Shown here: positions 1-64,000 of the stretch, in pieces
How the letters are laid out: every line of letters starts with the position of its first letter
Position numbering within the stretch: position 1 is the first letter of the stretch
The notes under the pieces: generated by a model
The model's database searches: none
Told to the model about the DNA's origin: nothing
Seen by the model: only the letters and a program-made list of their open reading frames with translations
Origin: Luteirhabdus pelagi
GTDB taxonomy: Bacteria; Bacteroidota; Bacteroidia; Flavobacteriales; Flavobacteriaceae
Length of the DNA stretch: 64,000 nt
Assembly: GCF_016827595.1 (NCBI RefSeq)
Contig: NZ_JAECMS010000001.1
Location: forward strand, 496,001-560,000
Reading direction: 5' to 3'
Translations under genes and position numbers: made by a program

Positions 1-1066
1 CGCGTAGGTTTCGGGCCAATGGATATTCTTCAATATAGCCATAACCGCCTAACATTTGAAGGCAATCGTAGGCTACCTCATCCGATACTTTTGTTGAAAT
101 AAGCTTGCTCATAGACGCCTCCTTCACCACATATTCGTTTTGTCCCAATCGTTTGGCCGTAACATAGTTAAATGTTTTTACCACCTCTACTTCACTCGCC
201 AACTGTGCCATTTTGTGTCGCAAAGCCTGAAACTTATCGATTGTTCTTCCGAAGGCTTCACGATCTTTCATATAGCCAAGGGTATATTCGATAGCCCATT
301 CGCTTCGAGCGTGGGCATTGATTCCCATGATCAGTCGCTCTAAAGCAAAATGCTGCATGATATACGGAAAGCCACTTTTCTCTTCACCCAACAGATTCTC
401 TGCAGGAATCTTCACATTATCGAAGGCAATTTCACCGGTATCACTGGCACGCCACCCGAGTTTATCCAATTTGGTGGCACTGATGCCTGGCGTATCCCTA
501 TCCATAATGAACATGCTAATCCCCTTGTTCCCTAGTTCCGGGTGTGTTTTGGCAGCGACGATAAGATAATCGCTGTATATACCATTCGTAATAAAGGTCT
601 TCGAACCATTTAGGATATAATGATCGCCTTCCTTCACCGCAGTGGTGCGCATGCCTGAAACATCGCTCCCTCCAAAAGGTTCGGTAATACACAAGCAACC
701 GATCTTTTCACCCGTAATACTCGGTGGCATATATTTTTCCTTAATGGCATCGCTTCCTTCGGCATTTAAATGTGTCATTGCCAAATATGGGTGCACCCAC
801 ATAGCGGCCGCAAAACCACCGCTATTCACGCGCTGTAATTCCTCTAGGTAAATGACCATATAAAAAATATCAAGGTCAAGTCCGCCATACTTTTCGGGAT
901 ATGAAATTCCGAAATACCCCATCTCTCCCATCTTTTCCCAGATGAACCGATCGATGGTCCCGGTTTCTTCCCACTTTTCTATGTGTGGTACTACTTCCTT
1001 CTGAAGGAATTCGCGAAAGCTTTTTCTGAAAAAATGATGCTCTTCTGTAAAATACATGTCATTCAT
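1..1066 (-). CDS. Acyl-CoA dehydrogenase, 3' end cut off
   Basis: FAD-dependent acyl-CoA dehydrogenase, oxidising acyl-CoA to enoyl-CoA in fatty-acid or amino-acid breakdown. Translation from ATG at 1066 begins MNDMYFTEEHHFFRKSFREF and about 355 residues are visible. The N-terminal helical domain, the middle beta domain (CITEPFGGSDVSGM, then an IMDRDTPGIS-like stretch) and much of the C-terminal helical domain (LQMLGGYGYIEEYPLARN) are all recognisable. The window ends before the YEGT-type segment that carries the catalytic Glu in short/medium-chain members, so substrate class cannot be judged. A second in-frame ATG at 1057 is an alternative start. The gene is followed upstream on the same strand by the helix-hairpin-helix gene, 61 bp away. 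Confidence 0.9.
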   Translation of the reverse strand, partial: MNDMYFTEEHHFFRKSFREFLQKEVVPHIEKWEETGTIDRFIWEKMGEMGYFGISYPEKYGGLDLDIFYMVIYLEELQRVNSGGFAAAMWVHPYLAMTHLNAEGSDAIKEKYMPPSITGEKIGCLCITEPFGGSDVSGMRTTAVKEGDHYILNGSKTFITNGIYSDYLIVAAKTHPELGNKGISMFIMDRDTPGISATKLDKLGWRASDTGEIAFDNVKIPAENLLGEEKSGFPYIMQHFALERLIMGINAHARSEWAIEYTLGYMKDREAFGRTIDKFQALRHKMAQLASEVEVVKTFNYVTAKRLGQNEYVVKEASMSKLISTKVSDEVAYDCLQMLGGYGYIEEYPLARNLR

Positions 1067-1127
1067 GAACTGCAATTTTTTTATTGGAAGCCATACCCTG
1101 AAATTTGCTGAAGGCATGATCTGGAAT

Positions 1128-2003
1128 TTATTCAGCATACAAATATAACTGAAATAGTGTTAATTTTCTTTGGTCGATCGTCGCTAATACCGAAAGTTCT
1201 GAAAGATCGTTCACACGTTCCCGTAATCGCCTGAATTCCCATATTTCCTTAGCGGTTTCAAACGATATTCCGGGAATGGTAGCAAGGTCGGAGGCGGAAG
1301 CCGTATTCAGGTTCATCCGTTCGATGGGTTTGGGTGTTTTTACGGTGAACTGTTGCTGCACTTTTTCTATCACATCTGCTCTTAGTCCGTATACTTCATG
1401 GAGTTGAATATCGGCCGAAAAGCCGCCTAACTTATTCCTGTATTTTACAATACGTTCACTCAGCGCTGGCCCAATACCGTAAACCTGCTGAAGCTGCTCG
1501 GCTGTTGCGACATTAAGATCTATTTTTTCGGTATAAGATTTTTCAACATAGGAATTCTTTTGAGTGAAGGTAGCTTTTCGCGGTTTGTTCACCCATTCTG
1601 GAAATTTGAAGTAGGGACTAATCCTATCCAATAAAGAATCTGAAACCATCGTCACTTTTTTGAAATCGGCTGCAGCGTTGATCCACTTTCCTTCTGCACG
1701 ATATTTCAACAATCGGTCGTGTTCTTCAGCAGAAAGCCCTAATACATATGCCCTATAATCTGTAATGAAATTTGGGTTGAAGGGATATAGCTTCGGGGAA
1801 CTTTTGGCTAGTTTGATTCGCTTTAAGGAATCGACATGACGCTGAAGGGATACAATCTCAGGAGATGTAATGTCGAGAGTCATTTCTTCCGAAGGCTTCA
1901 CTTTGGAATACCAGAAAAGCAGTACTATGATAACAACTACCAAAGAAAAAATCCCACCTCGTTGGTTCCTATTGAACTCGAGATGGGATTTCCAGTTTCG
2001 CAT
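1128..2003 (-). CDS. Membrane-anchored helix-hairpin-helix (ComEA-like) protein
   Basis: A 291-residue protein with one N-terminal membrane helix (about residues 18-33) and two helix-hairpin-helix units in the second half: LNVATAEQLQQVYGIGPALS near residue 163 and MNLNTASASDLATIPGISFE near residue 232. These are the ComEA-type Hh1 repeats that contact DNA backbone. ComEA proteins bind incoming DNA in natural transformation, but Bacteroidota often keep several such proteins outside competence loci, so a role in DNA uptake is only a possibility. The start ATG at 2003 is preceded by a 12-bp palindrome (CAACTTAAGTTG, 2011-2022) in the leader. Confidence 0.85.
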   Translation of the reverse strand: MRNWKSHLEFNRNQRGGIFSLVVVIIVLLFWYSKVKPSEEMTLDITSPEIVSLQRHVDSLKRIKLAKSSPKLYPFNPNFITDYRAYVLGLSAEEHDRLLKYRAEGKWINAAADFKKVTMVSDSLLDRISPYFKFPEWVNKPRKATFTQKNSYVEKSYTEKIDLNVATAEQLQQVYGIGPALSERIVKYRNKLGGFSADIQLHEVYGLRADVIEKVQQQFTVKTPKPIERMNLNTASASDLATIPGISFETAKEIWEFRRLRERVNDLSELSVLATIDQRKLTLFQLYLYAE

Positions 2004-2064
2004 GACGCAACAACTTAAGTTGCTGGGGAGTCATTTTACTGTATTAGTGCAAAGTACGAAATTT

Positions 2065-3699
2065 TTACATATGCTTCGTAAGGTCGTCTGCTCCTTCGTC
2101 TAAAGCATCTTCCTTTTTGTTGATAGCATTCATATATTTTTTCAATTCTTTTCGAATTACAGGTGTCAAGAACATAACCCCAATGATGTTTGGCACTACC
2201 ATGGCAAAGATCATCGCATCTGAAAAGTCGATTACAGAACCTAAACTAATAGAAGCTCCAATTACCACGAATATCAAGAATAGAACCTTATATACTAAGT
2301 CGGTTACTCTACCGCGGCCGAAAAGGAATTTCCATCCTTGCATTCCGTAGTATGACCAAGAAATCATTGTAGAGAACGCAAAAAGGATTACCGCCACCGT
2401 TAGGATTACCGAGAAGTGCGGAATTACGGTATCGAAGGCCGAGGCCGTAATTTCAACACCTTCTGTAATCGGCGTTCCGTATTCTAAGAAACCAGCATCG
2501 TAGTTTGTTATAATAATTACCAAGGCTGTCATAGTACAGATTACCACTGTATCAACAAACGGCTCTAGAAGTGCTACGATACCTTCACTTGCAGGATACT
2601 TTGTACGTACCGCGGAGTGCGCAATGGCTGCAGAACCTACACCCGCTTCGTTCGAGAACGCTCCTCTACGGATACCCTGAATCATTACACCGATTAAACC
2701 ACCGGCAATTCCAAGTCCAGAGAACGCTCCTTCGAAAATAAGTCCAAAGGCATCATCGATCAATGTGAAGTTCGCACCTAATATTATCAAGGCGGCCAAT
2801 ACATAGATACCAGCCATAAATGGAACGATTTTCTCTGTTACCGAAGCGATTCGCTTAATTCCTCCTATAATTACAATAGCTACCAAAAAAGCCATGATAA
2901 TTCCGAAATACATACCAGCATTTTCATTTTGGAAATCGAATAGTTCAACAAACTGCGCTGCAGCCTGATTTGCCTGAAACATATTTCCGCCACCGAAAGA
3001 ACCACCAATCACGAAAATGGCGAATAAAACCGCCAATACTTTTCCGACTCCAGCCAAGCTGCTGCTACGTTCTTTCAAACCTTTGGTGAGATAGTACATC
3101 GGTCCACCGTATACAGTTCCATCGGGACCAACATCACGATACTTTACACCCAATGTACATTCTGCAAATTTGGAAGCCATCCCTAAAAGTCCGGCCAAGA
3201 TCATCCAGAATGTTGCTCCAGGACCTCCAATGGAAAGTGCTACCGCCACACCGGCGATATTCCCTAGTCCTACGGTTGCTGAAAGCGCTGCGGTTAGTGC
3301 TTGAAAGTGGGAAACCTCTCCTTCGGCACTATCGTCGCGAATAGTTTCAATTATATTTTCACCCTCATTTGGGGTTTGGTCGCCATATAAGGTATCGGCG
3401 CCGTGTTTTTCAATGTCTTCGTACTTTCCTTGGACTACTTTAATCGCTGTCCAGAATCCGGTAAAGTTTATCAGTTTAAAATAAATAGTGAAGTACAATG
3501 CACCTCCTATCAATACGATTAGCACCCATGGAATTTGAAAGGTATCGGAGAAGGGTATCTCGTAAAAAATAGCTTCTACAAACCATCCGGTATAGTCACT
3601 AAATACCTTATCAATTTTTTCTGAAGTACTTAATTCCTGTGCAAAAAGCATCAGTGGTGAAAGCACTGTAAATAGTGAAAGAAATAATTTCCTCATCAT
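2065..3699 (-). CDS. Alanine/glycine:cation symporter (AGCS family), copy 1
   Basis: A 544-residue inner-membrane Na+-coupled amino-acid (alanine or glycine) importer. AGCS signatures are clear: [51 protein letters not shown], and SNEAGVGSAAIAHSAV. About 11 membrane helices are expected. It begins with a signal-peptide-like segment ending LMLFAQ, so the mature protein would start at ELSTSEKID; that is common for this family in flavobacteria. A close paralogue lies at 60460-62001 and lacks this leader. The gene stands alone, 94 bp after the potassium channel gene on the same strand. Confidence 0.93.
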   Translation of the reverse strand: MMRKLFLSLFTVLSPLMLFAQELSTSEKIDKVFSDYTGWFVEAIFYEIPFSDTFQIPWVLIVLIGGALYFTIYFKLINFTGFWTAIKVVQGKYEDIEKHGADTLYGDQTPNEGENIIETIRDDSAEGEVSHFQALTAALSATVGLGNIAGVAVALSIGGPGATFWMILAGLLGMASKFAECTLGVKYRDVGPDGTVYGGPMYYLTKGLKERSSSLAGVGKVLAVLFAIFVIGGSFGGGNMFQANQAAAQFVELFDFQNENAGMYFGIIMAFLVAIVIIGGIKRIASVTEKIVPFMAGIYVLAALIILGANFTLIDDAFGLIFEGAFSGLGIAGGLIGVMIQGIRRGAFSNEAGVGSAAIAHSAVRTKYPASEGIVALLEPFVDTVVICTMTALVIIITNYDAGFLEYGTPITEGVEITASAFDTVIPHFSVILTVAVILFAFSTMISWSYYGMQGWKFLFGRGRVTDLVYKVLFLIFVVIGASISLGSVIDFSDAMIFAMVVPNIIGVMFLTPVIRKELKKYMNAINKKEDALDEGADDLTKHM

Positions 3700-3742
3700 A
3701 GATTTTTAGTTGATTTTCTGTTTTTAGCCGCGACAATATGCT

Positions 3743-3773
3743 AAAAAAAATGCCCAATTCAAATAAATAGGGC
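3743..3773 (-). terminator. Weak terminator-like hairpin after the K+ channel gene
   Basis: Read on the minus strand, GCCC (3773-3770) can pair with GGGC (3755-3752) across a 14-nt loop and is followed by a run of eight T (3750-3743). The stem is short, so this may be only a partial intrinsic terminator between the channel gene and the symporter gene. Confidence 0.3.
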
Positions 3774-3793
3774 GCTAAATAGTTAACATAATC

Positions 3794-4804
3794 TTAAACG
3801 TTATATAATTCTTTAAGGTTTTTAATCTGATTCGGCCTTCCGATTAAAATAAGTTTGGAATCCTTTTTCAACTTCATAGATGGATCTGGGTTCACGATAT
3901 ATTCGCCATCCGACGACTGATACCCTATTACCGAACAACCTGTTTTTTTACGGATATCTAAATCCAAAATAGCGCGTTCCTGACCGTCGGGACAAAAATG
4001 GCTAAACGGCACCTGCTCTACGTTTATACTATCCATTTCACCAGAAACGGAAAGGTTATCCAGAAACTCCACCAAATCTGGGGTTACCACTAAATTTGCC
4101 ATATGGTCGCCCCCAATCTTATCGGGCATGATGACATTATCGGCTCCTGCCAGTTTCAGTTTTTGATAACTGGTCTCTTCGGTTGCCCGACTGATAATCT
4201 TTAGGTCTTTTTTCATCTGTCGGGCAGACAATACGACAAACAAATTGTCGGCGTCGCTCGGTAATGCACATATTAAAGTAGAAGCTCTTTCAATTCCAGC
4301 TTTCTGAAGCGTTTCATCTTCGATAGCATTCCCCTGTACAAATGGGATATCCAGTTCCTGCAAACGTTCGATAATCTCTTCCGCCATTTCCACGACCACA
4401 AACGATTGTTTATAATCCTGAAGTTTCTCTACTGCCTGTTTTCCATTTCGGCCGTAGCCACAGACAATAACATGATTTTTTAGCGAATTGATTTGTTCCT
4501 GCACTTTCTTCTGTTTAAAATTTCCAATATTGCTTTTACTCAAAAGGTATTCGGTAATGACGGAGATGGCATACCCCACTATAAAGATACTCGAAATGAT
4601 GAGGATGGATGTAAAAATCTTTTCGGGCGGACTCATCGGTTTAACGGCTCCATATCCAACAGTCGTAATGGTGATGACCGTCATATAGATAGCATCGACC
4701 CACGTATAATCGGAAAAAAAGCGATATCCGAATACTCCAGCCATAAAAACGGCCAATAATAGCAGCAAGGCTCCCGTTATTTTGGAACGTACGAGTCTAA
4801 TCAT
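3794..4804 (-). CDS. Voltage-independent K+ channel with RCK (TrkA-N/TrkA-C) domains
   Basis: A 336-residue potassium channel of the MthK/Kch type. The N-terminus has two membrane helices around the selectivity filter TVGYG (in ITTVGYGAVKPMSP). A TrkA-N Rossmann domain follows (VIVCGYGRNGKQAVEKL), with a TrkA-C domain at the end (KLILIGRPNQI). RCK domains usually gate the pore in response to Ca2+, nucleotides or NAD(H). The start at 4804 is preferred over an ATG-less extension to 4858 because its ATG overlaps the TGA of the upstream PspC gene as ATGA, which suggests translational coupling. Confidence 0.92.
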   Translation of the reverse strand: MIRLVRSKITGALLLLLAVFMAGVFGYRFFSDYTWVDAIYMTVITITTVGYGAVKPMSPPEKIFTSILIISSIFIVGYAISVITEYLLSKSNIGNFKQKKVQEQINSLKNHVIVCGYGRNGKQAVEKLQDYKQSFVVVEMAEEIIERLQELDIPFVQGNAIEDETLQKAGIERASTLICALPSDADNLFVVLSARQMKKDLKIISRATEETSYQKLKLAGADNVIMPDKIGGDHMANLVVTPDLVEFLDNLSVSGEMDSINVEQVPFSHFCPDGQERAILDLDIRKKTGCSVIGYQSSDGEYIVNPDPSMKLKKDSKLILIGRPNQIKNLKELYNV

Positions 4805-5028
4805 AAATCGAAAACGGAAGTTCGTTTGGCATATACCAGATCTTTTAACCGTAACCAAAATGCCAACGTAAGGTAAATAGCGAAGCCCACCCCAAAGGTG
4901 GCGAAGCTAACGTAAATAAAAAATAAACGTACGTTCTTCACCCGCATTCCCAATCGATCGGCCAAGCGAGAGGAGACGTAAAATCCGTGTCGCTCCAAAT
5001 AATGGCGTATGTTATATACCAAAGACAT
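4801..5028 (-). CDS. PspC-domain membrane protein
   Basis: A 75-residue protein with the PspC domain: N-terminal amphipathic part (HGFYVSSRLADRLGMRVKNV) and one long membrane helix (FFIYVSFATFGVGFAIYLTL). PspC family proteins sense or relay envelope stress. Here it lacks any extra domain. Its TGA overlaps the ATG of the K+ channel gene by 4 nt, so the two are very likely co-translated. That suggests the small protein acts with, or controls, the channel. Confidence 0.85.
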   Translation of the reverse strand: MSLVYNIRHYLERHGFYVSSRLADRLGMRVKNVRLFFIYVSFATFGVGFAIYLTLAFWLRLKDLVYAKRTSVFDL

Positions 5029-5071
5029 TTCCCTGCAAATTACAGAATTTCCACGAATTATTATAAGTGTT

Positions 5072-6343
5072 TTAAGGCTTTAAAAGGCTTGCCCCAATGG
5101 CGCAATCTAAGCACTTACTTCGAATGCAATACTGATTATATAGTTGAAGCAATGCCTGACTCTCCATGGCAGAAGCTACTGGAAGTTGAAGTTTTTTGAA
5201 GCGTTTTATGATGGTATTGGTTTCGGGTTTTAGGTGAAGCGAAAACGCGACTATTGTTTCTGGGTCTTCTGTAAACCGATGCTTCGCATATTGAAATTTG
5301 ATAGGAAGAACGGCGTTAATGAGAAGCAAATCGATAAAGGAGTTTGATAGGCTTTTTTCTTTGGGTGAAGAAGTGGTGCCAAAATTGAAATGCATCTTCC
5401 AATAGTCGGAAGGACTTACGGAAAAGAAGGCATATGCCTCTTCGCTATTTTTCAACTGCATACACGCATCGAAAAGTCGGTCGTGTTGGTGAAGCAATGC
5501 TGCAAATTGGGCAAGTCGGAGTGTAGGAAAGTTAGGGGGTCGTAGTCTTGAAAATTTCGGGATTTGTTGAACGGTTGGTGAAAGCTGAAACTTCTGACAG
5601 AGATAGGCATATTCATTTTGAAGTTCTAGATAGTATTCGTCTTTCAAATCTTTCACTAAGAGACCTGCCATACCGAAAAGCAAGGCTTCCAGCTGAAACA
5701 AATTCGATTTTGTTTTTTGAAGCACTTCATAGGAAAGCAAACGGGCGATAAGACTAAAAGGTTCTCGGTTCACCTTCAACCCAAAAGAGATAAGCAATCG
5801 CCTGAGAAAGATGGCTTCCCAGTGGTAGTGACTTTTACTCAATTCTGTTTTAATTGGAGTCGCCTTCTCCTCTAGCCGTTCGATAAACAAACGTTCCAAC
5901 CAATTTTTTAAGGTGAATTCAGATACGGTAGCAATCATGTCCTGACACGGAATCCAATTTCGATTTACTTCAAAGAGTTTTTGGTATTGTTGAAGCATTG
6001 TTGAATCCAAATAATTTTTCAACTCCAGCGTAGGGATAGCACTTCCATCCTTTCGAAATATATCCTTATCATAATCGTATACTACATGCAAAATCACCGA
6101 ATCGTAAGCAGGGTCACTTTCATGACCGTGCGCGTACCAATCGGAAGCACGAAGGTGAATCTCTACATTTCCCGCCCATTTTTGGGTATCAATTTGAAGG
6201 GAGGCATTAAAAAAATCGGGGCCACTGTTATGATTGTGCTGTCCAGGTGACTTTATTTCAATCGTTTCACCCGAAACGGTTTGAAGGCTTAATTTGCTAA
6301 ACTTTTGATACTTCCAGATAAAATGAAGAAACTCCTCGCGCAT
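5072..6343 (-). CDS. DUF2851 family protein
   Basis: A 423-residue cytoplasmic protein typical of Bacteroidota. The N-terminal part contains the conserved pattern SPGQHNHNSGPDFFNASLQI followed by WAGNVEIHLRASDWYAHGHE, the family hallmark, with several His, Asp and Glu residues that could bind metal or form a nuclease-like site. The C-terminus ends with a CIRSKCLDCAIG cysteine cluster that could hold a metal. No function is established for the family. The ATG at 6343 is the only sensible start. It stands 43 bp upstream of the PspC-channel pair on the same strand. Confidence 0.85.
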   Translation of the reverse strand: MREEFLHFIWKYQKFSKLSLQTVSGETIEIKSPGQHNHNSGPDFFNASLQIDTQKWAGNVEIHLRASDWYAHGHESDPAYDSVILHVVYDYDKDIFRKDGSAIPTLELKNYLDSTMLQQYQKLFEVNRNWIPCQDMIATVSEFTLKNWLERLFIERLEEKATPIKTELSKSHYHWEAIFLRRLLISFGLKVNREPFSLIARLLSYEVLQKTKSNLFQLEALLFGMAGLLVKDLKDEYYLELQNEYAYLCQKFQLSPTVQQIPKFSRLRPPNFPTLRLAQFAALLHQHDRLFDACMQLKNSEEAYAFFSVSPSDYWKMHFNFGTTSSPKEKSLSNSFIDLLLINAVLPIKFQYAKHRFTEDPETIVAFSLHLKPETNTIIKRFKKLQLPVASAMESQALLQLYNQYCIRSKCLDCAIGASLLKP

Positions 6344-6389
6344 AACCTTATAAGATTGTGCTGGGGAGCGAGACTAGTAAAATACGAAA

Positions 6390-6755
6390 TTAATCGCTTT
6401 CCTTAACTTTTTTTATGGGATCCTCGGGATGAATATCGGTGAAGAGAATACGGTTCCATTTACGAAGACGGCGTGTTAGGGAAATATATCGAACAATTCC
6501 GACTGCCAAAAACACGACACATGCAAAAAGGGCTATGTAGCCTAACCAGCGAATGCTTCTAAAGTCTTCTAGACCCAAAAGTGCCAGTCCGCCCAACAAT
6601 AGATAAAGGGATGCCCGAACATAGGCTAAAAACGTTCGTTCGTTTGCCAATTTTGTCCGTTCCAAAGCCAAAATCTCCCGAGCATTGACCGGAAGTGGCT
6701 TGGTTCGAAGGTATTTAAATAGTTTTTGTGCTGGTCGTCGAATGGTGTCTTTCAA
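6390..6755 (-). CDS. DUF202 (YidH-like) small membrane protein, TTG start
   Basis: A 121-residue protein with the DUF202 signature ERTKLANERTFLAYVRASL, followed by two membrane helices (LYLLLGGLALLGLE and LGYIALFACVVFLAVGIV). The frame has no ATG anywhere: upstream it runs into TGA at 6782-6780, and the only initiator before the conserved core is TTG at 6755. DUF202 proteins are inner-membrane proteins of unknown role, some fused to phosphate-related SPX domains in eukaryotes. Confidence 0.82.
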   Translation of the reverse strand: MKDTIRRPAQKLFKYLRTKPLPVNAREILALERTKLANERTFLAYVRASLYLLLGGLALLGLEDFRSIRWLGYIALFACVVFLAVGIVRYISLTRRLRKWNRILFTDIHPEDPIKKVKESD

Positions 6756-6869
6756 AATAGTGACGCATTGATGAAACGTTCACTAAGGTAGTAAAAATAG
6801 AGGGTAGGTGCAATGAACGATTCTTTAAAGAAATGAAAAATCAATTAATATCACTCCCCGCTTTAATGA

Positions 6870-7451
6870 TTAGTAATACTCAAAAACCTCTTCTACTTCA
6901 ATTATTTCGTAGTTATAAACCTGATTTTCCTCATCGTAAGATGTCGGGTGCCTTCTAGAATACCTCCTCACCAATTTATCATCTACAATTTCGAATATGG
7001 CAATAAACTCATCCCCAAACAAATAACTATTATTATACTCAGGATATCTTTCAATTCTAAAGGTATTTTCGTCTAACATTTTAAATGACGCGTAGAAATT
7101 AATCCCTACACCTTCTTCATCACAATAATATTCTTGAATATAGTCTGGATTGTTTGGGTGTGAAGTAGACAATGTAACCGATAGAAAGCTTAATTGATAG
7201 TGTATGCTATTATCATGTAACAACTTAAATGAGGTATTTCCTAAACATTCAAATTCTTCTATCATATCCGTCGAGGAAACACCATCTAAATTAAAATCGA
7301 ATTCCATTGGAAGGTTAAAATGCACTCTTTTCCATTCTTTATTCATCAAAAAGGAGAAGTCGTACTCTTGAGAGTCTTCAGAATTCGGAGAACATGAAAA
7401 AAGTAATAAAAATGGTATTAAGAAAAGGTTATTCAGTCTTCTAACTTTCAT
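6870..7451 (-). CDS. Hypothetical lipoprotein
   Basis: A 193-residue protein with a type II signal peptide: MKVRRLNNLFLIPFLLLFSC, with the lipidated Cys at residue 20 followed by SPNSEDS. The mature part is rich in acidic and aromatic residues, has two Cys in the first half, and is probably an all-beta domain. I recognise no family. It is more AT-rich than its neighbours, which fits a fast-evolving accessory lipoprotein. It lies 31 bp downstream of the CBS-like gene on the same strand. Confidence 0.7.
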   Translation of the reverse strand: MKVRRLNNLFLIPFLLLFSCSPNSEDSQEYDFSFLMNKEWKRVHFNLPMEFDFNLDGVSSTDMIEEFECLGNTSFKLLHDNSIHYQLSFLSVTLSTSHPNNPDYIQEYYCDEEGVGINFYASFKMLDENTFRIERYPEYNNSYLFGDEFIAIFEIVDDKLVRRYSRRHPTSYDEENQVYNYEIIEVEEVFEYY

Positions 7452-7482
7452 TATAGTTCACTTAAGCATTCATTACAACTCA

Positions 7483-8460
7483 CTATATAAACCCCTGCTG
7501 CTTCATCCACTCATCGTTGTAGATCTTGGCCACATACCGACTACCATGATCGTGAAACAAAACAACGATTACATCATCTTCATTAAAATGTTCCTTCAAC
7601 TGGTGAACACCTTTCATGGCAGCACCGGCGGAGTTTCCTAAGAACATCCCTTCTTCTTGTGCCAATTTACGCGTCCATAGCGCCGCTTCTTTATCGGTGA
7701 CCTTGGTAAACCCGTCGATAATATCAAAATTCACGTTCTCGGGAAGAATATCCTCACCGATGCCCTCAGTGATATAGGGATAGATTTCATTTTCGTCAAA
7801 CTCCCCTGTTTCATGGTATTTCTTGAACACGCTACCATAGGTATCGATTCCCCAAACTTTCACGTTAGGGTTTTGTTCCTTTAAGTATTTCCCCACTCCA
7901 CTGATGGTTCCACCGGTACCCACACCTACTACAAAATGTGTGATTTTTCCATCGGTCTGTTCCCAGATTTCAGGACCTGTACTTTCGTAATGCGCTTTGG
8001 TATTGCTGGGGTTATCATATTGATTTACATACCAACTATTGGGTGTTTCTTCCGCCAGTCGTTTGGAGGTACTGTAATACGACTGTGGATCGTCTGGCGC
8101 CACATCGGTTGGACAAACGATAACTTTACTTCCCACGGCACGAAGGATATCCATTTTCTCTTTGGATTGCTTATCGCTAATTACGCAGATCATTTTGTAG
8201 CCTTTTACGATAGCGGCTAGTGCCAATCCCATTCCGGTATTTCCGCTAGTACCTTCAATGATGGTTCCGCCAGGCTTCAATCGACCATCGGCTTCGGCAT
8301 CCTCTATCATCTTAAGTGCCATCCGATCCTTTACCGAATTACCAGGGTTGAAAGTCTCATATTTGGCAAGGACTTTTCCGGGGATGCCCTCTGCCAGTTT
8401 ATTGATTTGCACCAAAGGGGTATTGCCTATGGTTTCCAGTATGTTTTTTGCGTATTTCAT
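7483..8460 (-). CDS. PLP-dependent cysteine synthase / cystathionine beta-synthase-like enzyme
   Basis: A 325-residue fold-type II PLP enzyme. The PLP lysine lies in NPGNSVKDRMALKMI near the N-terminus, the substrate loop is GTSGNTGMGLALAA, and the phosphate-binding loop is GVGTGGTISGVGKYL. The segment TEGIGEDILPENVNFDIIDG and the end (FHDHGSRYVAKIYNDEWMKQ) resemble the catalytic core of cystathionine beta-synthase more than CysK. There is no C-terminal CBS (Bateman) pair. The reaction is either O-acetylserine plus sulfide or serine plus homocysteine; sequence alone does not decide. The ATG at 8460 is chosen because the family starts with MKYAKNILETIGNTPL; an ORF from 8481 adds seven unsupported residues. 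Confidence 0.88.
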   Translation of the reverse strand: MKYAKNILETIGNTPLVQINKLAEGIPGKVLAKYETFNPGNSVKDRMALKMIEDAEADGRLKPGGTIIEGTSGNTGMGLALAAIVKGYKMICVISDKQSKEKMDILRAVGSKVIVCPTDVAPDDPQSYYSTSKRLAEETPNSWYVNQYDNPSNTKAHYESTGPEIWEQTDGKITHFVVGVGTGGTISGVGKYLKEQNPNVKVWGIDTYGSVFKKYHETGEFDENEIYPYITEGIGEDILPENVNFDIIDGFTKVTDKEAALWTRKLAQEEGMFLGNSAGAAMKGVHQLKEHFNEDDVIVVLFHDHGSRYVAKIYNDEWMKQQGFI

Positions 8461-8648
8461 GGCGTGTTTTTGCAGCGGCAAATGTACGTAATTTTAAAGG
8501 AAATGTAGAAGTCTAGAACAGGGTTTCCTCCTTCCCCTTATCCTTCAATTTTCTGATACATAAACAGCTACGGAGATATCGGAAAATATATGCCATCACA
8601 TCACTATTGCATAGGTTGAAAATCTTCCTAATTGTGATAATTGTCATA

Positions 8649-8677
8649 TCTCCAGCTGAAATTGGAGACTACTTTTG
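8649..8677 (+). promoter_or_regulatory. Putative promoter and inverted repeat upstream of ompW-like gene
   Basis: TACTTTTG at 8670-8677 is an exact Bacteroidota -7 box (TAnnTTTG), 41 bp before the ATG at 8719. No good -33 TTTG is found at 19-22 bp. The expected -33 region is instead occupied by an inverted repeat, TCTCCA (8649-8654) with TGGAGA (8663-8668), which could be an activator site. The rest of the 8461-8718 gap shows nothing I can name. Confidence 0.4.
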
Positions 8678-8718
8678 CAAGTGTTAAAAACACTATTAAC
8701 CATTCTAAATATAGTATT

Positions 8719-9372
8719 ATGAAAAAAGTGATTTTTGGATTATTCCTTTCATTCGTGATTCCGTTCAGTGCCATGAGCCAAGACAACGAGGCAGCTGCTT
8801 CCAACGAATTTTCTCCTTGGCAATTTCGATTGCGTGGTGTAGTTGTTACGCCAGACGAAAGTGCAACGATTGATGTTATTGGTGGCGACGCCGAAATTTC
8901 TACCACTGTCATCCCTGAATTGGACATTACCTATTTCTTCACCGAAAACATCGCTGCCGAATTAATTTTAGGTACTACCAAGCATGATGTAACAGCCATT
9001 GATACCGCTGTAGGCGATATTGATTTAGGCTCCATTTGGTTGCTGCCACCTACTTTAACCGCTCAATATCACTTTACTGGCGGCAATTTGAAGCCTTATG
9101 TTGGGGCTGGTATAAACTATACTATTTTTTGGGGTGCCGATGAGGGACCTGTAGCAGACGAGGTAAGTTATGATAACAACATAGGTTTTGCTCTTCAAGG
9201 AGGATTGGACTACAGCTTCAACGACCATTGGTTTATCAATGCTGATGTGAAAAAACTATTTCTCAGCACCGATGCTACTGTAGATGCTACGACAGCTCTA
9301 GGAGCAACCGTTGGGGCCGAAGTAGACATCAATCCGTGGCTTATCGGTTTAGGGGTTGGCTATCGCTTATAA
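8719..9372 (+). CDS. ompW: OmpW family outer-membrane beta-barrel protein
   Basis: A 217-residue protein with a cleavable signal peptide (MKKVIFGLFLSFVIPFSAMS, cleaved before QDNEAAA). The body follows the eight-stranded OmpW pattern: WQFRLRGVVVTPDESA, YFFTENIAAELILGTT, LLPPTLTAQYHF, LKPYVGAGINYTIFW, and a final aromatic-free strand GLGVGYRL. OmpW barrels pass small hydrophobic compounds through the outer membrane. The reading frame extends upstream to 8641, but the signal peptide fixes the ATG at 8719. Confidence 0.88.
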   Translation: MKKVIFGLFLSFVIPFSAMSQDNEAAASNEFSPWQFRLRGVVVTPDESATIDVIGGDAEISTTVIPELDITYFFTENIAAELILGTTKHDVTAIDTAVGDIDLGSIWLLPPTLTAQYHFTGGNLKPYVGAGINYTIFWGADEGPVADEVSYDNNIGFALQGGLDYSFNDHWFINADVKKLFLSTDATVDATTALGATVGAEVDINPWLIGLGVGYRL

Positions 9373-9396
9373 TATATCGATAGTTTGAAATCTCGT

Positions 9397-9425
9397 GAGC
9401 TCGTGGTTGCAACAACTACGGGCTC
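9397..9425. terminator. Hairpin between convergent ompW-like and permease genes
   Basis: Arms 9397-9409 and 9413-9425 pair over 13 positions (with two G-U wobbles) around a 3-nt loop, and a T-rich stretch follows on the plus strand. It lies in the 61-bp gap between two converging genes, so it probably ends transcripts from one or both sides. Confidence 0.5.
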
Positions 9426-9433
9426 GTTTCATT

Positions 9434-10669
9434 TTACTCGAATCGCATCGCCTTTACAGGAGAAATACGCGAAATGATATAGGAAGGAATCAGCAACATC
9501 AACAAGCAGAGCAGAAAGGTTCCGACATTAAGAAAAATAATATAGCTGATATCAAGATACACTGGTGCCTCCGATACATAATAAGTGTCTGGATTCAACG
9601 GAAATAGTTTGAAATATTTCTGCGCGAACAGCAATCCCAATCCGATTACATTTCCCCAAAACAGTCCAACCCCGATCAAATACATCGCATTGTACAAAAA
9701 CACTTTCCGGACACTCCAATCGGAAGTACCCAATGCTTTTAGAATTCCGATCATCTGCGTGCGTTCCAAGATTAAGACTAATAAGGCCGTTATCATGTTG
9801 ATGCCCGCCACCAAAATCATAATCCCTATAATAAGTGCGATGTTGAAATCGAATAGGTCCAACCACTCAAAGATGCTTCCATACTTTTCACGAATAGTCT
9901 GCGAATCTAAAGTACTTGCCGTTTGATCGTATACGGCATTGCCGATAGCTTGGATATTATCAAAGTCGTTGACGAATACTTCAAAAGCGCCAATCTGATC
10001 GTCTTCCCAATTGTTTAAGCGTTGGATATGACGAATATCGGCTATCAAAAATTGTTCGTCGAACTGTTGAAAGCCACTATTGTAAATGCCTACCACGTCG
10101 AACCCTCGACTTCTGGCACGCTCGTTATTTCCATCTTGCATAAAATACGTGACCACCTTATCGTCTAACTTCAATTGTAGCCGGTTGGCCAAATATTCCG
10201 ATATCAGGATTTCACTGTTTAGGTTATCGCTATAATTGGGTAAACGACCTTCCGTTAGGAACTCATCAAAATACTGCCAATCGAAATCGTCTCCAACCCC
10301 TTTCACCACAATTCCTTCAAAGTCGGTTTCAGTACGGATAACCCCACTTTTCAAGGCGGTAACCTGTACATGAGAAACCCCTTCAACAGCATCAAAATTT
10401 GGATAAAAGTCCTGGTTTTTGGAAATCGGCTGCTGCGAATCGTTGGAATAATTGGTGTCGAAATTAGAGATAATGATATCGCCATTAAAGGCCGAAACCT
10501 TCTCGTGAATCTTTTGTTGCAATCCGACGCCCGTCGCTATGCTAACCAACATCATGATGATGCCCAAAGCGATTGCAGTGATGGCAATTTTAATAATCGG
10601 AGCCGAAACACTACTTTTATAATCCTTGGACGCAATGATGCGTTTTGCTATGAAAAATTCCAGATTCAC
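9434..10669 (-). CDS. LolC/LolE-type ABC transporter permease, GTG start
   Basis: A 411-residue inner-membrane permease of the FtsX/LolE/MacB superfamily. It has one N-terminal membrane helix (IKIAITAIALGIIMMLVSIA), a large periplasmic MacB_PCD-like domain (about residues 60-260), and three C-terminal helices (IALIIGIMILVAGINMITAL, MYLIGVGLFWGNVIGLGLLF, YIIFLNVGTFLLCLLMLLIP). The N-terminus NLEFFIAKRII is typical of flavobacterial LolE-like proteins. Its codon for Met is GTG at 10669, only 4 bp from the divergent NamZ ATG. The likely role is extracting lipoproteins from the inner membrane with a LolD ATPase encoded elsewhere. Confidence 0.85.
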   Translation of the reverse strand: MNLEFFIAKRIIASKDYKSSVSAPIIKIAITAIALGIIMMLVSIATGVGLQQKIHEKVSAFNGDIIISNFDTNYSNDSQQPISKNQDFYPNFDAVEGVSHVQVTALKSGVIRTETDFEGIVVKGVGDDFDWQYFDEFLTEGRLPNYSDNLNSEILISEYLANRLQLKLDDKVVTYFMQDGNNERARSRGFDVVGIYNSGFQQFDEQFLIADIRHIQRLNNWEDDQIGAFEVFVNDFDNIQAIGNAVYDQTASTLDSQTIREKYGSIFEWLDLFDFNIALIIGIMILVAGINMITALLVLILERTQMIGILKALGTSDWSVRKVFLYNAMYLIGVGLFWGNVIGLGLLFAQKYFKLFPLNPDTYYVSEAPVYLDISYIIFLNVGTFLLCLLMLLIPSYIISRISPVKAMRFE

Positions 10670-10673
10670 CTAT

Positions 10674-11918
10674 ATGACAACTTTGCTCAAAAATACACTT
10701 TTCGCATTGCTATTACTGACATTTTCCTGTGGAAATCATCCTTCACAAGAAAGTGAAAAGCCTATGGCCGATATTTCCAAAGATTCTATTGCCTCCGTCG
10801 AAAATGTCGACCAGCAGCAACCCATCCGAACTGGGGCCGATCAAGAATCAAAATACCTTCCGCTTTTAAAGAACAAGAAAATTGGTGTGGTAGGCAATCA
10901 AACCTCTATTGTTGAAGTAGAGGGAGAACAGCTTCATTTGGTGGATCGGTTGGTTTCAAAGGGAATCGATATCAAAAGTGTCTTTGCTCCGGAACACGGC
11001 TTTCGCGGTACCGCCGATGCTGGTGAAGTGGTGAAGGATGGCATAGATACCAAAACCGGAGTGCCGATTGTTTCCCTTTATGGAAACAACAAAAAACCTT
11101 CCGCAGAGCAGTTGAGCGGTATCGATATGATGGTGTTTGATATTCAGGATGTGGGGGCGCGATTCTATACCTATATTTCAACACTTCACTACGTGATGGA
11201 AGCCTGTGCTGAAAACAACATTCCGTTGTTGGTATTGGATCGTCCGAACCCTAATGGCCATTATATTGACGGTCCAATCTTGGAAATGAAACATAAAAGT
11301 TTTGTCGGCATGCATCCAGTACCTGTAGTTCATGGCATGACTATAGGTGAATATGCCAACATGATTAACGGAGAAGGGTGGTTGAATAAAAATGTTAAAT
11401 GTAACCTTACCGTCATTCCCGTTGAAAATTACGACAAGGAAATGCAATATAGCTTACCGGTGAAGCCTTCCCCCAACTTACCCAATGATACGGCAATCAA
11501 CTTATATCCAAGTCTGTGTTTCTTTGAGGGTACCATCGTAAGTGCAGGTCGGGGTACCGATATGCAGTTTCAGGTTTTTGGAGCTCCTTCCCTTCCGAAG
11601 GAATACTTTCCCTTCACCTTCACCCCACAACCGAATGAAGGTGCCAAATACCCAAAGTTTAAAGGCGAAAATTGTAACGGATTGGATTTGCGTGAAACTA
11701 GGAGATTAGACAAATTGAATTTGGAATGGTTGATTGAAGCCTATGTCGGCTATGGCAAGAAGTCTAGTTTTTTCAACGATTTCTTTGTGAAATTGGCAGG
11801 AACTGAAAAATTGCAACAGCAAATTGAAGAAGGCTATACCTATCCCGAAATTCGTAAGGAATGGTTGCGCGATTTGGAAGTGTATGATAAGATGCGACAG
11901 CCGTATCTGCTTTATTGA
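10674..11918 (+). CDS. namZ: NamZ-type exo-beta-N-acetylmuramidase (DUF1343, GH171), lipoprotein
   Basis: A 414-residue lipoprotein (MTTLLKNTLFALLLLTFSCG, lipid Cys at residue 19). The DUF1343/YbbC hallmarks are complete: VFAPEHGFRG near residue 105, then SLYGNN, DMMVFDIQDVGARFYTYIST, and LDRPNPNGHYIDGP. Characterised members (B. subtilis and Tannerella NamZ) release N-acetylmuramic acid from the non-reducing end of cell-wall glycan, so this is probably a peptidoglycan-recycling enzyme at the envelope. The start is set by the signal peptide; the upstream extension to 10626 would run into the divergent permease gene. Confidence 0.88.
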   Translation: MTTLLKNTLFALLLLTFSCGNHPSQESEKPMADISKDSIASVENVDQQQPIRTGADQESKYLPLLKNKKIGVVGNQTSIVEVEGEQLHLVDRLVSKGIDIKSVFAPEHGFRGTADAGEVVKDGIDTKTGVPIVSLYGNNKKPSAEQLSGIDMMVFDIQDVGARFYTYISTLHYVMEACAENNIPLLVLDRPNPNGHYIDGPILEMKHKSFVGMHPVPVVHGMTIGEYANMINGEGWLNKNVKCNLTVIPVENYDKEMQYSLPVKPSPNLPNDTAINLYPSLCFFEGTIVSAGRGTDMQFQVFGAPSLPKEYFPFTFTPQPNEGAKYPKFKGENCNGLDLRETRRLDKLNLEWLIEAYVGYGKKSSFFNDFFVKLAGTEKLQQQIEEGYTYPEIRKEWLRDLEVYDKMRQPYLLY

Positions 11919-11929
11919 TTGGCCTTTTA

Positions 11930-11960
11930 GACCCGCAGGGTGCTTTAGACCCTGCGGGTC
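11930..11960. terminator. Perfect 12-bp inverted repeat between convergent genes
   Basis: GACCCGCAGGGT (11930-11941) and ACCCTGCGGGTC (11949-11960) are exact complements around a 7-nt loop. TTTAGACCC occurs on both sides of the loop, so the element also looks like an imperfect direct repeat. It is far more GC-rich than the surroundings. It could be a bidirectional terminator or a dispersed REP-like palindrome. Confidence 0.6.
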
Positions 11961-11971
11961 GACGATAGATA

Positions 11972-12463
11972 TTATTTAAGTCGTTTTTTCATTTCCTCCA
12001 CGATATTGAAAGCGGCTGGACAGATGGCAACATTCTTCATAGTGAGGTTTGAAATCTGTTGAAATTTCTTTCGGTCGGTATGCGGAAACTCCCGACATGC
12101 TTTGGGTCTTACGGGATAAATACTACAATAATTATCAGGTCCTAGAAAGGTACAAGGAACTTCCTTCAGTACATAATCGTTTTCTTCATCGATGCGAAGG
12201 TAGGTGTCGATAAATTGACTGGGCTTCATTCTGAAGTGCTTCGCGATACGCTCAATATCTTTTTGGGTGAAGAGTGGTCCCGTAGTTTTACAACAATTGG
12301 CGCATTCCAAACAATCGGTTCGTGAGAATTCGTCGGCATGCAATTCCTGCATTAGAGAATCGAGGTGCTTCGGAGGCTTTTTCTTCAGTTTTTTGAAGAA
12401 TTGCTTGTTCTCCTTTGCCACATCGGCGGCACGTTGGGGTAACTGACGAATTATTTCGTCCAT
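11972..12463 (-). CDS. YkgJ family cysteine-cluster protein
   Basis: A 163-residue protein with the zinc/iron-chelating CxxCxxCC domain: TDCLECANCCKTTGP near residue 50, and further conserved Cys in VPCTFLGPDNYCSIYPVRPK and KACREFPH. Members probably bind a metal or an Fe-S cluster; function is unknown. The ATG at 12463 (MDEIIRQLPQRAADVAKEN) is chosen because a longer frame to 12595 would overlap the DUF2059 gene and adds unrelated residues. The gene follows DUF2059 by 43 bp on the same strand. Confidence 0.85.
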   Translation of the reverse strand: MDEIIRQLPQRAADVAKENKQFFKKLKKKPPKHLDSLMQELHADEFSRTDCLECANCCKTTGPLFTQKDIERIAKHFRMKPSQFIDTYLRIDEENDYVLKEVPCTFLGPDNYCSIYPVRPKACREFPHTDRKKFQQISNLTMKNVAICPAAFNIVEEMKKRLK

Positions 12464-12506
12464 AGAAATGAATTGAAGATTTCTACAAAGGTAATGGAAC
12501 AGGTTT

Positions 12507-13043
12507 TTATTGCTTCGGAGTGTAACCTTTTTCAATAAGAGCGTCCATCGTATCGCGGTAAAGGTCACTACTCCATTTCTCAGAAATAGCAGCAATATCG
12601 GTAGAAAGTGCTGTATGTGTCGACGATATCTTTTGGGCGACAGGTGTTTGGAAAAAATCTGAAATGGCTTCCTGTTGTGCTGTCGACAACTTATTTGGGT
12701 CCTTTACCAATTGTTGGCCGGCATCGGTTTGGTAAAACAATAACATCGATTGGATTTCTTCCTCTGTAAAATGCTTCTCATAAACGGGAATAAGCAATTG
12801 TAACATAGCGAGAACCTGCGCTTCCTTTTCAACTTTCAACTCGCTCCAGACATTTTCTGCAATAGTATCCTCAAATTGCGAAGGCAGCATAAGCAACAGA
12901 TTGTCATATGCTTCATTATACTGACGTTGTGTGCCATTAACTTCAAAATAATCTATAAGCAGTTGTTGCGAAATCGTTTCTTGGGCATTCCCGGAATACC
13001 AAATCATCATAAAAAGCGTTAAAAACAAAACCTTTGTTTTCAT
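12507..13043 (-). CDS. DUF2059 secreted protein
   Basis: A 178-residue protein with a signal peptide (MKTKVLFLTLFMMIWYSGNA, cut before QETISQ) and a helical DUF2059 domain. The segment LIPVYEKHFTEEEIQSMLLF followed by YQTDAGQQLVK is the family core. It is probably periplasmic; no reaction is known. It is likely co-transcribed with the YkgJ gene that follows. Confidence 0.82.
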   Translation of the reverse strand: MKTKVLFLTLFMMIWYSGNAQETISQQLLIDYFEVNGTQRQYNEAYDNLLLMLPSQFEDTIAENVWSELKVEKEAQVLAMLQLLIPVYEKHFTEEEIQSMLLFYQTDAGQQLVKDPNKLSTAQQEAISDFFQTPVAQKISSTHTALSTDIAAISEKWSSDLYRDTMDALIEKGYTPKQ

Positions 13044-13090
13044 ACTACAACTGTAACGGTTATGTTTGTTAAAAATACAAAAAATTGAAC

Positions 13091-13876
13091 ATGAACTCCT
13101 TTGCCCCTAAAATTCTACTTCTATTTAGTTTACTTTTCGTTCTAGTTTCATGTAAAAAAGATGATGATGGTGCTTCCAACGATCCAACTGCTGAGAACAA
13201 AAAAGCGTTGGGGCGTTCTGCGGAAGATTTATTGAACGAAGCTCCTTATTCTAACCTAATCATTGAAATTGCCCATACACCAGCAACACGTCCTACCGAG
13301 CAGACATTGTCTTCACTAGAGCAGTTTTTAGAAGCTCGGTTAAACAAGCCTGGCGGGGTCAGTATTGTAGAAACCAATATTGGGTTTCCAACCGGGAGTC
13401 CGTATACCACTGACGAGATTCGTGATATAGAGGATGCTAATAGAACGCAGTTCACGGAGGATGGGACAATAGCGGTTTTTGTACTGTTTATTGATGGCCA
13501 GTCTAATAACGACACCGATACGTCGGTAACACTCGGAACCGCGTATAGAAATACCTCGATAGTAATTTATCAGCAAACATTACAAACGCTAATAGCCAAT
13601 AATCCAGCAAGTTCGTTGGAAGTTTTAGAAAGCACCACCGTTCAGCATGAATTTGGACATCTGCTAGGATTAGTTAATATCTTGGAAGATGATATCCATG
13701 ATAATCATGAGGATCCTTCAAATGGACGTCACTGTGTGGTTGAAAATTGTTTAATGTATTTTGAAGCAAATAACATACAGCGAAGCGTCCTACAACGGTT
13801 TCTTCAAAGCAGAAGCAATGTGCCCCAGCTTGATCCTTTGTGTATCGAAGACCTTCAGGCGAAAGGTGGATTATAA
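13091..13876 (+). CDS. Archaemetzincin-like zinc metalloprotease lipoprotein
   Basis: A 261-residue lipoprotein (FSLLFVLVSCKKDDDG, lipid Cys near residue 21). Zinc-site residues are visible: HEFGHLLGL (H186, E187, H190, G193), then after about 20 residues HCVVENCLMYF (H214, C215, C220, M222). This matches the archaemetzincin order HExxHxxG...HC-x4-C-x-M, but with an acidic insertion between the helix and the third His. The terminal CxxC of that family is reduced to one Cys. Flavobacterial relatives are called membrane metalloproteases. The start is ATG 13091; a TTG at 13085 is in frame. The gene is convergent with the amidohydrolase gene, one base apart. Confidence 0.8.
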   Translation: MNSFAPKILLLFSLLFVLVSCKKDDDGASNDPTAENKKALGRSAEDLLNEAPYSNLIIEIAHTPATRPTEQTLSSLEQFLEARLNKPGGVSIVETNIGFPTGSPYTTDEIRDIEDANRTQFTEDGTIAVFVLFIDGQSNNDTDTSVTLGTAYRNTSIVIYQQTLQTLIANNPASSLEVLESTTVQHEFGHLLGLVNILEDDIHDNHEDPSNGRHCVVENCLMYFEANNIQRSVLQRFLQSRSNVPQLDPLCIEDLQAKGGL

Positions 13877-13877
13877 T

Positions 13878-15548
13878 CTAATGACGCGTTTCAGTTTCTG
13901 TTGAAGTGACAGCTTCCACGTGAGCACCGTAAACCTTTTCACCGTTTATAAAAGTTGCTACCACTTTGATTTTCGGAATACTGTCCTCTGGAACTTCCAT
14001 GATATTACGATCTAGTACTGTGAAGTCGGCAAACTTTCCTTTCTCCAAACTCCCTTTCTCCGAATCTTCGAAATTCGAATAGGCGGCCCATTGCGTCATA
14101 CCGCGAAGCGCATCTTTTCTGCTAAGAGCATCTTTCTTTTGAAAGCCACCTTCAGGATAGTGCTGTAGGTCTTTACGAGCCACTGCAGCATAGAATGTAT
14201 ACATGGGGTTCACTTCTTCCACCGGAAAATCGGTTCCCAACACAACTATTCCAGCATTGTCCAGTAAGGTTTGGTATGCATAGGCTCCTTTAATCCGATC
14301 TTCCCCTACCCTATCCTCGGCCCAGTACATATCGCTGGTAGCGTGGGTAGGTTGTACGGAAGGAATAATATTTTTAGAAAAGTGATCGAAGTCGCCGTTG
14401 CTTACAATCTGTGCGTGTTCAATTTTCCAACGAGCACCTTCTTCTCCTTTTAATGCTTTTTCATAAGCGCGAATTACAGCAATATTAGCAGAATCTCCAA
14501 TAGCATGCGTGTTCATCTGGAAACCTGCTGTGGCGATGCGCCTAGCGAGCATTTCCAAGCTGTCTGCCTCTGTTACCATAGCACCGAAATGCCCCTCTTT
14601 ATCGCTATAGGGTTGGCGCATCGCCGCACCACGTGACCCTAACGCACCATCGGCATACACTTTCACGGAACGGACATTCAGTCGATCGGTTTTAAAAGGC
14701 CCTTCACTTAAGTAATAGTCTAAATTATCTTTCGAGTTACTGACCATAGCATAGATGCGCATTTTCAGATCGCCCGATTGCTGTAAACTGTCAATCAATT
14801 CGATTACGTCTCGATTTAACCCTGCATCGTTGATGGTAGTAAGGCCGTTTTTCAGACAGATTTCCTGAGCATCCATCAAAGCCTGAATGTTGAACTCACG
14901 CGTTGGCTTTGGGAAGGAATCTTCCACCAAAAGCATTGGGTTATCGATAAGGATTCCGGTTAGTTCGCCGTCGAATTTTTCTATTTCACCACCCTCCGAT
15001 TTCGTTTCATTTGTAATACCGGCAATTTCCAAGGCTTTATTATTCGCAACCATTGCATGCCCATCGATCCGTGTTAACGCTACAGGCGTATCAGGAAATA
15101 AGGAATCTAATTCTTTTTTCGTTGGAAATTCCTTCATCTCCCAATCGTTCTGGTCCCAACCGCGACCAATAATATAGTCCATCTGTTTCTCCTGCTGAAA
15201 CGCTTGTACTCTTTCCAGAACTTCGTCATAGCTTTGTGTTCCGACAAGGTTTATTTGCTGAAGCACGGTTCCCAAGCCATAGAAATGCGCATGACCATCA
15301 TACAAACCGGGTACAATCGTTTGTCCTTTGGCATCATAGGTTTCTGCTATGGAATATTTCAGCTCTAGTTCGGGTTTTAAACCGAGTTCCAATATCTTAC
15401 CATCCTTCACTACAAAGGCTGAAGCTTCAGAAAAAGAATCATCTACGGTATAAATCGTTGCATTTTTCACCAATAAATCGGCAGGTACTTTTTCGGGAGC
15501 ACAGCTAAGCATTAAAATCAGTGCACCAAAGAAGAAAATATTTTTCAT
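13878..15548 (-). CDS. Amidohydrolase (YtcJ/AepA-like), lipoprotein
   Basis: A 556-residue metal-dependent hydrolase with lipoprotein signal MKNIFFFGALILMLSC (Cys 16). The amidohydrolase_3 pattern is present: metal-ligand pair GLYDGHAHFYG near residue 85, NTHAIGDSANIAVI, WKIEHAQIV, and GTDFPVEEVNPMYTFYAAVA. The conserved N-terminal strand DLLVKNATIYTVDD starts the composite domain and KFADFTVLDRNIMEVPE closes it. The substrate is unknown; relatives hydrolyse N-formyl or cyclic amides. The lipid anchor puts it in the envelope. The next gene on the strand is 41 bp upstream. Confidence 0.88.
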   Translation of the reverse strand: MKNIFFFGALILMLSCAPEKVPADLLVKNATIYTVDDSFSEASAFVVKDGKILELGLKPELELKYSIAETYDAKGQTIVPGLYDGHAHFYGLGTVLQQINLVGTQSYDEVLERVQAFQQEKQMDYIIGRGWDQNDWEMKEFPTKKELDSLFPDTPVALTRIDGHAMVANNKALEIAGITNETKSEGGEIEKFDGELTGILIDNPMLLVEDSFPKPTREFNIQALMDAQEICLKNGLTTINDAGLNRDVIELIDSLQQSGDLKMRIYAMVSNSKDNLDYYLSEGPFKTDRLNVRSVKVYADGALGSRGAAMRQPYSDKEGHFGAMVTEADSLEMLARRIATAGFQMNTHAIGDSANIAVIRAYEKALKGEEGARWKIEHAQIVSNGDFDHFSKNIIPSVQPTHATSDMYWAEDRVGEDRIKGAYAYQTLLDNAGIVVLGTDFPVEEVNPMYTFYAAVARKDLQHYPEGGFQKKDALSRKDALRGMTQWAAYSNFEDSEKGSLEKGKFADFTVLDRNIMEVPEDSIPKIKVVATFINGEKVYGAHVEAVTSTETETRH

Positions 15549-15589
15549 GGTCGGAAATTTTCAGCAAAAATAGGGAAAGCGTCTTTATT

Positions 15590-15934
15590 CTAGCCTTCTT
15601 CCGAAGCATTCTTCCAAAGGGAATAAATTCTAGCCACAGCGGACTCAAATTGAGGCAAACTAACATTTCGATTTTCGCGTATCACTTCCCTCCCATCAAA
15701 AAGCACCAATATAGTCGGCGCTGAAAACACCATATGCTTGGCGGCTATTTCAGGCGTTTCGGAAACCTTCACCTCGAGTGGTACCATATCCGGAAATTGA
15801 TTTTTAACCATATCAGAAACTTTTTGTCGAAGAATCTGACACACTCCGCAGGTATTGGAAGAAAAATAAAGCAGTATAGGTTGATGCGATTGAATGGATT
15901 GTTCAACCGATTCGTAATTCGTAATAACCTTCAT
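15590..15934 (-). CDS. Thioredoxin family protein
   Basis: A 114-residue thioredoxin-fold protein without a signal peptide. The active site is SSNTCGVCQILRQKV (CxxC is CGVC, not the usual CGPC), and the cis-Pro loop is FSAPTILVLFDG. The CGVC dipeptide would change redox potential relative to classical thioredoxin. The ATG at 15934 follows the TAA of the outer-membrane barrel gene by 2 nt, so it is the last gene of the TPR-barrel-thioredoxin operon. An in-frame TTG at 15943 is less likely. Confidence 0.85.
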   Translation of the reverse strand: MKVITNYESVEQSIQSHQPILLYFSSNTCGVCQILRQKVSDMVKNQFPDMVPLEVKVSETPEIAAKHMVFSAPTILVLFDGREVIRENRNVSLPQFESAVARIYSLWKNASEEG

Positions 15935-15936
15935 GA

Positions 15937-17745
15937 TTACCAATCGAATTTATAAGTAGCACCTAGCAAGCCTTGAATGCCTTGTACCGGAAAGTTATCC
16001 CATTTCTCATAATTATCATTGAGTAGGTTGCTTCCTTTAACGAAAATGTTCAATCGTTCGGTAATTCTATATCCTAGGTGAAGATTGGCATCCAAATAGG
16101 CATCCAGGGTTCGTTCTTCTGGTTGAATACTGGACTCCGGACTAATCGCAAAACGAATGCTTTCACGTTCTCCTACGAAAAACAAGGAGGCACCTCCATA
16201 TAGCTTTTCGGTAATTTCAAAATTCGAATACAAGGATGCTTTCAACATAGGTAAATTGTAGGCCTCGTCGAGTGACTCGGTGTCGTAGCTAAAAAATTCA
16301 CCCGTGATTCCCAGCGAGAAATTTTCATTAGGTTCCACCTTCAACTCTCCAAAAATGGACAAGGTATTCATGTCGTCGTATACAATTCCAAAAGAATTTC
16401 CATAGCGATAGCCTTCATCAAGATTTGTCCCAACGGCGGGAACCTGACTGTAGAAAAATGGGCTGTTTTCATCTTTTCCATAGCTTGCACGAAGATTATA
16501 GCCAACCGAATTGGTCAGTTTCCCTTTGATTCCCGCAAAACCTTCATATAAATTGCTTGTGGGCACAATCCCTTGGGTTGGTGATATAAACGGATTTGTT
16601 TCCTTGAATTGATAATAAGTATTCTGCTCCAAACCGCCTTCGGCACCACCGTAGGCAATTAACAGTTCATCGACCAGTCGATAGGAGGCCTGAATCTGTG
16701 GATAGATATAAAAGTCGGACGCGCTATTCTCTAGGTCCAAGCCGGCTACTAAAGTTGCTCCTATGGATAGTGAAAGATCTTCATCGGTATACTCCAATGC
16801 TGGCGTTACCCCAGCCAACAACGTATTATAAGCTATTCCCTGGTCCGAAAAATAGGATTTTTCAAAACTTCCCGTAAGATAATCAACATCGCCTTTCACC
16901 GATATAGCAAAATCGGTTAATGGAAATCGAAATTCTGGGCTAGCGGTGATATTAAATTCGGAACTGGAAAAGGCGTCGCCCGTGTACCGCAACTTGGCAG
17001 AAACCTTCTCAAAAAAGGAATCATCTACTAATATGCTACCTCCAAGATAGCCTCCGTAATACGACTGTTGTGGGTCTATTGTATTGATAAAATCAGGATC
17101 TGGAATAAAGGTTGGATCAACATTATAATAACCATACCAATTATAAATCTCATGTTCGATTCCCCCTTCTAGATGATAGGAGGTATAACGCTGACGGCTG
17201 GTATAATGACCGTCAAGTTGGGTGTCGTAGAATTTGTTTTCCAATAATACGCCATCGATGTCGCCTTGCGATGAATTATGTCGAAAATAAAATCCCGCAT
17301 TATCGGTTCTGCTAATCTCAAAATTGCTGTAGAGCTCAGCCAAAATACTGGTATAGCTTCCAAAACCTAAGGTTGCGTAGCTGTCATAAACAGTAACCGG
17401 TTTTGCCTTTTCTACCGTTTCGGCCTTTCCTTTTGCGGGCGTGAAGGTTGACGCTACCGGAACCGAAAAAATTTGATACTCCACTTCCTTTTTTTGCGTC
17501 ACTACCGAATCGTTGAGTACCGGTGTTTCCATTACCTTAAAAGCATCACTGATAGTTGGGGTATACGGTTTCACGATATTGACCACCTCGGTTCCAAGAT
17601 CGTTTTCTTCCTCTCCTTCTTCTTGGGCCATCAACGTTCCGGATCCAAGAAAAAGAAACGTTATGGTTACGAGTGAAAAATGAAAATAGCTACGATTCGT
17701 TAGCTTCTGATATAACTTATGCATTGAATTCATGAATTCGAACAT
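15937..17745 (-). CDS. TonB-dependent-receptor-like outer-membrane beta-barrel without plug
   Basis: A 602-residue outer-membrane protein. A signal peptide (FLFLGSGTLMAQ) follows an N-terminal extension; M1 (17745), M5 (17733) and M8 (17724) are all possible starts. The mature N-terminus is an acidic, Pro-rich linker with EVVNIVKPYTPTISDAFKVM, and the rest is alternating barrel strands ending YRITERLNIFVKGSNLLNDN and LLGATYKFDW, the typical C-terminus of TonB-dependent receptor barrels. There is no plug domain and no carboxypeptidase-like domain, so it is not a standard importer. It lies 30 bp downstream of the large TPR gene, which suggests a joint outer-membrane complex. Confidence 0.78.
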   Translation of the reverse strand: MFEFMNSMHKLYQKLTNRSYFHFSLVTITFLFLGSGTLMAQEEGEEENDLGTEVVNIVKPYTPTISDAFKVMETPVLNDSVVTQKKEVEYQIFSVPVASTFTPAKGKAETVEKAKPVTVYDSYATLGFGSYTSILAELYSNFEISRTDNAGFYFRHNSSQGDIDGVLLENKFYDTQLDGHYTSRQRYTSYHLEGGIEHEIYNWYGYYNVDPTFIPDPDFINTIDPQQSYYGGYLGGSILVDDSFFEKVSAKLRYTGDAFSSSEFNITASPEFRFPLTDFAISVKGDVDYLTGSFEKSYFSDQGIAYNTLLAGVTPALEYTDEDLSLSIGATLVAGLDLENSASDFYIYPQIQASYRLVDELLIAYGGAEGGLEQNTYYQFKETNPFISPTQGIVPTSNLYEGFAGIKGKLTNSVGYNLRASYGKDENSPFFYSQVPAVGTNLDEGYRYGNSFGIVYDDMNTLSIFGELKVEPNENFSLGITGEFFSYDTESLDEAYNLPMLKASLYSNFEITEKLYGGASLFFVGERESIRFAISPESSIQPEERTLDAYLDANLHLGYRITERLNIFVKGSNLLNDNYEKWDNFPVQGIQGLLGATYKFDW

Positions 17746-17775
17746 AGAATGAATTTGATTTTTTTGAGTGATGAA

Positions 17776-20700
17776 TTAGTTGCCTTCGGTTTCTACCGAA
17801 GCATTAGTCTTGGCTTCCGTTGCTTTAATGGCTGTCAGTTCTGTTTGTGCTTCTTCCACGATATCAGGGAAATCGGTGAAATTATTGATCACATTTTCCA
17901 AAATATAGGTCGCCTGATAAGCATCGTCCAACGCATAGAAATTCTTCGCCATCAAGACCAAGCCCATAGCGCCAAATCGCTTATAGCCCGAATAATCTTT
18001 TGCCAATAACTGCACGGCTTCATTTGAAGCTTTATAGTTTCCATTTTGATGTTTGAAGTATGCATCATAATACAAAGCCTCGGCTGCTAACTTTCCGGTC
18101 GCCATCTTTCGTACCTCAGCATACGCCTTTTCAGCCTTCACCTCGTCGCCTGTCTGCATGGCGGCTCGAGCGATAATAATTTGCGCATCGCTTTTTATGG
18201 AAGTATCCACTTTTGGATTGTTCAGTACTTTTTCAGCATAGGTAACCGCCTCTCCATATTGCTTCAACTCATAATGCGCTTTCATACTGTTCGTTTGCGC
18301 AAAGATGATATTCTGTGGAAAATCTGCCTCGGCTTCCAAACGTTTCAAGTTCGTCAGTGCTTTCTGGTAATTATCTTCGGCAAGATATACCTCTGAAATT
18401 CGCGCCAAGGCTTGCTCGGTAAACTCGCTTCGCTCTTTATTCACCACAAATTCATAGTGCGGTTCTGCTTTCTGCCAAGAATTGTTGGCGAAGTACAACT
18501 GACCTAAATAGAAATGAGCTTCCAATGCATGCTTGCCATTCGGGAAATCGTTCAAATAGTCTTCAAAGCGACGGATCGCCACTTCCGATTTATTCTCCAA
18601 ATAGGGTTGTTCGGCTGCTTGATAGGTAGCATCGTCCAATTCGGCATTCTGTACCTCCACGAAATCCAATCGACTTACCCATTCGGCATACTCGTTTACA
18701 CGCCCTTGATCGATGTAAATCAACTTCGCCGACGACACCGCTTGCATGGCTTCAGGTGTTGCGGGATATTCGTTTGCCACACGTTTGAAGAGCGTCAAGG
18801 CTTCATTACTATTACCCGTATTATCCAGAATCAACGCTTTTTTCATCAACGTCTTCGCTATATAACTGCTGTTTGGCATATCGCGGATAAGTCGGTCGTA
18901 GGTTTTCAACGCATCGGCATTTCTGTCCTGGGCTACGTAGGTATTCCCCAGTTCATACAAAGCATCATCCTTATATACAGAATTCGGAAAATCGGAAACA
19001 AAAGACTGCAGGCCTTCGATTTTCTGATCTACTCTATCCACAAAACCATAGCTGATCGCTTTTTGGAAACTTGCATAATCCTTATCAGGGGTGTTTTTTG
19101 AAATGGCCTCGTTATAGTTTTCCATCGCTGGCCAATACTGGCTGGTGACGAAGTAGCTATCGCCCAACCGAAGATAGGCGTCGGTTGTTCGGGCGCCATC
19201 GGACGAATTGGACTGGAGGAAGCCTTTGAAGTTTTCGATGGCGCCGGCATATTCCTTCAACTTAAATTGGTTGTACGCCAAATTGTACTGATAATTTTTC
19301 CATTCAGGCGTTCGAGAGGACTCCGGCAACTGACGAAACTGCTTGTAGCCAATCAATGCTTCTTCAAAATTAGAGGCCTGATAATCGCTTTCCGCTTTCC
19401 AGAAGGTTGCACGAGCTGTGTAATAGGCATCGCGTGGTTCTTTTAAACTTTTATTGAAGAGTGAAACCGCTTCACTGTAGTTACCTTCATTATACAATTC
19501 CAACCCTCTAAAAAAGGTTACTTTCTGATACGCTAACTTGTTTTCGAAACGTCGGTTATTTTCCAACAGCTCGATGGCGGCTTCATAGTTTTTAGAGGTG
19601 ATATAAGAATCGATTAATAAATCCTGTAAGGCTTCATTGTTTTTATTATCAGGATAAGTTTCGATAAAAGAAAGTAGTACACTGGGCACACTTTCATAGC
19701 TATTTCCAATTTCATAGCTCAATTTCGCATAGTTTAAAAAAGCATCTTCTTGAATTTCTGAAGAAAAATCCATTTCCGAAGCATTCTTAAACGCGTTTAA
19801 GGCTTGCTGCTTCTGACCCAATTCGAGGTAGCTTTCGGCTAAATGGTAATATGCATTTTGGGCAACGGCATTTTTTCCATCGATAATTTTGTTGAATTCA
19901 TTAATGGCTTGCTGATAGTCTCCTTGCTTGTAATAGGCATATCCTAATTGATAATAATCGGTATTGTTCCACTTCCCTCTTCTTCCCTTATATTCCTTTA
20001 AGTAAGGAATCGCTTCTGCATATTTTTCGAGGTTGAAGTAGCTCTCTCCTATAATCTTTGAAAGCTCGCTCCGCTCCTGCGGATTGCTTTGGTCGTATTG
20101 TGCTGAACCAAGGTCGATCGCCTTTTGAAAGTTTCCCAACTTAAAATTCATATCGGCCTGATAATAGGAAAGATCCTCGGCATAGCGCTCATCGCCCTGT
20201 ATCGCCTCAAATTGTTGGTTTGCCTCTTGGTAGTCGTCACCTTCATACGCCATATAGCCTAAATAATACTTGGCTTGTGACCCATATTTTTCAGAATTAC
20301 TAACTCTGTTGAAGTACTTTTTAGCTTCAGAATAGCGATTGCTCTTAAAATAAGCATACCCATTGTTGAAGTAGTAGCGCTCGCGTTCACTCCTAGGCAA
20401 ATTTCCCTCATCTACCTTGTCGTACCATTTTCGTGCATAGGCATATTTTCCATTTTCGAAATAATAGTTCGCTACATTAATATAGGCATCGTTACGCTTG
20501 ATACTCGTAGGATATTCTTCAACAAACTCCTCCATTAACTGATCGGCATCCTGTTGATTCAGTCGAACGGCACAATTGGCGATGTAGTATGCACAATCGC
20601 CAGCGATGCTTTCTTGATCGGTGGTTTGCTTCACCTTTGAAAAAAGGCTCTGGGCGGCTAAATACTGATTGTTATTATATAGCTCCAAGGCCTTACGATA

Positions 20701-20796
20701 ATCGACTAGCTCGTGGGTGTCGACTGCTGTACGTTGGGCAAAGGAAAAAGTGGATATAAAAAGTGAGATTAGAATCACTGCGAGGTTGTGACGCAT
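17776..20796 (-). CDS. Large periplasmic tetratricopeptide-repeat protein
   Basis: A 1006-residue protein with signal peptide (MRHNLAVILISLFISTFSFA, cut before QRTAV). Nearly the whole mature chain consists of TPR units, for example YFNNGYAYFKSNRYSEAKKY, YQLGYAYYKQGDYQQAINEF, AYYHLAESYLELGQKQQALN and ALYELGNTYVAQDRNADALK, which should form a long superhelical scaffold in the periplasm or on the outer membrane. The C-terminus is a Lys/Glu/Thr-rich tail. First gene of an operon with the barrel and thioredoxin. No specific partner is visible in the sequence. Confidence 0.88.
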   Translation of the reverse strand: MRHNLAVILISLFISTFSFAQRTAVDTHELVDYRKALELYNNNQYLAAQSLFSKVKQTTDQESIAGDCAYYIANCAVRLNQQDADQLMEEFVEEYPTSIKRNDAYINVANYYFENGKYAYARKWYDKVDEGNLPRSERERYYFNNGYAYFKSNRYSEAKKYFNRVSNSEKYGSQAKYYLGYMAYEGDDYQEANQQFEAIQGDERYAEDLSYYQADMNFKLGNFQKAIDLGSAQYDQSNPQERSELSKIIGESYFNLEKYAEAIPYLKEYKGRRGKWNNTDYYQLGYAYYKQGDYQQAINEFNKIIDGKNAVAQNAYYHLAESYLELGQKQQALNAFKNASEMDFSSEIQEDAFLNYAKLSYEIGNSYESVPSVLLSFIETYPDNKNNEALQDLLIDSYITSKNYEAAIELLENNRRFENKLAYQKVTFFRGLELYNEGNYSEAVSLFNKSLKEPRDAYYTARATFWKAESDYQASNFEEALIGYKQFRQLPESSRTPEWKNYQYNLAYNQFKLKEYAGAIENFKGFLQSNSSDGARTTDAYLRLGDSYFVTSQYWPAMENYNEAISKNTPDKDYASFQKAISYGFVDRVDQKIEGLQSFVSDFPNSVYKDDALYELGNTYVAQDRNADALKTYDRLIRDMPNSSYIAKTLMKKALILDNTGNSNEALTLFKRVANEYPATPEAMQAVSSAKLIYIDQGRVNEYAEWVSRLDFVEVQNAELDDATYQAAEQPYLENKSEVAIRRFEDYLNDFPNGKHALEAHFYLGQLYFANNSWQKAEPHYEFVVNKERSEFTEQALARISEVYLAEDNYQKALTNLKRLEAEADFPQNIIFAQTNSMKAHYELKQYGEAVTYAEKVLNNPKVDTSIKSDAQIIIARAAMQTGDEVKAEKAYAEVRKMATGKLAAEALYYDAYFKHQNGNYKASNEAVQLLAKDYSGYKRFGAMGLVLMAKNFYALDDAYQATYILENVINNFTDFPDIVEEAQTELTAIKATEAKTNASVETEGN

Positions 20797-20815
20797 ACGT
20801 AGGGGTTTTGAAAAA

Positions 20816-20823
20816 CAAAAGTA
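20816..20823 (-). promoter_or_regulatory. -7 promoter box for the TPR operon
   Basis: On the minus strand TACTTTTG matches TAnnTTTG exactly, 20 bp before the start codon at 20796. No clear TTTG lies at the -33 position, so the call rests on the -7 box and location. The remaining 20824-20945 gap shows no other signal I can name. Confidence 0.4.
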
Positions 20824-20945
20824 ATAGTTTGTCTCAGTTTTGAAAACGGAAAAAAGTAGCGATAAGTATGTTTTAAGAAAGGTTTAATACGCTCTTGAAA
20901 ATTTCGAGTACCTTTAAAATTGAAAATCAACTTATGCTATTCACC

Positions 20946-21410
20946 ATGAAATACCTTATTATACTTACGATCAGCTTTTTAACCTGTAGCGTTTCGGCAC
21001 AACGTAATCCGTTTAAAAATCTTTCCGAACGCGATGGTAAAATTGGTATTGGTACCGAACGCCCAGATGAACTGCTTACCGTGAAAGGAAAAATCCATAC
21101 CCAAGAAGTGTTGGTCGATCTCGATGGCGCGGTGGCACCCGATTATGTGTTTCACACGTATTTTGGTGAAAGTGACACGGAATTCTTGAATTACAGGATG
21201 CTAACCTTAGGTGAATTGAAAGCCTATATCGAAAAATACTATCATTTGCCGAAGGTTCCTTCTGCTGAAACGATGAAAAAAGAGGGAATGTCGCTGAAGG
21301 AAATGAATCTTTTGTTATTGGAGAAAGTTGAGGAATTAACGCTGTATACCCTAGAACAACAGGAACAGATTGAAGCCTTGCAAGAAAAACTTTCCAAACT
21401 AGAAGAATAA
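20946..21410 (+). CDS. Small secreted protein with S74-like (endosialidase chaperone-type) tail
   Basis: A 154-residue protein with signal peptide MKYLIILTISFLTCSVSA. The body is the segment usually found at the C-terminus of long Bacteroidota surface proteins: GKIGIGTERPDELLTVKGKI, then DYVFHTYF, YIEKYYHLPKVPSAETMKKE, SLKEMNLLLLEKVEEL, and a coiled coil EQQEQIEALQEKLSKLEE. Here that tail stands alone. Such tails trimerise as intramolecular chaperones in tail-fibre-like proteins. The frame continues upstream to 20895, but the signal peptide sets the ATG at 20946. Confidence 0.78.
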   Translation: MKYLIILTISFLTCSVSAQRNPFKNLSERDGKIGIGTERPDELLTVKGKIHTQEVLVDLDGAVAPDYVFHTYFGESDTEFLNYRMLTLGELKAYIEKYYHLPKVPSAETMKKEGMSLKEMNLLLLEKVEELTLYTLEQQEQIEALQEKLSKLEE

Positions 21411-21464
21411 CAATATTTTTGATGCGTTAACCCAATTGGACAACCCAAACTCTAGTTACCCACT

Positions 21465-22148
21465 ATGTCGAAACCTGTTTTATTTTTAAAGGATGCCTCT
21501 ATTTTTCAACGTGACAATCTGGTGCTCTCCGATGTCACTGTCTCTGTTGATGAAGGCGAATTCGTCTACCTAATCGGTAAGACCGGAACAGGAAAAAGTA
21601 GTTTTATGAAAACGCTGTATGGCGATCTTCCGCTTCAGAAGGGTGAAGGTGAAATCGTTGGCTTCGATTTGGCGAGTTTAAAGGAAAAGGATATTCCTTT
21701 TCTCCGGCGTAAATTGGGCGTGGTTTTTCAAGATTTTCAATTATTGAATGACCGTACCGTAAAGGATAATTTGAAATTCGTCCTCACCGCAACCGGTTGG
21801 AAGGACAAAAAGGAAATGGAATCCAAAATTGAAGAAGTATTGGGGAAAGTCGGGATGAAAACCAAAGCCTTCAAATATCCCTATCAACTTTCGGGAGGAG
21901 AACAACAACGGGTTGCCATTGCCCGAGCACTGCTTAACGATCCCGAATTGATTCTAGCCGATGAGCCTACTGGAAACCTTGATCCACAGACCAGTGTGGA
22001 GGTAATGGAAGTACTTCAGGAAATCAACAAAAATGGCAATACCATTTTAATGGCTACGCACGATTATGCGCTTCTTCTAAAATATCCATCCAAGACCTTA
22101 AAATGCGATGAAAATCAGATTTTTGAGGTGGTGCAGAAGACGGTTTAG
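21465..22148 (+). CDS. ftsE: Cell-division ABC ATPase FtsE
   Basis: A 227-residue ABC ATPase. Walker [18 protein letters not shown]-loop VFQDFQLL, signature [16 protein letters not shown], Walker [14 protein letters not shown] and the switch His in MATHDYALL are all intact. It is closest to FtsE, which with FtsX drives periplasmic cell-wall hydrolases at the septum. FtsX is not in the neighbourhood; the gene stands after the S74-tail gene and before a repeat-filled gap. The only FtsX-superfamily permease in the window is the LolE-like gene 11 kb away. Confidence 0.88.
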
Positions 22149-22150
22149 AT

Positions 22151-22275
22151 GCCATAGGCGGTAAGCTTTATGCTTTATGCATAAAGGTGGTAGGTGTTAG
22201 ATACTGGAAAATAACAATACGCTTCCTTCTATTGACAACAGACTGCAGACTACCGGCTACCGACCATCGACTAAT
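22151..22275. repeat. Degenerate 7-bp tandem repeat region
   Basis: From 22151 the sequence falls into consecutive heptamers, nearly all starting with G: GCTTTAT twice at 22165-22178, then GCATAAA, GGTGGTA, GGTGTTA. A second run of six heptamers beginning with G (GACAACA, GACTGCA, then GACTACC and relatives) occupies 22234-22275. The second run reaches into the 3' end of the S8 peptidase gene, covering its TAG and last five or so codons. Confidence 0.6.
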
Positions 22276-23918
22276 ATTGACGGATCCCGCAACTTCAACT
22301 CGCATTCCGGGGCAAGGCTTGGATCAATTTTTAAGGAAATCTTTCCCGCTTTACCAGGCTTTAAAACGGTATTAGGTCCGAGTACAATTCTTTCCTTGGT
22401 CGTAAGATTCAGGGTACTACTTCCAGTAAATTTTTGGTTTTCAATTCTCACCTCTTCAGAATAAGTGGTCAGTCTAAAATCCCATCGACTAAAGTCTTGA
22501 TTTGATATCGTGACGGTTTCACCCTCCTGTACCATTTGAAACACCATTTCAACCGCATCGCCTGTTTGTAGAATCCCGGCACCATAATTCCCTTTATATT
22601 TACTATTGTCGCCGATAGCATCTATGTTCATCGAAGTAAGTTTCAAAATTGATTCTATTTCATCTATGGCTAAACAAGGGTACAAGGAAAGCATTAATCC
22701 TACGGTCCCTGTCACCAAAGGTGCCGCTGGCGATGTTGCCTCCATTACATATTCAATAGTCCCTGAAGTAATATATTTTCCCATGGCTAACTGTCCAGGA
22801 ACCGGGGCCAGTAAATCCACTTCTTTATTTAAGGTGGTAAGCGATGCCCCATAGCTAAAAGGTTCACTGAAAGTTGAGGTATCCTTAAATCCTATGGTTC
22901 GACCTAAAAAGCCCCGTATGTTTTCACCATATGGGTTGCCACTTTCTTCATACTTAATATTATCAGTGACCTTTGGAAACTTATAGCTCGCCGATGCCAC
23001 TGAAATAACGTTATCATAAGATGCCGGATAATACAGTTTTTCACCTTTGGTTTTATTCCAATCCCTATTTCCCGATGCAGCTATAATTAAAGTCCCACTT
23101 CGATACATAGAATCGATAGCCTTTTGGCCGGATTCATAATAAACGCTTCCTACCCAACTACAATTTATAACTGGCACATCGAGCTGGGCAAGCTCTAACA
23201 ATTGTTCAAAATCTTTAAATCTACCGTAGGAGGTAGAATAGATGGAACAATCGTAACAAACACCCGTGCTGCGATACCCATTATTACCTTGAGCGGCTGC
23301 AATTCCAGCGGTTCCAGAGCCGTGTGAGCCAGAGGGAATGGTGGGCGCGATAATCTTAACTTTATCCCTAAACTCAATACTACTAGTATCTATTTCTGCA
23401 TCGGCAATTCCCAAAATGATCGCTCTAGAGCCTGTCGTATAATACCAGGCCTTGGGAAGTCCAAGAAAGTCGTAGTAATCCATCAGCACATCGTCACTTT
23501 CATTCTTACCAATAGTACTGGTAAGTCCATAGTCGTTGGGTTCAAAGATTTTCTGATCTTCTTCAGCCACCCGTTCTCCCGAAACAAAAATATGGGAGGC
23601 ATTATCTAAGATATCTTCTAGAAACTCCTCCTTGTCGGCAATCACAAAAAACAATCTGCCATATTCCTTAGGGGTAGCATTTCGATACGTTTTTTTAAAC
23701 ACCTTCACACGGTAGTTGCCTAAAACGGATTTCAATTTTGCATCCATTCCTTTGTATTGAAGAATATCTTTCGTCGGTTCAAAATGTGGATTGAAAACCG
23801 AATCCTTGGCTTCTAAATAAAACCAATATTCCTTATCCTGTGCAAGTGTCGAAAAACTCGTCAGAATCAGACATACAATAAGGAAGGATGATAAATTGTA
23901 ACGGAACGGATGCATCAT
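22257..23918 (-). CDS. S8 family serine peptidase (subtilase), secreted
   Basis: A 553-residue secreted subtilase. Signal peptide near residues 8-26 (SFLIVCLILTSFSTLAQ), then an N-terminal prodomain-like region. Catalytic elements: Asp in ILGIADAEIDTSSIEF, His in SHGSGTAGIAAAQGNNG, oxyanion Asn in LIIAASGNRD, and Ser in EATSPAAPLVTGTVGL. The Ser block departs from the usual GTSxAxPHV in two places (A for G, L for H). The C-terminal 120 residues form a beta domain without a recognisable type IX secretion tail. Starts at 23918 or 23915 are equally possible. Confidence 0.85.
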   Translation of the reverse strand: MMHPFRYNLSSFLIVCLILTSFSTLAQDKEYWFYLEAKDSVFNPHFEPTKDILQYKGMDAKLKSVLGNYRVKVFKKTYRNATPKEYGRLFFVIADKEEFLEDILDNASHIFVSGERVAEEDQKIFEPNDYGLTSTIGKNESDDVLMDYYDFLGLPKAWYYTTGSRAIILGIADAEIDTSSIEFRDKVKIIAPTIPSGSHGSGTAGIAAAQGNNGYRSTGVCYDCSIYSTSYGRFKDFEQLLELAQLDVPVINCSWVGSVYYESGQKAIDSMYRSGTLIIAASGNRDWNKTKGEKLYYPASYDNVISVASASYKFPKVTDNIKYEESGNPYGENIRGFLGRTIGFKDTSTFSEPFSYGASLTTLNKEVDLLAPVPGQLAMGKYITSGTIEYVMEATSPAAPLVTGTVGLMLSLYPCLAIDEIESILKLTSMNIDAIGDNSKYKGNYGAGILQTGDAVEMVFQMVQEGETVTISNQDFSRWDFRLTTYSEEVRIENQKFTGSSTLNLTTKERIVLGPNTVLKPGKAGKISLKIDPSLAPECELKLRDPSILVDGR

Positions 23919-23993
23919 GCAATTATACTATCTTTACATTCACTGAAGATACCAAAACTCTTTCAAAAGAACTACTGCAGTATAAATAGACAC

Positions 23994-24878
23994 ATGCTTT
24001 CAATCCTCATTCCAACCTATAATTATGATGTTGTTCCTTTAGTGAAGCGGCTTCAGGAAGAGATTCAGGCTACGAAAAAAAAATATGAGATAATCGTTTG
24101 CGACGATGCCTCACCTTCTCTACCTTTTAAGATGAATGTGTTCGATTCGTTTTCTGACGTAAGTTTTCTCCATAATAAAACGAATTTTGGAAGAACGGCC
24201 ACGCGTCAGAAGCTAGCGGAAAAAGCATCATATGACCATCTCTTATTTCTGGATGCCGATGTATTTCCGAAATATCCTAACTTTTTAGAACGTTTTCATT
24301 TAAAGGAGAAAAAATGGGATGTACAATTCGGGGGTATTGCCTACAAGGAAACACCTCCACAGAAAGAAAAATTATTACGCTGGAAATACGGAAGAGCGCG
24401 TGAAGAGGTTTCTATGTTGAAACGTTTACAGAATCCCTATTTCTCAATTAATTCTGGTTGTATCCTGATGAGAAAGGAACTTTTTTTCAACCTGAACGAA
24501 AAAATGAAAGAGAATCGCTACGGATTGGATATCTATTTCAAGCAATTGCTAAAGCAGACCCAAGCTACTGTTCTGCATATCGATAACCCCGTGTACCACT
24601 TGGGATTGGAGTCATCCGAAGCTTTTCTGAAAAAATCATTGCAAGCAGTAGCAACTACGGTTTCACTCGAAAAAGAAGGCAAACTTACAGAAGCCACTAG
24701 GCCGATGCAGAATGCCTATAAAAAAATAAGCCGTTTTGGCTTAGCGGGACTCTTTCAAAAAACGATTGACCTTTTTCGCAGTCCTATGAAACGTAACTTT
24801 CTCTCTACTCGTCCGAATCTTTTTTGGTTCGATCTCTATCGATTAGCCTATTATTGTAAACTTAAAAGAGGTCGTTAA
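23994..24878 (+). CDS. Glycosyltransferase family 2
   Basis: A 294-residue GT-A enzyme. It starts MLSILIPTYNYDVVPLVKRL, then IIVCDDASP (nucleotide binding), the N-F-GR-ATR turn, and the DxD motif as LFLDADVFP. ATG at 23994 starts directly at the first beta strand, as the family requires; a longer frame to 23910 is not needed. First gene of the glycan locus, it overlaps the next glycosyltransferase by one base (TAATG). Confidence 0.88.
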   Translation: MLSILIPTYNYDVVPLVKRLQEEIQATKKKYEIIVCDDASPSLPFKMNVFDSFSDVSFLHNKTNFGRTATRQKLAEKASYDHLLFLDADVFPKYPNFLERFHLKEKKWDVQFGGIAYKETPPQKEKLLRWKYGRAREEVSMLKRLQNPYFSINSGCILMRKELFFNLNEKMKENRYGLDIYFKQLLKQTQATVLHIDNPVYHLGLESSEAFLKKSLQAVATTVSLEKEGKLTEATRPMQNAYKKISRFGLAGLFQKTIDLFRSPMKRNFLSTRPNLFWFDLYRLAYYCKLKRGR

Positions 24879-25819
24879 TGCCAAAATTTTCCATCATTAT
24901 TCCGGTTTACAATAAAGCTGCTCATATTGCGGACTGTCTTCGCTCCGCGCTGCATCAAAGTTTTACCGATTTTGAAATCCTTATTCTGAATGATGGCGCT
25001 ACCGATTCCAGTGAAGTGGAGATTAAAAAGTTTTCCGATACGCGTATCCGTTATTTTTCTGAAGAAAACCGAGGGGTAAGTGCTGCCCGTAATTATTTGG
25101 TTGAAAAAGCTGCTGCACCCTACATCGCTTTTTTAGATGCCGACGATATATGGAAACCAAATCATTTGGAAGTACTTCAAGAGCTACTGTTGAAGTTTCC
25201 CAATACGAAGTGGATGGCAACCGCCTATGAAAAACAACACTCTACGTCAAGCATTTCAACCATGAACTCACCTATTCTCGAAAAAGGCTCGGAATGGGCT
25301 GGGCAAGTAGATGATTTCTTTCAATATAGTCGTATCGATGCTCTTGCATGGACCTCAGCAGTTGCGATGAAAAAAGATTTTTTTGAAACGCTAGGCGGAT
25401 TCAATACGGAAGTTACCCATGGCGAGGATACCGATTTATGGATTCGTGCTGCATTACAGGCACCACTCACCTTTTCTAATCAGGTAACTGCTCTCCATGT
25501 GCTTCATAGTACGAATCGATCGGCTGCCGTAACCGCTAGTCGACGAAAATTTCCCGATCTAGATGTCTATAAAAGCGCTGCAGAAAAAAATAGCTATTTA
25601 GCACAGTACTTAAGCCTTAATCATTATGCCATAGCACTTCATTATAAGATGGAGGGAAACTCGGAAAGGTTTCAACTGTATCGTCAGAAAATCGACGACA
25701 AGCATTTAACGGCAAAGCAACGTTCCCTATTAACGAAACCACGTTCAATACTACTCGGACTTCAAAAAGTGAAAGCGCTACTTCAACGAATGGGCATACC
25801 CGTTAGCACTTATACTTAG
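24878..25819 (+). CDS. Glycosyltransferase family 2
   Basis: A 313-residue GT-A enzyme: MPKFSIIIPVYNKAAHIADC, ILILNDGATDSSEV, the NRGVSAARNYLVEKA stretch, DxD as IAFLDADDIW, and a later THGEDTDLWIRAAL acceptor-side motif. Substrate cannot be deduced. Its start overlaps the previous stop by one base. Its TAG (25817-25819) overlaps the convergent TAA of the GT61 gene. Confidence 0.9.
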   Translation: MPKFSIIIPVYNKAAHIADCLRSALHQSFTDFEILILNDGATDSSEVEIKKFSDTRIRYFSEENRGVSAARNYLVEKAAAPYIAFLDADDIWKPNHLEVLQELLLKFPNTKWMATAYEKQHSTSSISTMNSPILEKGSEWAGQVDDFFQYSRIDALAWTSAVAMKKDFFETLGGFNTEVTHGEDTDLWIRAALQAPLTFSNQVTALHVLHSTNRSAAVTASRRKFPDLDVYKSAAEKNSYLAQYLSLNHYAIALHYKMEGNSERFQLYRQKIDDKHLTAKQRSLLTKPRSILLGLQKVKALLQRMGIPVSTYT

Positions 25820-26958
25820 GCGAGAAATTTTTTAATCTTGTCGATGATAGGTTTGCTTACCATAACATCTTCATTTTTATTATCGGAGGAATATTCCAAC
25901 AACAAGTGTTCGAATCCTAAGGCGGCTGTTATTTGCGCAAAGTAAAACGGATCGCGAGCGTTTCGCTCTTCAGGATACAATTCGACTAACCTTAGTTTTC
26001 TGCCGTAAATGACATTCGTAATCCCAGCACCATGAATGGCTAGCACCCGTTTTGCAGTAGTGAAAAGTCTAACTTGTGCTTCATACGACAATTCCTCTAA
26101 GCACACCGGCTCGAACGCTAGAGGTTGTAATGCTTTCAATACCTCATCTTCATTTAAAATTCGTCTTGAAATGGCATTCTTTCTGGAAATGAGAATATTT
26201 TGAATAGCACCTTCTACATTACCCTTTTGTTTCAACTTCGAATGCGCCAGTGCATTTAATTTGCGAATCATGTCCGGATAATACACATTAGCCATCGTAG
26301 TCTGTTCGCCACGAATATGCGGGAAGGAAACAACTAGTGTTTTGAGTGGTTTCAGGACACTTAAAATGTCTTTTTCTATGATTCGATCCTCCGAAATTCC
26401 GAATAAAAACTGAAGTGACTCCTTCATAAAAGCAGCTCCATCTTTTTTCAATACTACGGAATAGTCTTTAAAAAAGGGCTGTTCATAAACCAAAAGAGCT
26501 CTACTTAAACTTTCTAGTGTCCAATGATAATAGTTGTTATCGAGCCTGTTCAATAATGGAAGTACCTTACCCACATTTTTTGTGGGCAACCATTTTCGAC
26601 CTACAATTAAATGATTGCTATGGAGTTCGTTTAAATATTCCTGTTGAAAAATGGTACTTTCCAAGAGCACATCGCCTTCATTTGAAACGACGATGCCCTT
26701 ACTAACGATCGAGGCCTTTTCAAATTCGCAATAGAAGAGTGAAGCGCTCTTTAGCCCTTCAAATTTTTGCCAATAAGGTGTTTTTGGAATATGATAGTTC
26801 GAGAAGTCGATACTGATTGAATATGGCTCATGAAGCACCGCACATTCAGGACTATTTTTATCACGTTGAGGTACTGTTGAAACATTCTTTTCAAACAAAG
26901 AACTTAGCGATTGGTTTACCTTAAGAACAGCTTTCAGCTTTTTAAAGAATCCTTCCAT
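25816..26958 (-). CDS. Glycosyltransferase family 61 (DUF563)
   Basis: A 380-residue protein with the DUF563/GT61 pattern: NRLDNNYYHWTLESLSRALL (the conserved N-Y-HW core), ILISRKNAISRRILNEDEVL, and AIHGAGITNVIYGRKLRLVE. The ATG at 26958 follows the stop of the FdtA-like gene by 2 nt. GT61 enzymes transfer pentoses or hexosamines to glycans; which sugar here is unknown. The 3' end overlaps the GT2 gene convergently by 4 bp. Confidence 0.83.
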   Translation of the reverse strand: MEGFFKKLKAVLKVNQSLSSLFEKNVSTVPQRDKNSPECAVLHEPYSISIDFSNYHIPKTPYWQKFEGLKSASLFYCEFEKASIVSKGIVVSNEGDVLLESTIFQQEYLNELHSNHLIVGRKWLPTKNVGKVLPLLNRLDNNYYHWTLESLSRALLVYEQPFFKDYSVVLKKDGAAFMKESLQFLFGISEDRIIEKDILSVLKPLKTLVVSFPHIRGEQTTMANVYYPDMIRKLNALAHSKLKQKGNVEGAIQNILISRKNAISRRILNEDEVLKALQPLAFEPVCLEELSYEAQVRLFTTAKRVLAIHGAGITNVIYGRKLRLVELYPEERNARDPFYFAQITAALGFEHLLLEYSSDNKNEDVMVSKPIIDKIKKFLA

Positions 26959-26960
26959 TC

Positions 26961-27407
26961 TTATCGATCCTTCGAAATCCAATTCCTAAAATCATCGTAG
27001 TTTCGGATATAATCGCTTTCGTCGAATTCACCGGAAGAAACCACTACGCAAATAGCGCCAGAGGAAAAATTTTCGAGTTCTCGCCAAACGCTGGTACCAA
27101 TTAGCAATCCTTTGTTTGGTTTATTAAGGGTTACCGTATCCTTTCGGTTTCCATCCTGAAGAATAACATCAAAGCTTCCGCTAATCGCTATTAGAAACTC
27201 CAGTTGTTCCTTATGGGCGTGTCCTCCACGACTGCCATCGCTAGGAACATCGTACAGATAATACACGCGTTTCATCTCATAGGGAAGCACGTCTTTTTCA
27301 ATCACCGACAGATTTCCACGTCCTTCGGGATCGATAATCTTTGGAATATCGATGATACGACTTCCGTTTACTAATTCGTTATTATTTCCTGTATCAATTG
27401 ATCCCAT
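26961..27407 (-). CDS. fdtA: FdtA/QdtA-type dTDP-4-oxo-6-deoxyglucose 3,4-ketoisomerase
   Basis: A 148-residue single-domain cupin. The family core is present: IDIPKIIDPEGRGNLSVIE, VYYLYDVPSD, RGGHAHKEQLEFLIAISGSF, then GLLIGTSVWRELENFS. Such enzymes shift the keto group of dTDP-4-keto-6-deoxyglucose to C3, ahead of amination. Whether it yields the Fuc3N or Qui3N series cannot be told. The ATG at 27407 lies inside the upstream GT4 gene (37-bp overlap), which gives about 12 residues more than usual at the N-terminus; an internal non-ATG start is possible. The FdtB partner is at 33745-34845. Confidence 0.82.
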   Translation of the reverse strand: MGSIDTGNNNELVNGSRIIDIPKIIDPEGRGNLSVIEKDVLPYEMKRVYYLYDVPSDGSRGGHAHKEQLEFLIAISGSFDVILQDGNRKDTVTLNKPNKGLLIGTSVWRELENFSSGAICVVVSSGEFDESDYIRNYDDFRNWISKDR

Positions 27408-28480
27408 AACTTGGAAATGTGTTCTTGTTGTAAATGTTCAATACTTTTCTTTGCGTACGACGCACATTCCTTACGGAATGCTTCATCTGTGGCCATTCGA
27501 TTCATGGCAGTTGTTAATGCTTTTTCATCATGGTTGGGTACCAGCAACCCATTCTTTTCGTGTTGAATAATTTCATTTGGACCGCTATCGCAATCTACTG
27601 AAACTACCGGTGTACCCATCGATAGTGCTTCAATCAAGACTCTTGGAAAGCCTTCATACCGACTCGTTAATGTTAAATATAAGGCATTTTTAAGGTATTG
27701 CCCCACCTCCGGTGTAAAAGGAAGCATGGAAACGTGGTCTTGCAATCCCATCTTTTTTATTTGTTCTTGCAGCCATTCAGAATCGGGTCCCTCGCCTACA
27801 ATCTTTAAACGAATGTTTGCTTCTAGCAATACTGATGCTTTATACGAAGCCAATAAAAGGGAAAAGTTTTTTACACTTTCTTCAATACGACCAAGAAATA
27901 GAATATAACGTTCTCTAAAATCACGGTTTGAATCGGTCACGGCTAATTCTTCCATCGGATTATAAATCGAAATGGCCTTGCTTGTAGCAAAACGACTATT
28001 TACCTTAGCTGCTATCGCTTTAGAAACGCCAACTATTGCCGAAGCACGCTGCACCATTTTTGTGGCTACACGATTATTCTGAGGAAAATATTGATCTAGA
28101 TTAAAACTTCTAACCACATACACTAACTTTTGGTTTCGATACGGCCATTTCAGGTAAAGCCATTCCTTCATCCCTTGAACACGGGTTCGGTTATCGATGA
28201 TAACGTCAAACTTTTCTTTCTTAATAATTCGCCGCATTTCAGCAAAACGCTGCCAACGCTTCAGGACAGAATCGCGCTGCTTTTTATTTCTACCAAGATT
28301 ATAGAGGGTTCCGGCATATTCGTAAGCTACCCAATCGTTCAGAATAATCAGACTTACGTCATATCCTTTCGTCACCAACATTTTTGACAACAAAGCTGTC
28401 GAGCGTTCCGCTCCACCTCGCCCGAGGGAGATTGCCACCAGGCAAACCTTAATTTTTCTACCATGAAGGGTGTCGGGCAT
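27371..28480 (-). CDS. Glycosyltransferase family 4
   Basis: A 369-residue GT-B enzyme. It begins with a basic segment then VCLVAISLGRGGAERSTALL, and the donor-binding C-domain has ILFLGRIEESVKNF, VGEGPDSEWLQEQI, and LTSRYEGFPRVLIEALSMGT with the E-x7-E motif. ATG 28480 (MPDTLHGRKIKVCLV) is preferred to an upstream start at 28525 that would reach into the divergent gene's promoter. The 3' end overlaps the FdtA-like gene. Confidence 0.88.
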   Translation of the reverse strand: MPDTLHGRKIKVCLVAISLGRGGAERSTALLSKMLVTKGYDVSLIILNDWVAYEYAGTLYNLGRNKKQRDSVLKRWQRFAEMRRIIKKEKFDVIIDNRTRVQGMKEWLYLKWPYRNQKLVYVVRSFNLDQYFPQNNRVATKMVQRASAIVGVSKAIAAKVNSRFATSKAISIYNPMEELAVTDSNRDFRERYILFLGRIEESVKNFSLLLASYKASVLLEANIRLKIVGEGPDSEWLQEQIKKMGLQDHVSMLPFTPEVGQYLKNALYLTLTSRYEGFPRVLIEALSMGTPVVSVDCDSGPNEIIQHEKNGLLVPNHDEKALTTAMNRMATDEAFRKECASYAKKSIEHLQQEHISKLWDQLIQEIITN

Positions 28481-28489
28481 AAATAATCG

Positions 28490-28497
28490 TACTTTTG
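28490..28497 (+). promoter_or_regulatory. -7 promoter box for the 28528 glycosyltransferase gene
   Basis: TACTTTTG matches TAnnTTTG exactly, 30 bp before the ATG at 28528, in the 47-bp divergent gap. No -33 TTTG is found; that position lies inside the divergent GT4 gene. Confidence 0.35.
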
Positions 28498-28527
28498 AGG
28501 GCAAGTACGAGCAAATATAATGCATTT

Positions 28528-29676
28528 ATGAAGATACTACTCGTCGGTGAATACAGTCGATTACATAATTCGTTAAAGGAAGGGCTTCAGGCGCTCGGCC
28601 ATGAAGTGGTATTGATTGGCAGTGGTGATTATTTTAAAAACTATCCGGTAGACATCAAGCTTGAGCGCTCGCATACTTCTGGAATATCGAAAAAGTGGAA
28701 AGTGCTGTTGTATCGGCTATTTGGAATCGATATTGCCGCTTCTTCCCTTCGGAAACAGTTCTTCGCTAATGCTGAAAAACTAAAAGGATTCGACATTGTA
28801 CAGTTAATAAATGAAAGTCCGTTGGGCACCGCTCCAAAGGTCGAAACCGAAGTGATTTCTTTTCTTCACAAGCATAATAAAAAGTTGTTCCTGCTTTCCT
28901 GTGGCGCCGACTACATCAGTATTAAGTACGCCTATGAAAAAAAACTGCGGTATTCCATTCTAACGCCTTATTTCGAAAATCGGGGTGATGCTAAAGACTA
29001 TATGCCTTTGTTGAAGTATTTAGAACCCCGTTTTGAGAAGCTGCATGAATTTGTATATCATCGGTCCGAAGGGGTTTTGGCTTCAGACATAGACTATCAT
29101 GTTCCGCTGCAGGGACATCCCAAATATTTAGGACTACATCCCAATCCCGTAAATATTGAAAAACTCCCCTACATTCCACTGGATGGTTCTGGAAAAATAA
29201 CCGTGTTTCATGGTATCAACAGAAGCAATTACTTCAAAAAGGGAAGTCATTATTTTGAAGAAGCCCTCGAAATGGTTTCTAAAAAGTATCCAGGAAAATT
29301 ACACATTATGGTGGTTGAAAATCTTCCATATTCCGAATACATTGAGAAATACAATCAAGCCCATATCGTTTTAGACCAAGTGCTGGGAATGGACCAAGGA
29401 TATAATGCCTTAGAGGCCATGGCGAAGGGAAAGGTGGTCTTTACGGGTGCCGAAAAAGAATTTGAAGACTATTATAGCCTAACGGAAGAAGTAGCCATAA
29501 ATGCGCTTCCTGATGCTGAAGCTATTTTCAAGGAATTGGAACACCTGCTTCTAAACCCTGAACGTATTGTGAAAATCTCCAAAAATGCGCGAGCATTTGT
29601 TGAAAAGGAGCATGATTATAGAAAAATTGCTCAGCAATATATCGACACTTGGAACGGAGCCTCGAAACTCGATTAA
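28528..29676 (+). CDS. GT-B type glycosyltransferase
   Basis: A 382-residue protein starting MKILLVGEYSRLHNSLKEGL, with ALGHEVVLIGSGDYF, then a C-terminal half with ITVFHGINRSNYFKKGSHYF, HIVLDQVLGMDQGYNALEAM and AKGKVVFTG. This is the layout of a GT4-like enzyme, but the E-x7-E motif is altered, so the family is not certain. The start is fixed by the first Rossmann strand. The gene is divergent from the GT4 gene and 55 bp ahead of an acyltransferase gene. Confidence 0.75.
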   Translation: MKILLVGEYSRLHNSLKEGLQALGHEVVLIGSGDYFKNYPVDIKLERSHTSGISKKWKVLLYRLFGIDIAASSLRKQFFANAEKLKGFDIVQLINESPLGTAPKVETEVISFLHKHNKKLFLLSCGADYISIKYAYEKKLRYSILTPYFENRGDAKDYMPLLKYLEPRFEKLHEFVYHRSEGVLASDIDYHVPLQGHPKYLGLHPNPVNIEKLPYIPLDGSGKITVFHGINRSNYFKKGSHYFEEALEMVSKKYPGKLHIMVVENLPYSEYIEKYNQAHIVLDQVLGMDQGYNALEAMAKGKVVFTGAEKEFEDYYSLTEEVAINALPDAEAIFKELEHLLLNPERIVKISKNARAFVEKEHDYRKIAQQYIDTWNGASKLD

Positions 29677-29731
29677 TTTGTATACTTTAGCGTTTAGTTG
29701 AATATCCCATCAAATAAAAATCCTCAGCAAA

Positions 29732-30220
29732 TTGAATACTTCCATCATTTCAGAAAAAGCAACCATTGGAAAAAATGTTGAAATTGGCGCCTTTTGCATC
29801 ATTGAAGACGATGTCGTAATTGGTGACGGAACCGTTATCAAAAACTATGTAGAGCTACGAAAGGGAACCATTGTCGGTGAGAATTGCTATATCGATTCGC
29901 GCGTTTCTTCCTCTGGAAACTGCACGATTGGCAATCATGTTACGGTCCGTTATGATAGTATTTTGGCTCGAGGAATTAAAATAGGCGATCACACCTATAT
30001 CTGTCCGAAGATGATGAGCAACAACCTAAATACCGAACACGAACAGATAGGTGGTGCCCAAATCGGCAAACATGTTTTTATCGGCACCAACTGCGTGTTG
30101 CAGCATGGAATTTCAATAGGCGATAACAGTGTTTTGGGTTCTTTATCGTTTGTAAACAAAGATATTCCCGCCAATGAAACCTGGTTCGGAAATCCTGCCA
30201 AATTTTATAAGAAGCAGTAA
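29732..30220 (+). CDS. Left-handed beta-helix acyltransferase, FdtC/QdtC-like candidate, TTG start
   Basis: A 162-residue hexapeptide-repeat protein: ISEKATIGKNVEIGAFCIIE, VVIGDGTVIKNYVEL, VTVRYDSILARGIKIGDHTY, then GKHVFIGTNCVLQHGISIGD. It ends with the usual NPAKFYKK. Such enzymes N-acetylate nucleotide-amino sugars, and the FdtA and FdtB-like genes nearby make this a natural candidate for the 3-N-acetyltransferase. No ATG precedes the conserved part; the frame runs back to TGA at 29699 and TTG at 29732 is the only good initiator. Confidence 0.75.
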   Translation: MNTSIISEKATIGKNVEIGAFCIIEDDVVIGDGTVIKNYVELRKGTIVGENCYIDSRVSSSGNCTIGNHVTVRYDSILARGIKIGDHTYICPKMMSNNLNTEHEQIGGAQIGKHVFIGTNCVLQHGISIGDNSVLGSLSFVNKDIPANETWFGNPAKFYKKQ

Positions 30221-30222
30221 GC

Positions 30223-30942
30223 CTACCAATTGATTTTTTTATTCTGAATGAGTTTCGGCTTTTCGCTTTCCCAATCGCGACAAAAATTATCCTTTATTTT
30301 TTTAGCCGGAATGCCCCCAAGAAGAATTTCGGAGCCTAGCGGCGTATAATCGGTATTGCATAGCGAATGTGAAGCAATGACGATATTATCGGAGGTCTTG
30401 GTATTCATCATAATCGTCACTTTATTGGAAATAGCATTATACGCTCCCAATTCAATTCTTCCGGAAGTAGGATACTTTTGTTTTGTTTCACTATTAATAA
30501 ACGGATGCGAATTGGTATCCACCACTTGTGAATCGTAGCCGATGCCCGTCCATTCCCCAAACACGATATGCTGGGTGCACATTACCTTCACATTAGAGCC
30601 CAAGGTAGCCATATGGCCCATCTCGAATTCAGCTCCTTGATCAATTTTCACACATACATCCTTCCCCCAGGTCGCTTTTCCTTTAAAGCGAAGCGTTCCC
30701 CGTAAAAACAATTCGGCGGTTCCTTTCGACGTGGAAGGAAACTCGAAGGTTTGTCCGATACCTATCATCGCCGTTTCAATAGGTCCGTCAAGAATGACCG
30801 TTCCGTCTAGGCTCGAGAACCGAATCTTTCCGAAGATAAAAACAGGTAGCTTTCGAGCGATGGAGAACGGGAATACCTTTAGGTTGAAGCGCCAGGTAGC
30901 CCACCAATTCACTGCAAACAATAATTTAAGTTTCTTCTTCAA
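30223..30942 (-). CDS. Hexapeptide-repeat acyltransferase (WbbJ-like), TTG start
   Basis: A 239-residue protein. The first 60 residues are basic and aromatic (KKKLKLLFAVNWWATWRFNL), then a left-handed beta-helix with FEFPSTSKGTAELFLRGTLR, AEFEMGHMATLGSNVKVM, GYDSQVVDTNSHPF (catalytic His region) and LLGGIPAKKIKD. Probably an O-acetyltransferase acting on a surface glycan. The start is TTG at 30942, one base after the TAG of the upstream flippase gene, so translation is likely coupled. Its 3' end faces the other acyltransferase gene two bases away. Confidence 0.75.
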   Translation of the reverse strand: MKKKLKLLFAVNWWATWRFNLKVFPFSIARKLPVFIFGKIRFSSLDGTVILDGPIETAMIGIGQTFEFPSTSKGTAELFLRGTLRFKGKATWGKDVCVKIDQGAEFEMGHMATLGSNVKVMCTQHIVFGEWTGIGYDSQVVDTNSHPFINSETKQKYPTSGRIELGAYNAISNKVTIMMNTKTSDNIVIASHSLCNTDYTPLGSEILLGGIPAKKIKDNFCRDWESEKPKLIQNKKINW

Positions 30943-30943
30943 C

Positions 30944-32434
30944 CTATTTTTTCTTTCGTTTTAAAATGGTTTGTATCAATTCCCGTATTCCCACTTTCTT
31001 ATCTAATTGATAAAGTGAAAATATGATCGAAATTAGTACGACTATACTAAGCCCAACATATCGGTAAAGCACGTTTTCCACAAATGTTAGCGAAAAAGCG
31101 ATACCACATAATAGCAGCCCGGCGATAAAGATAGCATAGAATTCCGATTTAAGCCGAAAGCCATACAGTGAGTTGGTTAACATCCAAATCGCTACAAAGT
31201 GAATGATAAAATACAGAAAATAGCTAATCCCCAAACCTTCCAACCCCCAATAAGAATAGCCCGCAACGTTCATAGCTACTAACACTATATTAAACACAAT
31301 CGCGGTGGTGATAAAAACCTTAGAGTCGCCCTTAGCTATAATGATGTACCCCATGGAAAAGGAAACGGCCTTAAACATCATTCCTAATATCCCCCATGCT
31401 ACGAATTGTACCGTCGGACTAAACTCTTGGGAATAGAGCAACGTAATGAAAAAGGGAGCAAAGGCTACGAATATTACTACTATTGGTAGCATCAAAAGAA
31501 TGGCTACAAAGGCTTGTTCGAATACGATGTCCTTCACCTTTTCCAACGAATCGATGACGCCCGATAAACGAGGAAAATAGTCGGTAGCCATAGCGTTGAA
31601 TACCAGCCCCACGTAGGTGTTCAGAATTACGACTCCAGCATTATAAAAGCCTACCTCATCTACCCCACCTGTATTGCTGATGTAGATTTGAACAGCATAG
31701 GCAGCAATTAAACTAATGATACCGCTTACGCTTAAGGTTATTCCCAATCGGATCATTTCCTTTCCTTCCGAAAAGGTCTGTTTGTTCGTTAAGCGATCGG
31801 TTTTTCGTAATTCAATTTTCCGTTGAAAGAAAGATGTTACAAAAAAGGTAACGATAGCCGCTATGATGATGGCGGGTACTATTCCTTCAATTCCGAAAAA
31901 GTAATAGAGTGGAATAGTAGTTACCAATCCGAAAAGACTTCCCAAAACATTGGCTTTCGCCAACGAACGCAATTTCTGAAGCCCTTGTAAAATAGCAAGG
32001 TTTGAATTTGCGAGTTGCTTGAAAAGCAATGCGATTGAAATCCAGATAAAAGCAAAAGTATAATCGGAATTCCCAAAGGCAAGTTCACTCAGCAAGGGAG
32101 AGGTCAGTCCCATGAGCAAGGCTCCCCCAAGTCCCGTAAACCAAACCAAGCGCTGTAGCACACGAACCGTTCTTATCGTTTTATCTGTGCTATCATTATT
32201 CTTTGCATAGGAAATATCCTTTACGGCACTTCGATTCAATCCTAAATTAGTAGCAGCATCTACTAGATTTAAGGTGGTGTTTAATAGACTAGCGATTCCC
32301 ATACCAGTAGGTCCGATAAGCAACGCGATAATTTTGGACCGCACTATTGAAATAAGGATGGTAATAACCTGCACACCTCCAAATAGTGAGGTGGCCTTCA
32401 CAACATGCCGAAATGCATTTTTTTGCGGTTCCAT
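30944..32434 (-). CDS. Wzx-type oligosaccharide flippase (MOP superfamily), copy 1
   Basis: A 496-residue integral membrane protein with 12-14 helices: KATSLFGGVQVITILISIVR, KIIALLIGPTGMGIASLLNT, IISLIAAYAVQIYISNTGG, FYNAGVVILNTYVGLVF, and YRYVGLSIVVLISIIFSLYQ. The pattern is that of O-antigen/lipid-oligosaccharide flippases, which move undecaprenyl-PP-linked oligosaccharide across the inner membrane. The ATG at 32434 lies 2 bp after the second flippase gene. Confidence 0.85.
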   Translation of the reverse strand: MEPQKNAFRHVVKATSLFGGVQVITILISIVRSKIIALLIGPTGMGIASLLNTTLNLVDAATNLGLNRSAVKDISYAKNNDSTDKTIRTVRVLQRLVWFTGLGGALLMGLTSPLLSELAFGNSDYTFAFIWISIALLFKQLANSNLAILQGLQKLRSLAKANVLGSLFGLVTTIPLYYFFGIEGIVPAIIIAAIVTFFVTSFFQRKIELRKTDRLTNKQTFSEGKEMIRLGITLSVSGIISLIAAYAVQIYISNTGGVDEVGFYNAGVVILNTYVGLVFNAMATDYFPRLSGVIDSLEKVKDIVFEQAFVAILLMLPIVVIFVAFAPFFITLLYSQEFSPTVQFVAWGILGMMFKAVSFSMGYIIIAKGDSKVFITTAIVFNIVLVAMNVAGYSYWGLEGLGISYFLYFIIHFVAIWMLTNSLYGFRLKSEFYAIFIAGLLLCGIAFSLTFVENVLYRYVGLSIVVLISIIFSLYQLDKKVGIRELIQTILKRKKK

Positions 32435-32436
32435 GG

Positions 32437-33744
32437 TCAGTGTTCGGTTAGTTGTTCGGTTGAAGACTGAGGCTGTTGGGAGAAGTAGCGTATTACGAGA
32501 AAAAGCACTAAAAAGAAATATAAGATATAGCGAATAAAATGGGCAATCACTACACCTTCCACCTCATAAGGATCGACAAGCCAATAGGCCAATCCATAAA
32601 AGACCGCTGCAGAAAACACTTCAACAAAAACGAAATTTCGTACTAATTTCTTGGCGATTAATTGATGAAGCAGTACCAATGCCATCAATTTTACAAAGTC
32701 GCCCAATAATTGCCATTTAAACAATGGTGCCATTTCATCGAAATCGATAAAGATATACTCGATAAACTGGAAACGAAGGAAATAAATAACGATCATTCCA
32801 AAGGCAAAAAGCGGTAGCAAGGTCTTATAGATAACACTCAATTCCCTTAAAAAGTTTTGTTTGGTATGAATACCCACAAATTTAGGGATAACATACAATG
32901 TGAAAAGAGCTCCGCTGAAGACCATATAATTTTTGGAAAGCGTCGTCATTCCCGTCCAAATTCCAGCGTCTTCTTCGCTTAATCGTTCCGCTAGCAAATT
33001 ACGAAGATCCAATTCTACATAATTCACTAAAACAGTTGAAGAAAACGACATTAATGCAAAGGCCAAAAGCGATCGCCCGTAGGGAATTTTCCATTTAATT
33101 TCAGAAAACACCACATATTCGCGCATCACCTTTAAGAAGATAAATAGCAATACCAACACCTGAACAATCGGGATACAGGCAATGGCAACGAGCGCACCGT
33201 CAATTCCGTATTTGTATAACATGTATAGGGTAAGCGCTGCACCTAGTAAATAGGCAATAATTTCAATTTTGGCGAATTTCTTATAGGCTGAAAGTCCGTT
33301 TACGATTCCATTAAATACTCGTTGAATAGAAATGAACGGAACCACTACCGCCACGATTTTTATCACGTATGCAAATTCAGTATCGTAAAAGAAATAGACG
33401 CTTATCGGTTCAGACCAAAAAAATAGCACCAAAAAGCAAAAAAGACTGCCTAAAATGTTAAAGACGAAGGTTGTTGAAAACAACTTCTGAAGTTCGTGCC
33501 GGTTTTTCTTGTGCTCGGCTACATACTTTACAATCCCGTTGAATACCCCAAACGATGTAATAGAGGTTAGCATTTGCAGAAGGTTCCGCAAGGAACCAAC
33601 CTTCGCGTATCCTGCCTTACCAACAATATCGGTCAATTCGCGCTGCAGAAAAAAAGCGACGAGTAAACGCAAAAGGATTACAGACGCGTTGAGCGACGTA
33701 ATTTTCAACAGTAAATTGTCGCGTATAAGCTTAGGTAGTTTCAA
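32437..33744 (-). CDS. Wzx/WzxE-like flippase, copy 2, TTG start
   Basis: A 435-residue integral membrane protein. The stretch LLQMLTSITSFGVFNGIVKY then VAEHKKNRHELQKLFSTTF closely follows the WzxE pattern of the enterobacterial common antigen flippase. Further helices include FNILGSLFCFLVLFFW, LLAFALMSFSSTVLVNYVEL and YILYFFLVLFLVIRYF. The initiator is TTG at 33744, directly after the TGA of the aminotransferase gene, and no ATG occurs before residue 58. An aminotransferase followed by WzxE is also the order in the E. coli wec cluster. Confidence 0.82.
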   Translation of the reverse strand: MKLPKLIRDNLLLKITSLNASVILLRLLVAFFLQRELTDIVGKAGYAKVGSLRNLLQMLTSITSFGVFNGIVKYVAEHKKNRHELQKLFSTTFVFNILGSLFCFLVLFFWSEPISVYFFYDTEFAYVIKIVAVVVPFISIQRVFNGIVNGLSAYKKFAKIEIIAYLLGAALTLYMLYKYGIDGALVAIACIPIVQVLVLLFIFLKVMREYVVFSEIKWKIPYGRSLLAFALMSFSSTVLVNYVELDLRNLLAERLSEEDAGIWTGMTTLSKNYMVFSGALFTLYVIPKFVGIHTKQNFLRELSVIYKTLLPLFAFGMIVIYFLRFQFIEYIFIDFDEMAPLFKWQLLGDFVKLMALVLLHQLIAKKLVRNFVFVEVFSAAVFYGLAYWLVDPYEVEGVVIAHFIRYILYFFLVLFLVIRYFSQQPQSSTEQLTEH

Positions 33745-34845
33745 TCAATAGTTGTTTAAAACTGAAATTACTCGGTCCACTTCTTGCTCGGTAAGAATCG
33801 GACTTATTGGAATACTAACGACTTCCGAGTGGATTTGTTCTGTAACTGGGAAGGAAAGTTCGTTCCATTCAGGAAATGCCTGTTGTTTATGTGGTGGAAT
33901 AGGATAGTGAATCAAAGTACCTATCGCATTTTCCTTACAATAATTCATGAATTCCGACCGATGCTGAACCCGTACTACAAAGAGGTGAAAAATATGTTCA
34001 TTACCACCTTCGTAATACGGAAGTATAATTTTTTCATTTTTGATTTCCGAAAGGTATCGATTGGCAATCGTTCGTCTACGCTTATTATCGCCATCCAATG
34101 TTGGCAACTTAACGGACAGCAAACTTGCCTGCAGTTCATCCAATCGCGAGTTGAAACCCTGTAGCTCATTTTCATATTTTGAGACTGTCCCGTAGTTTCG
34201 TAGTTTCCGCACCGTTTCGGCCAGGGCATCGTCGTTGGTTGTGATGGCACCTCCATCGCCAAGAGCGCCTAAATTTTTGGTCGGATAAAAGCTAAAGCCT
34301 GCTGCATCCCCCAAATTCCCAGCTTTCTTTCCGGAGGTATGTTGACAACCATGTGCCTGAGCGGCATCCTCAATCAATAATAGGTTATGCTTCTCAGCCA
34401 ATTCCCAAAGCGTTTCCATGGGGGTAAGCTGACCATATAGGTGAACAGGCATAATCGCTTTTGTTTTGGTAGTAACGGCTTCGGTAAGAGCTGTCATATC
34501 AAAGTTAAAGTATTTAGTTTCTCCTTCCACAAGTTTCGGAGTAAGGCCTGCTTGTTGAATGGCCAAAATGGTAGCGATATAGGTGTTGGAAGCTACTAAT
34601 ACTTCGTCGCCTTCCCTTAACTTTCCAAGTACTTTGTAACCTTCAAGGACAATTCTAAGTGCCTCAAGGCCATTTCCAGTTCCAATACAATGTTTTACGC
34701 CACAGTATTCGGCAAAGGCTTTTTCGAACTTGGCTGTTTCTTCACCCAAAATATAATAGCCTGAATTCAAGAATTGCTGGAACTTTTCCTGAAAATCAGG
34801 CTCATATCGAGCGTTAATGGCATGCAAATCCAAGAATGGAATCAT
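33745..34845 (-). CDS. fdtB: FdtB/QdtB-like sugar aminotransferase (DegT/DnrJ/EryC1/StrS)
   Basis: A 366-residue PLP enzyme. It begins [18 protein letters not shown], then [47 protein letters not shown] (PLP ring Asp/Ala/Gln) and [20 protein letters not shown] with the PLP Lys, and ends with ALPVTEQ-type regions ([18 protein letters not shown]). The N-terminus matches FdtB/QdtB 3-transaminases better than WecE. With FdtA at 26961-27407 it should make dTDP-3-amino-3,6-dideoxyhexose. The ATG overlaps the preceding gene's stop as ATGA. Confidence 0.85.
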
Positions 34846-35834
34846 AGCAACGGAATTTTAAGTGTATTGGCCACAGCAGTATCGATTTGATATGTATCGA
34901 AAGAAAAAGCTCGTGCACCACAACTCTCTTTCCAGAAAAGCAGCCCTTCGCTTAAGACCTTTCCACCCTCTTCACTCGAAGTATTGAAGTCGAAATAGCG
35001 ACGATCGTCCTTGAATTCATTCATGATAAAATCGTACAACAAATCGAGGCTACCCAAGGTATTCTTTTCTTGATTACCTGACACGTATTGTGGATGCACC
35101 GTAGTGTCAGTTAAGAAAACGGTTGTTCCGGCTACTATCGTATTCGTATCGTCATAAACATTTACTTGCTTGATATTTTCTGGAAAATCCTTTGCCAACT
35201 GTTCAATTTCCGCAAGGGTATGTACCGGCTCGGCATCATGTTTTCGCTGTAGATTGGGAATCAGAATCTGCTCCCAAAAATCCTTGAAATTCTCTTCTAC
35301 TCGTACCGTTAAGCCGTGTCGCTTGGCCTTATTGATACCTTCTCTCCTGTTCTTTTGGAAACCAAGGTTATGCTCATAATCAATAGCCATGATTACATCG
35401 CGTTTCTTCAGCGTAGCCTTCGCTTGAAAACAAAAATATTCCAATTCATCGGCCGGAAGCGTATTATAAAATTTCGGAATGAGGCGAACTTCCAGAACCT
35501 TCTTACCCTGTTCATTTAAAAATATCAGCATCTTTCGAAAAGCTTCGAAGGCATCCAAGAGTTTCGCCTTTTCACTTAAAATAAAGGAACCATAGGTAAG
35601 TCCTTGATGCGAAATCACCTTATCGGCAACGGTGTTCGCCGGAAGCAGCGCGAATAACTTTCCATTCCGATAGATCATAAGCGAGAAGTCCTGAAAACGA
35701 TCGCTATGGTAGTCCATAAAATCACGTTGAAACAAAAAAGTGGCATTTTTCGCTCTCCTTACAAAGACATCCCATTCCTTTTTTTTGGAATGAGTATATT
35801 TTTCTACCGTAAAATCAATTTCGCTTTGGCTCAA
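34842..35834 (-). CDS. FemAB/GNAT-fold acyltransferase-like protein, TTG start
   Basis: A 330-residue protein of the FemAB-related GNAT type: [50 protein letters not shown], then [20 protein letters not shown] with the GxxxLL acyl-CoA region, and [20 protein letters not shown] near the end. Relatives often sit next to FdtA/FdtB genes, so it may acylate the amino sugar or transfer an aminoacyl group. The frame has no ATG before residue 40; TTG 35834 is the only initiator below TAA at 35846. The stop overlaps the FdtB-like start (ATGA). Confidence 0.75.
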
Positions 35835-35899
35835 AAAAATCGGTTATTTGCTATGATTACGTAAAACTAAAATTATTTTTACATTGTTTCAACGATTCG

Positions 35900-37219
35900 T
35901 TGACAATTAAAAATGTTTGTTTGAGATTTAGTTTTATATCGTATCGCCCACTCCCAAAAGTTGAAAAGCGGATACTACTTGCTATCCTAATTATAGTTAG
36001 TATTGGTTTGCTATTGAATCCTCCCATTTTTTCACCGGCTAGCTATAGTTTTACGGGCGCCTCCATCGTTCGCTATCCGGTATACGTAATTTTCATGAAG
36101 GTTTTGGAGGTACTCTTTGGACAGAATTTGGGTATCGCCACCGTTATCATTCAATCATTATTCGGAATGGTGACCCTATATTTCTTCTACCTAAAACTGA
36201 ATCATGTTATCAGAATACCGCTATGGCTTCGAATTATAGTTGGAATACTACTTTTCGTTCCCTATTTCCCTCCATTTCTCATCGCGCATAATATTGCGTC
36301 GGAAGGATTGGCGTATCCCCTGTATCTTTGGATGCTTTATTACACCATCAATACCTTCTGGCTTCGCAAGTCGCAGCATCTAATCTATTTTGGCATAGCC
36401 TTTTTAGGATTAGTGCTTACCAGGGGGCAGTTTGTTATTATAGCTCCAATACTTGCCGTAATCTATCTTATCTGGCAAAGAAAGAAAGATGGTGTAAGGA
36501 AAAAACTCTTTACCTGTGCCATCTTATTTAGCTTACCTTTTCTAGCTATTACATTAGATGCTACCTTTAAGAAAATGGTATATGGCCTTTTCACTACTTC
36601 TCCCTACACCTTTGTTAATGCCGTTGCTATGCCATTATTTCTTTCAAATTGGGACGATAGAACTGCAATAAAGAACAGCGACGATCGGGCTATTTTTGAG
36701 GAATCCTATCGCTTTATTGATAGTCTCGACTTGTTAGCAAGCAAAGTAAGGCAAGGGCCGCAAGCCCAATATCAATTGTTTCATGATAATTTTCCTAGAA
36801 TATGCAATCAAAATATTCATGATTACGGAAAACGCTATTATCGTCAGCAAGGATTTGAGTTGGGACCTGAATTCATCAAAATTGAGAATACTTGCAAGAA
36901 TTTATATTTTATTCTCGTGGGCGAAAATTGGAAGCAGTATCTCGTCTTATATACCACTGGGTTATCGTATGGCTTTGGCTCCTACTGGATTTGTCTATTG
37001 GCATTTATTCTTTTTGGATATACCGTTGTTGTTTTCCTAAAAAATCCAACAGATGAAAATGCCCTTTTGTTTTTCTTTGCTACCCTGGTAATGTCGAACG
37101 CTTTGGTAACCGCATTTGCTTGTCATAGCATACAACGCTATTTATTCTACAACTATTTCATAGAATGTTTGCTTCTATTTCTAATTGGTAAAAAGATATA
37201 TTTGCGCTATGCATCCTGA
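35900..37219 (+). CDS. Polytopic GT-C-like membrane glycosyltransferase, TTG start
   Basis: A 439-residue protein with about ten membrane helices (for example ILLAILIIVSIGLLLNPP, LWLRIIVGILLFVPYFPP, APILAVIYLIWQR, GSYWICLLAFILFGYTVVVF) and a soluble loop of about 100 residues between them (DDRTAIKNSDDRAIFEESYR). The hydrophobic pattern with IASEGLAYPLYLWML and LTRGQFVIIAPI resembles GT39/GT83-type enzymes that use polyprenyl-phosphate sugars. No named family is certain. The frame has TTG at 35900 and 35922 before the first helix, no ATG. It overlaps the GT2 gene behind it by 11 bp. Confidence 0.65.
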   Translation: MTIKNVCLRFSFISYRPLPKVEKRILLAILIIVSIGLLLNPPIFSPASYSFTGASIVRYPVYVIFMKVLEVLFGQNLGIATVIIQSLFGMVTLYFFYLKLNHVIRIPLWLRIIVGILLFVPYFPPFLIAHNIASEGLAYPLYLWMLYYTINTFWLRKSQHLIYFGIAFLGLVLTRGQFVIIAPILAVIYLIWQRKKDGVRKKLFTCAILFSLPFLAITLDATFKKMVYGLFTTSPYTFVNAVAMPLFLSNWDDRTAIKNSDDRAIFEESYRFIDSLDLLASKVRQGPQAQYQLFHDNFPRICNQNIHDYGKRYYRQQGFELGPEFIKIENTCKNLYFILVGENWKQYLVLYTTGLSYGFGSYWICLLAFILFGYTVVVFLKNPTDENALLFFFATLVMSNALVTAFACHSIQRYLFYNYFIECLLLFLIGKKIYLRYAS

Positions 37220-38360
37220 AGTATCCGTCGTAATGCCGTGTCTGAATGAAGCCGAAACTTTGGCTGTTTGTATCAAGAAAGCCCAAGGTTTTTTTGAAAG
37301 GGAGCATATTGAAGGTGAAGTCATAATTGCTGATAATGGTAGTACAGATGGCTCCCAGGATATTGCACGAAAATTAGGCGCTACGGTACAGCCTGTCTCG
37401 GAAAAAGGATACGGAAATGCCCTGAAAGGTGGAATAGCTGCTGCCAATGGCACTTATATAATGATGGGTGATGCCGACGATAGCTACGATTTCTCGAATA
37501 TGATGTCGTATGTCGAAAAACTTCGAGAAGGGTATGACTTGGTTATGGGAAACCGTTTTAAGGGTGGTATAGAAAAAGGAGCTATGCCGTTTCTTCATAA
37601 ATACCTAGGTAATCCAGTACTCTCCTTTATCGGACGCTTATTTTTTAGATTGAAAATAGGCGACTTCCACTGTGGGCTTCGCGGATTTAGTAAGGAAGCC
37701 TACAACCGAATGGAGTTGCGTACAAGCGGAATGGAATTCGCCAGTGAAATGGTCGTAAAAGCAGGTTTGAAGAATATGAAAATTGCCGAAGTGCCCACAA
37801 CCCTATCAAAAGATGGGCGGTCGCGTCCTCCCCATTTAAATACGTGGAAAGATGGCTGGCGACATTTGCGTTTTTTGCTTTTATACAGTCCAAAATGGCT
37901 GTTCTTATTGCCTGGAGCGGTTGCTATGAGTGTCGGACTTATTTTTTCATTCATTCTATTTTTCGGACCGTTGACGCTTTTTGGTGTTACATTCGATGTG
38001 CACACATTACTCTTCTCGACGGGATTGTGGCTGACCGGTTTTCAGTTAGTGTTGTTTTATGGACTAACGAAGGTATATACGGTAGAAAATGATTTGCTTC
38101 CAAAATCGAAAAAATATGACCGCCTTTTCAAAATACTGAATCTAGAAAAAGGGTTATTGCTCGGTGGCTTCTTAATTCTTATTGGTATTATGCTCGCCTT
38201 GATCGCTTTCTTCAACTGGAAAGAACTCAATTTCGGAAATATTGAAAACCATGTTACCATGCGAATGGCTATTGGGGCGGTAACTGCAATTCTCTTCGGT
38301 GTACAGACAGCGCTGTTTAGTCTGTTTTTTAGCGTACTTGGGTTGAAAAAAGCCCATTAG
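37209..38360 (+). CDS. GT2 polyprenyl-phosphate sugar synthase (DPM/GtrB-like)
   Basis: A 383-residue protein. Its catalytic domain reads EVSVVMPCLNEAETLAVCIK, VIIADNGSTDGSQDIA, YIMMGDADDSYDF (DxD), and CGLRGFSKEAYNRMEL; the last 150 residues have four membrane helices (LFLLPGAVAMSVGLIFSFIL and others). This is the layout of enzymes that charge undecaprenyl phosphate with glucose or mannose on the cytoplasmic side. The ATG at 37209 overlaps the GT-C-like gene by 11 bp; the GT-C would then use the product outside. Its TAG is the first base group of a heptamer repeat. Confidence 0.85.
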   Translation: MHPEVSVVMPCLNEAETLAVCIKKAQGFFEREHIEGEVIIADNGSTDGSQDIARKLGATVQPVSEKGYGNALKGGIAAANGTYIMMGDADDSYDFSNMMSYVEKLREGYDLVMGNRFKGGIEKGAMPFLHKYLGNPVLSFIGRLFFRLKIGDFHCGLRGFSKEAYNRMELRTSGMEFASEMVVKAGLKNMKIAEVPTTLSKDGRSRPPHLNTWKDGWRHLRFLLLYSPKWLFLLPGAVAMSVGLIFSFILFFGPLTLFGVTFDVHTLLFSTGLWLTGFQLVLFYGLTKVYTVENDLLPKSKKYDRLFKILNLEKGLLLGGFLILIGIMLALIAFFNWKELNFGNIENHVTMRMAIGAVTAILFGVQTALFSLFFSVLGLKKAH

Positions 38361-38386
38361 TCGGTAGTCTTTAGTCGGTAGTCCTA
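38359..38386. repeat. Heptamer repeat AGTCGGT-type, four units
   Basis: Four 7-bp units with the frame AGTCNNN: AGTCGGT (38359-38365), AGTCTTT, AGTCGGT (38373-38379), AGTCCTA. The first unit includes the last two bases of the GT2 stop codon. It is part of a 451-bp gap (38361-38811) that holds four such arrays, one promoter box and nothing else I can recognise. Confidence 0.65.
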
Positions 38387-38414
38387 ATGTAAAGTGAAAA
38401 ACTAAGGGCCAAGA

Positions 38415-38456
38415 GCTAGATGCTGGGTGCTGGGTGCTGGGTGCTGGGTGCTGTAA
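38415..38456. repeat. Heptamer repeat GCTGGGT, four exact copies
   Basis: Four perfect GCTGGGT units occupy 38422-38449. Flanking units GCTAGAT (38415-38421) and GCTGTAA (38450-38456) keep the same frame with changes, so the array degrades outwards. Confidence 0.8.
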
Positions 38457-38492
38457 ACAAAAAGCAAAATAACACATTGAAGCAATAGTATC

Positions 38493-38534
38493 AAATCACA
38501 AATTCCAAATTCCAAATTCCAAATTCCAAAAGCT
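38493..38534. repeat. Heptamer repeat AAATTCC, four exact copies
   Basis: AAATCAC (38493-38499) is followed by four perfect AAATTCC units (38500-38527) and AAAAGCT (38528-38534), all in one 7-bp frame. The same three unit types recur at 38683-38710, so the block was duplicated. Confidence 0.8.
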
Positions 38535-38682
38535 AAACTTGTTGGTCAATAGTCACGTGCGATATTTCTCCACTGCTCAACTTCTATATTATTTCCTAAT
38601 TTTCAACTTGCCTCCTTACGCCATTATATAATTTTCAAATTGACAAATTATTCCTCACAGCATCAACAGTAACAATAGCATC

Positions 38683-38710
38683 AAATTCCAAATCACAAAT
38701 TCCAAAAGCA
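38683..38710. repeat. Second AAATTCC-type heptamer block
   Basis: Units AAATTCC (38683-38689), AAATCAC, AAATTCC (38697-38703) and AAAAGCA follow one another in frame. The preceding bases (CAATAGCATC) also resemble those before the first block (CAATAGTATC), so the duplicated segment is longer than the repeat itself. Confidence 0.7.
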
Positions 38711-38760
38711 AAGATTGCAACTATCAAATTCATCTTCACCTATAATTAAAAGCATGCTTC

Positions 38761-38792
38761 TTTCATAGGTTCGCTGAAATAAAATACTTTTG
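38761..38792 (+). promoter_or_regulatory. Promoter of the ArnC-like operon
   Basis: TACTTTTG at 38785-38792 is an exact -7 box, with TTTC (one change from TTTG) at 38761-38764, 20 bp upstream. The ATG follows at 38812, giving a leader of roughly 15 nt. It would drive the ArnC-like, LAB_N and ArnT-like trio. Confidence 0.5.
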
Positions 38793-38811
38793 CCCCAACA
38801 AGCGCAATCGT

Positions 38812-39522
38812 ATGTACGAATTTACTATCATCGTTCCCGTGTATAATGAAGAGGAAAATCTCGAAAGGGTTGAGAAAGAATTACTTTCCTATATTGAAAA
38901 AGCCCCTAAAACGACAGCCATTCTCTTTGTGAACGATGGCTCGAGCGATAACAGTCAGCAGCTGATTGAAACCATCTGCCAGCGACAAGAACACTTTCAG
39001 TTTATATCCTTTGTTGAAAACCGTGGCCTTAGTGCTGCCATTAAAGCTGGATTCGACACGGTGACTTCTCCATTAGTTGGGTATATCGATAGCGATTTAC
39101 AGACACATCCAGAAGATTTCAACTTATTGCTAGAACACATAGGGGAATACGATTTGGTAACGGGTGTACGTGCCGATAGAAAAGATTCGTTTGTAAAGAA
39201 TATGTCTTCAAAAATAGCGAATGGTATTCGTAGAGCATTCACACATGACGGCATGGACGATACCGGCTGTCCGTTGAAGGTTATTAAAACCGAATATGCA
39301 AAACGAATTCCTATGTTCACGGGACTTCATCGTTTTTTACCCGCCATGATTCTTCTTCAGAATGGAAAAATAGTGCAAATTCCGATTCGCCATTTCCCCA
39401 GAACGGCGGGAACCGCAAAGTATCATTTGTGGAACCGACTTTTTGGTCCGTTGGTCGATTGCTTCGCATACTTATGGATGAAAAAGAAATACATCAATTA
39501 CGAAATTGAGAAAAAAGGATGA
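38812..39522 (+). CDS. ArnC-like GT2, undecaprenyl-phosphate glycosyltransferase
   Basis: A 236-residue GT2 enzyme: MYEFTIIVPVYNEEENLERV, ILFVNDGSSDNSQQLIE, RGLSAAIKAGFDTV, VGYIDSDLQTHPEDF (DxD), TGCPLKVIKTEYAKRIPMFT, and IRHFPRTAGTAKYHLWNR, the positively charged C-terminal pattern of ArnC/GtrB relatives. Unlike ArnC it has no C-terminal membrane helices, only a basic tail. The likely reaction is transfer of a sugar to undecaprenyl phosphate on the cytoplasmic face. Its TGA overlaps the next ATG (ATGA). First gene of a three-gene unit. Confidence 0.85.
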   Translation: MYEFTIIVPVYNEEENLERVEKELLSYIEKAPKTTAILFVNDGSSDNSQQLIETICQRQEHFQFISFVENRGLSAAIKAGFDTVTSPLVGYIDSDLQTHPEDFNLLLEHIGEYDLVTGVRADRKDSFVKNMSSKIANGIRRAFTHDGMDDTGCPLKVIKTEYAKRIPMFTGLHRFLPAMILLQNGKIVQIPIRHFPRTAGTAKYHLWNRLFGPLVDCFAYLWMKKKYINYEIEKKG

Positions 39523-40157
39523 TTGAGCAGTTAAGCTATATCACCCTCATCGGATTTTTAGGGCAAGGACTCTTTTTCTCGCGCTTTTTGGTACAATGGC
39601 TCCTCTCTGAAAAACACAAAAAGGTTATCACCCCTTCCGTTTTTTGGAAACTTAGCCTGCTAGCCTCCATTATTTTCTTCATTTATGGTTATCTGCGCGA
39701 AGATTTTGCCATCATGCTCGGCCAATCCCTTACCTATTTCATATACATCCGAAACCTTCAGCTACAGGGCGAATGGCAAAAGATGCATCGCGTTTTTCAA
39801 TGGTTGTTCTTTGCCTTTCCATTGTTCATCGTAATTTATTCCTATAACAATGGTGAGTACGATTTACAGCAATTCTTTAGCAGCAACAATATTGCACCTT
39901 GGTTATTAGTATTGGGGATTGTTTCGCAACTCGTTTTTATCTTTCGATTCGTTTTTCAATGGTTGGTGAGCGAACGCAGCAAAACGTCGCAACTCCCCTT
40001 GGGTTTTTGGGCCATTAGCCTTACAGGATCCGTATTGATTCTATTGTATTCCATTTTCCGTCAGGATATTGTGCTATTTTCGGCTCATAGCGTCGGAATG
40101 ATTGTGTATATTAGAAACATAATAATCTGGAGAAAAGAACGTCGCACCCATGCGTAA
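39519..40157 (+). CDS. Seven-helix protein with two LAB_N domains (SWEET-like layout)
   Basis: A 212-residue integral membrane protein made of two lipid-A-biosynthesis N-terminal (LAB_N) domains. Repeat 1 (about residues 10-80) has SRFLVQWLLSEKHK, VFWKLSLLAS and LTYFIYIRNL; repeat 2 (about 130-201) has FRFVFQWLVSERSK, GFWAISLTGS and VGMIVYIRNI. Each repeat supplies three helices and a seventh helix (QWLFFAFPLFIVIYSY) links them, so the layout is 3+1+3. It has no LpxB catalytic part. The start overlaps the ArnC-like stop by 4 bp and the end overlaps the ArnT-like start by 8 bp. A transport role for a lipid-linked sugar is inference. Confidence 0.82.
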   Translation: MIEQLSYITLIGFLGQGLFFSRFLVQWLLSEKHKKVITPSVFWKLSLLASIIFFIYGYLREDFAIMLGQSLTYFIYIRNLQLQGEWQKMHRVFQWLFFAFPLFIVIYSYNNGEYDLQQFFSSNNIAPWLLVLGIVSQLVFIFRFVFQWLVSERSKTSQLPLGFWAISLTGSVLILLYSIFRQDIVLFSAHSVGMIVYIRNIIIWRKERRTHA

Positions 40158-41775
40158 ATACCAATATTTCATCTTATTGGCCTTTACCTGCCTGACTGTT
40201 TATTTTTCGAACCTCAATATGTTACCCGTGAACATCATGGAGGCGCGAAATTTTATCACGGCTCGGGAAATGGTAGACGATGGCAACTGGCTACTCACTA
40301 CCCTTAATGGCGAACCACGCTACGAAAAACCACCATTACCAACTTGGCTTACCGCTATTTCAGGAATGGTATTCGGTTTCGACAACCAAGCCGGTTTACG
40401 ACTCCCTGCTTCGCTTATAACTGTAGTGCTACTATTGCTATTCTATAAACTTTCGGAACGCATTACGAAGGATATGGAAGTTGGCCTTATCGCTTCACTC
40501 GTACTAGCGACCTCCTTTTATATGGTGTTTGCGGGTAGAAACGGTCAATGGGACATCTTCACCCATGGGTTTATGATGATCGGCATCTATTTTCTCTATA
40601 AACTCTTCACCCAAAAAACAAAACACTACTCCTTTGCCCTTTTGGCTGGATTAGGGATTGGCGCTTCGTTTATGAGTAAGGGCCCTGTTTCCTTTTACGC
40701 CTTATTGCTACCGTTTTTAATTGCTTATGGTTTGGTGTTGAAAGGAAAGGAAATCCGAAATCGGATTGGTCCGCTGTTAGTTGTCTTATTCGTAAGCGTC
40801 ATTGTTTCAGGTTGGTGGTATGGGTATGTGTATTGGAAAGATGCGGAGCATTTACTTGCTATTACTGGTGAAGAGACCGAAAATTGGACCAGCTATAACA
40901 TTCGTCCTTTTTATTACTATTGGAGCTTTTTCACCCAGAGCGGCATCTGGACGATTCCTGCCTTCATCAGTTTGTTGTATCCCTATTTGAAGGATAGGGT
41001 GACGAACAAAAAAGCCTACACCTTTAGTTTACTTTGGACCGTGGCTTCGGTGGTGTTGCTTTCAATTATTCCAGAGAAGAAATCGCGCTATCTATTGCCT
41101 GTTTTAATTCCATTGGCATTGAATATTTCTTTCTATATTCAGTATTTGATTCACAATTTCAAGGACATTCGGTCAACACTTGAAAAGATTCCTGTCTACC
41201 TTCACTTCGGCTTGGTAGGGTTAATAGGTATCATTTTCTCCTTTGGCGGCTATCTATACCTACAGGAGAAGGTGGATGGTTTTTGGGTGTGGTATTGTTT
41301 ACTCGCTATTGCGCTATTGGGATTTGGTATTTTTATACTGAAGAATTTGTTTCAGAAGAATATCCGTTGGGCGTTTTATTATACGGTTCTTTTCGTTTGT
41401 TCGATATTGATTTTCGGATTACCGATGACAAATACGCTTCTTCATAATGAAAACTACCAATCCATTTCAGCATTGAAGGAAACGGCTCCCGTGAAGGACC
41501 TCAACATTTATGAATACAATGAGTTCTCACCTGAAATTGTATGGAATTACAAAGCACCTACGCCAGTATTGAAATCGAAGGAAAAATTAGAACTACCTTC
41601 GGAAGAAACCTTTGGTGTTTTAGTTCGAGATCAGGCATTAGAAAATTTTGAACAGGATTTTCAAGGTTTTTCAGTCAAAAAACTTGGTGAAGTAGACATG
41701 AACTCTGCAAGTCCCGGAAGCCGTTCGCATCGTAAGCGGTTAGTCCGAACGTTGTATAAAATCTCTAGAAAATAA
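40150..41775 (+). CDS. ArnT/GT39-like lipid-linked sugar transferase
   Basis: A 541-residue GT-C enzyme with about a dozen membrane helices. The first periplasmic loop has the ArnT/PMT pattern: VNIMEARNFITAREMVDDGN, WLLTTLNGEPRYEKPPLPTW, then FDNQAGLRLPASLITV. Later features are SFMSKGPVSFYALLLPFLIA and IPEKKSRYLLPVLIPLALNI. The C-terminal soluble domain is small. Such enzymes use undecaprenyl-phosphate sugars to decorate lipid A or proteins in the periplasm. The start overlaps the LAB_N gene by 8 bp. It ends back to back with the convergent PAP2 gene. Confidence 0.87.
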   Translation: MRKYQYFILLAFTCLTVYFSNLNMLPVNIMEARNFITAREMVDDGNWLLTTLNGEPRYEKPPLPTWLTAISGMVFGFDNQAGLRLPASLITVVLLLLFYKLSERITKDMEVGLIASLVLATSFYMVFAGRNGQWDIFTHGFMMIGIYFLYKLFTQKTKHYSFALLAGLGIGASFMSKGPVSFYALLLPFLIAYGLVLKGKEIRNRIGPLLVVLFVSVIVSGWWYGYVYWKDAEHLLAITGEETENWTSYNIRPFYYYWSFFTQSGIWTIPAFISLLYPYLKDRVTNKKAYTFSLLWTVASVVLLSIIPEKKSRYLLPVLIPLALNISFYIQYLIHNFKDIRSTLEKIPVYLHFGLVGLIGIIFSFGGYLYLQEKVDGFWVWYCLLAIALLGFGIFILKNLFQKNIRWAFYYTVLFVCSILIFGLPMTNTLLHNENYQSISALKETAPVKDLNIYEYNEFSPEIVWNYKAPTPVLKSKEKLELPSEETFGVLVRDQALENFEQDFQGFSVKKLGEVDMNSASPGSRSHRKRLVRTLYKISRK

Positions 41776-42339
41776 TTAGGCCCACTTTCGATTGGCCCAT
41801 CGCTGAAGTCCGTAGGCACCCCATCCAATCCAAGCTCCGAAAAACATCCCGGTAATAATATCCAACGGATAGTGAACTCCCAGATAAATCCTACTGTAGG
41901 CTGTTCCGATTGCCCAAACTAATAGTAAAAAGGGAAGATAATAATACCGTTTACGCAATAATAGCCCCATAAATACTGCTGCAGCCATGCTACTAGCTGC
42001 GTGGGCCGAAAAATAACCATAACGTCCGCAGCGTTCTGCAACAAAGCGCATTTGATCTTGTAGTGCTTCTACCTGACACGGACGTGGACGCTCGAAACCG
42101 TGCTTAAAAAGGTTTGAAAGCTGATCGGTGGCGGTAATCATTAGCGCAGCAGCAACCAAGATGATCCCTGTTGCTTTCCAACCGTATTCGCGATAGATTA
42201 AAAATAGCATGAGCGCATACAGTGGAATTGACGACCACTTTTCGGTGACGAAGTTCCAAAACCCGTCCCATGAGGTATTTCCCAATCCGTTTAGGAACAA
42301 AAATAATTCGGTGTCATATTCCAGCAGCTGATCAATCAT
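41776..42339 (-). CDS. PAP2-family membrane phosphatase
   Basis: A 187-residue membrane phosphatase with all three PAP2 motifs: KHGFERPRP (motif 1), FSAHAASSMAAA (motif 2, His general acid), and SRIYLGVHYPLDII (motif 3, nucleophile His). About five helices. PAP2 enzymes dephosphorylate undecaprenyl-PP, lipid A or phosphatidate; the position facing the ArnT-like gene favours lipid A or Und-PP, as inference. The ATG overlaps the end of the small acidic protein gene by 8 bp. Confidence 0.88.
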   Translation of the reverse strand: MIDQLLEYDTELFLFLNGLGNTSWDGFWNFVTEKWSSIPLYALMLFLIYREYGWKATGIILVAAALMITATDQLSNLFKHGFERPRPCQVEALQDQMRFVAERCGRYGYFSAHAASSMAAAVFMGLLLRKRYYYLPFLLLVWAIGTAYSRIYLGVHYPLDIITGMFFGAWIGWGAYGLQRWANRKWA

Positions 42340-42562
42340 CCTCGTAGCGTGCTACTTCACGGTCGTAGAATTCGGTGGCTTCCCGAATAAAGTTTTCGGT
42401 TTCACTTTCGAGTTCCTTCTGATCGTGTGAATCGAATTCTTCTAACCATTCTACTTCATCATTGGCTAGGTTGATGATAAAACGAGGAAATTCGGTATGA
42501 ATGACAAAAACCGCATCTGGAAAATCGGTGTTATCGCCAAGTAGGTATTTTGGTATGTCCAT
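42332..42562 (-). CDS. Small acidic protein, uncharacterised
   Basis: A 76-residue soluble protein with very high Asp/Glu content (LANDEVEWLEEFDSHDQKEL, then a C-terminal acidic helix ending ARYEDD) and a short beta part at the front (DAVFVIHTEFPRFIINL). I recognise no named family. Its end overlaps the PAP2 gene by 8 bp, so the two are co-expressed. Confidence 0.7.
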   Translation of the reverse strand: MDIPKYLLGDNTDFPDAVFVIHTEFPRFIINLANDEVEWLEEFDSHDQKELESETENFIREATEFYDREVARYEDD

Positions 42563-42610
42563 ATTCTTTTATTGTTTGTTTCGCTACGCGAATTTTAAAA
42601 ATACTATAAT

Positions 42611-44011
42611 TTATGTCAATGCCGAATCCTTTACAATAAGCCGGTTCGACAATTTGTTGAAACGAATAAACAGCAAAACGCCCGAAGCAGTTAGTCCCGC
42701 CAAAAGTCCAATCCAAATACCACTGCTGCCATACTCTTCATGCATACTCAGGTAATAGGAAATCGGAAAACCGATGGCCCAGTAGGCTATAAATGTTATG
42801 ACCGTTGGAATTTTCACATCTTGCATACCTCGCAAGGCACCTAAGGCTACCACTTGAAGCGTATCCGAAATCTGGAAAATAGCTGAAATCAATAATAATT
42901 GGGCTGCAATTGTCGCCACTTCCAGGTTATCCAATCGTTCTGCCACATTATCGTAATCCAAATACAGTTTCGGAAGAGCATCCTTAAAAATTACAAACAA
43001 TAGGGCGAAAACAACAGCCAGCAATATTGAAAGGAGAAATATTGAAAACGCGATTCGCCTTAATTCTCGAAATCGCTGCAATCCTTTTTGATTTCCCACC
43101 CGAATCATTGCAACCACACTAAACCCCGTTGCCACCATAAAAGTCATGGAAGAAAGGTTGAGCGCAATCTGATTGGCCGCTTGTGGGTTCTTTCCCAAAA
43201 TTCCCGACAACCAAATGGCTGCAGTAAAGATTCCGACTTCAAAAAACATCTGTAGGGCTGAAGGCATGCCCAGGTTCATCAACTTCTTGAGTTCTGTTTT
43301 GGCAAGCTCGAAGAACTTTATATTGAGTACAAATGGTCTCGATTTCTTCTTCCGACTGAGCATATACCACAGATAGGCCACCATAACCACTCTCGATGCC
43401 AACGTTCCGATGGCTGCCCCTACGATTCCAAGTTGGGGCATCCCCCATTTTCCGAAGATGAAGATATAGTTCAGAAAAACATTTACTATGTTCGCAACGA
43501 TGGTTGCATACATGGGATATCGCGTAAGAGAAAGTCCATCGCTAAATTGCTTAAATGCCTGAAAAACGATCATCGGCAAAAGAGACACAGCAACCAAGTT
43601 TAGGTATGGCATTGCAAGCGCCACAACTTCTGGCGGTTGGTTCATAGCGTACATCAAGGGTTTACCGGCAAATACTAAAGCGACTAAAAGAATTCCGAGT
43701 ACCGTACATAAAAAAAGGCCGTGTTTAAAGGCCGATTTTCCCTTGGTAAAGCTTCCTTCCCCATCTGCCTCGGCGACTAGCGGTGTAATCGCAGTAGAAA
43801 AACCAATCCCGAAAGACATCGCAATAAACATAAAGCTATTCCCAAGCGATACCGCGGCAAGTTCAGCGGTACCTAATTGCCCAACCATAATGTTATCGAC
43901 CAAAGCCACAACAGTATGCCCGAGCATGCCGAGGATAACCGGCATAGCAAGGTGTACATTATAGCGGAACTCTTTGGTGTATTGCTGCAGCACTGCGAAA
44001 AATTTTGGCAA
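42611..44011 (-). CDS. MATE family multidrug exporter (NorM-like)
   Basis: A 466-residue exporter with 12 membrane helices in two MatE halves: MPVILGMLGHTVVALVDNIM and VGQLGTAELAAVSLGNSFMF mark the first, GMPSALQMFFEVGIFTAAIW the second. It expels cationic drugs in exchange for Na+ or H+. The upstream initiator is TTG at 44011; GTG at 43993 would also fit the family N-terminus, so the start is uncertain. Confidence 0.87.
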   Translation of the reverse strand: MPKFFAVLQQYTKEFRYNVHLAMPVILGMLGHTVVALVDNIMVGQLGTAELAAVSLGNSFMFIAMSFGIGFSTAITPLVAEADGEGSFTKGKSAFKHGLFLCTVLGILLVALVFAGKPLMYAMNQPPEVVALAMPYLNLVAVSLLPMIVFQAFKQFSDGLSLTRYPMYATIVANIVNVFLNYIFIFGKWGMPQLGIVGAAIGTLASRVVMVAYLWYMLSRKKKSRPFVLNIKFFELAKTELKKLMNLGMPSALQMFFEVGIFTAAIWLSGILGKNPQAANQIALNLSSMTFMVATGFSVVAMIRVGNQKGLQRFRELRRIAFSIFLLSILLAVVFALLFVIFKDALPKLYLDYDNVAERLDNLEVATIAAQLLLISAIFQISDTLQVVALGALRGMQDVKIPTVITFIAYWAIGFPISYYLSMHEEYGSSGIWIGLLAGLTASGVLLFIRFNKLSNRLIVKDSALT

Positions 44012-44113
44012 AGGTAGAAAAGTGAAGCAAGGAAGCCTTTGGGATTCAAGATTATTTCATCGATTAGTATTTGTAATCCTGATGAAAAACTAGCAACCTC
44101 CCTAAAAACAAAA

Positions 44114-44140
44114 CCCACCCTCAATAAAATCAAGGGTGGG
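44114..44140 (-). terminator. Intrinsic terminator of grpE-dnaJ
   Basis: Arms 44114-44121 (CCCACCCT) and 44133-44140 (AGGGTGGG) pair perfectly over 8 bp. On the minus strand the hairpin is followed by TTTTGTTTTT. It lies 93 bp after the dnaJ stop. The rest of the 44012-44232 gap shows nothing else. Confidence 0.6.
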
Positions 44141-44232
44141 AAAAAAATTGCTATGAAAAAGAAAAATTATCGCACAAAAGATTGTTGCGACATTTCAAAT
44201 ATAGGGAAAAATATGAGAATATTAACTTTTAA

Positions 44233-45354
44233 TTAAGAAAACATATCTTTTACTTTTTCGAAGAACGACTTATCCTCCTGTTTTGGCTGTGGCTCGAAGT
44301 TTTCGTCGTTATGCATTTTTTCAAAAAATTCGCGTTGTTCCTTTGTCAATGTCTTCGGTGTCCAAACATTTACATGAACTAATAAATCGCCAGTTCCGTA
44401 TCCATTAATACTTGGAATCCCTTTATTTCGTAAGCGAAGAATCTTTCCACTTTGCACGCCAGGTTCTACTTTAATACGAACCTTACCGGTAACGGTATCA
44501 ATTTCTTTACTGGCTCCCAAAGCAGCTTCAGAAAAGCTGATATATAAATCGTAGTGAAGATTATCGCCTTCCCGTTGTAAGGTTGGATGATCCTGTTCTT
44601 CAATGGCGACCAATAAATCGCCAGGAATACCATTACCAGGAGCATCGTTTCCTTTTCCGGACACCTTCAATTGCATGCCATCTACGACACCAGCCGGAAT
44701 TTTAATGCTTACGGTATCTTCAGTAGTAATCATACCATGCGCATCGGCATTGCCGGGCTTCTTATCGATAGTTTGCCCTGCGCCGCCACACGTACTACAA
44801 GTTGTTGCGGTTTGCATTCGCCCCAAAATAGTATTCTGAACACGAGTAACTTGACCCGTTCCGTTACAAGTACCACAAGTAGAGTAGGTAGTTCCTTCTG
44901 CTACTTTCTTTCGTTTGACCTTGATTTTCTTTTCAACGCCATTTGCTATTTCATCTAAGGTCAATTTTACGCGTATACGAAGATTGCTTCCCTTTACGGT
45001 TCTGCGACCACCGCCGCCAAAACCACCGAAGCCACTAAATCCGCCTCCGCCACCGAAAGCACCACCGAAGATATCGCCAAACTGACTGAAGATATCATCC
45101 ATGTTCATGCCTCCGCCGCCGAAGCCACCGCCTTCAAAGGCTTGATGACCAAAACGATCGTATTTTGCCTTTTTCTCGGGATTGCTCAATACCTCATACG
45201 CCTCGGCTGATTTCTTAAACATCTCTTCAGCTTTATCGTCTCCGGGATTCTTATCCGGGTGGTATTTGATCGCCATCTTCCGATAGGCTTTCTTTATTTC
45301 CGTCGCACTGGCATTTTTATCAAGTCCCAGTATCTCATAATAATCTTCCTTCAT
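44233..45354 (-). CDS. dnaJ: Chaperone DnaJ, reduced zinc-finger region
   Basis: A 373-residue Hsp40. J-domain with HPDK ([13 protein letters not shown]), a long Gly/Phe-rich linker ([19 protein letters not shown] and repeats), the zinc-finger region, and two C-terminal substrate domains ([20 protein letters not shown]). Only two CxxCxGxG motifs are left (CGTCNGTG and CSTCGGAG); the first and fourth are missing, and the place of the fourth holds [11 protein letters not shown]. This would keep one zinc site at most. The ATG follows the grpE stop by one base. It delivers substrates to DnaK, which is not in the window. Confidence 0.92.
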
Positions 45355-45355
45355 A

Positions 45356-45925
45356 CTATTGTCCTGTTACCACTTTTGGATAGCGAATAATGCGGTCGCC
45401 TAATTTGTATCCCGTTTCGATGACATCAATAATTTTTCCTTTCATTTCATCATTAGGAGCCGGCACTTGTGTAACCGCCTCATGAATATCGGCATCAAAG
45501 GTATCTCCCACCTGTGTTCCGATAGGTTCCAATCCTTTACTTTTTAGCGTTTCGCGTAATTTATTACTGATGAGTTTCACCCCTTCATACAAACCATCGT
45601 CGCCAGACTTTTCAATTTCCTTCAACGCACGATCGAAATCGTCGATTACCGGAAGTAAAGCCGTCATGACTTCTTGTCCAGCCGTTTTGAAGAGATCCAT
45701 CCGTTCGCGGCGGGTTCTATTTTTATAATTTTCAAATTCAGCAAAAAGACGCAGATACTTATCTTTTTCCTTTTCATATTCTTCGCGGAGTTGATCCAAT
45801 TCACTCAACTCCTCGGCCTTTTCCTGCGTGTTTTCAGCATCAGTAGCCTGCTCTTGCTCTTTTACAGCCACTTCCTCCTCCTGCTTTTTATCTTTTTTAT
45901 CCTTTTTACCCATAAATGAGAACAT
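45356..45925 (-). CDS. grpE: Nucleotide exchange factor GrpE
   Basis: A 189-residue DnaK exchange factor. The N-terminal 50 residues are highly charged and disordered ([20 protein letters not shown]), then the long dimerising helix ([20 protein letters not shown]) and the beta domain ending [20 protein letters not shown] and IRYPKVVTG. Starts at 45925 and 45913 (MGKKDKK) are both possible. It is the first gene of grpE-dnaJ. Confidence 0.93.
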
Positions 45926-45947
45926 TAAAATTTTTATTTCGAGGGTG

Positions 45948-45980
45948 CAAAAGTACTGCCATTTGGTTTATAATGTCAAA
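45948..45980 (-). promoter_or_regulatory. Promoter of grpE-dnaJ (-33 and -7)
   Basis: On the minus strand TTTG at 45980-45977 and TACTTTTG at 45955-45948 are separated by 21 bp, both exact matches to the Bacteroidota vegetative consensus. It lies 23 bp before the grpE start. No heat-shock-specific operator (CIRCE) is seen. Confidence 0.65.
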
Positions 45981-46069
45981 ATGTCACGGCTTTATTTTAA
46001 TAGTATTTTAAGAATAAATGAGCGGCGGCTCTCTATTTTTACAGAAACCAAGAAATTTTATAAAAACCA

Positions 46070-46744
46070 ATGAGAAAGACCATCAAACATTTAGCACTAG
46101 CACTTATTATTGCTACTGGCGCAGTTTCTTGTAAGGAAGGCGCAAAAGAGGCAGAAACTTCAGAGGCTCAAGAAGCAGCAGAAGCTTCCGATATGGCTGT
46201 AAACTATTCAGTAGATACGGATAATTCACGGATTTTATGGGAAGGCAGCAAGCCTACTGGAAAGCATAACGGATATGTAATGCTTTCTTCAGGTGAGTTT
46301 AGCATGAAGGATGATATGATCGAGGCTGGAAAATTCGAAATCGATATGAATACTATTACCGATGAGGATTTGGAAGGCGAGCAAAAAACAAACCTTGAAA
46401 ATCACCTAAAAGGAACTGTTGAAGGAAAAGAAACAGACTTCTTCAATGTGAAGGAGTATCCTACCGCAAACTTTGAATTGACAGGAATGAATCAGAAAAA
46501 AGGAAAAACGATTGTTAGCGGAAATCTTACGATTAAAGACCAAACGCATAACATTCAATTTCCTGCTACGCTAACCAATATGGATGATAAAATCCGTTTG
46601 GAGAGTGAACCATTCGCTATCGACCGTACAAAATGGAACGTAAATTATGGATCCAAATCCGTATTCGACGACTTAGGCGATAAGTTTATCAGTGATGATA
46701 TGGTTATTACCATCAATCTAACTGCTAATAAAACAGGAGCGTAA
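46070..46744 (+). CDS. YceI-family lipoprotein
   Basis: A 224-residue lipoprotein: signal MRKTIKHLALALIIATGAVS with lipid Cys 21, an Ala/Glu-rich linker, then the YceI lipocalin-like barrel: YSVDTDNSRILWEGSKPTGK, FSMKDDMIEAGKFEIDMNTI, LTIKDQTHNIQFPATLTN. YceI barrels bind long polyprenoid or fatty chains in the periplasm. A terminator follows it. Confidence 0.88.
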   Translation: MRKTIKHLALALIIATGAVSCKEGAKEAETSEAQEAAEASDMAVNYSVDTDNSRILWEGSKPTGKHNGYVMLSSGEFSMKDDMIEAGKFEIDMNTITDEDLEGEQKTNLENHLKGTVEGKETDFFNVKEYPTANFELTGMNQKKGKTIVSGNLTIKDQTHNIQFPATLTNMDDKIRLESEPFAIDRTKWNVNYGSKSVFDDLGDKFISDDMVITINLTANKTGA

Positions 46745-46768
46745 GCAATATTGCTTCATAAGAGTAAG

Positions 46769-46794
46769 AAAGCCGGCGATTGCCGGCTTTTTTT
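46769..46794 (+). terminator. Intrinsic terminator of the YceI gene
   Basis: AAAGCCGGC (46769-46777) and GCCGGCTTT (46782-46790) form a 9-bp stem with a 4-nt loop, followed by T to 46794. Its A-run also gives a T-run on the minus strand, so it may work for the convergent gene that ends at 46793. Confidence 0.85.
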
Positions 46795-47695
46795 ATATAA
46801 GGTCACGAAGTGCGGTTTCAATATTAACGTACTGAAATTCGTAACCGGTCTTTTCAATTTTTTTACAACTGACCAATTGTCCTTCTAGCACTAAGATTGC
46901 CATTTCACCTAAAATCAACTTCAGCATAAAGCTCGGAACGTTCGGCAGCCAGAGCGACTTGCCCACTTCCTTCGCTATTTTTTGTGTCATTTTTTGATTG
47001 GTAACAGGGTTGGCCGCTACGGCGTTAAATACCCCTTCCAATCCGTTTTGTAAAATATGGTAGTAGATACAGCAGATATCGTTCAGGTGAATCCAGGAAA
47101 TCCATTGCCGGCCGCTTCCCAGCGGAGCACCAACTCCATACTCAATGGGTTTTACCATTTTAGACAAGGCTCCGTCCTCTTCAGAGAGCACGACACCGGT
47201 TCTCACTTTTGCGACGCGAATGCCTAAATTTTTGAATTGGTCTGCTGCTGCTTCCCAAGCCACCACTACTTCTGCTAAAAAAGTATCGTCTACCTGTGTA
47301 TTTTCTTCCGTATACATTTTCACCTTGGAATTCGGATAAATACTTATACCACTCGCTGAAATGAGATGCTGTACCGAATGGTCGATTTCCTGTAAGGTTT
47401 TGTAGAGAAGATTAGCAGAACTTGTCCTACTTTCAAGAATTGTTTTCTTATAACTTTTGGTCCATCGCTTCGCAATGGAAGCCCCAGCTAAATTGATAAT
47501 GGCCAACACACCTTCGAAGGCTTTTTTATCTATTTCACCTTCCTTGGGGTTCCAGTAAAAACCTCTATAGTTTTCACTATCTTCAATCTTATCTTTGCTT
47601 GTGGTCAGATAATTGACTGGAATTCCTCCTGCATGTAACTCCTTCACAATACGACTTCCGATTAGGCCTGTCGCACCAGTAATTAATACTCTCAT
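46793..47695 (-). CDS. TIGR01777 family NAD(P)-binding epimerase-like protein
   Basis: A 300-residue short-chain-dehydrogenase-like protein: MRVLITGATGLIGSRIVKEL (nucleotide-binding GxxGxxG), AIINLAGASIAKRWT, SASGISIYP, and a C-terminal DUF1731 segment ending AILVLEGQLVSCKKIEKTGY. Bacterial YfcH relatives have no proven substrate. The start is the only one before the Rossmann strand. Confidence 0.86.
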   Translation of the reverse strand: MRVLITGATGLIGSRIVKELHAGGIPVNYLTTSKDKIEDSENYRGFYWNPKEGEIDKKAFEGVLAIINLAGASIAKRWTKSYKKTILESRTSSANLLYKTLQEIDHSVQHLISASGISIYPNSKVKMYTEENTQVDDTFLAEVVVAWEAAADQFKNLGIRVAKVRTGVVLSEEDGALSKMVKPIEYGVGAPLGSGRQWISWIHLNDICCIYYHILQNGLEGVFNAVAANPVTNQKMTQKIAKEVGKSLWLPNVPSFMLKLILGEMAILVLEGQLVSCKKIEKTGYEFQYVNIETALRDLI

Positions 47696-47801
47696 ACCTT
47701 TAATACTTCTAAAACTTCATTATAAAAATACCCTGTATGAGTTGGAATGCCATAGCACTTAACGCAACCTTATGAATAAAGGGAAAACTTTATGAGAATG
47801 C

Positions 47802-48485
47802 TTATAAATCGCTTTTTTTCTTAATCGCTCGAAGCATATGGCGCTTTCCAGGAGGACCCGCCAAACGCGTTACTTCAAAGCCTAATTCTGGAAGCAGACG
47901 CTTTACACTTCCTTTGGAAGAATAGGTTACCAAAACTCCGCCAGGCAATAAAGCATCGTACATTTTCTGAAAAATATCCTTTTCCCAAAGTTCGGGTTGC
48001 ACACGAGACCCAAACGCATCGAAATAAATAAGGTGAAAACTATTCTGATCGGAAATAGCCTCGAATTTCTGTTCTCTTATCCGAAGCATGAAAAAGGAGG
48101 TTACCTTATGTGAAGTTTCCCAGGAGAGGGTGTGCATTTTCTGAAACAGTGTAGCGTCGGCCGACAGTAGCTGCGGGTAATTAAGATGTTTTACTTCGTC
48201 TTCAGTTACGGGAAACCCTTCCACGCCGGTATAATCGATCTTCTTTTTATGTTTCTCAGCCTCTAATAGCGTAAGAAAGGCATTTAGGCCGGTACCGAAA
48301 CCTATTTCTAAAATGGCAAGCGGGCCTGATAGCTTTTCATGGTCCCAAAAATAGTGAAGCCCTTGATCGATAAACACATATTGTGCTTCGACAAGGGCTC
48401 CATGTTTGGAATGGTATTGTTCATTCCATTCCGGAATGTGTAGGGTTACCGAACCATCATCGGTGGTGCGGATTTCTCGTTTCAT
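47802..48485 (-). CDS. mnmD: tRNA U34 methyltransferase MnmD
   Basis: A 227-residue SAM enzyme: TLHIPEWNEQYHSKHGALVE, AILEIGFGTGLNAFLTL (SAM-binding), HLIYFDAFGSRVQPELW, and VTYSSKGSVKRLLPELGF. This is the DUF752/MnmD family, which methylates aminomethyl-uridine at tRNA wobble position 34, the last step of mnm5(s2)U formation. There is no MnmC oxidase domain; the partner would be MnmG/MnmE products elsewhere. Its ATG directly abuts the TAG of the DUF4920 gene. Confidence 0.9.
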   Translation of the reverse strand: MKREIRTTDDGSVTLHIPEWNEQYHSKHGALVEAQYVFIDQGLHYFWDHEKLSGPLAILEIGFGTGLNAFLTLLEAEKHKKKIDYTGVEGFPVTEDEVKHLNYPQLLSADATLFQKMHTLSWETSHKVTSFFMLRIREQKFEAISDQNSFHLIYFDAFGSRVQPELWEKDIFQKMYDALLPGGVLVTYSSKGSVKRLLPELGFEVTRLAGPPGKRHMLRAIKKKSDL

Positions 48486-49034
48486 CTATTGTTCCATTTC
48501 CATTTCTGGAAGCAATACACCATGTGAAATTACGGTATACGTAAGATCGGTTTCAGTAATGGCAGCGATTTCTTCTTCACTTTTACCAGCATCTTGAGCG
48601 AAGTGCTTTAAATCTTCTACTGAAGTTTCCTCAACATATGCTTTACCGGCAACGATCGCTTCTTGCTCCGCAATATCCTTTGGCATGAAGAATCCATAAT
48701 CCTTGAATTTTACAAAGGCCTCATCGTTTTCGCCAACTTTCAAGCGCATCCAGCAGCCTTTCTTCTGACAAACAGAATTTACTTTCGCTTTAAATTTTAC
48801 GTCGACCGTATCGCCAGGCTTCATACCTTGGAACTTCTTGAACATTTCTTCAGAAGTAAGCACTTCGGTATCGTTGATCTTTTCACCGAAAGAAGCGAAG
48901 GCCATATCGGCATCGGTAGCTTCTTTTTCAACTATTACTTCCTCTTCACTCATTGCGGCCTCTTCGTTTTTATTCTCTTTACAGGCTACAACGGCCAATG
49001 CCATGAAGAGAACACCAAAAATTGATTTTTTCAT
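48486..49034 (-). CDS. DUF4920 lipoprotein
   Basis: A 182-residue lipoprotein (MKKSIFGVLFMALAVVAC, Cys 18) with an acidic linker and a C-terminal OB-like domain: FASFGEKINDTEVLTSEEMF, VDVKFKAKVNSVCQKKGCWM, and LKVGENDEAFVKFKDYGFFM. The conserved Cys pair (VCQKKGCW) may bind metal or form a disulfide. The family is specific to Bacteroidota and relatives; function unknown. Its stop touches the mnmD start. Confidence 0.84.
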   Translation of the reverse strand: MKKSIFGVLFMALAVVACKENKNEEAAMSEEEVIVEKEATDADMAFASFGEKINDTEVLTSEEMFKKFQGMKPGDTVDVKFKAKVNSVCQKKGCWMRLKVGENDEAFVKFKDYGFFMPKDIAEQEAIVAGKAYVEETSVEDLKHFAQDAGKSEEEIAAITETDLTYTVISHGVLLPEMEMEQ

Positions 49035-49087
49035 TGTATGGAATCGATTAATTTATTGTATCTTATTGACTGCAAGTTTACTAATTT

Positions 49088-49121
49088 TTTGAGAGTTTTT
49101 AGGCCTTTTTGCCTATTTTTG
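49088..49121 (+). promoter_or_regulatory. Promoter of ilvE
   Basis: TTTG at 49088-49091 and TATTTTTG at 49114-49121 (exact -7) are 22 bp apart. The ATG follows at 49146. The divergent DUF4920 gene starts at 49034, so the two transcripts share this region. Confidence 0.55.
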
Positions 49122-49145
49122 CAGCGTTCTAAAACATCCTATTCC

Positions 49146-50222
49146 ATGAGTATTACCACCAATAAGCATATAACGGTTGATAAAGCAGACACCTCACGAA
49201 TTTCGGAGGTCGATTTTGAAAACCTAACCTTCGGAACCGCTTTTACCGATCATATGTTTGAATGTGATTATAAAGATGGAAAATGGCAAAATCCGACGAT
49301 TAAACCTTACGGGCCATTGACGATTTCTCCTGGCGCCAAGGTCTTTCATTATGGTCAGGCCGTTTTTGAAGGAATGAAAGCATACCGAGATGACGAATCG
49401 GGTCGTGTCTTTTTATTCCGTCCAGAGGAAAACTTCAAACGAATGAACATTTCCTCAAAGCGTATGGCTATTCCAGAGTTTCCAAAAGAATACTTTTTTG
49501 AAGCCCTTCATACATTGTTGGAACTAGATCGCGATTGGGTGAAGTCTGGGGAAGGAAATTCCCTTTACATCCGCCCGTTTGCCATGGCGACACAGGTAGG
49601 AGTTTCTGCAGCACCTTCCAATGAATACAAATTCATGATTTTGATGGCACCGGCACAGGCCTACTATACAGGCGATGTACGGGTTGTGATCGCGGAAAAC
49701 TTCAGTCGTTCTGCCGATGGCGGGGTTGGTTTTGCAAAAGCAGCTGGAAACTATGGCGCACAATTTTATCCTACCAACTTAGCAAGGGAGAAAGGATTCG
49801 ACCAAGTTATCTGGACCGATAGCAATGAACATAAATATTTGGAGGAAGCAGGTACAATGAACGTTTTCTTCCGAATAAATGATACGCTCATAACAGCGCC
49901 AACAAGCGATCGCATTTTGGATGGAGTCACCCGAAAGAGTGTGCTGTCATTAGCCGAACACGAGGGAATCGATCATGAGGTTAGAAGAATAACGGTTGAA
50001 GAACTTGTAAATGCTGCGAAGGATGGTTCGTTGAAGGAAATATTCGGTTCGGGAACCGCTGCGGTTATCAGTCCGGTAAGTGCGTTTAGCTATAAAGAGC
50101 AGACGTATGATCTTCCAAAATTGGCTGCGGAAGAAAGCTATGCAAAACGCTTTAAAAAGCAGTTGATGGACATTCAACAAAATCGTGCCGAAGATCCGTT
50201 TGGATGGCGGTATGAGGTGTAG
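49146..50222 (+). CDS. ilvE: Branched-chain amino acid aminotransferase
   Basis: A 358-residue fold-type IV PLP transaminase making and breaking Leu, Ile and Val. Evidence: FGTAFTDHMFECDYKDGKWQ, SPGAKVFHYGQAVFEGMKAY, LYIRPFAMATQVGVSAAP, AAGNYGAQFYPTNLAREKGF (PLP Lys would be in the KAAGNYG region), and YLEEAGTMNVFFRINDTLIT. The frame opens at 49038, but the ATG at 49146 (MSITTNKHI) is right by family length and lies after the promoter. A 12-copy heptamer repeat starts 3 bp after the stop. Confidence 0.92.
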   Translation: MSITTNKHITVDKADTSRISEVDFENLTFGTAFTDHMFECDYKDGKWQNPTIKPYGPLTISPGAKVFHYGQAVFEGMKAYRDDESGRVFLFRPEENFKRMNISSKRMAIPEFPKEYFFEALHTLLELDRDWVKSGEGNSLYIRPFAMATQVGVSAAPSNEYKFMILMAPAQAYYTGDVRVVIAENFSRSADGGVGFAKAAGNYGAQFYPTNLAREKGFDQVIWTDSNEHKYLEEAGTMNVFFRINDTLITAPTSDRILDGVTRKSVLSLAEHEGIDHEVRRITVEELVNAAKDGSLKEIFGSGTAAVISPVSAFSYKEQTYDLPKLAAEESYAKRFKKQLMDIQQNRAEDPFGWRYEV

Positions 50223-50224
50223 CT

Positions 50225-50312
50225 GGCTGTAGGCTGTAGGCTGTAGGCTGTAGGCTGTAGGCTGTAGGCTGTAGGCTGTAGGCTGTAGGCTGTAGGCTGT
50301 AGGCTGTAGGCT
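50225..50312. repeat. Heptamer tandem repeat GGCTGTA, 12 exact copies
   Basis: Twelve uninterrupted GGCTGTA units fill 50225-50308, with a partial GGCT to 50312. It follows the ilvE stop by 2 bp and is the most regular repeat in the window. Perfect copies imply recent expansion by slippage. Confidence 0.95.
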
Positions 50313-50363
50313 AAAAGATATAAGGATAATATACTCTCACAATTCTTAATTCAGAATTCTCCA

Positions 50364-50756
50364 CTACTCCTTACGATCTAGTATTTCTGCGATGTTCGGT
50401 TTAAAATAGTTCGGACCTTTCAACACTTTGCCGTCTTCGCGATAGATTGGTTTACCATCATTATCCAATTTACTCATATTACTACGTTGGATTTCCTCGA
50501 AGACTTCTTCAATTTTATACTGCATACCATGTTCCAAAATCGTTCCACATAAAATATAGAGCATGTCTCCCAATGCATCGGCCACTTCAACTAAATCATT
50601 ATTGTTCGCGGCTTCCAGGTATTCTTCATTTTCTTCGCGCATCAGTTTATATCGTAAAAGGTTCTTGGCTTCCCCTAGGTCGGCAGTGGGCTTCTCTTTA
50701 ATTCCTAATCCGAAGGCGGTATGAAATTTATGGACGGCGTCAAGCTTGTTCTTCAT
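50364..50756 (-). CDS. MazG-like nucleotide pyrophosphohydrolase
   Basis: A 130-residue all-alpha NTP pyrophosphatase: VHKFHTAFGLGIKEKP, LMREENEEYLEAANNNDLVE (the ExxEE Mg-binding helix) and VADALGDMLYILCGTILEHG (ExxxD). The tail RSNMSKLDNDGKPIYREDGK and GPNYFKPNIA resembles phosphoribosyl-ATP pyrophosphohydrolase-type proteins that clean aberrant dNTPs. It is divergent from the small membrane protein gene. Confidence 0.86.
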   Translation of the reverse strand: MKNKLDAVHKFHTAFGLGIKEKPTADLGEAKNLLRYKLMREENEEYLEAANNNDLVEVADALGDMLYILCGTILEHGMQYKIEEVFEEIQRSNMSKLDNDGKPIYREDGKVLKGPNYFKPNIAEILDRKE

Positions 50757-50784
50757 CGGTATCGTTTATATTAAGTAGAGGTTG

Positions 50785-50792
50785 TATTTTTG
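50785..50792 (+). promoter_or_regulatory. -7 promoter box for the 50813 gene
   Basis: TATTTTTG matches TAnnTTTG exactly, 20 bp before the ATG at 50813. No convincing -33 box. Confidence 0.4.
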
Positions 50793-50812
50793 TGTCCTAA
50801 AACTACACATTT

Positions 50813-51001
50813 ATGTTTTCTACCGGTCAATTAATTTTTGCTGCGCTCTTCGTTGTTGCATTTGTTATAATAATGATTGTAATGTACCGAAAAGACAAGA
50901 AGTTGCATCGCAAGCAGTATAAGGGCAGCGTTTGGATCTTGGTCGGATTTATCGTTTTTGTATTGCTTTTATTGGCAGCGAAATATTTCTTCAAGCAATA
51001 A
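50813..51001 (+). CDS. Small two-helix membrane protein, uncharacterised
   Basis: A 62-residue protein: helix 1 LIFAALFVVAFVIIMIVMYR, a very basic loop (KDKKLHRKQYKG), helix 2 WILVGFIVFVLLLLAAKYFF. Both ends probably lie outside and the loop inside, by the positive-inside rule. A promoter box precedes it. I recognise no family beyond similar short flavobacterial proteins. Confidence 0.72.
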   Translation: MFSTGQLIFAALFVVAFVIIMIVMYRKDKKLHRKQYKGSVWILVGFIVFVLLLLAAKYFFKQ

Positions 51002-51034
51002 AAAAACCTCCCACGGCAATGCCAATAGGAGGTT
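51001..51034 (-). terminator. Intrinsic terminator of the M49 peptidase gene
   Basis: Arms AACCTCC (51005-51011) and GGAGGTT (51028-51034) with an inner GGC/GCC pair (51015-51023) give a two-part hairpin. On the minus strand it is followed by six T (51006-51001). The T-run overlaps the stop codon of the small membrane protein gene on the other strand. Confidence 0.7.
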
Positions 51035-51056
51035 CCCAATCAGTAACCGAATTAAA

Positions 51057-53096
51057 TTAATTTTCAGTAGGCAAGTTGCTATAATTTTCTGAATAACGAA
51101 GCATCTGCTCTTCAAACGTTTCAGGTTGGTAAATGGTGAAGCCTGTAATTTCCCCGTTATCATCCATAGTCGGACGAATCTCTGGGTTTACGAATCCACT
51201 ATAAGGAGCGGCTTCAAACTGCTTATTTCTATCCAGCACCTGTTTGTGAAGCTCTTGATCTACCTTCACCCCATAATCCTCAACAAGGTTTTTTGCAGCT
51301 TCATAGTCGCCTTCAGAAGTGATACGCTGTGTTTCGCGTAGCAATTCACCAAACAACTCACGAAGACGCTGATAGTCCTTGATATCGTAATAGGTCTTTC
51401 CATCGCGTGTTACCTTTTCGATAACCCCTTCATCTTTACCTTTTTCATACACCCAAGCGCTCACCCACTGACGGTTACGCATGTGCGCTTCCTCTACATC
51501 GTCGCCTAATTCCAGACGAACCAACTGACCTACAAGACCGTTTCGGATATAGCCATCATAAGCAGCCTTCCCAGTTTTTTCCCAGTCTTCAACAAGTCCA
51601 AGTTCTTCCAATTTTGGATCCATCAAATAATACAATCCAAAAAGATCGGCACGACCTTCCTCGATCGTACTTTTATAACTTTTCAAAGTTTCCTTTGGTG
51701 TGCCCACTCCTGGATTAATCTGACCAGAAGCATGTCCTACCACCTCGTGAAGTGCCGTATGCAATTTATCGGCATTCTTACCGTATTTTTCTTCTAATTC
51801 AATTTCTTCTTCATCGTGGGCGAATTCCTTCAATCGGCCACTTCCACCAGCATTGTTATAGGCATTGATGATGTTTCCAAGTGATACCGACTTACTTCCG
51901 TGCGCCTGACGAATCCAGTTATTGTTCGGAAGATTTACACCAATTGGCGTACTTGGTGAAGCATCGCCAGCCTCTCCGGCAACGATAACCGTTTTATAGG
52001 ATACCCCTTTAACGCTGTCTTTTTTATGCTCTTCCATCAACGGGCTGTTATCTTCGAACCACTGCGCTTCTTTCGAAAGCACGGCCATTTTCTTCGACAT
52101 ATCAAAATCCTTAATTTCTACGATGGTTTCGTAAGAACCTTTATACCCTTTTGGGTCGTTGTATACTTCAATAAAGCCGTTGATCCAATCGATATCGCCT
52201 TCGGTGCTTTCCACCCAAGCCACAGCATAATCGTCCCATGTATTAAGATCGCCCGTTTTGTAATATTCGATTAGCAACCCTAAGGCTTTTGCTTGTTGTT
52301 CATCTTCAGCAACACCTTTGGCCTTTTCCAACCACCCGATGATTTTATCGATGGCCGGGCCATACATACCGCCGCTTTTGTATACTTTTTCAACCAACTT
52401 TCCATTCTCCATTATCAATTTGGAGTTCAGGCCAACTTCGATGGGCTCATCGGCATCTACTTCAATCGCGCCATAGTAGTTTTCCACGTCGGCTGTAGTA
52501 ACATCCGGTCCGTAGAAATTTATGGCGCTTTCCTTCACGATATCTGAATCCTTACTAAGGTTCACTTTTTTGCTATCCGCATCATTGAATAACACCTCTA
52601 GCGCTTCACCACTAAGGTCAGAATTGGTATCTGTCAACAACTGTTGAAGGTATTCCTTACTGAAATCCGGCTTCATCTTCGCATTGCTATAATGGTGGTG
52701 GATTCCGTTTGAAAACCACATACGCTTCATATAAATTTCGAAATTTTTCCAGTCTTCACTATCCTTATCACCTTCATAGTTTCGATAAATATTCTCGAAA
52801 GCCTTACGAATTTTTAAGTTATGGCGATAGTTTTGATCCCACATGATGTCACGCCCTTCCAAACCAGCTTGGGTAAGGTAATACACCAGTTTTTGCTCCT
52901 TTAGGGAAAGATCCTCCCATCCAGGAATTTGATATCGCAGTATGCGTAGATCGGCGAATTGATCGACTTTATAATCGAAATCGTCGGTCTGTTCTGCCAT
53001 GGCTACCTCCTGCTCCTTCGGTTCCGACTTGTCTTCTCCACAAGAGAAAAAAAGCAAACCGCTAAGGGCGAAAGAGATAAATACAGTTTTTTTCAT
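51057..53096 (-). CDS. Dipeptidyl peptidase III-like metallopeptidase (M49), lipoprotein
   Basis: A 679-residue lipoprotein (MKKTVFISFALSGLLFFSC, Cys 19). The M49 zinc motif HEXXGH is HEVVGHASGQINPG, and the second motif EExRAE is EEGRADLFGLYYL. The N-terminal half has the large helical lobe. M49 enzymes cut dipeptides off short peptides; the lipid anchor puts this one in the periplasm or on the surface. ATG 53096 is set by the signal peptide; a longer frame to 53132 adds 12 residues. An exact -7 box precedes it and a terminator follows. Confidence 0.88.
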   Translation of the reverse strand: MKKTVFISFALSGLLFFSCGEDKSEPKEQEVAMAEQTDDFDYKVDQFADLRILRYQIPGWEDLSLKEQKLVYYLTQAGLEGRDIMWDQNYRHNLKIRKAFENIYRNYEGDKDSEDWKNFEIYMKRMWFSNGIHHHYSNAKMKPDFSKEYLQQLLTDTNSDLSGEALEVLFNDADSKKVNLSKDSDIVKESAINFYGPDVTTADVENYYGAIEVDADEPIEVGLNSKLIMENGKLVEKVYKSGGMYGPAIDKIIGWLEKAKGVAEDEQQAKALGLLIEYYKTGDLNTWDDYAVAWVESTEGDIDWINGFIEVYNDPKGYKGSYETIVEIKDFDMSKKMAVLSKEAQWFEDNSPLMEEHKKDSVKGVSYKTVIVAGEAGDASPSTPIGVNLPNNNWIRQAHGSKSVSLGNIINAYNNAGGSGRLKEFAHDEEEIELEEKYGKNADKLHTALHEVVGHASGQINPGVGTPKETLKSYKSTIEEGRADLFGLYYLMDPKLEELGLVEDWEKTGKAAYDGYIRNGLVGQLVRLELGDDVEEAHMRNRQWVSAWVYEKGKDEGVIEKVTRDGKTYYDIKDYQRLRELFGELLRETQRITSEGDYEAAKNLVEDYGVKVDQELHKQVLDRNKQFEAAPYSGFVNPEIRPTMDDNGEITGFTIYQPETFEEQMLRYSENYSNLPTEN

Positions 53097-53120
53097 AAGA
53101 GTAATCGGTTTTGTTTTCAA

Positions 53121-53128
53121 CAAATGTA
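53121..53128 (-). promoter_or_regulatory. -7 promoter box of the M49 peptidase gene
   Basis: On the minus strand TACATTTG is an exact TAnnTTTG match 25 bp before the start at 53096. No -33 TTTG seen at the normal distance. Confidence 0.4.
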
Positions 53129-53188
53129 GCAAAATATCTGCTGCTAATTTTAGTATCTTTATAACCCAACCAAAACCTTCGCTATATA

Positions 53189-54250
53189 ATGAAACTACTC
53201 AAGTACCTATTCTTACTCATATTAATCGTAGTGATTGGTGCCGCTATTTATTTTGCCACCAAAGATGGTTCCTTCGATGTTGCTGCTACCAAAACCATGG
53301 AGGCGCCACCGGAAGTAATTTATAATCAGGTGAAGGATTTTAAGGATTGGCCAGAATGGGGCCCATGGATTGCAGAGGATCCTGATATGCAAATAGATTA
53401 TGCCGAAAAAACGGAAGGAGAAGGCGCTTCCTATTCCTGGAAGAGTGAAAAAGTTGGCGATGGTTCTATGCGTACTACCAAAGTGATTCCTGCCAAGGAA
53501 ATCGAACAAGAAATAACCTTCAACACTCCCATGGGCGATAGCGACAGCGATATTTATTGGAAGTTCGAGGAAACCGATTCGGTTGGAAAGACAAAAGTGA
53601 CCTGGGGCATGAAGGGCGAACAATCCTTTATGGAAAAGGTATATATGAGTTTTCAGGAAGAAGACTTTGAAACTACGTTGAAGACGATGTTCGATAGCGG
53701 TTTGAGCAATTTAGAGGAAGTGGTAGAAGAAAGCATGGAAGCCTATTCCATCAATGTGGATGGTATAACCGAATATGGAGGAGGCTACTATATGTTTGTA
53801 TCGCAAGCCAGTAGCAGAAACGATATCGGAGCTAAAATGGGACCGATGTTCGGACAAGTAATGCAATATATGCAGCAAAACAACCTGCAGCAGTCGGGAC
53901 AACCTTTTGCTATCTATAATCAGGTGAATGAAGAAAGTAACTCGGTTATTTTTTCCGCTGCGATTCCCGTAAAGGAACGTGTGGTGGTCCCACCCGGTAG
54001 CAGTGTACAAAATGGATTTATGGAACCTGTACCGGCTCTGAAGGTAACGCTGAAGGGGGATTATACCAATATTCCTGAAGCCTACGAAAGAGCCAACGCT
54101 TACATGGCTGAAAACGGATTGCAGCCGAACCAGGACCGCAACATGTTCGAGATTTATGCGAACGATCCTGGGAACGTTCCAAACCCTGCCGATTACCTCA
54201 CCGAAATATATCTACCCGTTCAGAAACCTACCGAACCAGAACTTCCATAA
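53189..54250 (+). CDS. SRPBCC lipid-binding domain fused to GyrI-like effector domain
   Basis: A 353-residue protein with an N-terminal membrane helix (LLKYLFLLILIVVIGAAIYF). The SRPBCC domain follows (AATKTMEAPPEVIYNQVKDF, then WPEWGPWIAEDPD), then from about residue 195 a GyrI/AraC-effector-like half (AYSINVDGITEYGGGYYMFV, and LKGDYTNIPEAYERANAYM). Both halves bind small hydrophobic ligands in other proteins; there is no DNA-binding part. Its TAA is followed without a gap by the crcB ATG (TAAATG). Confidence 0.82.
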   Translation: MKLLKYLFLLILIVVIGAAIYFATKDGSFDVAATKTMEAPPEVIYNQVKDFKDWPEWGPWIAEDPDMQIDYAEKTEGEGASYSWKSEKVGDGSMRTTKVIPAKEIEQEITFNTPMGDSDSDIYWKFEETDSVGKTKVTWGMKGEQSFMEKVYMSFQEEDFETTLKTMFDSGLSNLEEVVEESMEAYSINVDGITEYGGGYYMFVSQASSRNDIGAKMGPMFGQVMQYMQQNNLQQSGQPFAIYNQVNEESNSVIFSAAIPVKERVVVPPGSSVQNGFMEPVPALKVTLKGDYTNIPEAYERANAYMAENGLQPNQDRNMFEIYANDPGNVPNPADYLTEIYLPVQKPTEPELP

Positions 54251-54616
54251 ATGAAACAAGCGGCTTTGGTTTTTTTGGGAGGCGGATTGGGAAGTGTCCT
54301 CCGATATGTTATAGGAATATACCTCAACAGCACCAAAGATGATATTCCGTATGGTACTTTTCTAGCCAACATTCTAGGAAGTTTGCTTATCGGCTTGGTT
54401 TTGGGGTGGTCGCTCCGCAGCGAAACGCTTTCGCAAAATACCGTACTATTTCTCGCCACTGGCTTTTGTGGCGGCTTTACAACGTTCTCGGCCTTTGCCT
54501 ATGAAAATCATGTCTTTTTAAAATCGGGCGACTTTATGACCTTTGCCCTTTATACGATAGGCAGTTTTTGCATCGGATTTCTGGCGGTCTTTGCCGGCAT
54601 GTGGATGGTGCGTTAG
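54251..54616 (+). CDS. crcB: Fluoride channel CrcB/FluC
   Basis: A 121-residue membrane protein with four helices: GGGLGSVLRYVIGIYLN, YGTFLANILGSLLIGLVLGW, TGFCGGFTTFSAFAYE (the Phe-box and Na+ region), and IGSFCIGFLAVFAGMWM. As a dimer it exports F-. No fluoride riboswitch is seen upstream, because the gene follows the SRPBCC gene directly. Its TAG overlaps the convergent DUF1684 stop. Confidence 0.9.
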   Translation: MKQAALVFLGGGLGSVLRYVIGIYLNSTKDDIPYGTFLANILGSLLIGLVLGWSLRSETLSQNTVLFLATGFCGGFTTFSAFAYENHVFLKSGDFMTFALYTIGSFCIGFLAVFAGMWMVR

Positions 54617-55221
54617 TGCTTTTTGAACGCTTTCACCCCTGCTTCAATTCGAATGGCTAAATCGTTTTCCTCTGGAGGAATGGGACAGGAGTATCTCGGA
54701 TTATAAGCACAATATGGATTATACGCTTTATTGAAATCCAATATTATTGTGTCGCCTTCCGGAATATACGCATCTAAAAATCGGCCACCACCATAACTAC
54801 CATCGCCATTGGTTTCATCGGTAAAAGGTAAAAAGAGATAGTCTTTGTATTCGGGGTCTTCGTAGGGAGTGGTATTCTGATATAAATTGAGCTTTAACTT
54901 CTTTCCTTTTATGGTGAAGTGGGCTTCCCCATACTTCACATACTCAGGTAGCCTAGCCGTAGTCGTTGGCATAAAAAACGGTTCTTCATCGGGCGTTCGT
55001 TTGAAAGTAGCGGTAACACGGTAGGTTTCATCAATAGGAAAAAACTTCAACCCTTCAAACGTTTTAAAATCCTTCGCTGTTAGAATCGTTGTCTCGGCAG
55101 TTCCAAACTCCTTATTCTCCTTTTCTTGATAGTCCTGAACACTTTGTATGTAGGTTTCAGCATCTTGTGAATATGAAATGAATGAAATGGATAGCAGTAA
55201 TAAGAAAGCAGTGTTTTTCAT
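54613..55221 (-). CDS. DUF1684 secreted protein
   Basis: A 202-residue protein with signal peptide (MKNTAFLLLLSISFISYS, cut before QDAET). The DUF1684 core is clear: YVKYGEAHFTIKGKKLKLNL, LFLPFTDETNGDGSYGGGRF, and DFNKAYNPYCAYNPRYSCPI followed by PPEENDL, a conserved metal-like Cys/Asn segment. Function unknown. Confidence 0.86.
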   Translation of the reverse strand: MKNTAFLLLLSISFISYSQDAETYIQSVQDYQEKENKEFGTAETTILTAKDFKTFEGLKFFPIDETYRVTATFKRTPDEEPFFMPTTTARLPEYVKYGEAHFTIKGKKLKLNLYQNTTPYEDPEYKDYLFLPFTDETNGDGSYGGGRFLDAYIPEGDTIILDFNKAYNPYCAYNPRYSCPIPPEENDLAIRIEAGVKAFKKH

Positions 55222-55321
55222 ATGAATTCGTTTGCAGCAAGATACAATTCTACTTCATTTTAAAGAAAAAAAGGCTTCAATTGAAAAAATTGATTACTTT
55301 TACTTCAAATAAAAATCCGCG

Positions 55322-55396
55322 ATGAACACTCGTCAATATATTCGTATCCAACAGGTTGTGACCAAGGGTCATAACTTCGGGAGTGCTGTATATTGA
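55322..55396 (+). CDS. Putative 24-residue leader peptide before the MFS gene
   Basis: A short frame ATG-AAC-ACT to TGA encodes 24 residues starting MNTRQYIRIQQVVTKGHNFG and ending SAVY. It lies 27 bp ahead of a strong terminator hairpin, which in turn lies 18 bp before the MFS ATG. A near-consensus -7 box (TACTTTTA, 55295-55302) precedes it. The layout is that of an attenuation leader. Whether it is translated is not shown by sequence. Confidence 0.45.
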   Translation: MNTRQYIRIQQVVTKGHNFGSAVY

Positions 55397-55423
55397 TATT
55401 GAAACATAACAACAATCAATAGT

Positions 55424-55459
55424 AAAACGTCCCGATCAACATCGGGACGTTTTATTTTT
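55424..55459 (+). terminator. Strong terminator/attenuator hairpin in the MFS leader
   Basis: AAAACGTCCCGAT (55424-55436) and ATCGGGACGTTTT (55441-55453) pair perfectly over 13 bp with a CAAC loop, followed by ATTTTTA. It stands between the leader peptide and the MFS start at 55472. Confidence 0.8.
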
Positions 55460-55471
55460 ATATACCATCAG

Positions 55472-56710
55472 ATGAAAACGCTGTACCTACAATACCTGAG
55501 GAATTTTGAAGGCCTATCGAAGGAAATCTGGCTCTTATCGCTTATTACCTTTATCAATCGTGCGGGTGCGATGGTCATCCCTTTTCTATCGTTGTATTTG
55601 GTGAATGCGAAAGGTTTTACGCTACCTCAGGTGGGATGGATAATGAGTGCCTTCGGACTAGGTTCTTTACTAGGCACCTATGTTGGCGGTCGGCTAACCG
55701 ACACGATCGGATTTTATAAGGTCATTACGGTAAGTCTCTTTTTAGGAGGTATTGGGTTTATCCTATTACAATTCATCGATAGCTTCTATGGCTTCTGTTT
55801 AGGCATCTTTGCGCTCATTTTTGCAGCCGATGCGTATCGACCGGCCATTTTTGTTGCTTGTGAAGCGTATAGTAAGCCAGGAAATGTTACGAGAAGCATT
55901 ACCCTTATCCGATTGGCCATTAATTTGGGGTTTTCAATTGGGCCGCTTATCGGAGGAATAATTATCGCTAGCATCAGTTATCGCTCCTTATTTTGGATAG
56001 ACGGTATTACCTGTGTTTTAGCAGCTGCAGTATTATTCTTTACGTTGAAGCCAAAAAAGATTGTTCAGGAAGAAACTGTGAAACCAATAGCAAAGGAAGG
56101 AGTACCGCCGACGCGAAATCCTTTATTCCTATTGTTTATTTTTATCATGATCGCAAATACCGCTGCGTTTGTACAGTATTTTTCGGTAGTTCCACTTTAT
56201 TATGAAAAGGAATATTTGCTCACAGAAGATTTGATCGGCTGGCTGCTGTTTCTGAATGGAGCGCTTATAGTTTTATTTGAAATGCCATTGGTAGGTTGGC
56301 TTGATAGACGAAATATCTCGAAGACGAAAGCGACGCTGTGGGGTATTTTACTATTGGCAGCTAGTTTTTGGGTCCTTAACCTTGGCCATACAGTATGGCT
56401 ATTAATTCTAGGGATGATTCTTATGACATTGGGAGAGATGATAGGTTCACCATTCTCTAATGCTTTGGCACTAGAAATGGCTCCGAAGGGAAGAAAAGGA
56501 AGTTATATGGGGTTGTATAGCATGAGCTTTTCGGTATCTCATATGGTAGGCCACTCGAGCGGGATGAATCTTGCCGATGGCTATGGGTTCGACAGTACGT
56601 GGACGATGCTTTCGTTATTTTTGGTAGGAATCGCAGGTATTACGTTTTGGCTTCATATATTGTTGAAGCGAAAATCTACACCAACTGAGAACTACTTATC
56701 CAAAGGCTGA
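55472..56710 (+). CDS. MFS transporter
   Basis: A 412-residue major facilitator protein with 12 helices. Motif A is DTIGFYKV preceded by GGRL (VGGRLTDTIGFYKVITVSLF), and the second half begins after a basic loop (KPKKIVQEETVKPIAKEGVP). It resembles drug-efflux or sugar-efflux MFS proteins; no substrate can be named. The leader with a terminator suggests induction by a ligand that changes translation. Its 3' end overlaps the convergent small gene by 19 bp. Confidence 0.87.
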   Translation: MKTLYLQYLRNFEGLSKEIWLLSLITFINRAGAMVIPFLSLYLVNAKGFTLPQVGWIMSAFGLGSLLGTYVGGRLTDTIGFYKVITVSLFLGGIGFILLQFIDSFYGFCLGIFALIFAADAYRPAIFVACEAYSKPGNVTRSITLIRLAINLGFSIGPLIGGIIIASISYRSLFWIDGITCVLAAAVLFFTLKPKKIVQEETVKPIAKEGVPPTRNPLFLLFIFIMIANTAAFVQYFSVVPLYYEKEYLLTEDLIGWLLFLNGALIVLFEMPLVGWLDRRNISKTKATLWGILLLAASFWVLNLGHTVWLLILGMILMTLGEMIGSPFSNALALEMAPKGRKGSYMGLYSMSFSVSHMVGHSSGMNLADGYGFDSTWTMLSLFLVGIAGITFWLHILLKRKSTPTENYLSKG

Positions 56711-56931
56711 TCGTTGTTGCTTTTTTCTCGGATCGGTTCCGGTTGCTGTTGAAGTGCTCGTTTTTGGCGTCTAGATAGCAGAACGGAATCTAAACAAGAT
56801 AATATTAATCCAATTCCTGAAATTAAACAGATTATTCTTATAAGCGTTCCGCCGATAAGATCTAACCCTGAAAAGCCTAGTAAGGCAGTTACTGCTGTTA
56901 ATATTAAAAAATGAAGTGTATAATTTTTCAT
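56692..56931 (-). CDS. Small DUF1328-like membrane protein
   Basis: A 79-residue protein with two hydrophobic segments (YTLHFLILTAVTALLGFSG and LIRIICLISGIGLILSCLDS) and a basic, Gln-rich tail (RRQKRALQQQPEPI). The pattern F-x4-A-x3-ALLGFSGL-x-GG recalls DUF1328/YtjA proteins, which are stress-related membrane proteins. It overlaps the MFS gene by 19 bp at the 3' ends. Confidence 0.6.
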   Translation of the reverse strand: MKNYTLHFLILTAVTALLGFSGLDLIGGTLIRIICLISGIGLILSCLDSVLLSRRQKRALQQQPEPIREKSNNDQPLDK

Positions 56932-57014
56932 GATAATACGATCTTTTCATGCAATATAGAAAAGGATGCGGCCTATCATTATTAAGGAACTCCCAATTAA
57001 AATTCCTTTAACGA

Positions 57015-57458
57015 CTAGGAAACTGGGCGAATTTCATTGTTGGCCACCACGTGAGACAGCACTATCTGTGTCTTACACTCCCCATACACTATTAATTGAT
57101 CGATAAAACTCTCTAGATGTTGACGATTCTTTAACACCACTTCCATCACGATATTTTCATTCCCCGTTATACGGTAGCAGTTTAGCACCTCATTATAGGT
57201 CTGTACCTTTTCCAAGAATGGTTTCAATTTCCCCATAAAGGCTCGAATAGTAATAATTGCCTTAAGCTGATAACCGCATTCAAACGGAGAAACTACCGTT
57301 CTATATCCATGAATAAGTCCCGCATCTTCCATCTTTTTAATTCTTTCCGAAACCGCTGGGCTACTTATCCCTACCTTTCGACCAATAGCCGCATTGGATA
57401 GCCGAGCATTTTCTTGAATTAAATGAAGGATTTTCTGATTTATAGTGTCAATATTCAT
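57015..57458 (-). CDS. Lrp/AsnC family transcriptional regulator
   Basis: A 147-residue regulator: N-terminal winged HTH (TINQKILHLIQENARLSNAA, then IGRKVGISSPAVSERIKKME) and a C-terminal RAM domain (IITIRAFMGKLKPFLEKVQT). These bind amino acids and form octamers. Upstream AT-rich palindromes suggest self-control. Confidence 0.9.
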   Translation of the reverse strand: MNIDTINQKILHLIQENARLSNAAIGRKVGISSPAVSERIKKMEDAGLIHGYRTVVSPFECGYQLKAIITIRAFMGKLKPFLEKVQTYNEVLNCYRITGNENIVMEVVLKNRQHLESFIDQLIVYGECKTQIVLSHVVANNEIRPVS

Positions 57459-57502
57459 TTTAAATATTTTAAGCTAAAATAACATTATTTTTAAAGTAAA
57501 AT

Positions 57503-57512
57503 CAAATATTTG
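57503..57512. promoter_or_regulatory. AT-rich palindrome, possible Lrp operator
   Basis: CAAATATTTG is a perfect 10-bp palindrome, with a related TAAATATTTT at 57460-57469, in the 129-bp gap between the divergent Lrp and 57588 genes. AsnC-type sites are short AT-rich palindromes. This is a guess from position. Confidence 0.3.
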
Positions 57513-57587
57513 CTTTAATTTCATTAGTTGAAATGTATTTCCACTTAGTAAATTTGGAATACGAATTTTACAATACCCCAAGCTACA

Positions 57588-57983
57588 ATGGTACCGCCAT
57601 TTCCAAACAAATTACCGCATTCGCCTGTGCTTCAGAAGGCTCAGGAAATATTTACATTGTCACGAAATATTTCCCACTATTTTGTTGATGATTTAGCCCC
57701 ATTGCGTGCCGATGGCACCGAAGATCCCGATATTTATTTTAGTGGCGATATCGTTCAACAATCGGAATCGTTGGCGCCGGAAATTATGAAAGCGGAAAAC
57801 CATCCCTTTGCCGAGGCAAAACACCGGCATGCTGCTTCCGTTGCGCGACTTACCAATATGTTATATCGCAATTGTGAACGTTTGGAACGCTCGAACACCA
57901 ACGGGAAAGAGTTTGTTCGATTATTACGCGATGAGTTGAAAAAGTTTCGTCGCTTACAGCGTACGTGGACGCTTACACTTTAA
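57588..57983 (+). CDS. Uncharacterised protein upstream of the LigD genes
   Basis: A 131-residue soluble helical protein: LPHSPVLQKAQEIFTLSRNI, DDLAPLRADGTEDPDIYFSG, and a basic C-terminal helix (FVRLLRDELKKFRRLQRTWT). Several Arg/Lys residues at the end could contact nucleic acid. I recognise no family. It is 84 bp before the LigD-PE gene on the same strand, so a shared transcript is possible. Confidence 0.65.
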   Translation: MVPPFPNKLPHSPVLQKAQEIFTLSRNISHYFVDDLAPLRADGTEDPDIYFSGDIVQQSESLAPEIMKAENHPFAEAKHRHAASVARLTNMLYRNCERLERSNTNGKEFVRLLRDELKKFRRLQRTWTLTL

Positions 57984-58067
57984 AATTCCCTTTTTCTTTA
58001 CATTTTTTAAAACGTCCTTAACAGCCTAACCTCCTATTTGTATGTACCTTCTCCCTAAAAATTTAGC

Positions 58068-58664
58068 ATGGGGAAAGATGACTACACCAATAAACGCGAC
58101 TTCAATAAAACGAAAGAGCCAAAGGGAGGTTTGAAAAAAGGAAATCCTGACACACCCGTGTTCGTAATTCAAAAGCATGATGCTACCAATCTTCACTACG
58201 ATTTCCGTTTAGAAATTGACGGCACGTTGAAGTCATGGTCGGTACCCAAAGGCCCCAGCACCGATCCTTCAGTAAAAAGGATGGCAATTCCAACAGAAGA
58301 TCATCCCTTAGAATATGCCGATTTCGAAGGAACAATTCCGGAAGGTGAATATGGTGGTGGAACTGTCATGATTTGGGACCGTGGGACTTTTAAAAATATC
58401 AAAAAGAATGATGAAGGTGAAGAAATTGACTTATTGAAGTCGTACGATATGGGTACTGTTGAAATTTCCCTTCAGGGTGAAAAATTGAAAGGAGCCTATG
58501 CATTGATTAAGATGAAGAGTGGCAATATGAAAGGAAACTGGCTCCTGATAAAACAAGATGACGAAGAAGCGGATGCCAGACGAAATCCAACTAGTACTCA
58601 AAATAAAAGTGTGGTTAGTAACCGAACCATGAAACAAATTGAAAAAGAAGATTCCGCCAAATGA
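58068..58664 (+). CDS. ligD (PE part): LigD 3'-phosphoesterase domain, stand-alone gene
   Basis: A 198-residue protein equal to the PE domain of DNA ligase D: FVIQKHDATNLHYDFRLEID, LKSWSVPKGPSTDPSVK, EDHPLEYADFEGTIPEGEYG and GGGTVMIWDRGT. H37, H43, D45, R47 and H79 match the spacing of the metal and catalytic residues of P. aeruginosa PE (offset 5). It trims 3' ribonucleotides and phosphates at breaks. Its TGA overlaps the next ATG (ATGA). Confidence 0.88.
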   Translation: MGKDDYTNKRDFNKTKEPKGGLKKGNPDTPVFVIQKHDATNLHYDFRLEIDGTLKSWSVPKGPSTDPSVKRMAIPTEDHPLEYADFEGTIPEGEYGGGTVMIWDRGTFKNIKKNDEGEEIDLLKSYDMGTVEISLQGEKLKGAYALIKMKSGNMKGNWLLIKQDDEEADARRNPTSTQNKSVVSNRTMKQIEKEDSAK

Positions 58665-59668
58665 AGTCGCTAAAACAAATACTTTCAGAAAAAGCATATA
58701 CCAGATGTGAGTCAAAATCTTTCCCTGGCTTTGTTTCGCCTATGTTAGCCACTTTGACCGATGATTATTTCGACGATGAAGATTGGATCTACGAACGAAA
58801 ATTGGACGGAGTTCGTACCTTAATCACACTGAAAGATGGCGTTGCTACCTTATGGTCACGAAATGAAAAGCAGCTTTCCAACAGTTATCCAGAAATTAAG
58901 GAGGCCTTTGAAAATGCAAAATTACCAAACCTAATTATTGACGGTGAAATAGTTGCTTTTGAAGGAAATGTAACGAGCTTTAGCAAGTTGCAGAATAGAA
59001 TGCAGATCAGCGACCCCGAAAAAGCGCAAAATACGGGAGTGAAGGTCTCTATCTACATTTTCGATATTCTCTATTACGATTCATACGACCTCACTGAGCT
59101 TTCACTACTGAACCGAAAAAAGGTACTTCGAGAGGTCATGCCGTTCGATGATCCTATTCGGTATACTTCCCATAGGAAAAAAGATGGAATCGAATTTCAT
59201 AAGGAAGCCTGCAAAAAAGGATGGGAAGGAATTATCGCTAAGGACAGTCAAGCTACCTATGTCCATTCGCGAAGCAAGAAATGGTTGAAGTTTAAATGTA
59301 GTAAAGGTCAGGAATTGGTCATTGGTGGTTTTACGGAACCCGAAGGAGAGCGCGTTGGTTTTGGTGCCATGTTGGTAGGCTATTATGAAGAAGATGCGCT
59401 TCACTATGCAGGCAAGGTAGGAACCGGTTTCGATGATGCGTTTCTTCAGAAATGGCGAAAAAAGTTTGATGCTATTAGCCGAAAAACGAGTCCGTTTGAA
59501 AATTTCGACGAAGACAATCAAGGGAAAAACCATTGGATTACTCCGAAGTATGTAGGTGAATTCGGCTTCACCGAATGGACGAATAGCAACAAATTACGAC
59601 ACCCGCGATTTTTGGGAATGCGGAAAGATAAAGCAGCAAAGGAAGTAACCAAAGAAGAACCAACATGA
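58661..59668 (+). CDS. ligD (LIG part): LigD ATP-dependent DNA ligase domain, stand-alone gene
   Basis: A 335-residue ligase: motif I with the adenylated Lys in WIYERKLDGVRTLI, NLIIDGEIVAFEG (III), YIFDILYYDSYDLTELS (IIIa), GWEGIIAKDSQATY (IV), SKKWLKFKCSKGQELVIGGF (V), and an OB domain ending LRHPRFLGMRKDK. It seals nicks or breaks in end joining. It overlaps PE by 4 bp and POL by 4 bp, each as ATGA. Confidence 0.9.
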   Translation: MKSLKQILSEKAYTRCESKSFPGFVSPMLATLTDDYFDDEDWIYERKLDGVRTLITLKDGVATLWSRNEKQLSNSYPEIKEAFENAKLPNLIIDGEIVAFEGNVTSFSKLQNRMQISDPEKAQNTGVKVSIYIFDILYYDSYDLTELSLLNRKKVLREVMPFDDPIRYTSHRKKDGIEFHKEACKKGWEGIIAKDSQATYVHSRSKKWLKFKCSKGQELVIGGFTEPEGERVGFGAMLVGYYEEDALHYAGKVGTGFDDAFLQKWRKKFDAISRKTSPFENFDEDNQGKNHWITPKYVGEFGFTEWTNSNKLRHPRFLGMRKDKAAKEVTKEEPT

Positions 59669-60474
59669 AAATAGCTGGCGTAGAAATATCACATCCCGAT
59701 AAAATTCTTTTTCCAACGAAAGAAATCACCAAAGCCGATATGGTGAAGTATTACGCTTCCATAGCCGATAAAATGCTTCCCTATTTGAAGGGTAGACCAC
59801 TAACCTTACGACGCTTTCCCGATGGTGTTGATACTGATGGATTCTACCAAAAGAACGCATCGGATTACTTTCCCGATTTTATTAAAACCGTACAGATAGA
59901 AACGAAAGAAGGCAGTAACACACAAGTATACTGCAATTCAAAAAAGAGTTTGATTTATTTGGCAAATCAAGGGACTATTTCCTTTCACATCTGGCTATCG
60001 AAACGCGACAAGCCGGAAAAACCAGATAAGGTGGTTTTCGATTTAGATCCACCTGCCAATAGTTTTGATAAGGTGAAAAAAGCTGCCAAAAAAATAGGAG
60101 ACTTTCTAAAAGATAATGGCAAAGACCCAAATTTAATGACCACCGGGAAAAGTGGCTTTCATATTTGGTATACCGAGCGCCGCACGCAAACCTTCGATGA
60201 ACGACGAGAAACCATTAAAGCCTTAGCCGATGAAATGGAACAGGCCTTCCCAGAATTGCTTACCACTGCAACGCGGAAAAACAAACGGAATGGAAAAATT
60301 TTTATCGATTACCTTCGCAACGCCTATGGCCAAACGAGTGTCTGTCCCTATTCGATTCGAGCAACTTCGGAAGCTGGTATCGCCACACCGATTGGCTGGG
60401 ATGAACTTTCAAAAATAGAAAGTGCTTCACATTATAATTTTGAGAACATTCAACGACGCTTAGGACAGCTTTGA
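59665..60474 (+). CDS. ligD (POL part): LigD polymerase/primase domain, stand-alone gene
   Basis: A 269-residue archaeo-eukaryotic-primase-type polymerase: [68 protein letters not shown] with the catalytic FDLDPP, and the [11 protein letters not shown] block. It fills gaps with ribo- or deoxyribonucleotides. Last gene of the PE-LIG-POL set. Its end overlaps the convergent symporter gene by 15 bp. Confidence 0.9.
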
Positions 60475-62001
60475 TATTCCTTTGATTACATTTTTATATC
60501 GAGATAGTTCTTCCCACACCTTCTTCCTCAAAAGAAACAGTCCGATCATATTGGGAACAAGCATAGCAAAAATCATCGCATCGCTAAAATCGGTAACTGC
60601 GCCCAACGTTGCTGCAGCGCCGACAACAGTAAAGCAACAGAATATAATTTTATAGGTGTATTCGGTTTTTTTACTTCTACCAAACAAATAACTCCATGCC
60701 TGATATCCATAATATGACCAAGAAATCATAGAAGAAAACGCAAAAAGGATTACGGCAAAAGACAGTAAGTATGGAAACCAAGAAATTCCCGTTTCTAAGG
60801 CTGTAGCCGTTAAGACCACTCCCTCTTCATCACTAAGCTGAGCCCCCACTTCTAATTGTCCGGTAATGATGAGCACCAATGCTGTCATGGTACAAATTAC
60901 TACGGTATCGATAAAAGGTTCCAATAGCGCTACAAGACCTTCACTCGCTGGGTATTTGGTTTTTACGGCGCTGTGTGCTATTGAGGCGGAACCAATTCCT
61001 GCCTCATTGCTAAAGGCTGCTCTTTTAAAGCCTTGGATAAGCACTCCGATAAATCCGCCCACTATTCCTTGAGGGTTAAAGGCACCATTCCAAATTTCCG
61101 CAAAGGCATTAGGAATCTGTTCATAGTTTAAGGAGAGAACCGTCACGCTAGCCAAAATATACATGACCACCATCGCGGGTACAACCTTGTCGGTTACTTT
61201 GGCAATTTTCTTTATGCCACCAATAATAACGACCCCGACAAAAATGGCCATGATCACTCCGAAGATCCATCCCTTCCCACTAATAAAACTGTTTTCGCCT
61301 CCCGTCACATATTCGAAAAGCTGAAATGCCTGATTCACTTGAAACATGTTGCCACCCCCAAACGAACCGCCAATACACATTATGGCGAAAACAATGGCTA
61401 AGAGTTTCCCTAACTTTTTTAGTCCCTTTTCCGATAGCCCTTTGCTTAAATAGTACATCGGACCGCCAAAAATTGTCCCGTTGGCGTTTACTTCGCGATA
61501 TTTCACACCAAGGGTACATTCTACAAATTTTGAAGACATTCCAAGTAATCCGACTAAAACCATCCAAAAGGTAGCGCCTGGTCCGCCGATGGAAAGTGCG
61601 ATGGCTACTCCAGCAATATTGCCGAGACCGACCGTAGCAGAAACCGCAGCCGTTAATGCTTGAAAATGACTGACCTCTCCTTCACCCTCTACCCGAATCG
61701 TGTCCGGATTGTCGCCTTCAACAGTAGCGACACTAGTAGACGCTTCAACCTGTTCATTTTTTTCAAATTCATCGTAATCGCCCTTCACCACTTTTATGGC
61801 TGTTAAAAAATGTCTGAAATTGACAAATTTGAAATAAAGGGTAAAAAAGCCAGCCCCTAGAATTAATACGATCAGTACCCAGGGAATCCCTACTTCATCA
61901 GTAATGGGTATTTCAGCAAAAATACTATCGACAAACCAACCGGTGGCTGCATCGAACGCTTGATTTATTTTTTCATCTAAGGTAAGTTCTTGAGTAACCA
62001 T
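60460..62001 (-). CDS. Alanine/glycine:cation symporter (AGCS family), copy 2
   Basis: A 513-residue symporter closely similar to the one at 2065-3699: [51 protein letters not shown] and [19 protein letters not shown] all correspond. Unlike copy 1 there is no signal-peptide-like leader: translation starts at ATG 62001 ([14 protein letters not shown]), and the frame upstream reaches TAA without a hydrophobic stretch. It is probably linked to the LuxR-type gene 96 bp upstream. Confidence 0.92.
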
Positions 62002-62097
62002 GGAGAAAGTATTTGTTTTCCGCCAAATTCTTTCAAAACGATCACAAAGAAAAGGTTAACCACTGCTTTAAATTTTCAACCCCTATGGTTAACCATA

Positions 62098-63222
62098 CTA
62101 TTTTTGATTCTTTTCGGAAGTGATGGAATCGGTCAGTTTATTTTTGTGGGCGAAGGCGATAAGCTGCTGTTTTCCGCCTGTTCCACTGATATTGAGGATT
62201 TTCTTTATTTGATGAATATGTGTTTGAAATCCATCCAGACTGATGTTCATTTCCGCAGCAATTTCAGGATAAGATTTCTCCTTTCCATACACACCGAGAT
62301 ATCCCAATACCTCCTTTTGACGATCGCTAAGTACTACTTTTGAACTTTCCTTCAGCTCAGTAAGCTCTTTTTTCATAGTTGCAATCGTATCTAAATGGCT
62401 TTCGGAACTAAGCTTAACGCGTTTTAATTCTTCTGATAGCGCATTATTTTCTTTTGTCAATTTTATGGCAAGTGATTGCTGGGCTTCCGTTTCTGATAAA
62501 AACTTCCAACTGTATAGTAAAATGGAGAATAGTAGAATAAATAGGAATTTAAAGGAAATAGCGGTGATACTGCCGGCCATGGCCCAAAATCGTTGGTCAA
62601 TAACTTGAACAGCCCTGTCTTGTGGAATAATTCGATATGAAATGGCAATCAGTATCAATGCAAATAGTGAAAGCGTTGGCAGATACATAAATTTCATATT
62701 TCGGTCTGCGAATGCCTTGTTCAGTTCACTTAGCAGCGCAAGCGCTACCAATACTGAAATGGGAATATCGATCAACCATATAAAATTGTTGCTAATTTCA
62801 GCATTGTTATAGGAAGTTGCTATAAATACAAAAGCAATCATCCCCAAAACCGCGCAATAGATTCCTATAAATTCACGGGTGGTGAAACGCTGTACGGTTC
62901 GAACCAAAATATTTCGAGGTCGGTTATGCTCGATAGAGGGTAAGGACAAAATAATGAAGAGTGAATTCGCTAGCGATATAAAGACACCCCAATAAATAAT
63001 AAGTTGAGAATGCTCAGGAACGTTCCAAACCGTTACCAGTAGGAAATTTACGAATGCTCCAATTCCCCAGGAAAATATAGCGAGGCCAAACCATTTAATT
63101 CCATCAATTGATTTCGCATCGACCGTTCGTCGCCCTTCTTTTTTAAAGATACGCTGTATGATAACTGCCGATAAGAGGCAAACAATAGCAGTAACCGAAT
63201 ATTCAATGGTGGAAAGCAACAT
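62098..63222 (-). CDS. Seven-helix membrane protein with C-terminal LuxR-type HTH
   Basis: A 374-residue regulator. Seven membrane helices fill about residues 1-240 (for example VTAIVCLLSAVIIQRIF, GLAIFSWGIGAFVNFLLV, FLFILLFSILLYSWKFL); a coiled coil follows (NALSEELKRVKLSSESHLDT), then the HTH: LSDRQKEVLGYLGVYGKEKS and YPEIAAEMNISLDGFQTHIH. No phosphoacceptor domain. It could be a one-component membrane sensor that binds DNA while anchored. GTG at 63234 is in frame; ATG 63222 is preferred. It lies between IcmF and the symporter. Confidence 0.8.
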   Translation of the reverse strand: MLLSTIEYSVTAIVCLLSAVIIQRIFKKEGRRTVDAKSIDGIKWFGLAIFSWGIGAFVNFLLVTVWNVPEHSQLIIYWGVFISLANSLFIILSLPSIEHNRPRNILVRTVQRFTTREFIGIYCAVLGMIAFVFIATSYNNAEISNNFIWLIDIPISVLVALALLSELNKAFADRNMKFMYLPTLSLFALILIAISYRIIPQDRAVQVIDQRFWAMAGSITAISFKFLFILLFSILLYSWKFLSETEAQQSLAIKLTKENNALSEELKRVKLSSESHLDTIATMKKELTELKESSKVVLSDRQKEVLGYLGVYGKEKSYPEIAAEMNISLDGFQTHIHQIKKILNISGTGGKQQLIAFAHKNKLTDSITSEKNQK

Positions 63223-63259
63223 CGTGTTTTGCACTAAAGATATTGAAAAATACCTTCCA

Positions 63260-64000
63260 TTACATATTCCGACGGTACTGCCCTCCTACTTCAAATAAAG
63301 CTTCGGTAATCTGGCCTAAGGAGCAAACTTTAGTAGCCTCCATCAGCTTTTCAAACATGTTTTCATTCTGAATCGCGGCGTCTTGTACACTTTCCAGGGC
63401 TTCTTTCGCCCTACTCTTATAGGCTTTATGCAACTTCTGAAGGGTTTCAATCTGCGATTTCTTTTCTTCCTCTGTTGCTCGAATAACCTCTTTTGGCTGA
63501 ATCGTTGGCGAGCCTTTGCTGCTTAAGAAAGTATTCACTCCAATAATCGGATATTCACCTGTATGCTTTAAGGTTTCATAGTGAAGACTTTCCTCCTGAA
63601 TCTTACTGCGTTGGTACATGGTTTCCATCGCACCTAACACACCACCTCTTTCGGTAAGCCTATCGAATTCCTTCAATACGGCTTCTTCAACCAAATCGGT
63701 CAGTTCTTCAATAATAAAACTACCCTGAATTGGATTTTCATTCTTCGCCAGTCCGAGTTCTTTGTTGATAATCAACTGAATGGCCATCGCTCGGCGTACA
63801 CTTTCCTCTGTCGGTGTTGTAATCGCCTCATCATACGCATTGGTGTGAAGCGAATTGCAGTTATCGTAAATCGCATACAAGGCCTGAAGCGTAGTTCGGA
63901 TGTCGTTGAAATCGATTTCCTGTGCGTGAAGCGAACGACCAGAGGTTTGAATATGATATTTTAACATCTGAGCCCTAGAGTTCGCACCATATTTATCGCG
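63260..64000 (-). CDS. icmF: IcmF-type acyl-CoA mutase, 5' part cut off
   Basis: The last 247 codons of a B12-dependent mutase, open to the window edge ([20 protein letters not shown]). Typical stretches: [60 protein letters not shown], and [20 protein letters not shown]. This agrees best with the C-terminus of fused isobutyryl-CoA mutase (IcmF), which isomerises isobutyryl-CoA and butyryl-CoA, rather than methylmalonyl-CoA mutase. The B12 and GTPase parts lie outside the window. An internal ATG at 63967 is not the start. Confidence 0.85.

Follow-up and report, generated by a model that had tools for sequence, protein, structure and literature searches.

A tandem LAB_N protein encoded between two glycosyltransferases as a candidate flippase for undecaprenyl-phosphate-linked sugars

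Introduction

What does a small membrane protein do when its gene is wedged between one glycosyltransferase expected to load a sugar onto undecaprenyl phosphate (Und-P) and another expected to use that sugar on the far side of the membrane? The question is raised by three overlapping genes in the window, the whole 64,000-nucleotide stretch of Luteirhabdus pelagi DNA analyzed here. Direct evidence on flippases of monosaccharide-P-polyprenols is thin, and in the literature within our scope, which did not extend to preprints and most subscription papers, we found none on the function of LAB_N, PF07578 or COG3952 that gives a flippase role, the one relevant study being the 2012 PQ-loop analysis discussed below. 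We propose, with a probability of roughly two in three, that the genes at 38812–41775 form a three-component extracytoplasmic glycosylation system in which a PQ-loop-superfamily protein is the likely Und-P-sugar flippase.

Results

A duplicated membrane protein between two glycosyltransferases

The features of the locus, numbered from the first position of the window, are as follows.

38812–39522, plus strand: GT2 glycosyltransferase of the DPM1/ArnC polyprenyl-phosphate type, without transmembrane (TM) segments, 236 amino acids (aa; PF00535, 92.6 bits)
39519–40157, plus strand: tandem LAB_N protein, candidate Und-P-sugar flippase, 212 aa, predicted 3+1+3 TM helices
39549–39761, plus strand: LAB_N repeat 1, residues 11–81
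39789–39848, plus strand: linker helix TM4, residues 91–110
39912–40121, plus strand: LAB_N repeat 2, residues 132–201
40150–41775, plus strand: GT-C glycosyltransferase of the PMT_2/PMT type, remote relative of ArnT, 541 aa (PMT_2, 68.5 bits)
41776–42339, minus strand: PAP2 phosphatase, conserved neighbor outside the module
42611–44011, minus strand: MATE-family transporter, conserved neighbor, rejected as the flippase

The middle protein of the trio is the sole LAB_N protein detected in the genome. Pfam LAB_N (PF07578) matches it twice, scoring 185.2 bits where 26.7 is the cut-off, and the separate copies score 103.9 and 92.9 bits in a profile search of the genome. The copies are 36% identical (E = 7e-17), and the two internal repeats of about 71 residues described in an initial annotation of this DNA are confirmed as LAB_N domains. 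Invariant residues are Q16, R22, Q26, E31, P39, W43, D62, Q69 and N79 in repeat 1 and Q137, R143, Q147, W148, P160, W164, D183, R199 and N200 in repeat 2. Two AlphaFold2 models (pLDDT 87.9 and 86.4) both consist of seven long helices, in the first of them at residues 2–33, 40–59 and 63–82, then 91–110, then 127–154, 161–181 and 184–211, bearing out as a prediction the 3+1+3 arrangement proposed earlier; the positive-inside rule places the N terminus outside and the C terminus inside. LAB_N was the only match in a Pfam scan of this protein, which gave none to SMR or EamA, and the ArnE/F models did not match it in a scan of curated models. No LAB_N match was found in phage records, and there is thus no link to phage seroconversion.

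The overlaps that the initial annotation had reported with the flanking genes, 4 bp between the GT2 end (39522) and the LAB_N start (39519) and 8 bp between the LAB_N end (40157) and the GT-C start (40150), agree with the coordinates. Its description of these neighbors as ArnC-like and ArnT-like is apt loosely, at the family level, but both score far under the equivalog cut-offs: the GT2 reaches 106.6 bits on the ArnC model PRK10714 (cut-off 529) and the GT-C 89.7 bits on the curated ArnT equivalog (cut-off 567). The GT-C residues E31, K60-P61, D135, K177-G178, K310 and Y314 are invariant with E. coli ArnT. Judging by its family and closest models, the GT2 would load Und-P with sugar at the cytoplasmic face, and the GT-C is predicted to pass that sugar on at the periplasmic face. 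Hydropathy revealed no TM segment in the window's GT2, and the same is true of all 109 LAB-linked GT2s scored and of all nine GT2s from plasmid records. TM helices are present, by contrast, in ArnC and in the GT2 belonging to the TIGR00374 cassette described below.

Upstream of the trio, at 35900–38360, a 439-aa hydrophobic protein without a Pfam match overlaps an AglJ-like GT2 (391 aa, with TM helices). This GT-C-like/AglJ-like pair was rejected as part of the module, since it was seen in 1 of 80 loci; kept only in a congener, it is possibly another lipid-linked sugar module. Also within the window, two adjoining Wzx-like, polysaccharide transporter-like genes (30944–33744) lie in a surface polysaccharide cluster.

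Gene order and co-inheritance

In a first set of 32 Bacteroidota loci, the GT2 lies upstream of LAB_N in 30 and the GT-C lies downstream or is fused in 30. Conservation of the neighbors, which had been put forward as a check on the initial reading, extends to 80 further named loci: the GT2 adjoins LAB_N upstream in 79 of the 79 that are assessable, most often with a 4-bp overlap (52 loci), and a GT-C is adjacent in 76 of 79, or in 78 of 79 if those up to three genes away are counted, the exception being a locus of Gillisia marina (L157). Among 60 relatives, LAB_N, a close GT2 (defined by E < 1e-100) and the GT-C are present in exactly the same 19, although linkage between the genes and shared ancestry of the genomes mean that these are not independent events. 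We regard it as very probable that LAB_N belongs to the GT2/GT-C pathway. One locus counts against reading the trio as a flippase system: L061 (genome G146) has a tandem LAB_N with neither glycosyltransferase beside it, and the rest of that genome yielded no close GT2. A GH3-like protein follows LAB_N there.

Two variations on the cluster are of separate interest. In L123 and L153, one further GT2 and one further GT-C (about 6680–8890) lie between LAB_N and the usual GT-C, and a single LAB_N may serve two donors. Two-component systems adjoin the LAB_N clusters in L164, L166, L169, L181 and L183, which suggests regulated envelope modification.

Tandem, split and fused forms

In a tree comprising 10 single-copy LAB_N proteins and 44 copies each of the first and the second repeat, first repeats and second repeats each gather on one side of a branch (support 96/97 and 96/87), such that one ancient duplication explains the tandem set; with few columns, the finer branching is unsure. 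In Hymenobacter HDW8, the two halves occupy two adjacent ORFs, through either a genuine split or a nonsense mutation. In L059, tandem LAB_N and GT-C form one 753-aa protein (LAB_N 175.2 bits, PMT_2 93.0 bits). Among 27 matches in the Bacteroidota family to which L059 belongs, 12 have a frame of 748–784 aa, and in 12 of 12 fusion genomes (L059 and L191–L202) both parts align in a single frame with a GT2 alongside. As the fusion recurs in 12 genomes in a single frame beside a GT2, it is not an assembly error.

LAB_N in other phyla, donor sugar and acceptor

Outside the Bacteroidota, a single LAB_N of about 90–110 aa accompanies a GT2 and a GT39-type gene in nine of nine annotated plasmid records. 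These derive from Alphaproteobacteria and Fusobacteriota (Thalassospira, two Azospirillum, three Paracoccus, Pelagovum, Cetobacterium and Ilyobacter); for Pelagovum, the gene in place of GT39 encodes a protein that has no name but is as large as a GT-C. The order varies between GT2-LAB-GT39, LAB-GT39-GT2-epimerase and, in Phocaeicola, GTC-GT2-LAB-epimerase. A UDP-glucose dehydrogenase (UGD) and/or a UDP-sugar epimerase is part of the LAB_N cluster in Cetobacterium, the three Paracoccus and Ilyobacter, and also in Phocaeicola, Hymenobacter, L057 and Paenibacillus. Curated models give these epimerases no precise name; by their sequence signature, we take them to be probable UDP-GlcA 4-epimerases. 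In lineages with such neighbors, the sugar may be a uronic acid such as GalA. The window's genome has a UGD (G000:C22:397227-398519); no close UDP-GlcA 4-epimerase was found in it.

Lipid A, whose analysis the initial annotation had proposed as a check, is not the acceptor in general, since the GT2-LAB_N core is also present, in the order UGD-epimerase-GT2-LAB_N, in Paenibacillus, a Gram-positive bacterium that lacks lipid A. No GT-C was recognized alongside the Paenibacillus cluster.

A different cassette at the same chromosomal position

The order MeaB > GT2 > LAB > GT-C > PAP2 < MATE < recurs in 56 exact cases among the LAB loci, where MeaB is our label for what is presumably a GTPase-like gene conserved upstream. 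In four LAB_N-less relatives (L172, L173, L174 and L177), the same flanks hold a TM-bearing GT2, a PF03706/TIGR00374 protein and an inverted GT-C, except that MeaB is not adjacent in L173. The TIGR00374 "flippase-like" protein has 290 aa and is related to the MprF flippase domain. Whole glycosylation modules have thus been swapped at a fixed chromosomal position; as the entire cassette is exchanged, and not LAB_N alone, functional equivalence is supported rather than proven. Counting against the flippase reading, L175 (G182) has the alternative GT2 and GT-C, and the flippase-like gene between them is missing. In L171, a lone GT2 (6926–7645) that is 45% identical to the window's, perhaps a decaying remnant, is left where LAB_N and GT-C are gone. 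The PAP2 gene is retained where LAB and GT-C are lost and is therefore placed outside the module.

For ALTERNATIVES, searches of the genome gave no match to SMR (PF00893), ArnE (NF011625) or GtrA (PF04138), with controls positive in other genomes; as E. coli ArnE only just passes PF00893 and ArnF does not, a diverged SMR protein could be missed. The window itself holds Wzx-like and MATE-like proteins. The earlier suggestion that the LAB_N protein replaces ArnEF goes too far: the nearest substitution seen is by the TIGR00374 protein, within a wholly different cassette.

Relation to the SWEET/PQ-loop superfamily

A profile of 32 tandem LAB_N proteins aligns with 11 SemiSWEET-type proteins of the same phylum at 97.3% probability (hhalign, E = 2.8e-11) and with solved SemiSWEETs (PDB 4qnd) at E = 1.1e-4. 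Structural comparison is less clear-cut. The high-probability PDB matches in Foldseek are SWEET and SemiSWEET chains, yet the best E value is 0.09, and superposition of the tandem model on SWEET or SemiSWEET gives a global TM-score of 0.35–0.42 (rmsd 12–14 Å), where about 0.5 or more is the yardstick; single halves reach about 0.5–0.59. The AlphaFold2 models were built on thin alignments, and the second, from a deeper alignment, did not improve the superposition. Either the true packing differs or models from thin alignments are imprecise. Superfamily membership therefore rests on sequence profiles and topology.

At the level of residues, LAB_N lacks the PQ dipeptide, its proline being replaced while the glutamine does not vary (Q26/Q147). 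Halfway along TM1/TM5, LAB_N has an invariant arginine (R22/R143), opposite which the aligned SemiSWEET-type protein has a small residue. Pfam MtN3_slv (MtN3/SWEET) does not match the tandem protein, and the SemiSWEET_3 model scores 26.3 bits, below its cut-off of 100. Tandem LAB_N thus appears to be a distant relative of the PQ-loop/SWEET superfamily, clear by profile and weak by global fold. What survives of its description as SWEET-like is the profile relationship and the ranking of SWEET folds at the top of the structure search.

Discussion

How might such a protein work with its neighbors? We envision that the TM-less GT2 would move a sugar from its nucleotide donor onto Und-P at the cytoplasmic face and that tandem LAB_N would then admit the headgroup from the inner leaflet into a cavity formed where its two bundles of three helices meet, and there the membrane-embedded R22/R143 and Q26/Q147 would probably bind the phosphate. 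By alternating access, LAB_N could open to the periplasm, allowing the headgroup to cross to the periplasmic leaflet, and the GT-C would take the Und-P sugar as its donor. The single-copy LAB_N proteins of other phyla may act as SemiSWEET-like homodimers. Downhill movement along a concentration gradient might suffice, as has been suggested for ArnEF (PMC9574504). That LAB_N moves an Und-P sugar, as first proposed from the sequence, gains strong indirect support from synteny, the shared presence profile, the GT-C fusion, the single-copy counterparts in other phyla, the different, flippase-like protein that fills the LAB_N slot at the same locus and the lack of ArnE, SMR or GtrA matches; flipping itself we infer from these. 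The profile relation to SemiSWEET, the seven predicted helices and the UDP-GlcA enzymes encoded in the operons also speak for it.

Several other roles must be weighed against flipping. One is that LAB_N anchors the soluble GT2 to the membrane, or scaffolds it, and hands its product to the GT-C, with flipping carried out by the GT-C or another protein. The tight operon and the fusion fit a scaffold equally well, as does the lack of TM helices in every LAB-linked GT2 scored. Since DPM1 is similarly TM-less and requires DPM3/DPM2 for membrane targeting (PMC4281381), LAB_N may indeed dock the GT2 and pass on its product. However, a pure anchor has no need of a transporter fold in two copies, each with buried R, Q and N that do not vary, LAB_N is fused to the GT-C rather than to the GT2, and a flippase-like protein fills its slot in the alternative cassette. 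We consider anchoring in place of flipping unlikely; the two roles are compatible and not exclusive. It is also hardly credible that the neighboring MATE protein is the flippase and LAB_N an accessory. MATE is nearby in 59 of 80 loci, and MATE flippases are known from three-component systems (PMC11127046). Yet this gene is on the strand opposite to the trio, is missing from the annotated neighbors in other phyla and in Hymenobacter, and is found beside the unrelated TIGR00374 cassette as well as in L171, where it persists without LAB_N or GT-C; we therefore rejected it.

LAB_N could, as its Pfam name implies, act on lipid A itself, for example in LpxB-related handling. The chlamydial LpxB model NF002173 scores 80 bits over residues 9–210, model residues 11–221 of 610 align with the whole tandem, and this N-terminal position in LpxB does count against the flippase reading; in some contexts, such as LpxB, the domain may do something else. 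Nevertheless, Pfam and curated models place no LpxB enzyme domain in the 39519–40157 protein, which ends after LAB_N, and the pairing of GT2 and LAB_N with UDP-uronic acid enzymes in Gram-positive Paenibacillus makes action on lipid A itself very unlikely. The superfamily shared with SWEET and SemiSWEET would also be consistent with a permease for free or nucleotide sugars. Such a role is highly improbable given the absence of an MtN3/SWEET Pfam match, the loss of the PQ proline, the gain of a buried Arg and genomic ties to polyprenyl-phosphate enzymes rather than sugar catabolism. Flipping of an Und-P sugar remains our preferred reading.

Whether LAB_N proteins at large, in single, split, tandem and GT-C-fused form and across several phyla, are an unrecognized PQ-loop class of polyprenyl-phosphate-monosaccharide flippases and functional bacterial counterparts of MPDU1 is a wider proposition, to which we give even odds. 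If it is true, the "lipid A biosynthesis N-terminal" domain would become a flippase family in several phyla, and the range of forms lends itself to structural studies and transport assays. A 2012 analysis of PQ-loop proteins already judged annotations of the kind "lipid A biosynthesis" to be misleading.

Parts of the arrangement are familiar from other systems. In ArnC-ArnE/F-ArnT, a GT2, a small paired membrane protein and a GT-C also act together, and the two half-size units ArnE and ArnF make one transporter, where the tandem has its halves fused. However, ArnE/F belong to SMR/EamA and showed no relation to LAB_N in family scans, ArnC has TM helices and the sugar here need not be Ara4N. GtrA-GtrB-Gtr and other three-component systems likewise combine an Und-P-sugar synthase, a proposed flippase and a GT-C transferase (PMC11127046), although that account names GtrA, SMR and MATE proteins as flippases, including a MATE protein proposed to flip Und-P-Ribf (PMC11127046), rather than a PQ-loop-superfamily protein. 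In Rhizobium, the GT2 RgtE makes bactoprenyl-P-GalA for the GalA transferases RgtA-D,F (PMC7663294), reminiscent of the several LAB_N operons with UDP-sugar epimerases; the Rhizobium sugar is GalA, whereas the window's genome lacks a close UDP-GlcA 4-epimerase. The three-TM unit, duplicated with a linker helix, parallels the step from SemiSWEET to SWEET, but LAB_N differs in its replaced PQ proline, added buried Arg and predicted lipid-linked substrate. Chlamydial-type LpxB has an N-terminal LAB_N that aligns to the whole tandem, and only there is it joined to the LpxB enzyme domain.

Conceptually, the nearest parallel is the eukaryotic DPM1/DPM3-MPDU1-PMT/ALG/PIG pathway, in which a TM-less GT2, a seven-TM PQ-loop protein and GT-C acceptor enzymes likewise occur together (PMC3281891, PMC4281381), on dolichol there and undecaprenol here. 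MPDU1, identified in the 2012 analysis as a PQ-loop protein required for all monosaccharide-P-dolichol reactions, is a disease gene whose mechanism has been called unsolved (PMC4281381). By analogy, LAB_N with its GT2 and GT-C looks like a bacterial version of DPM1-MPDU1-GT-C and, if this is true, LAB_N would provide a small bacterial model for MPDU1.
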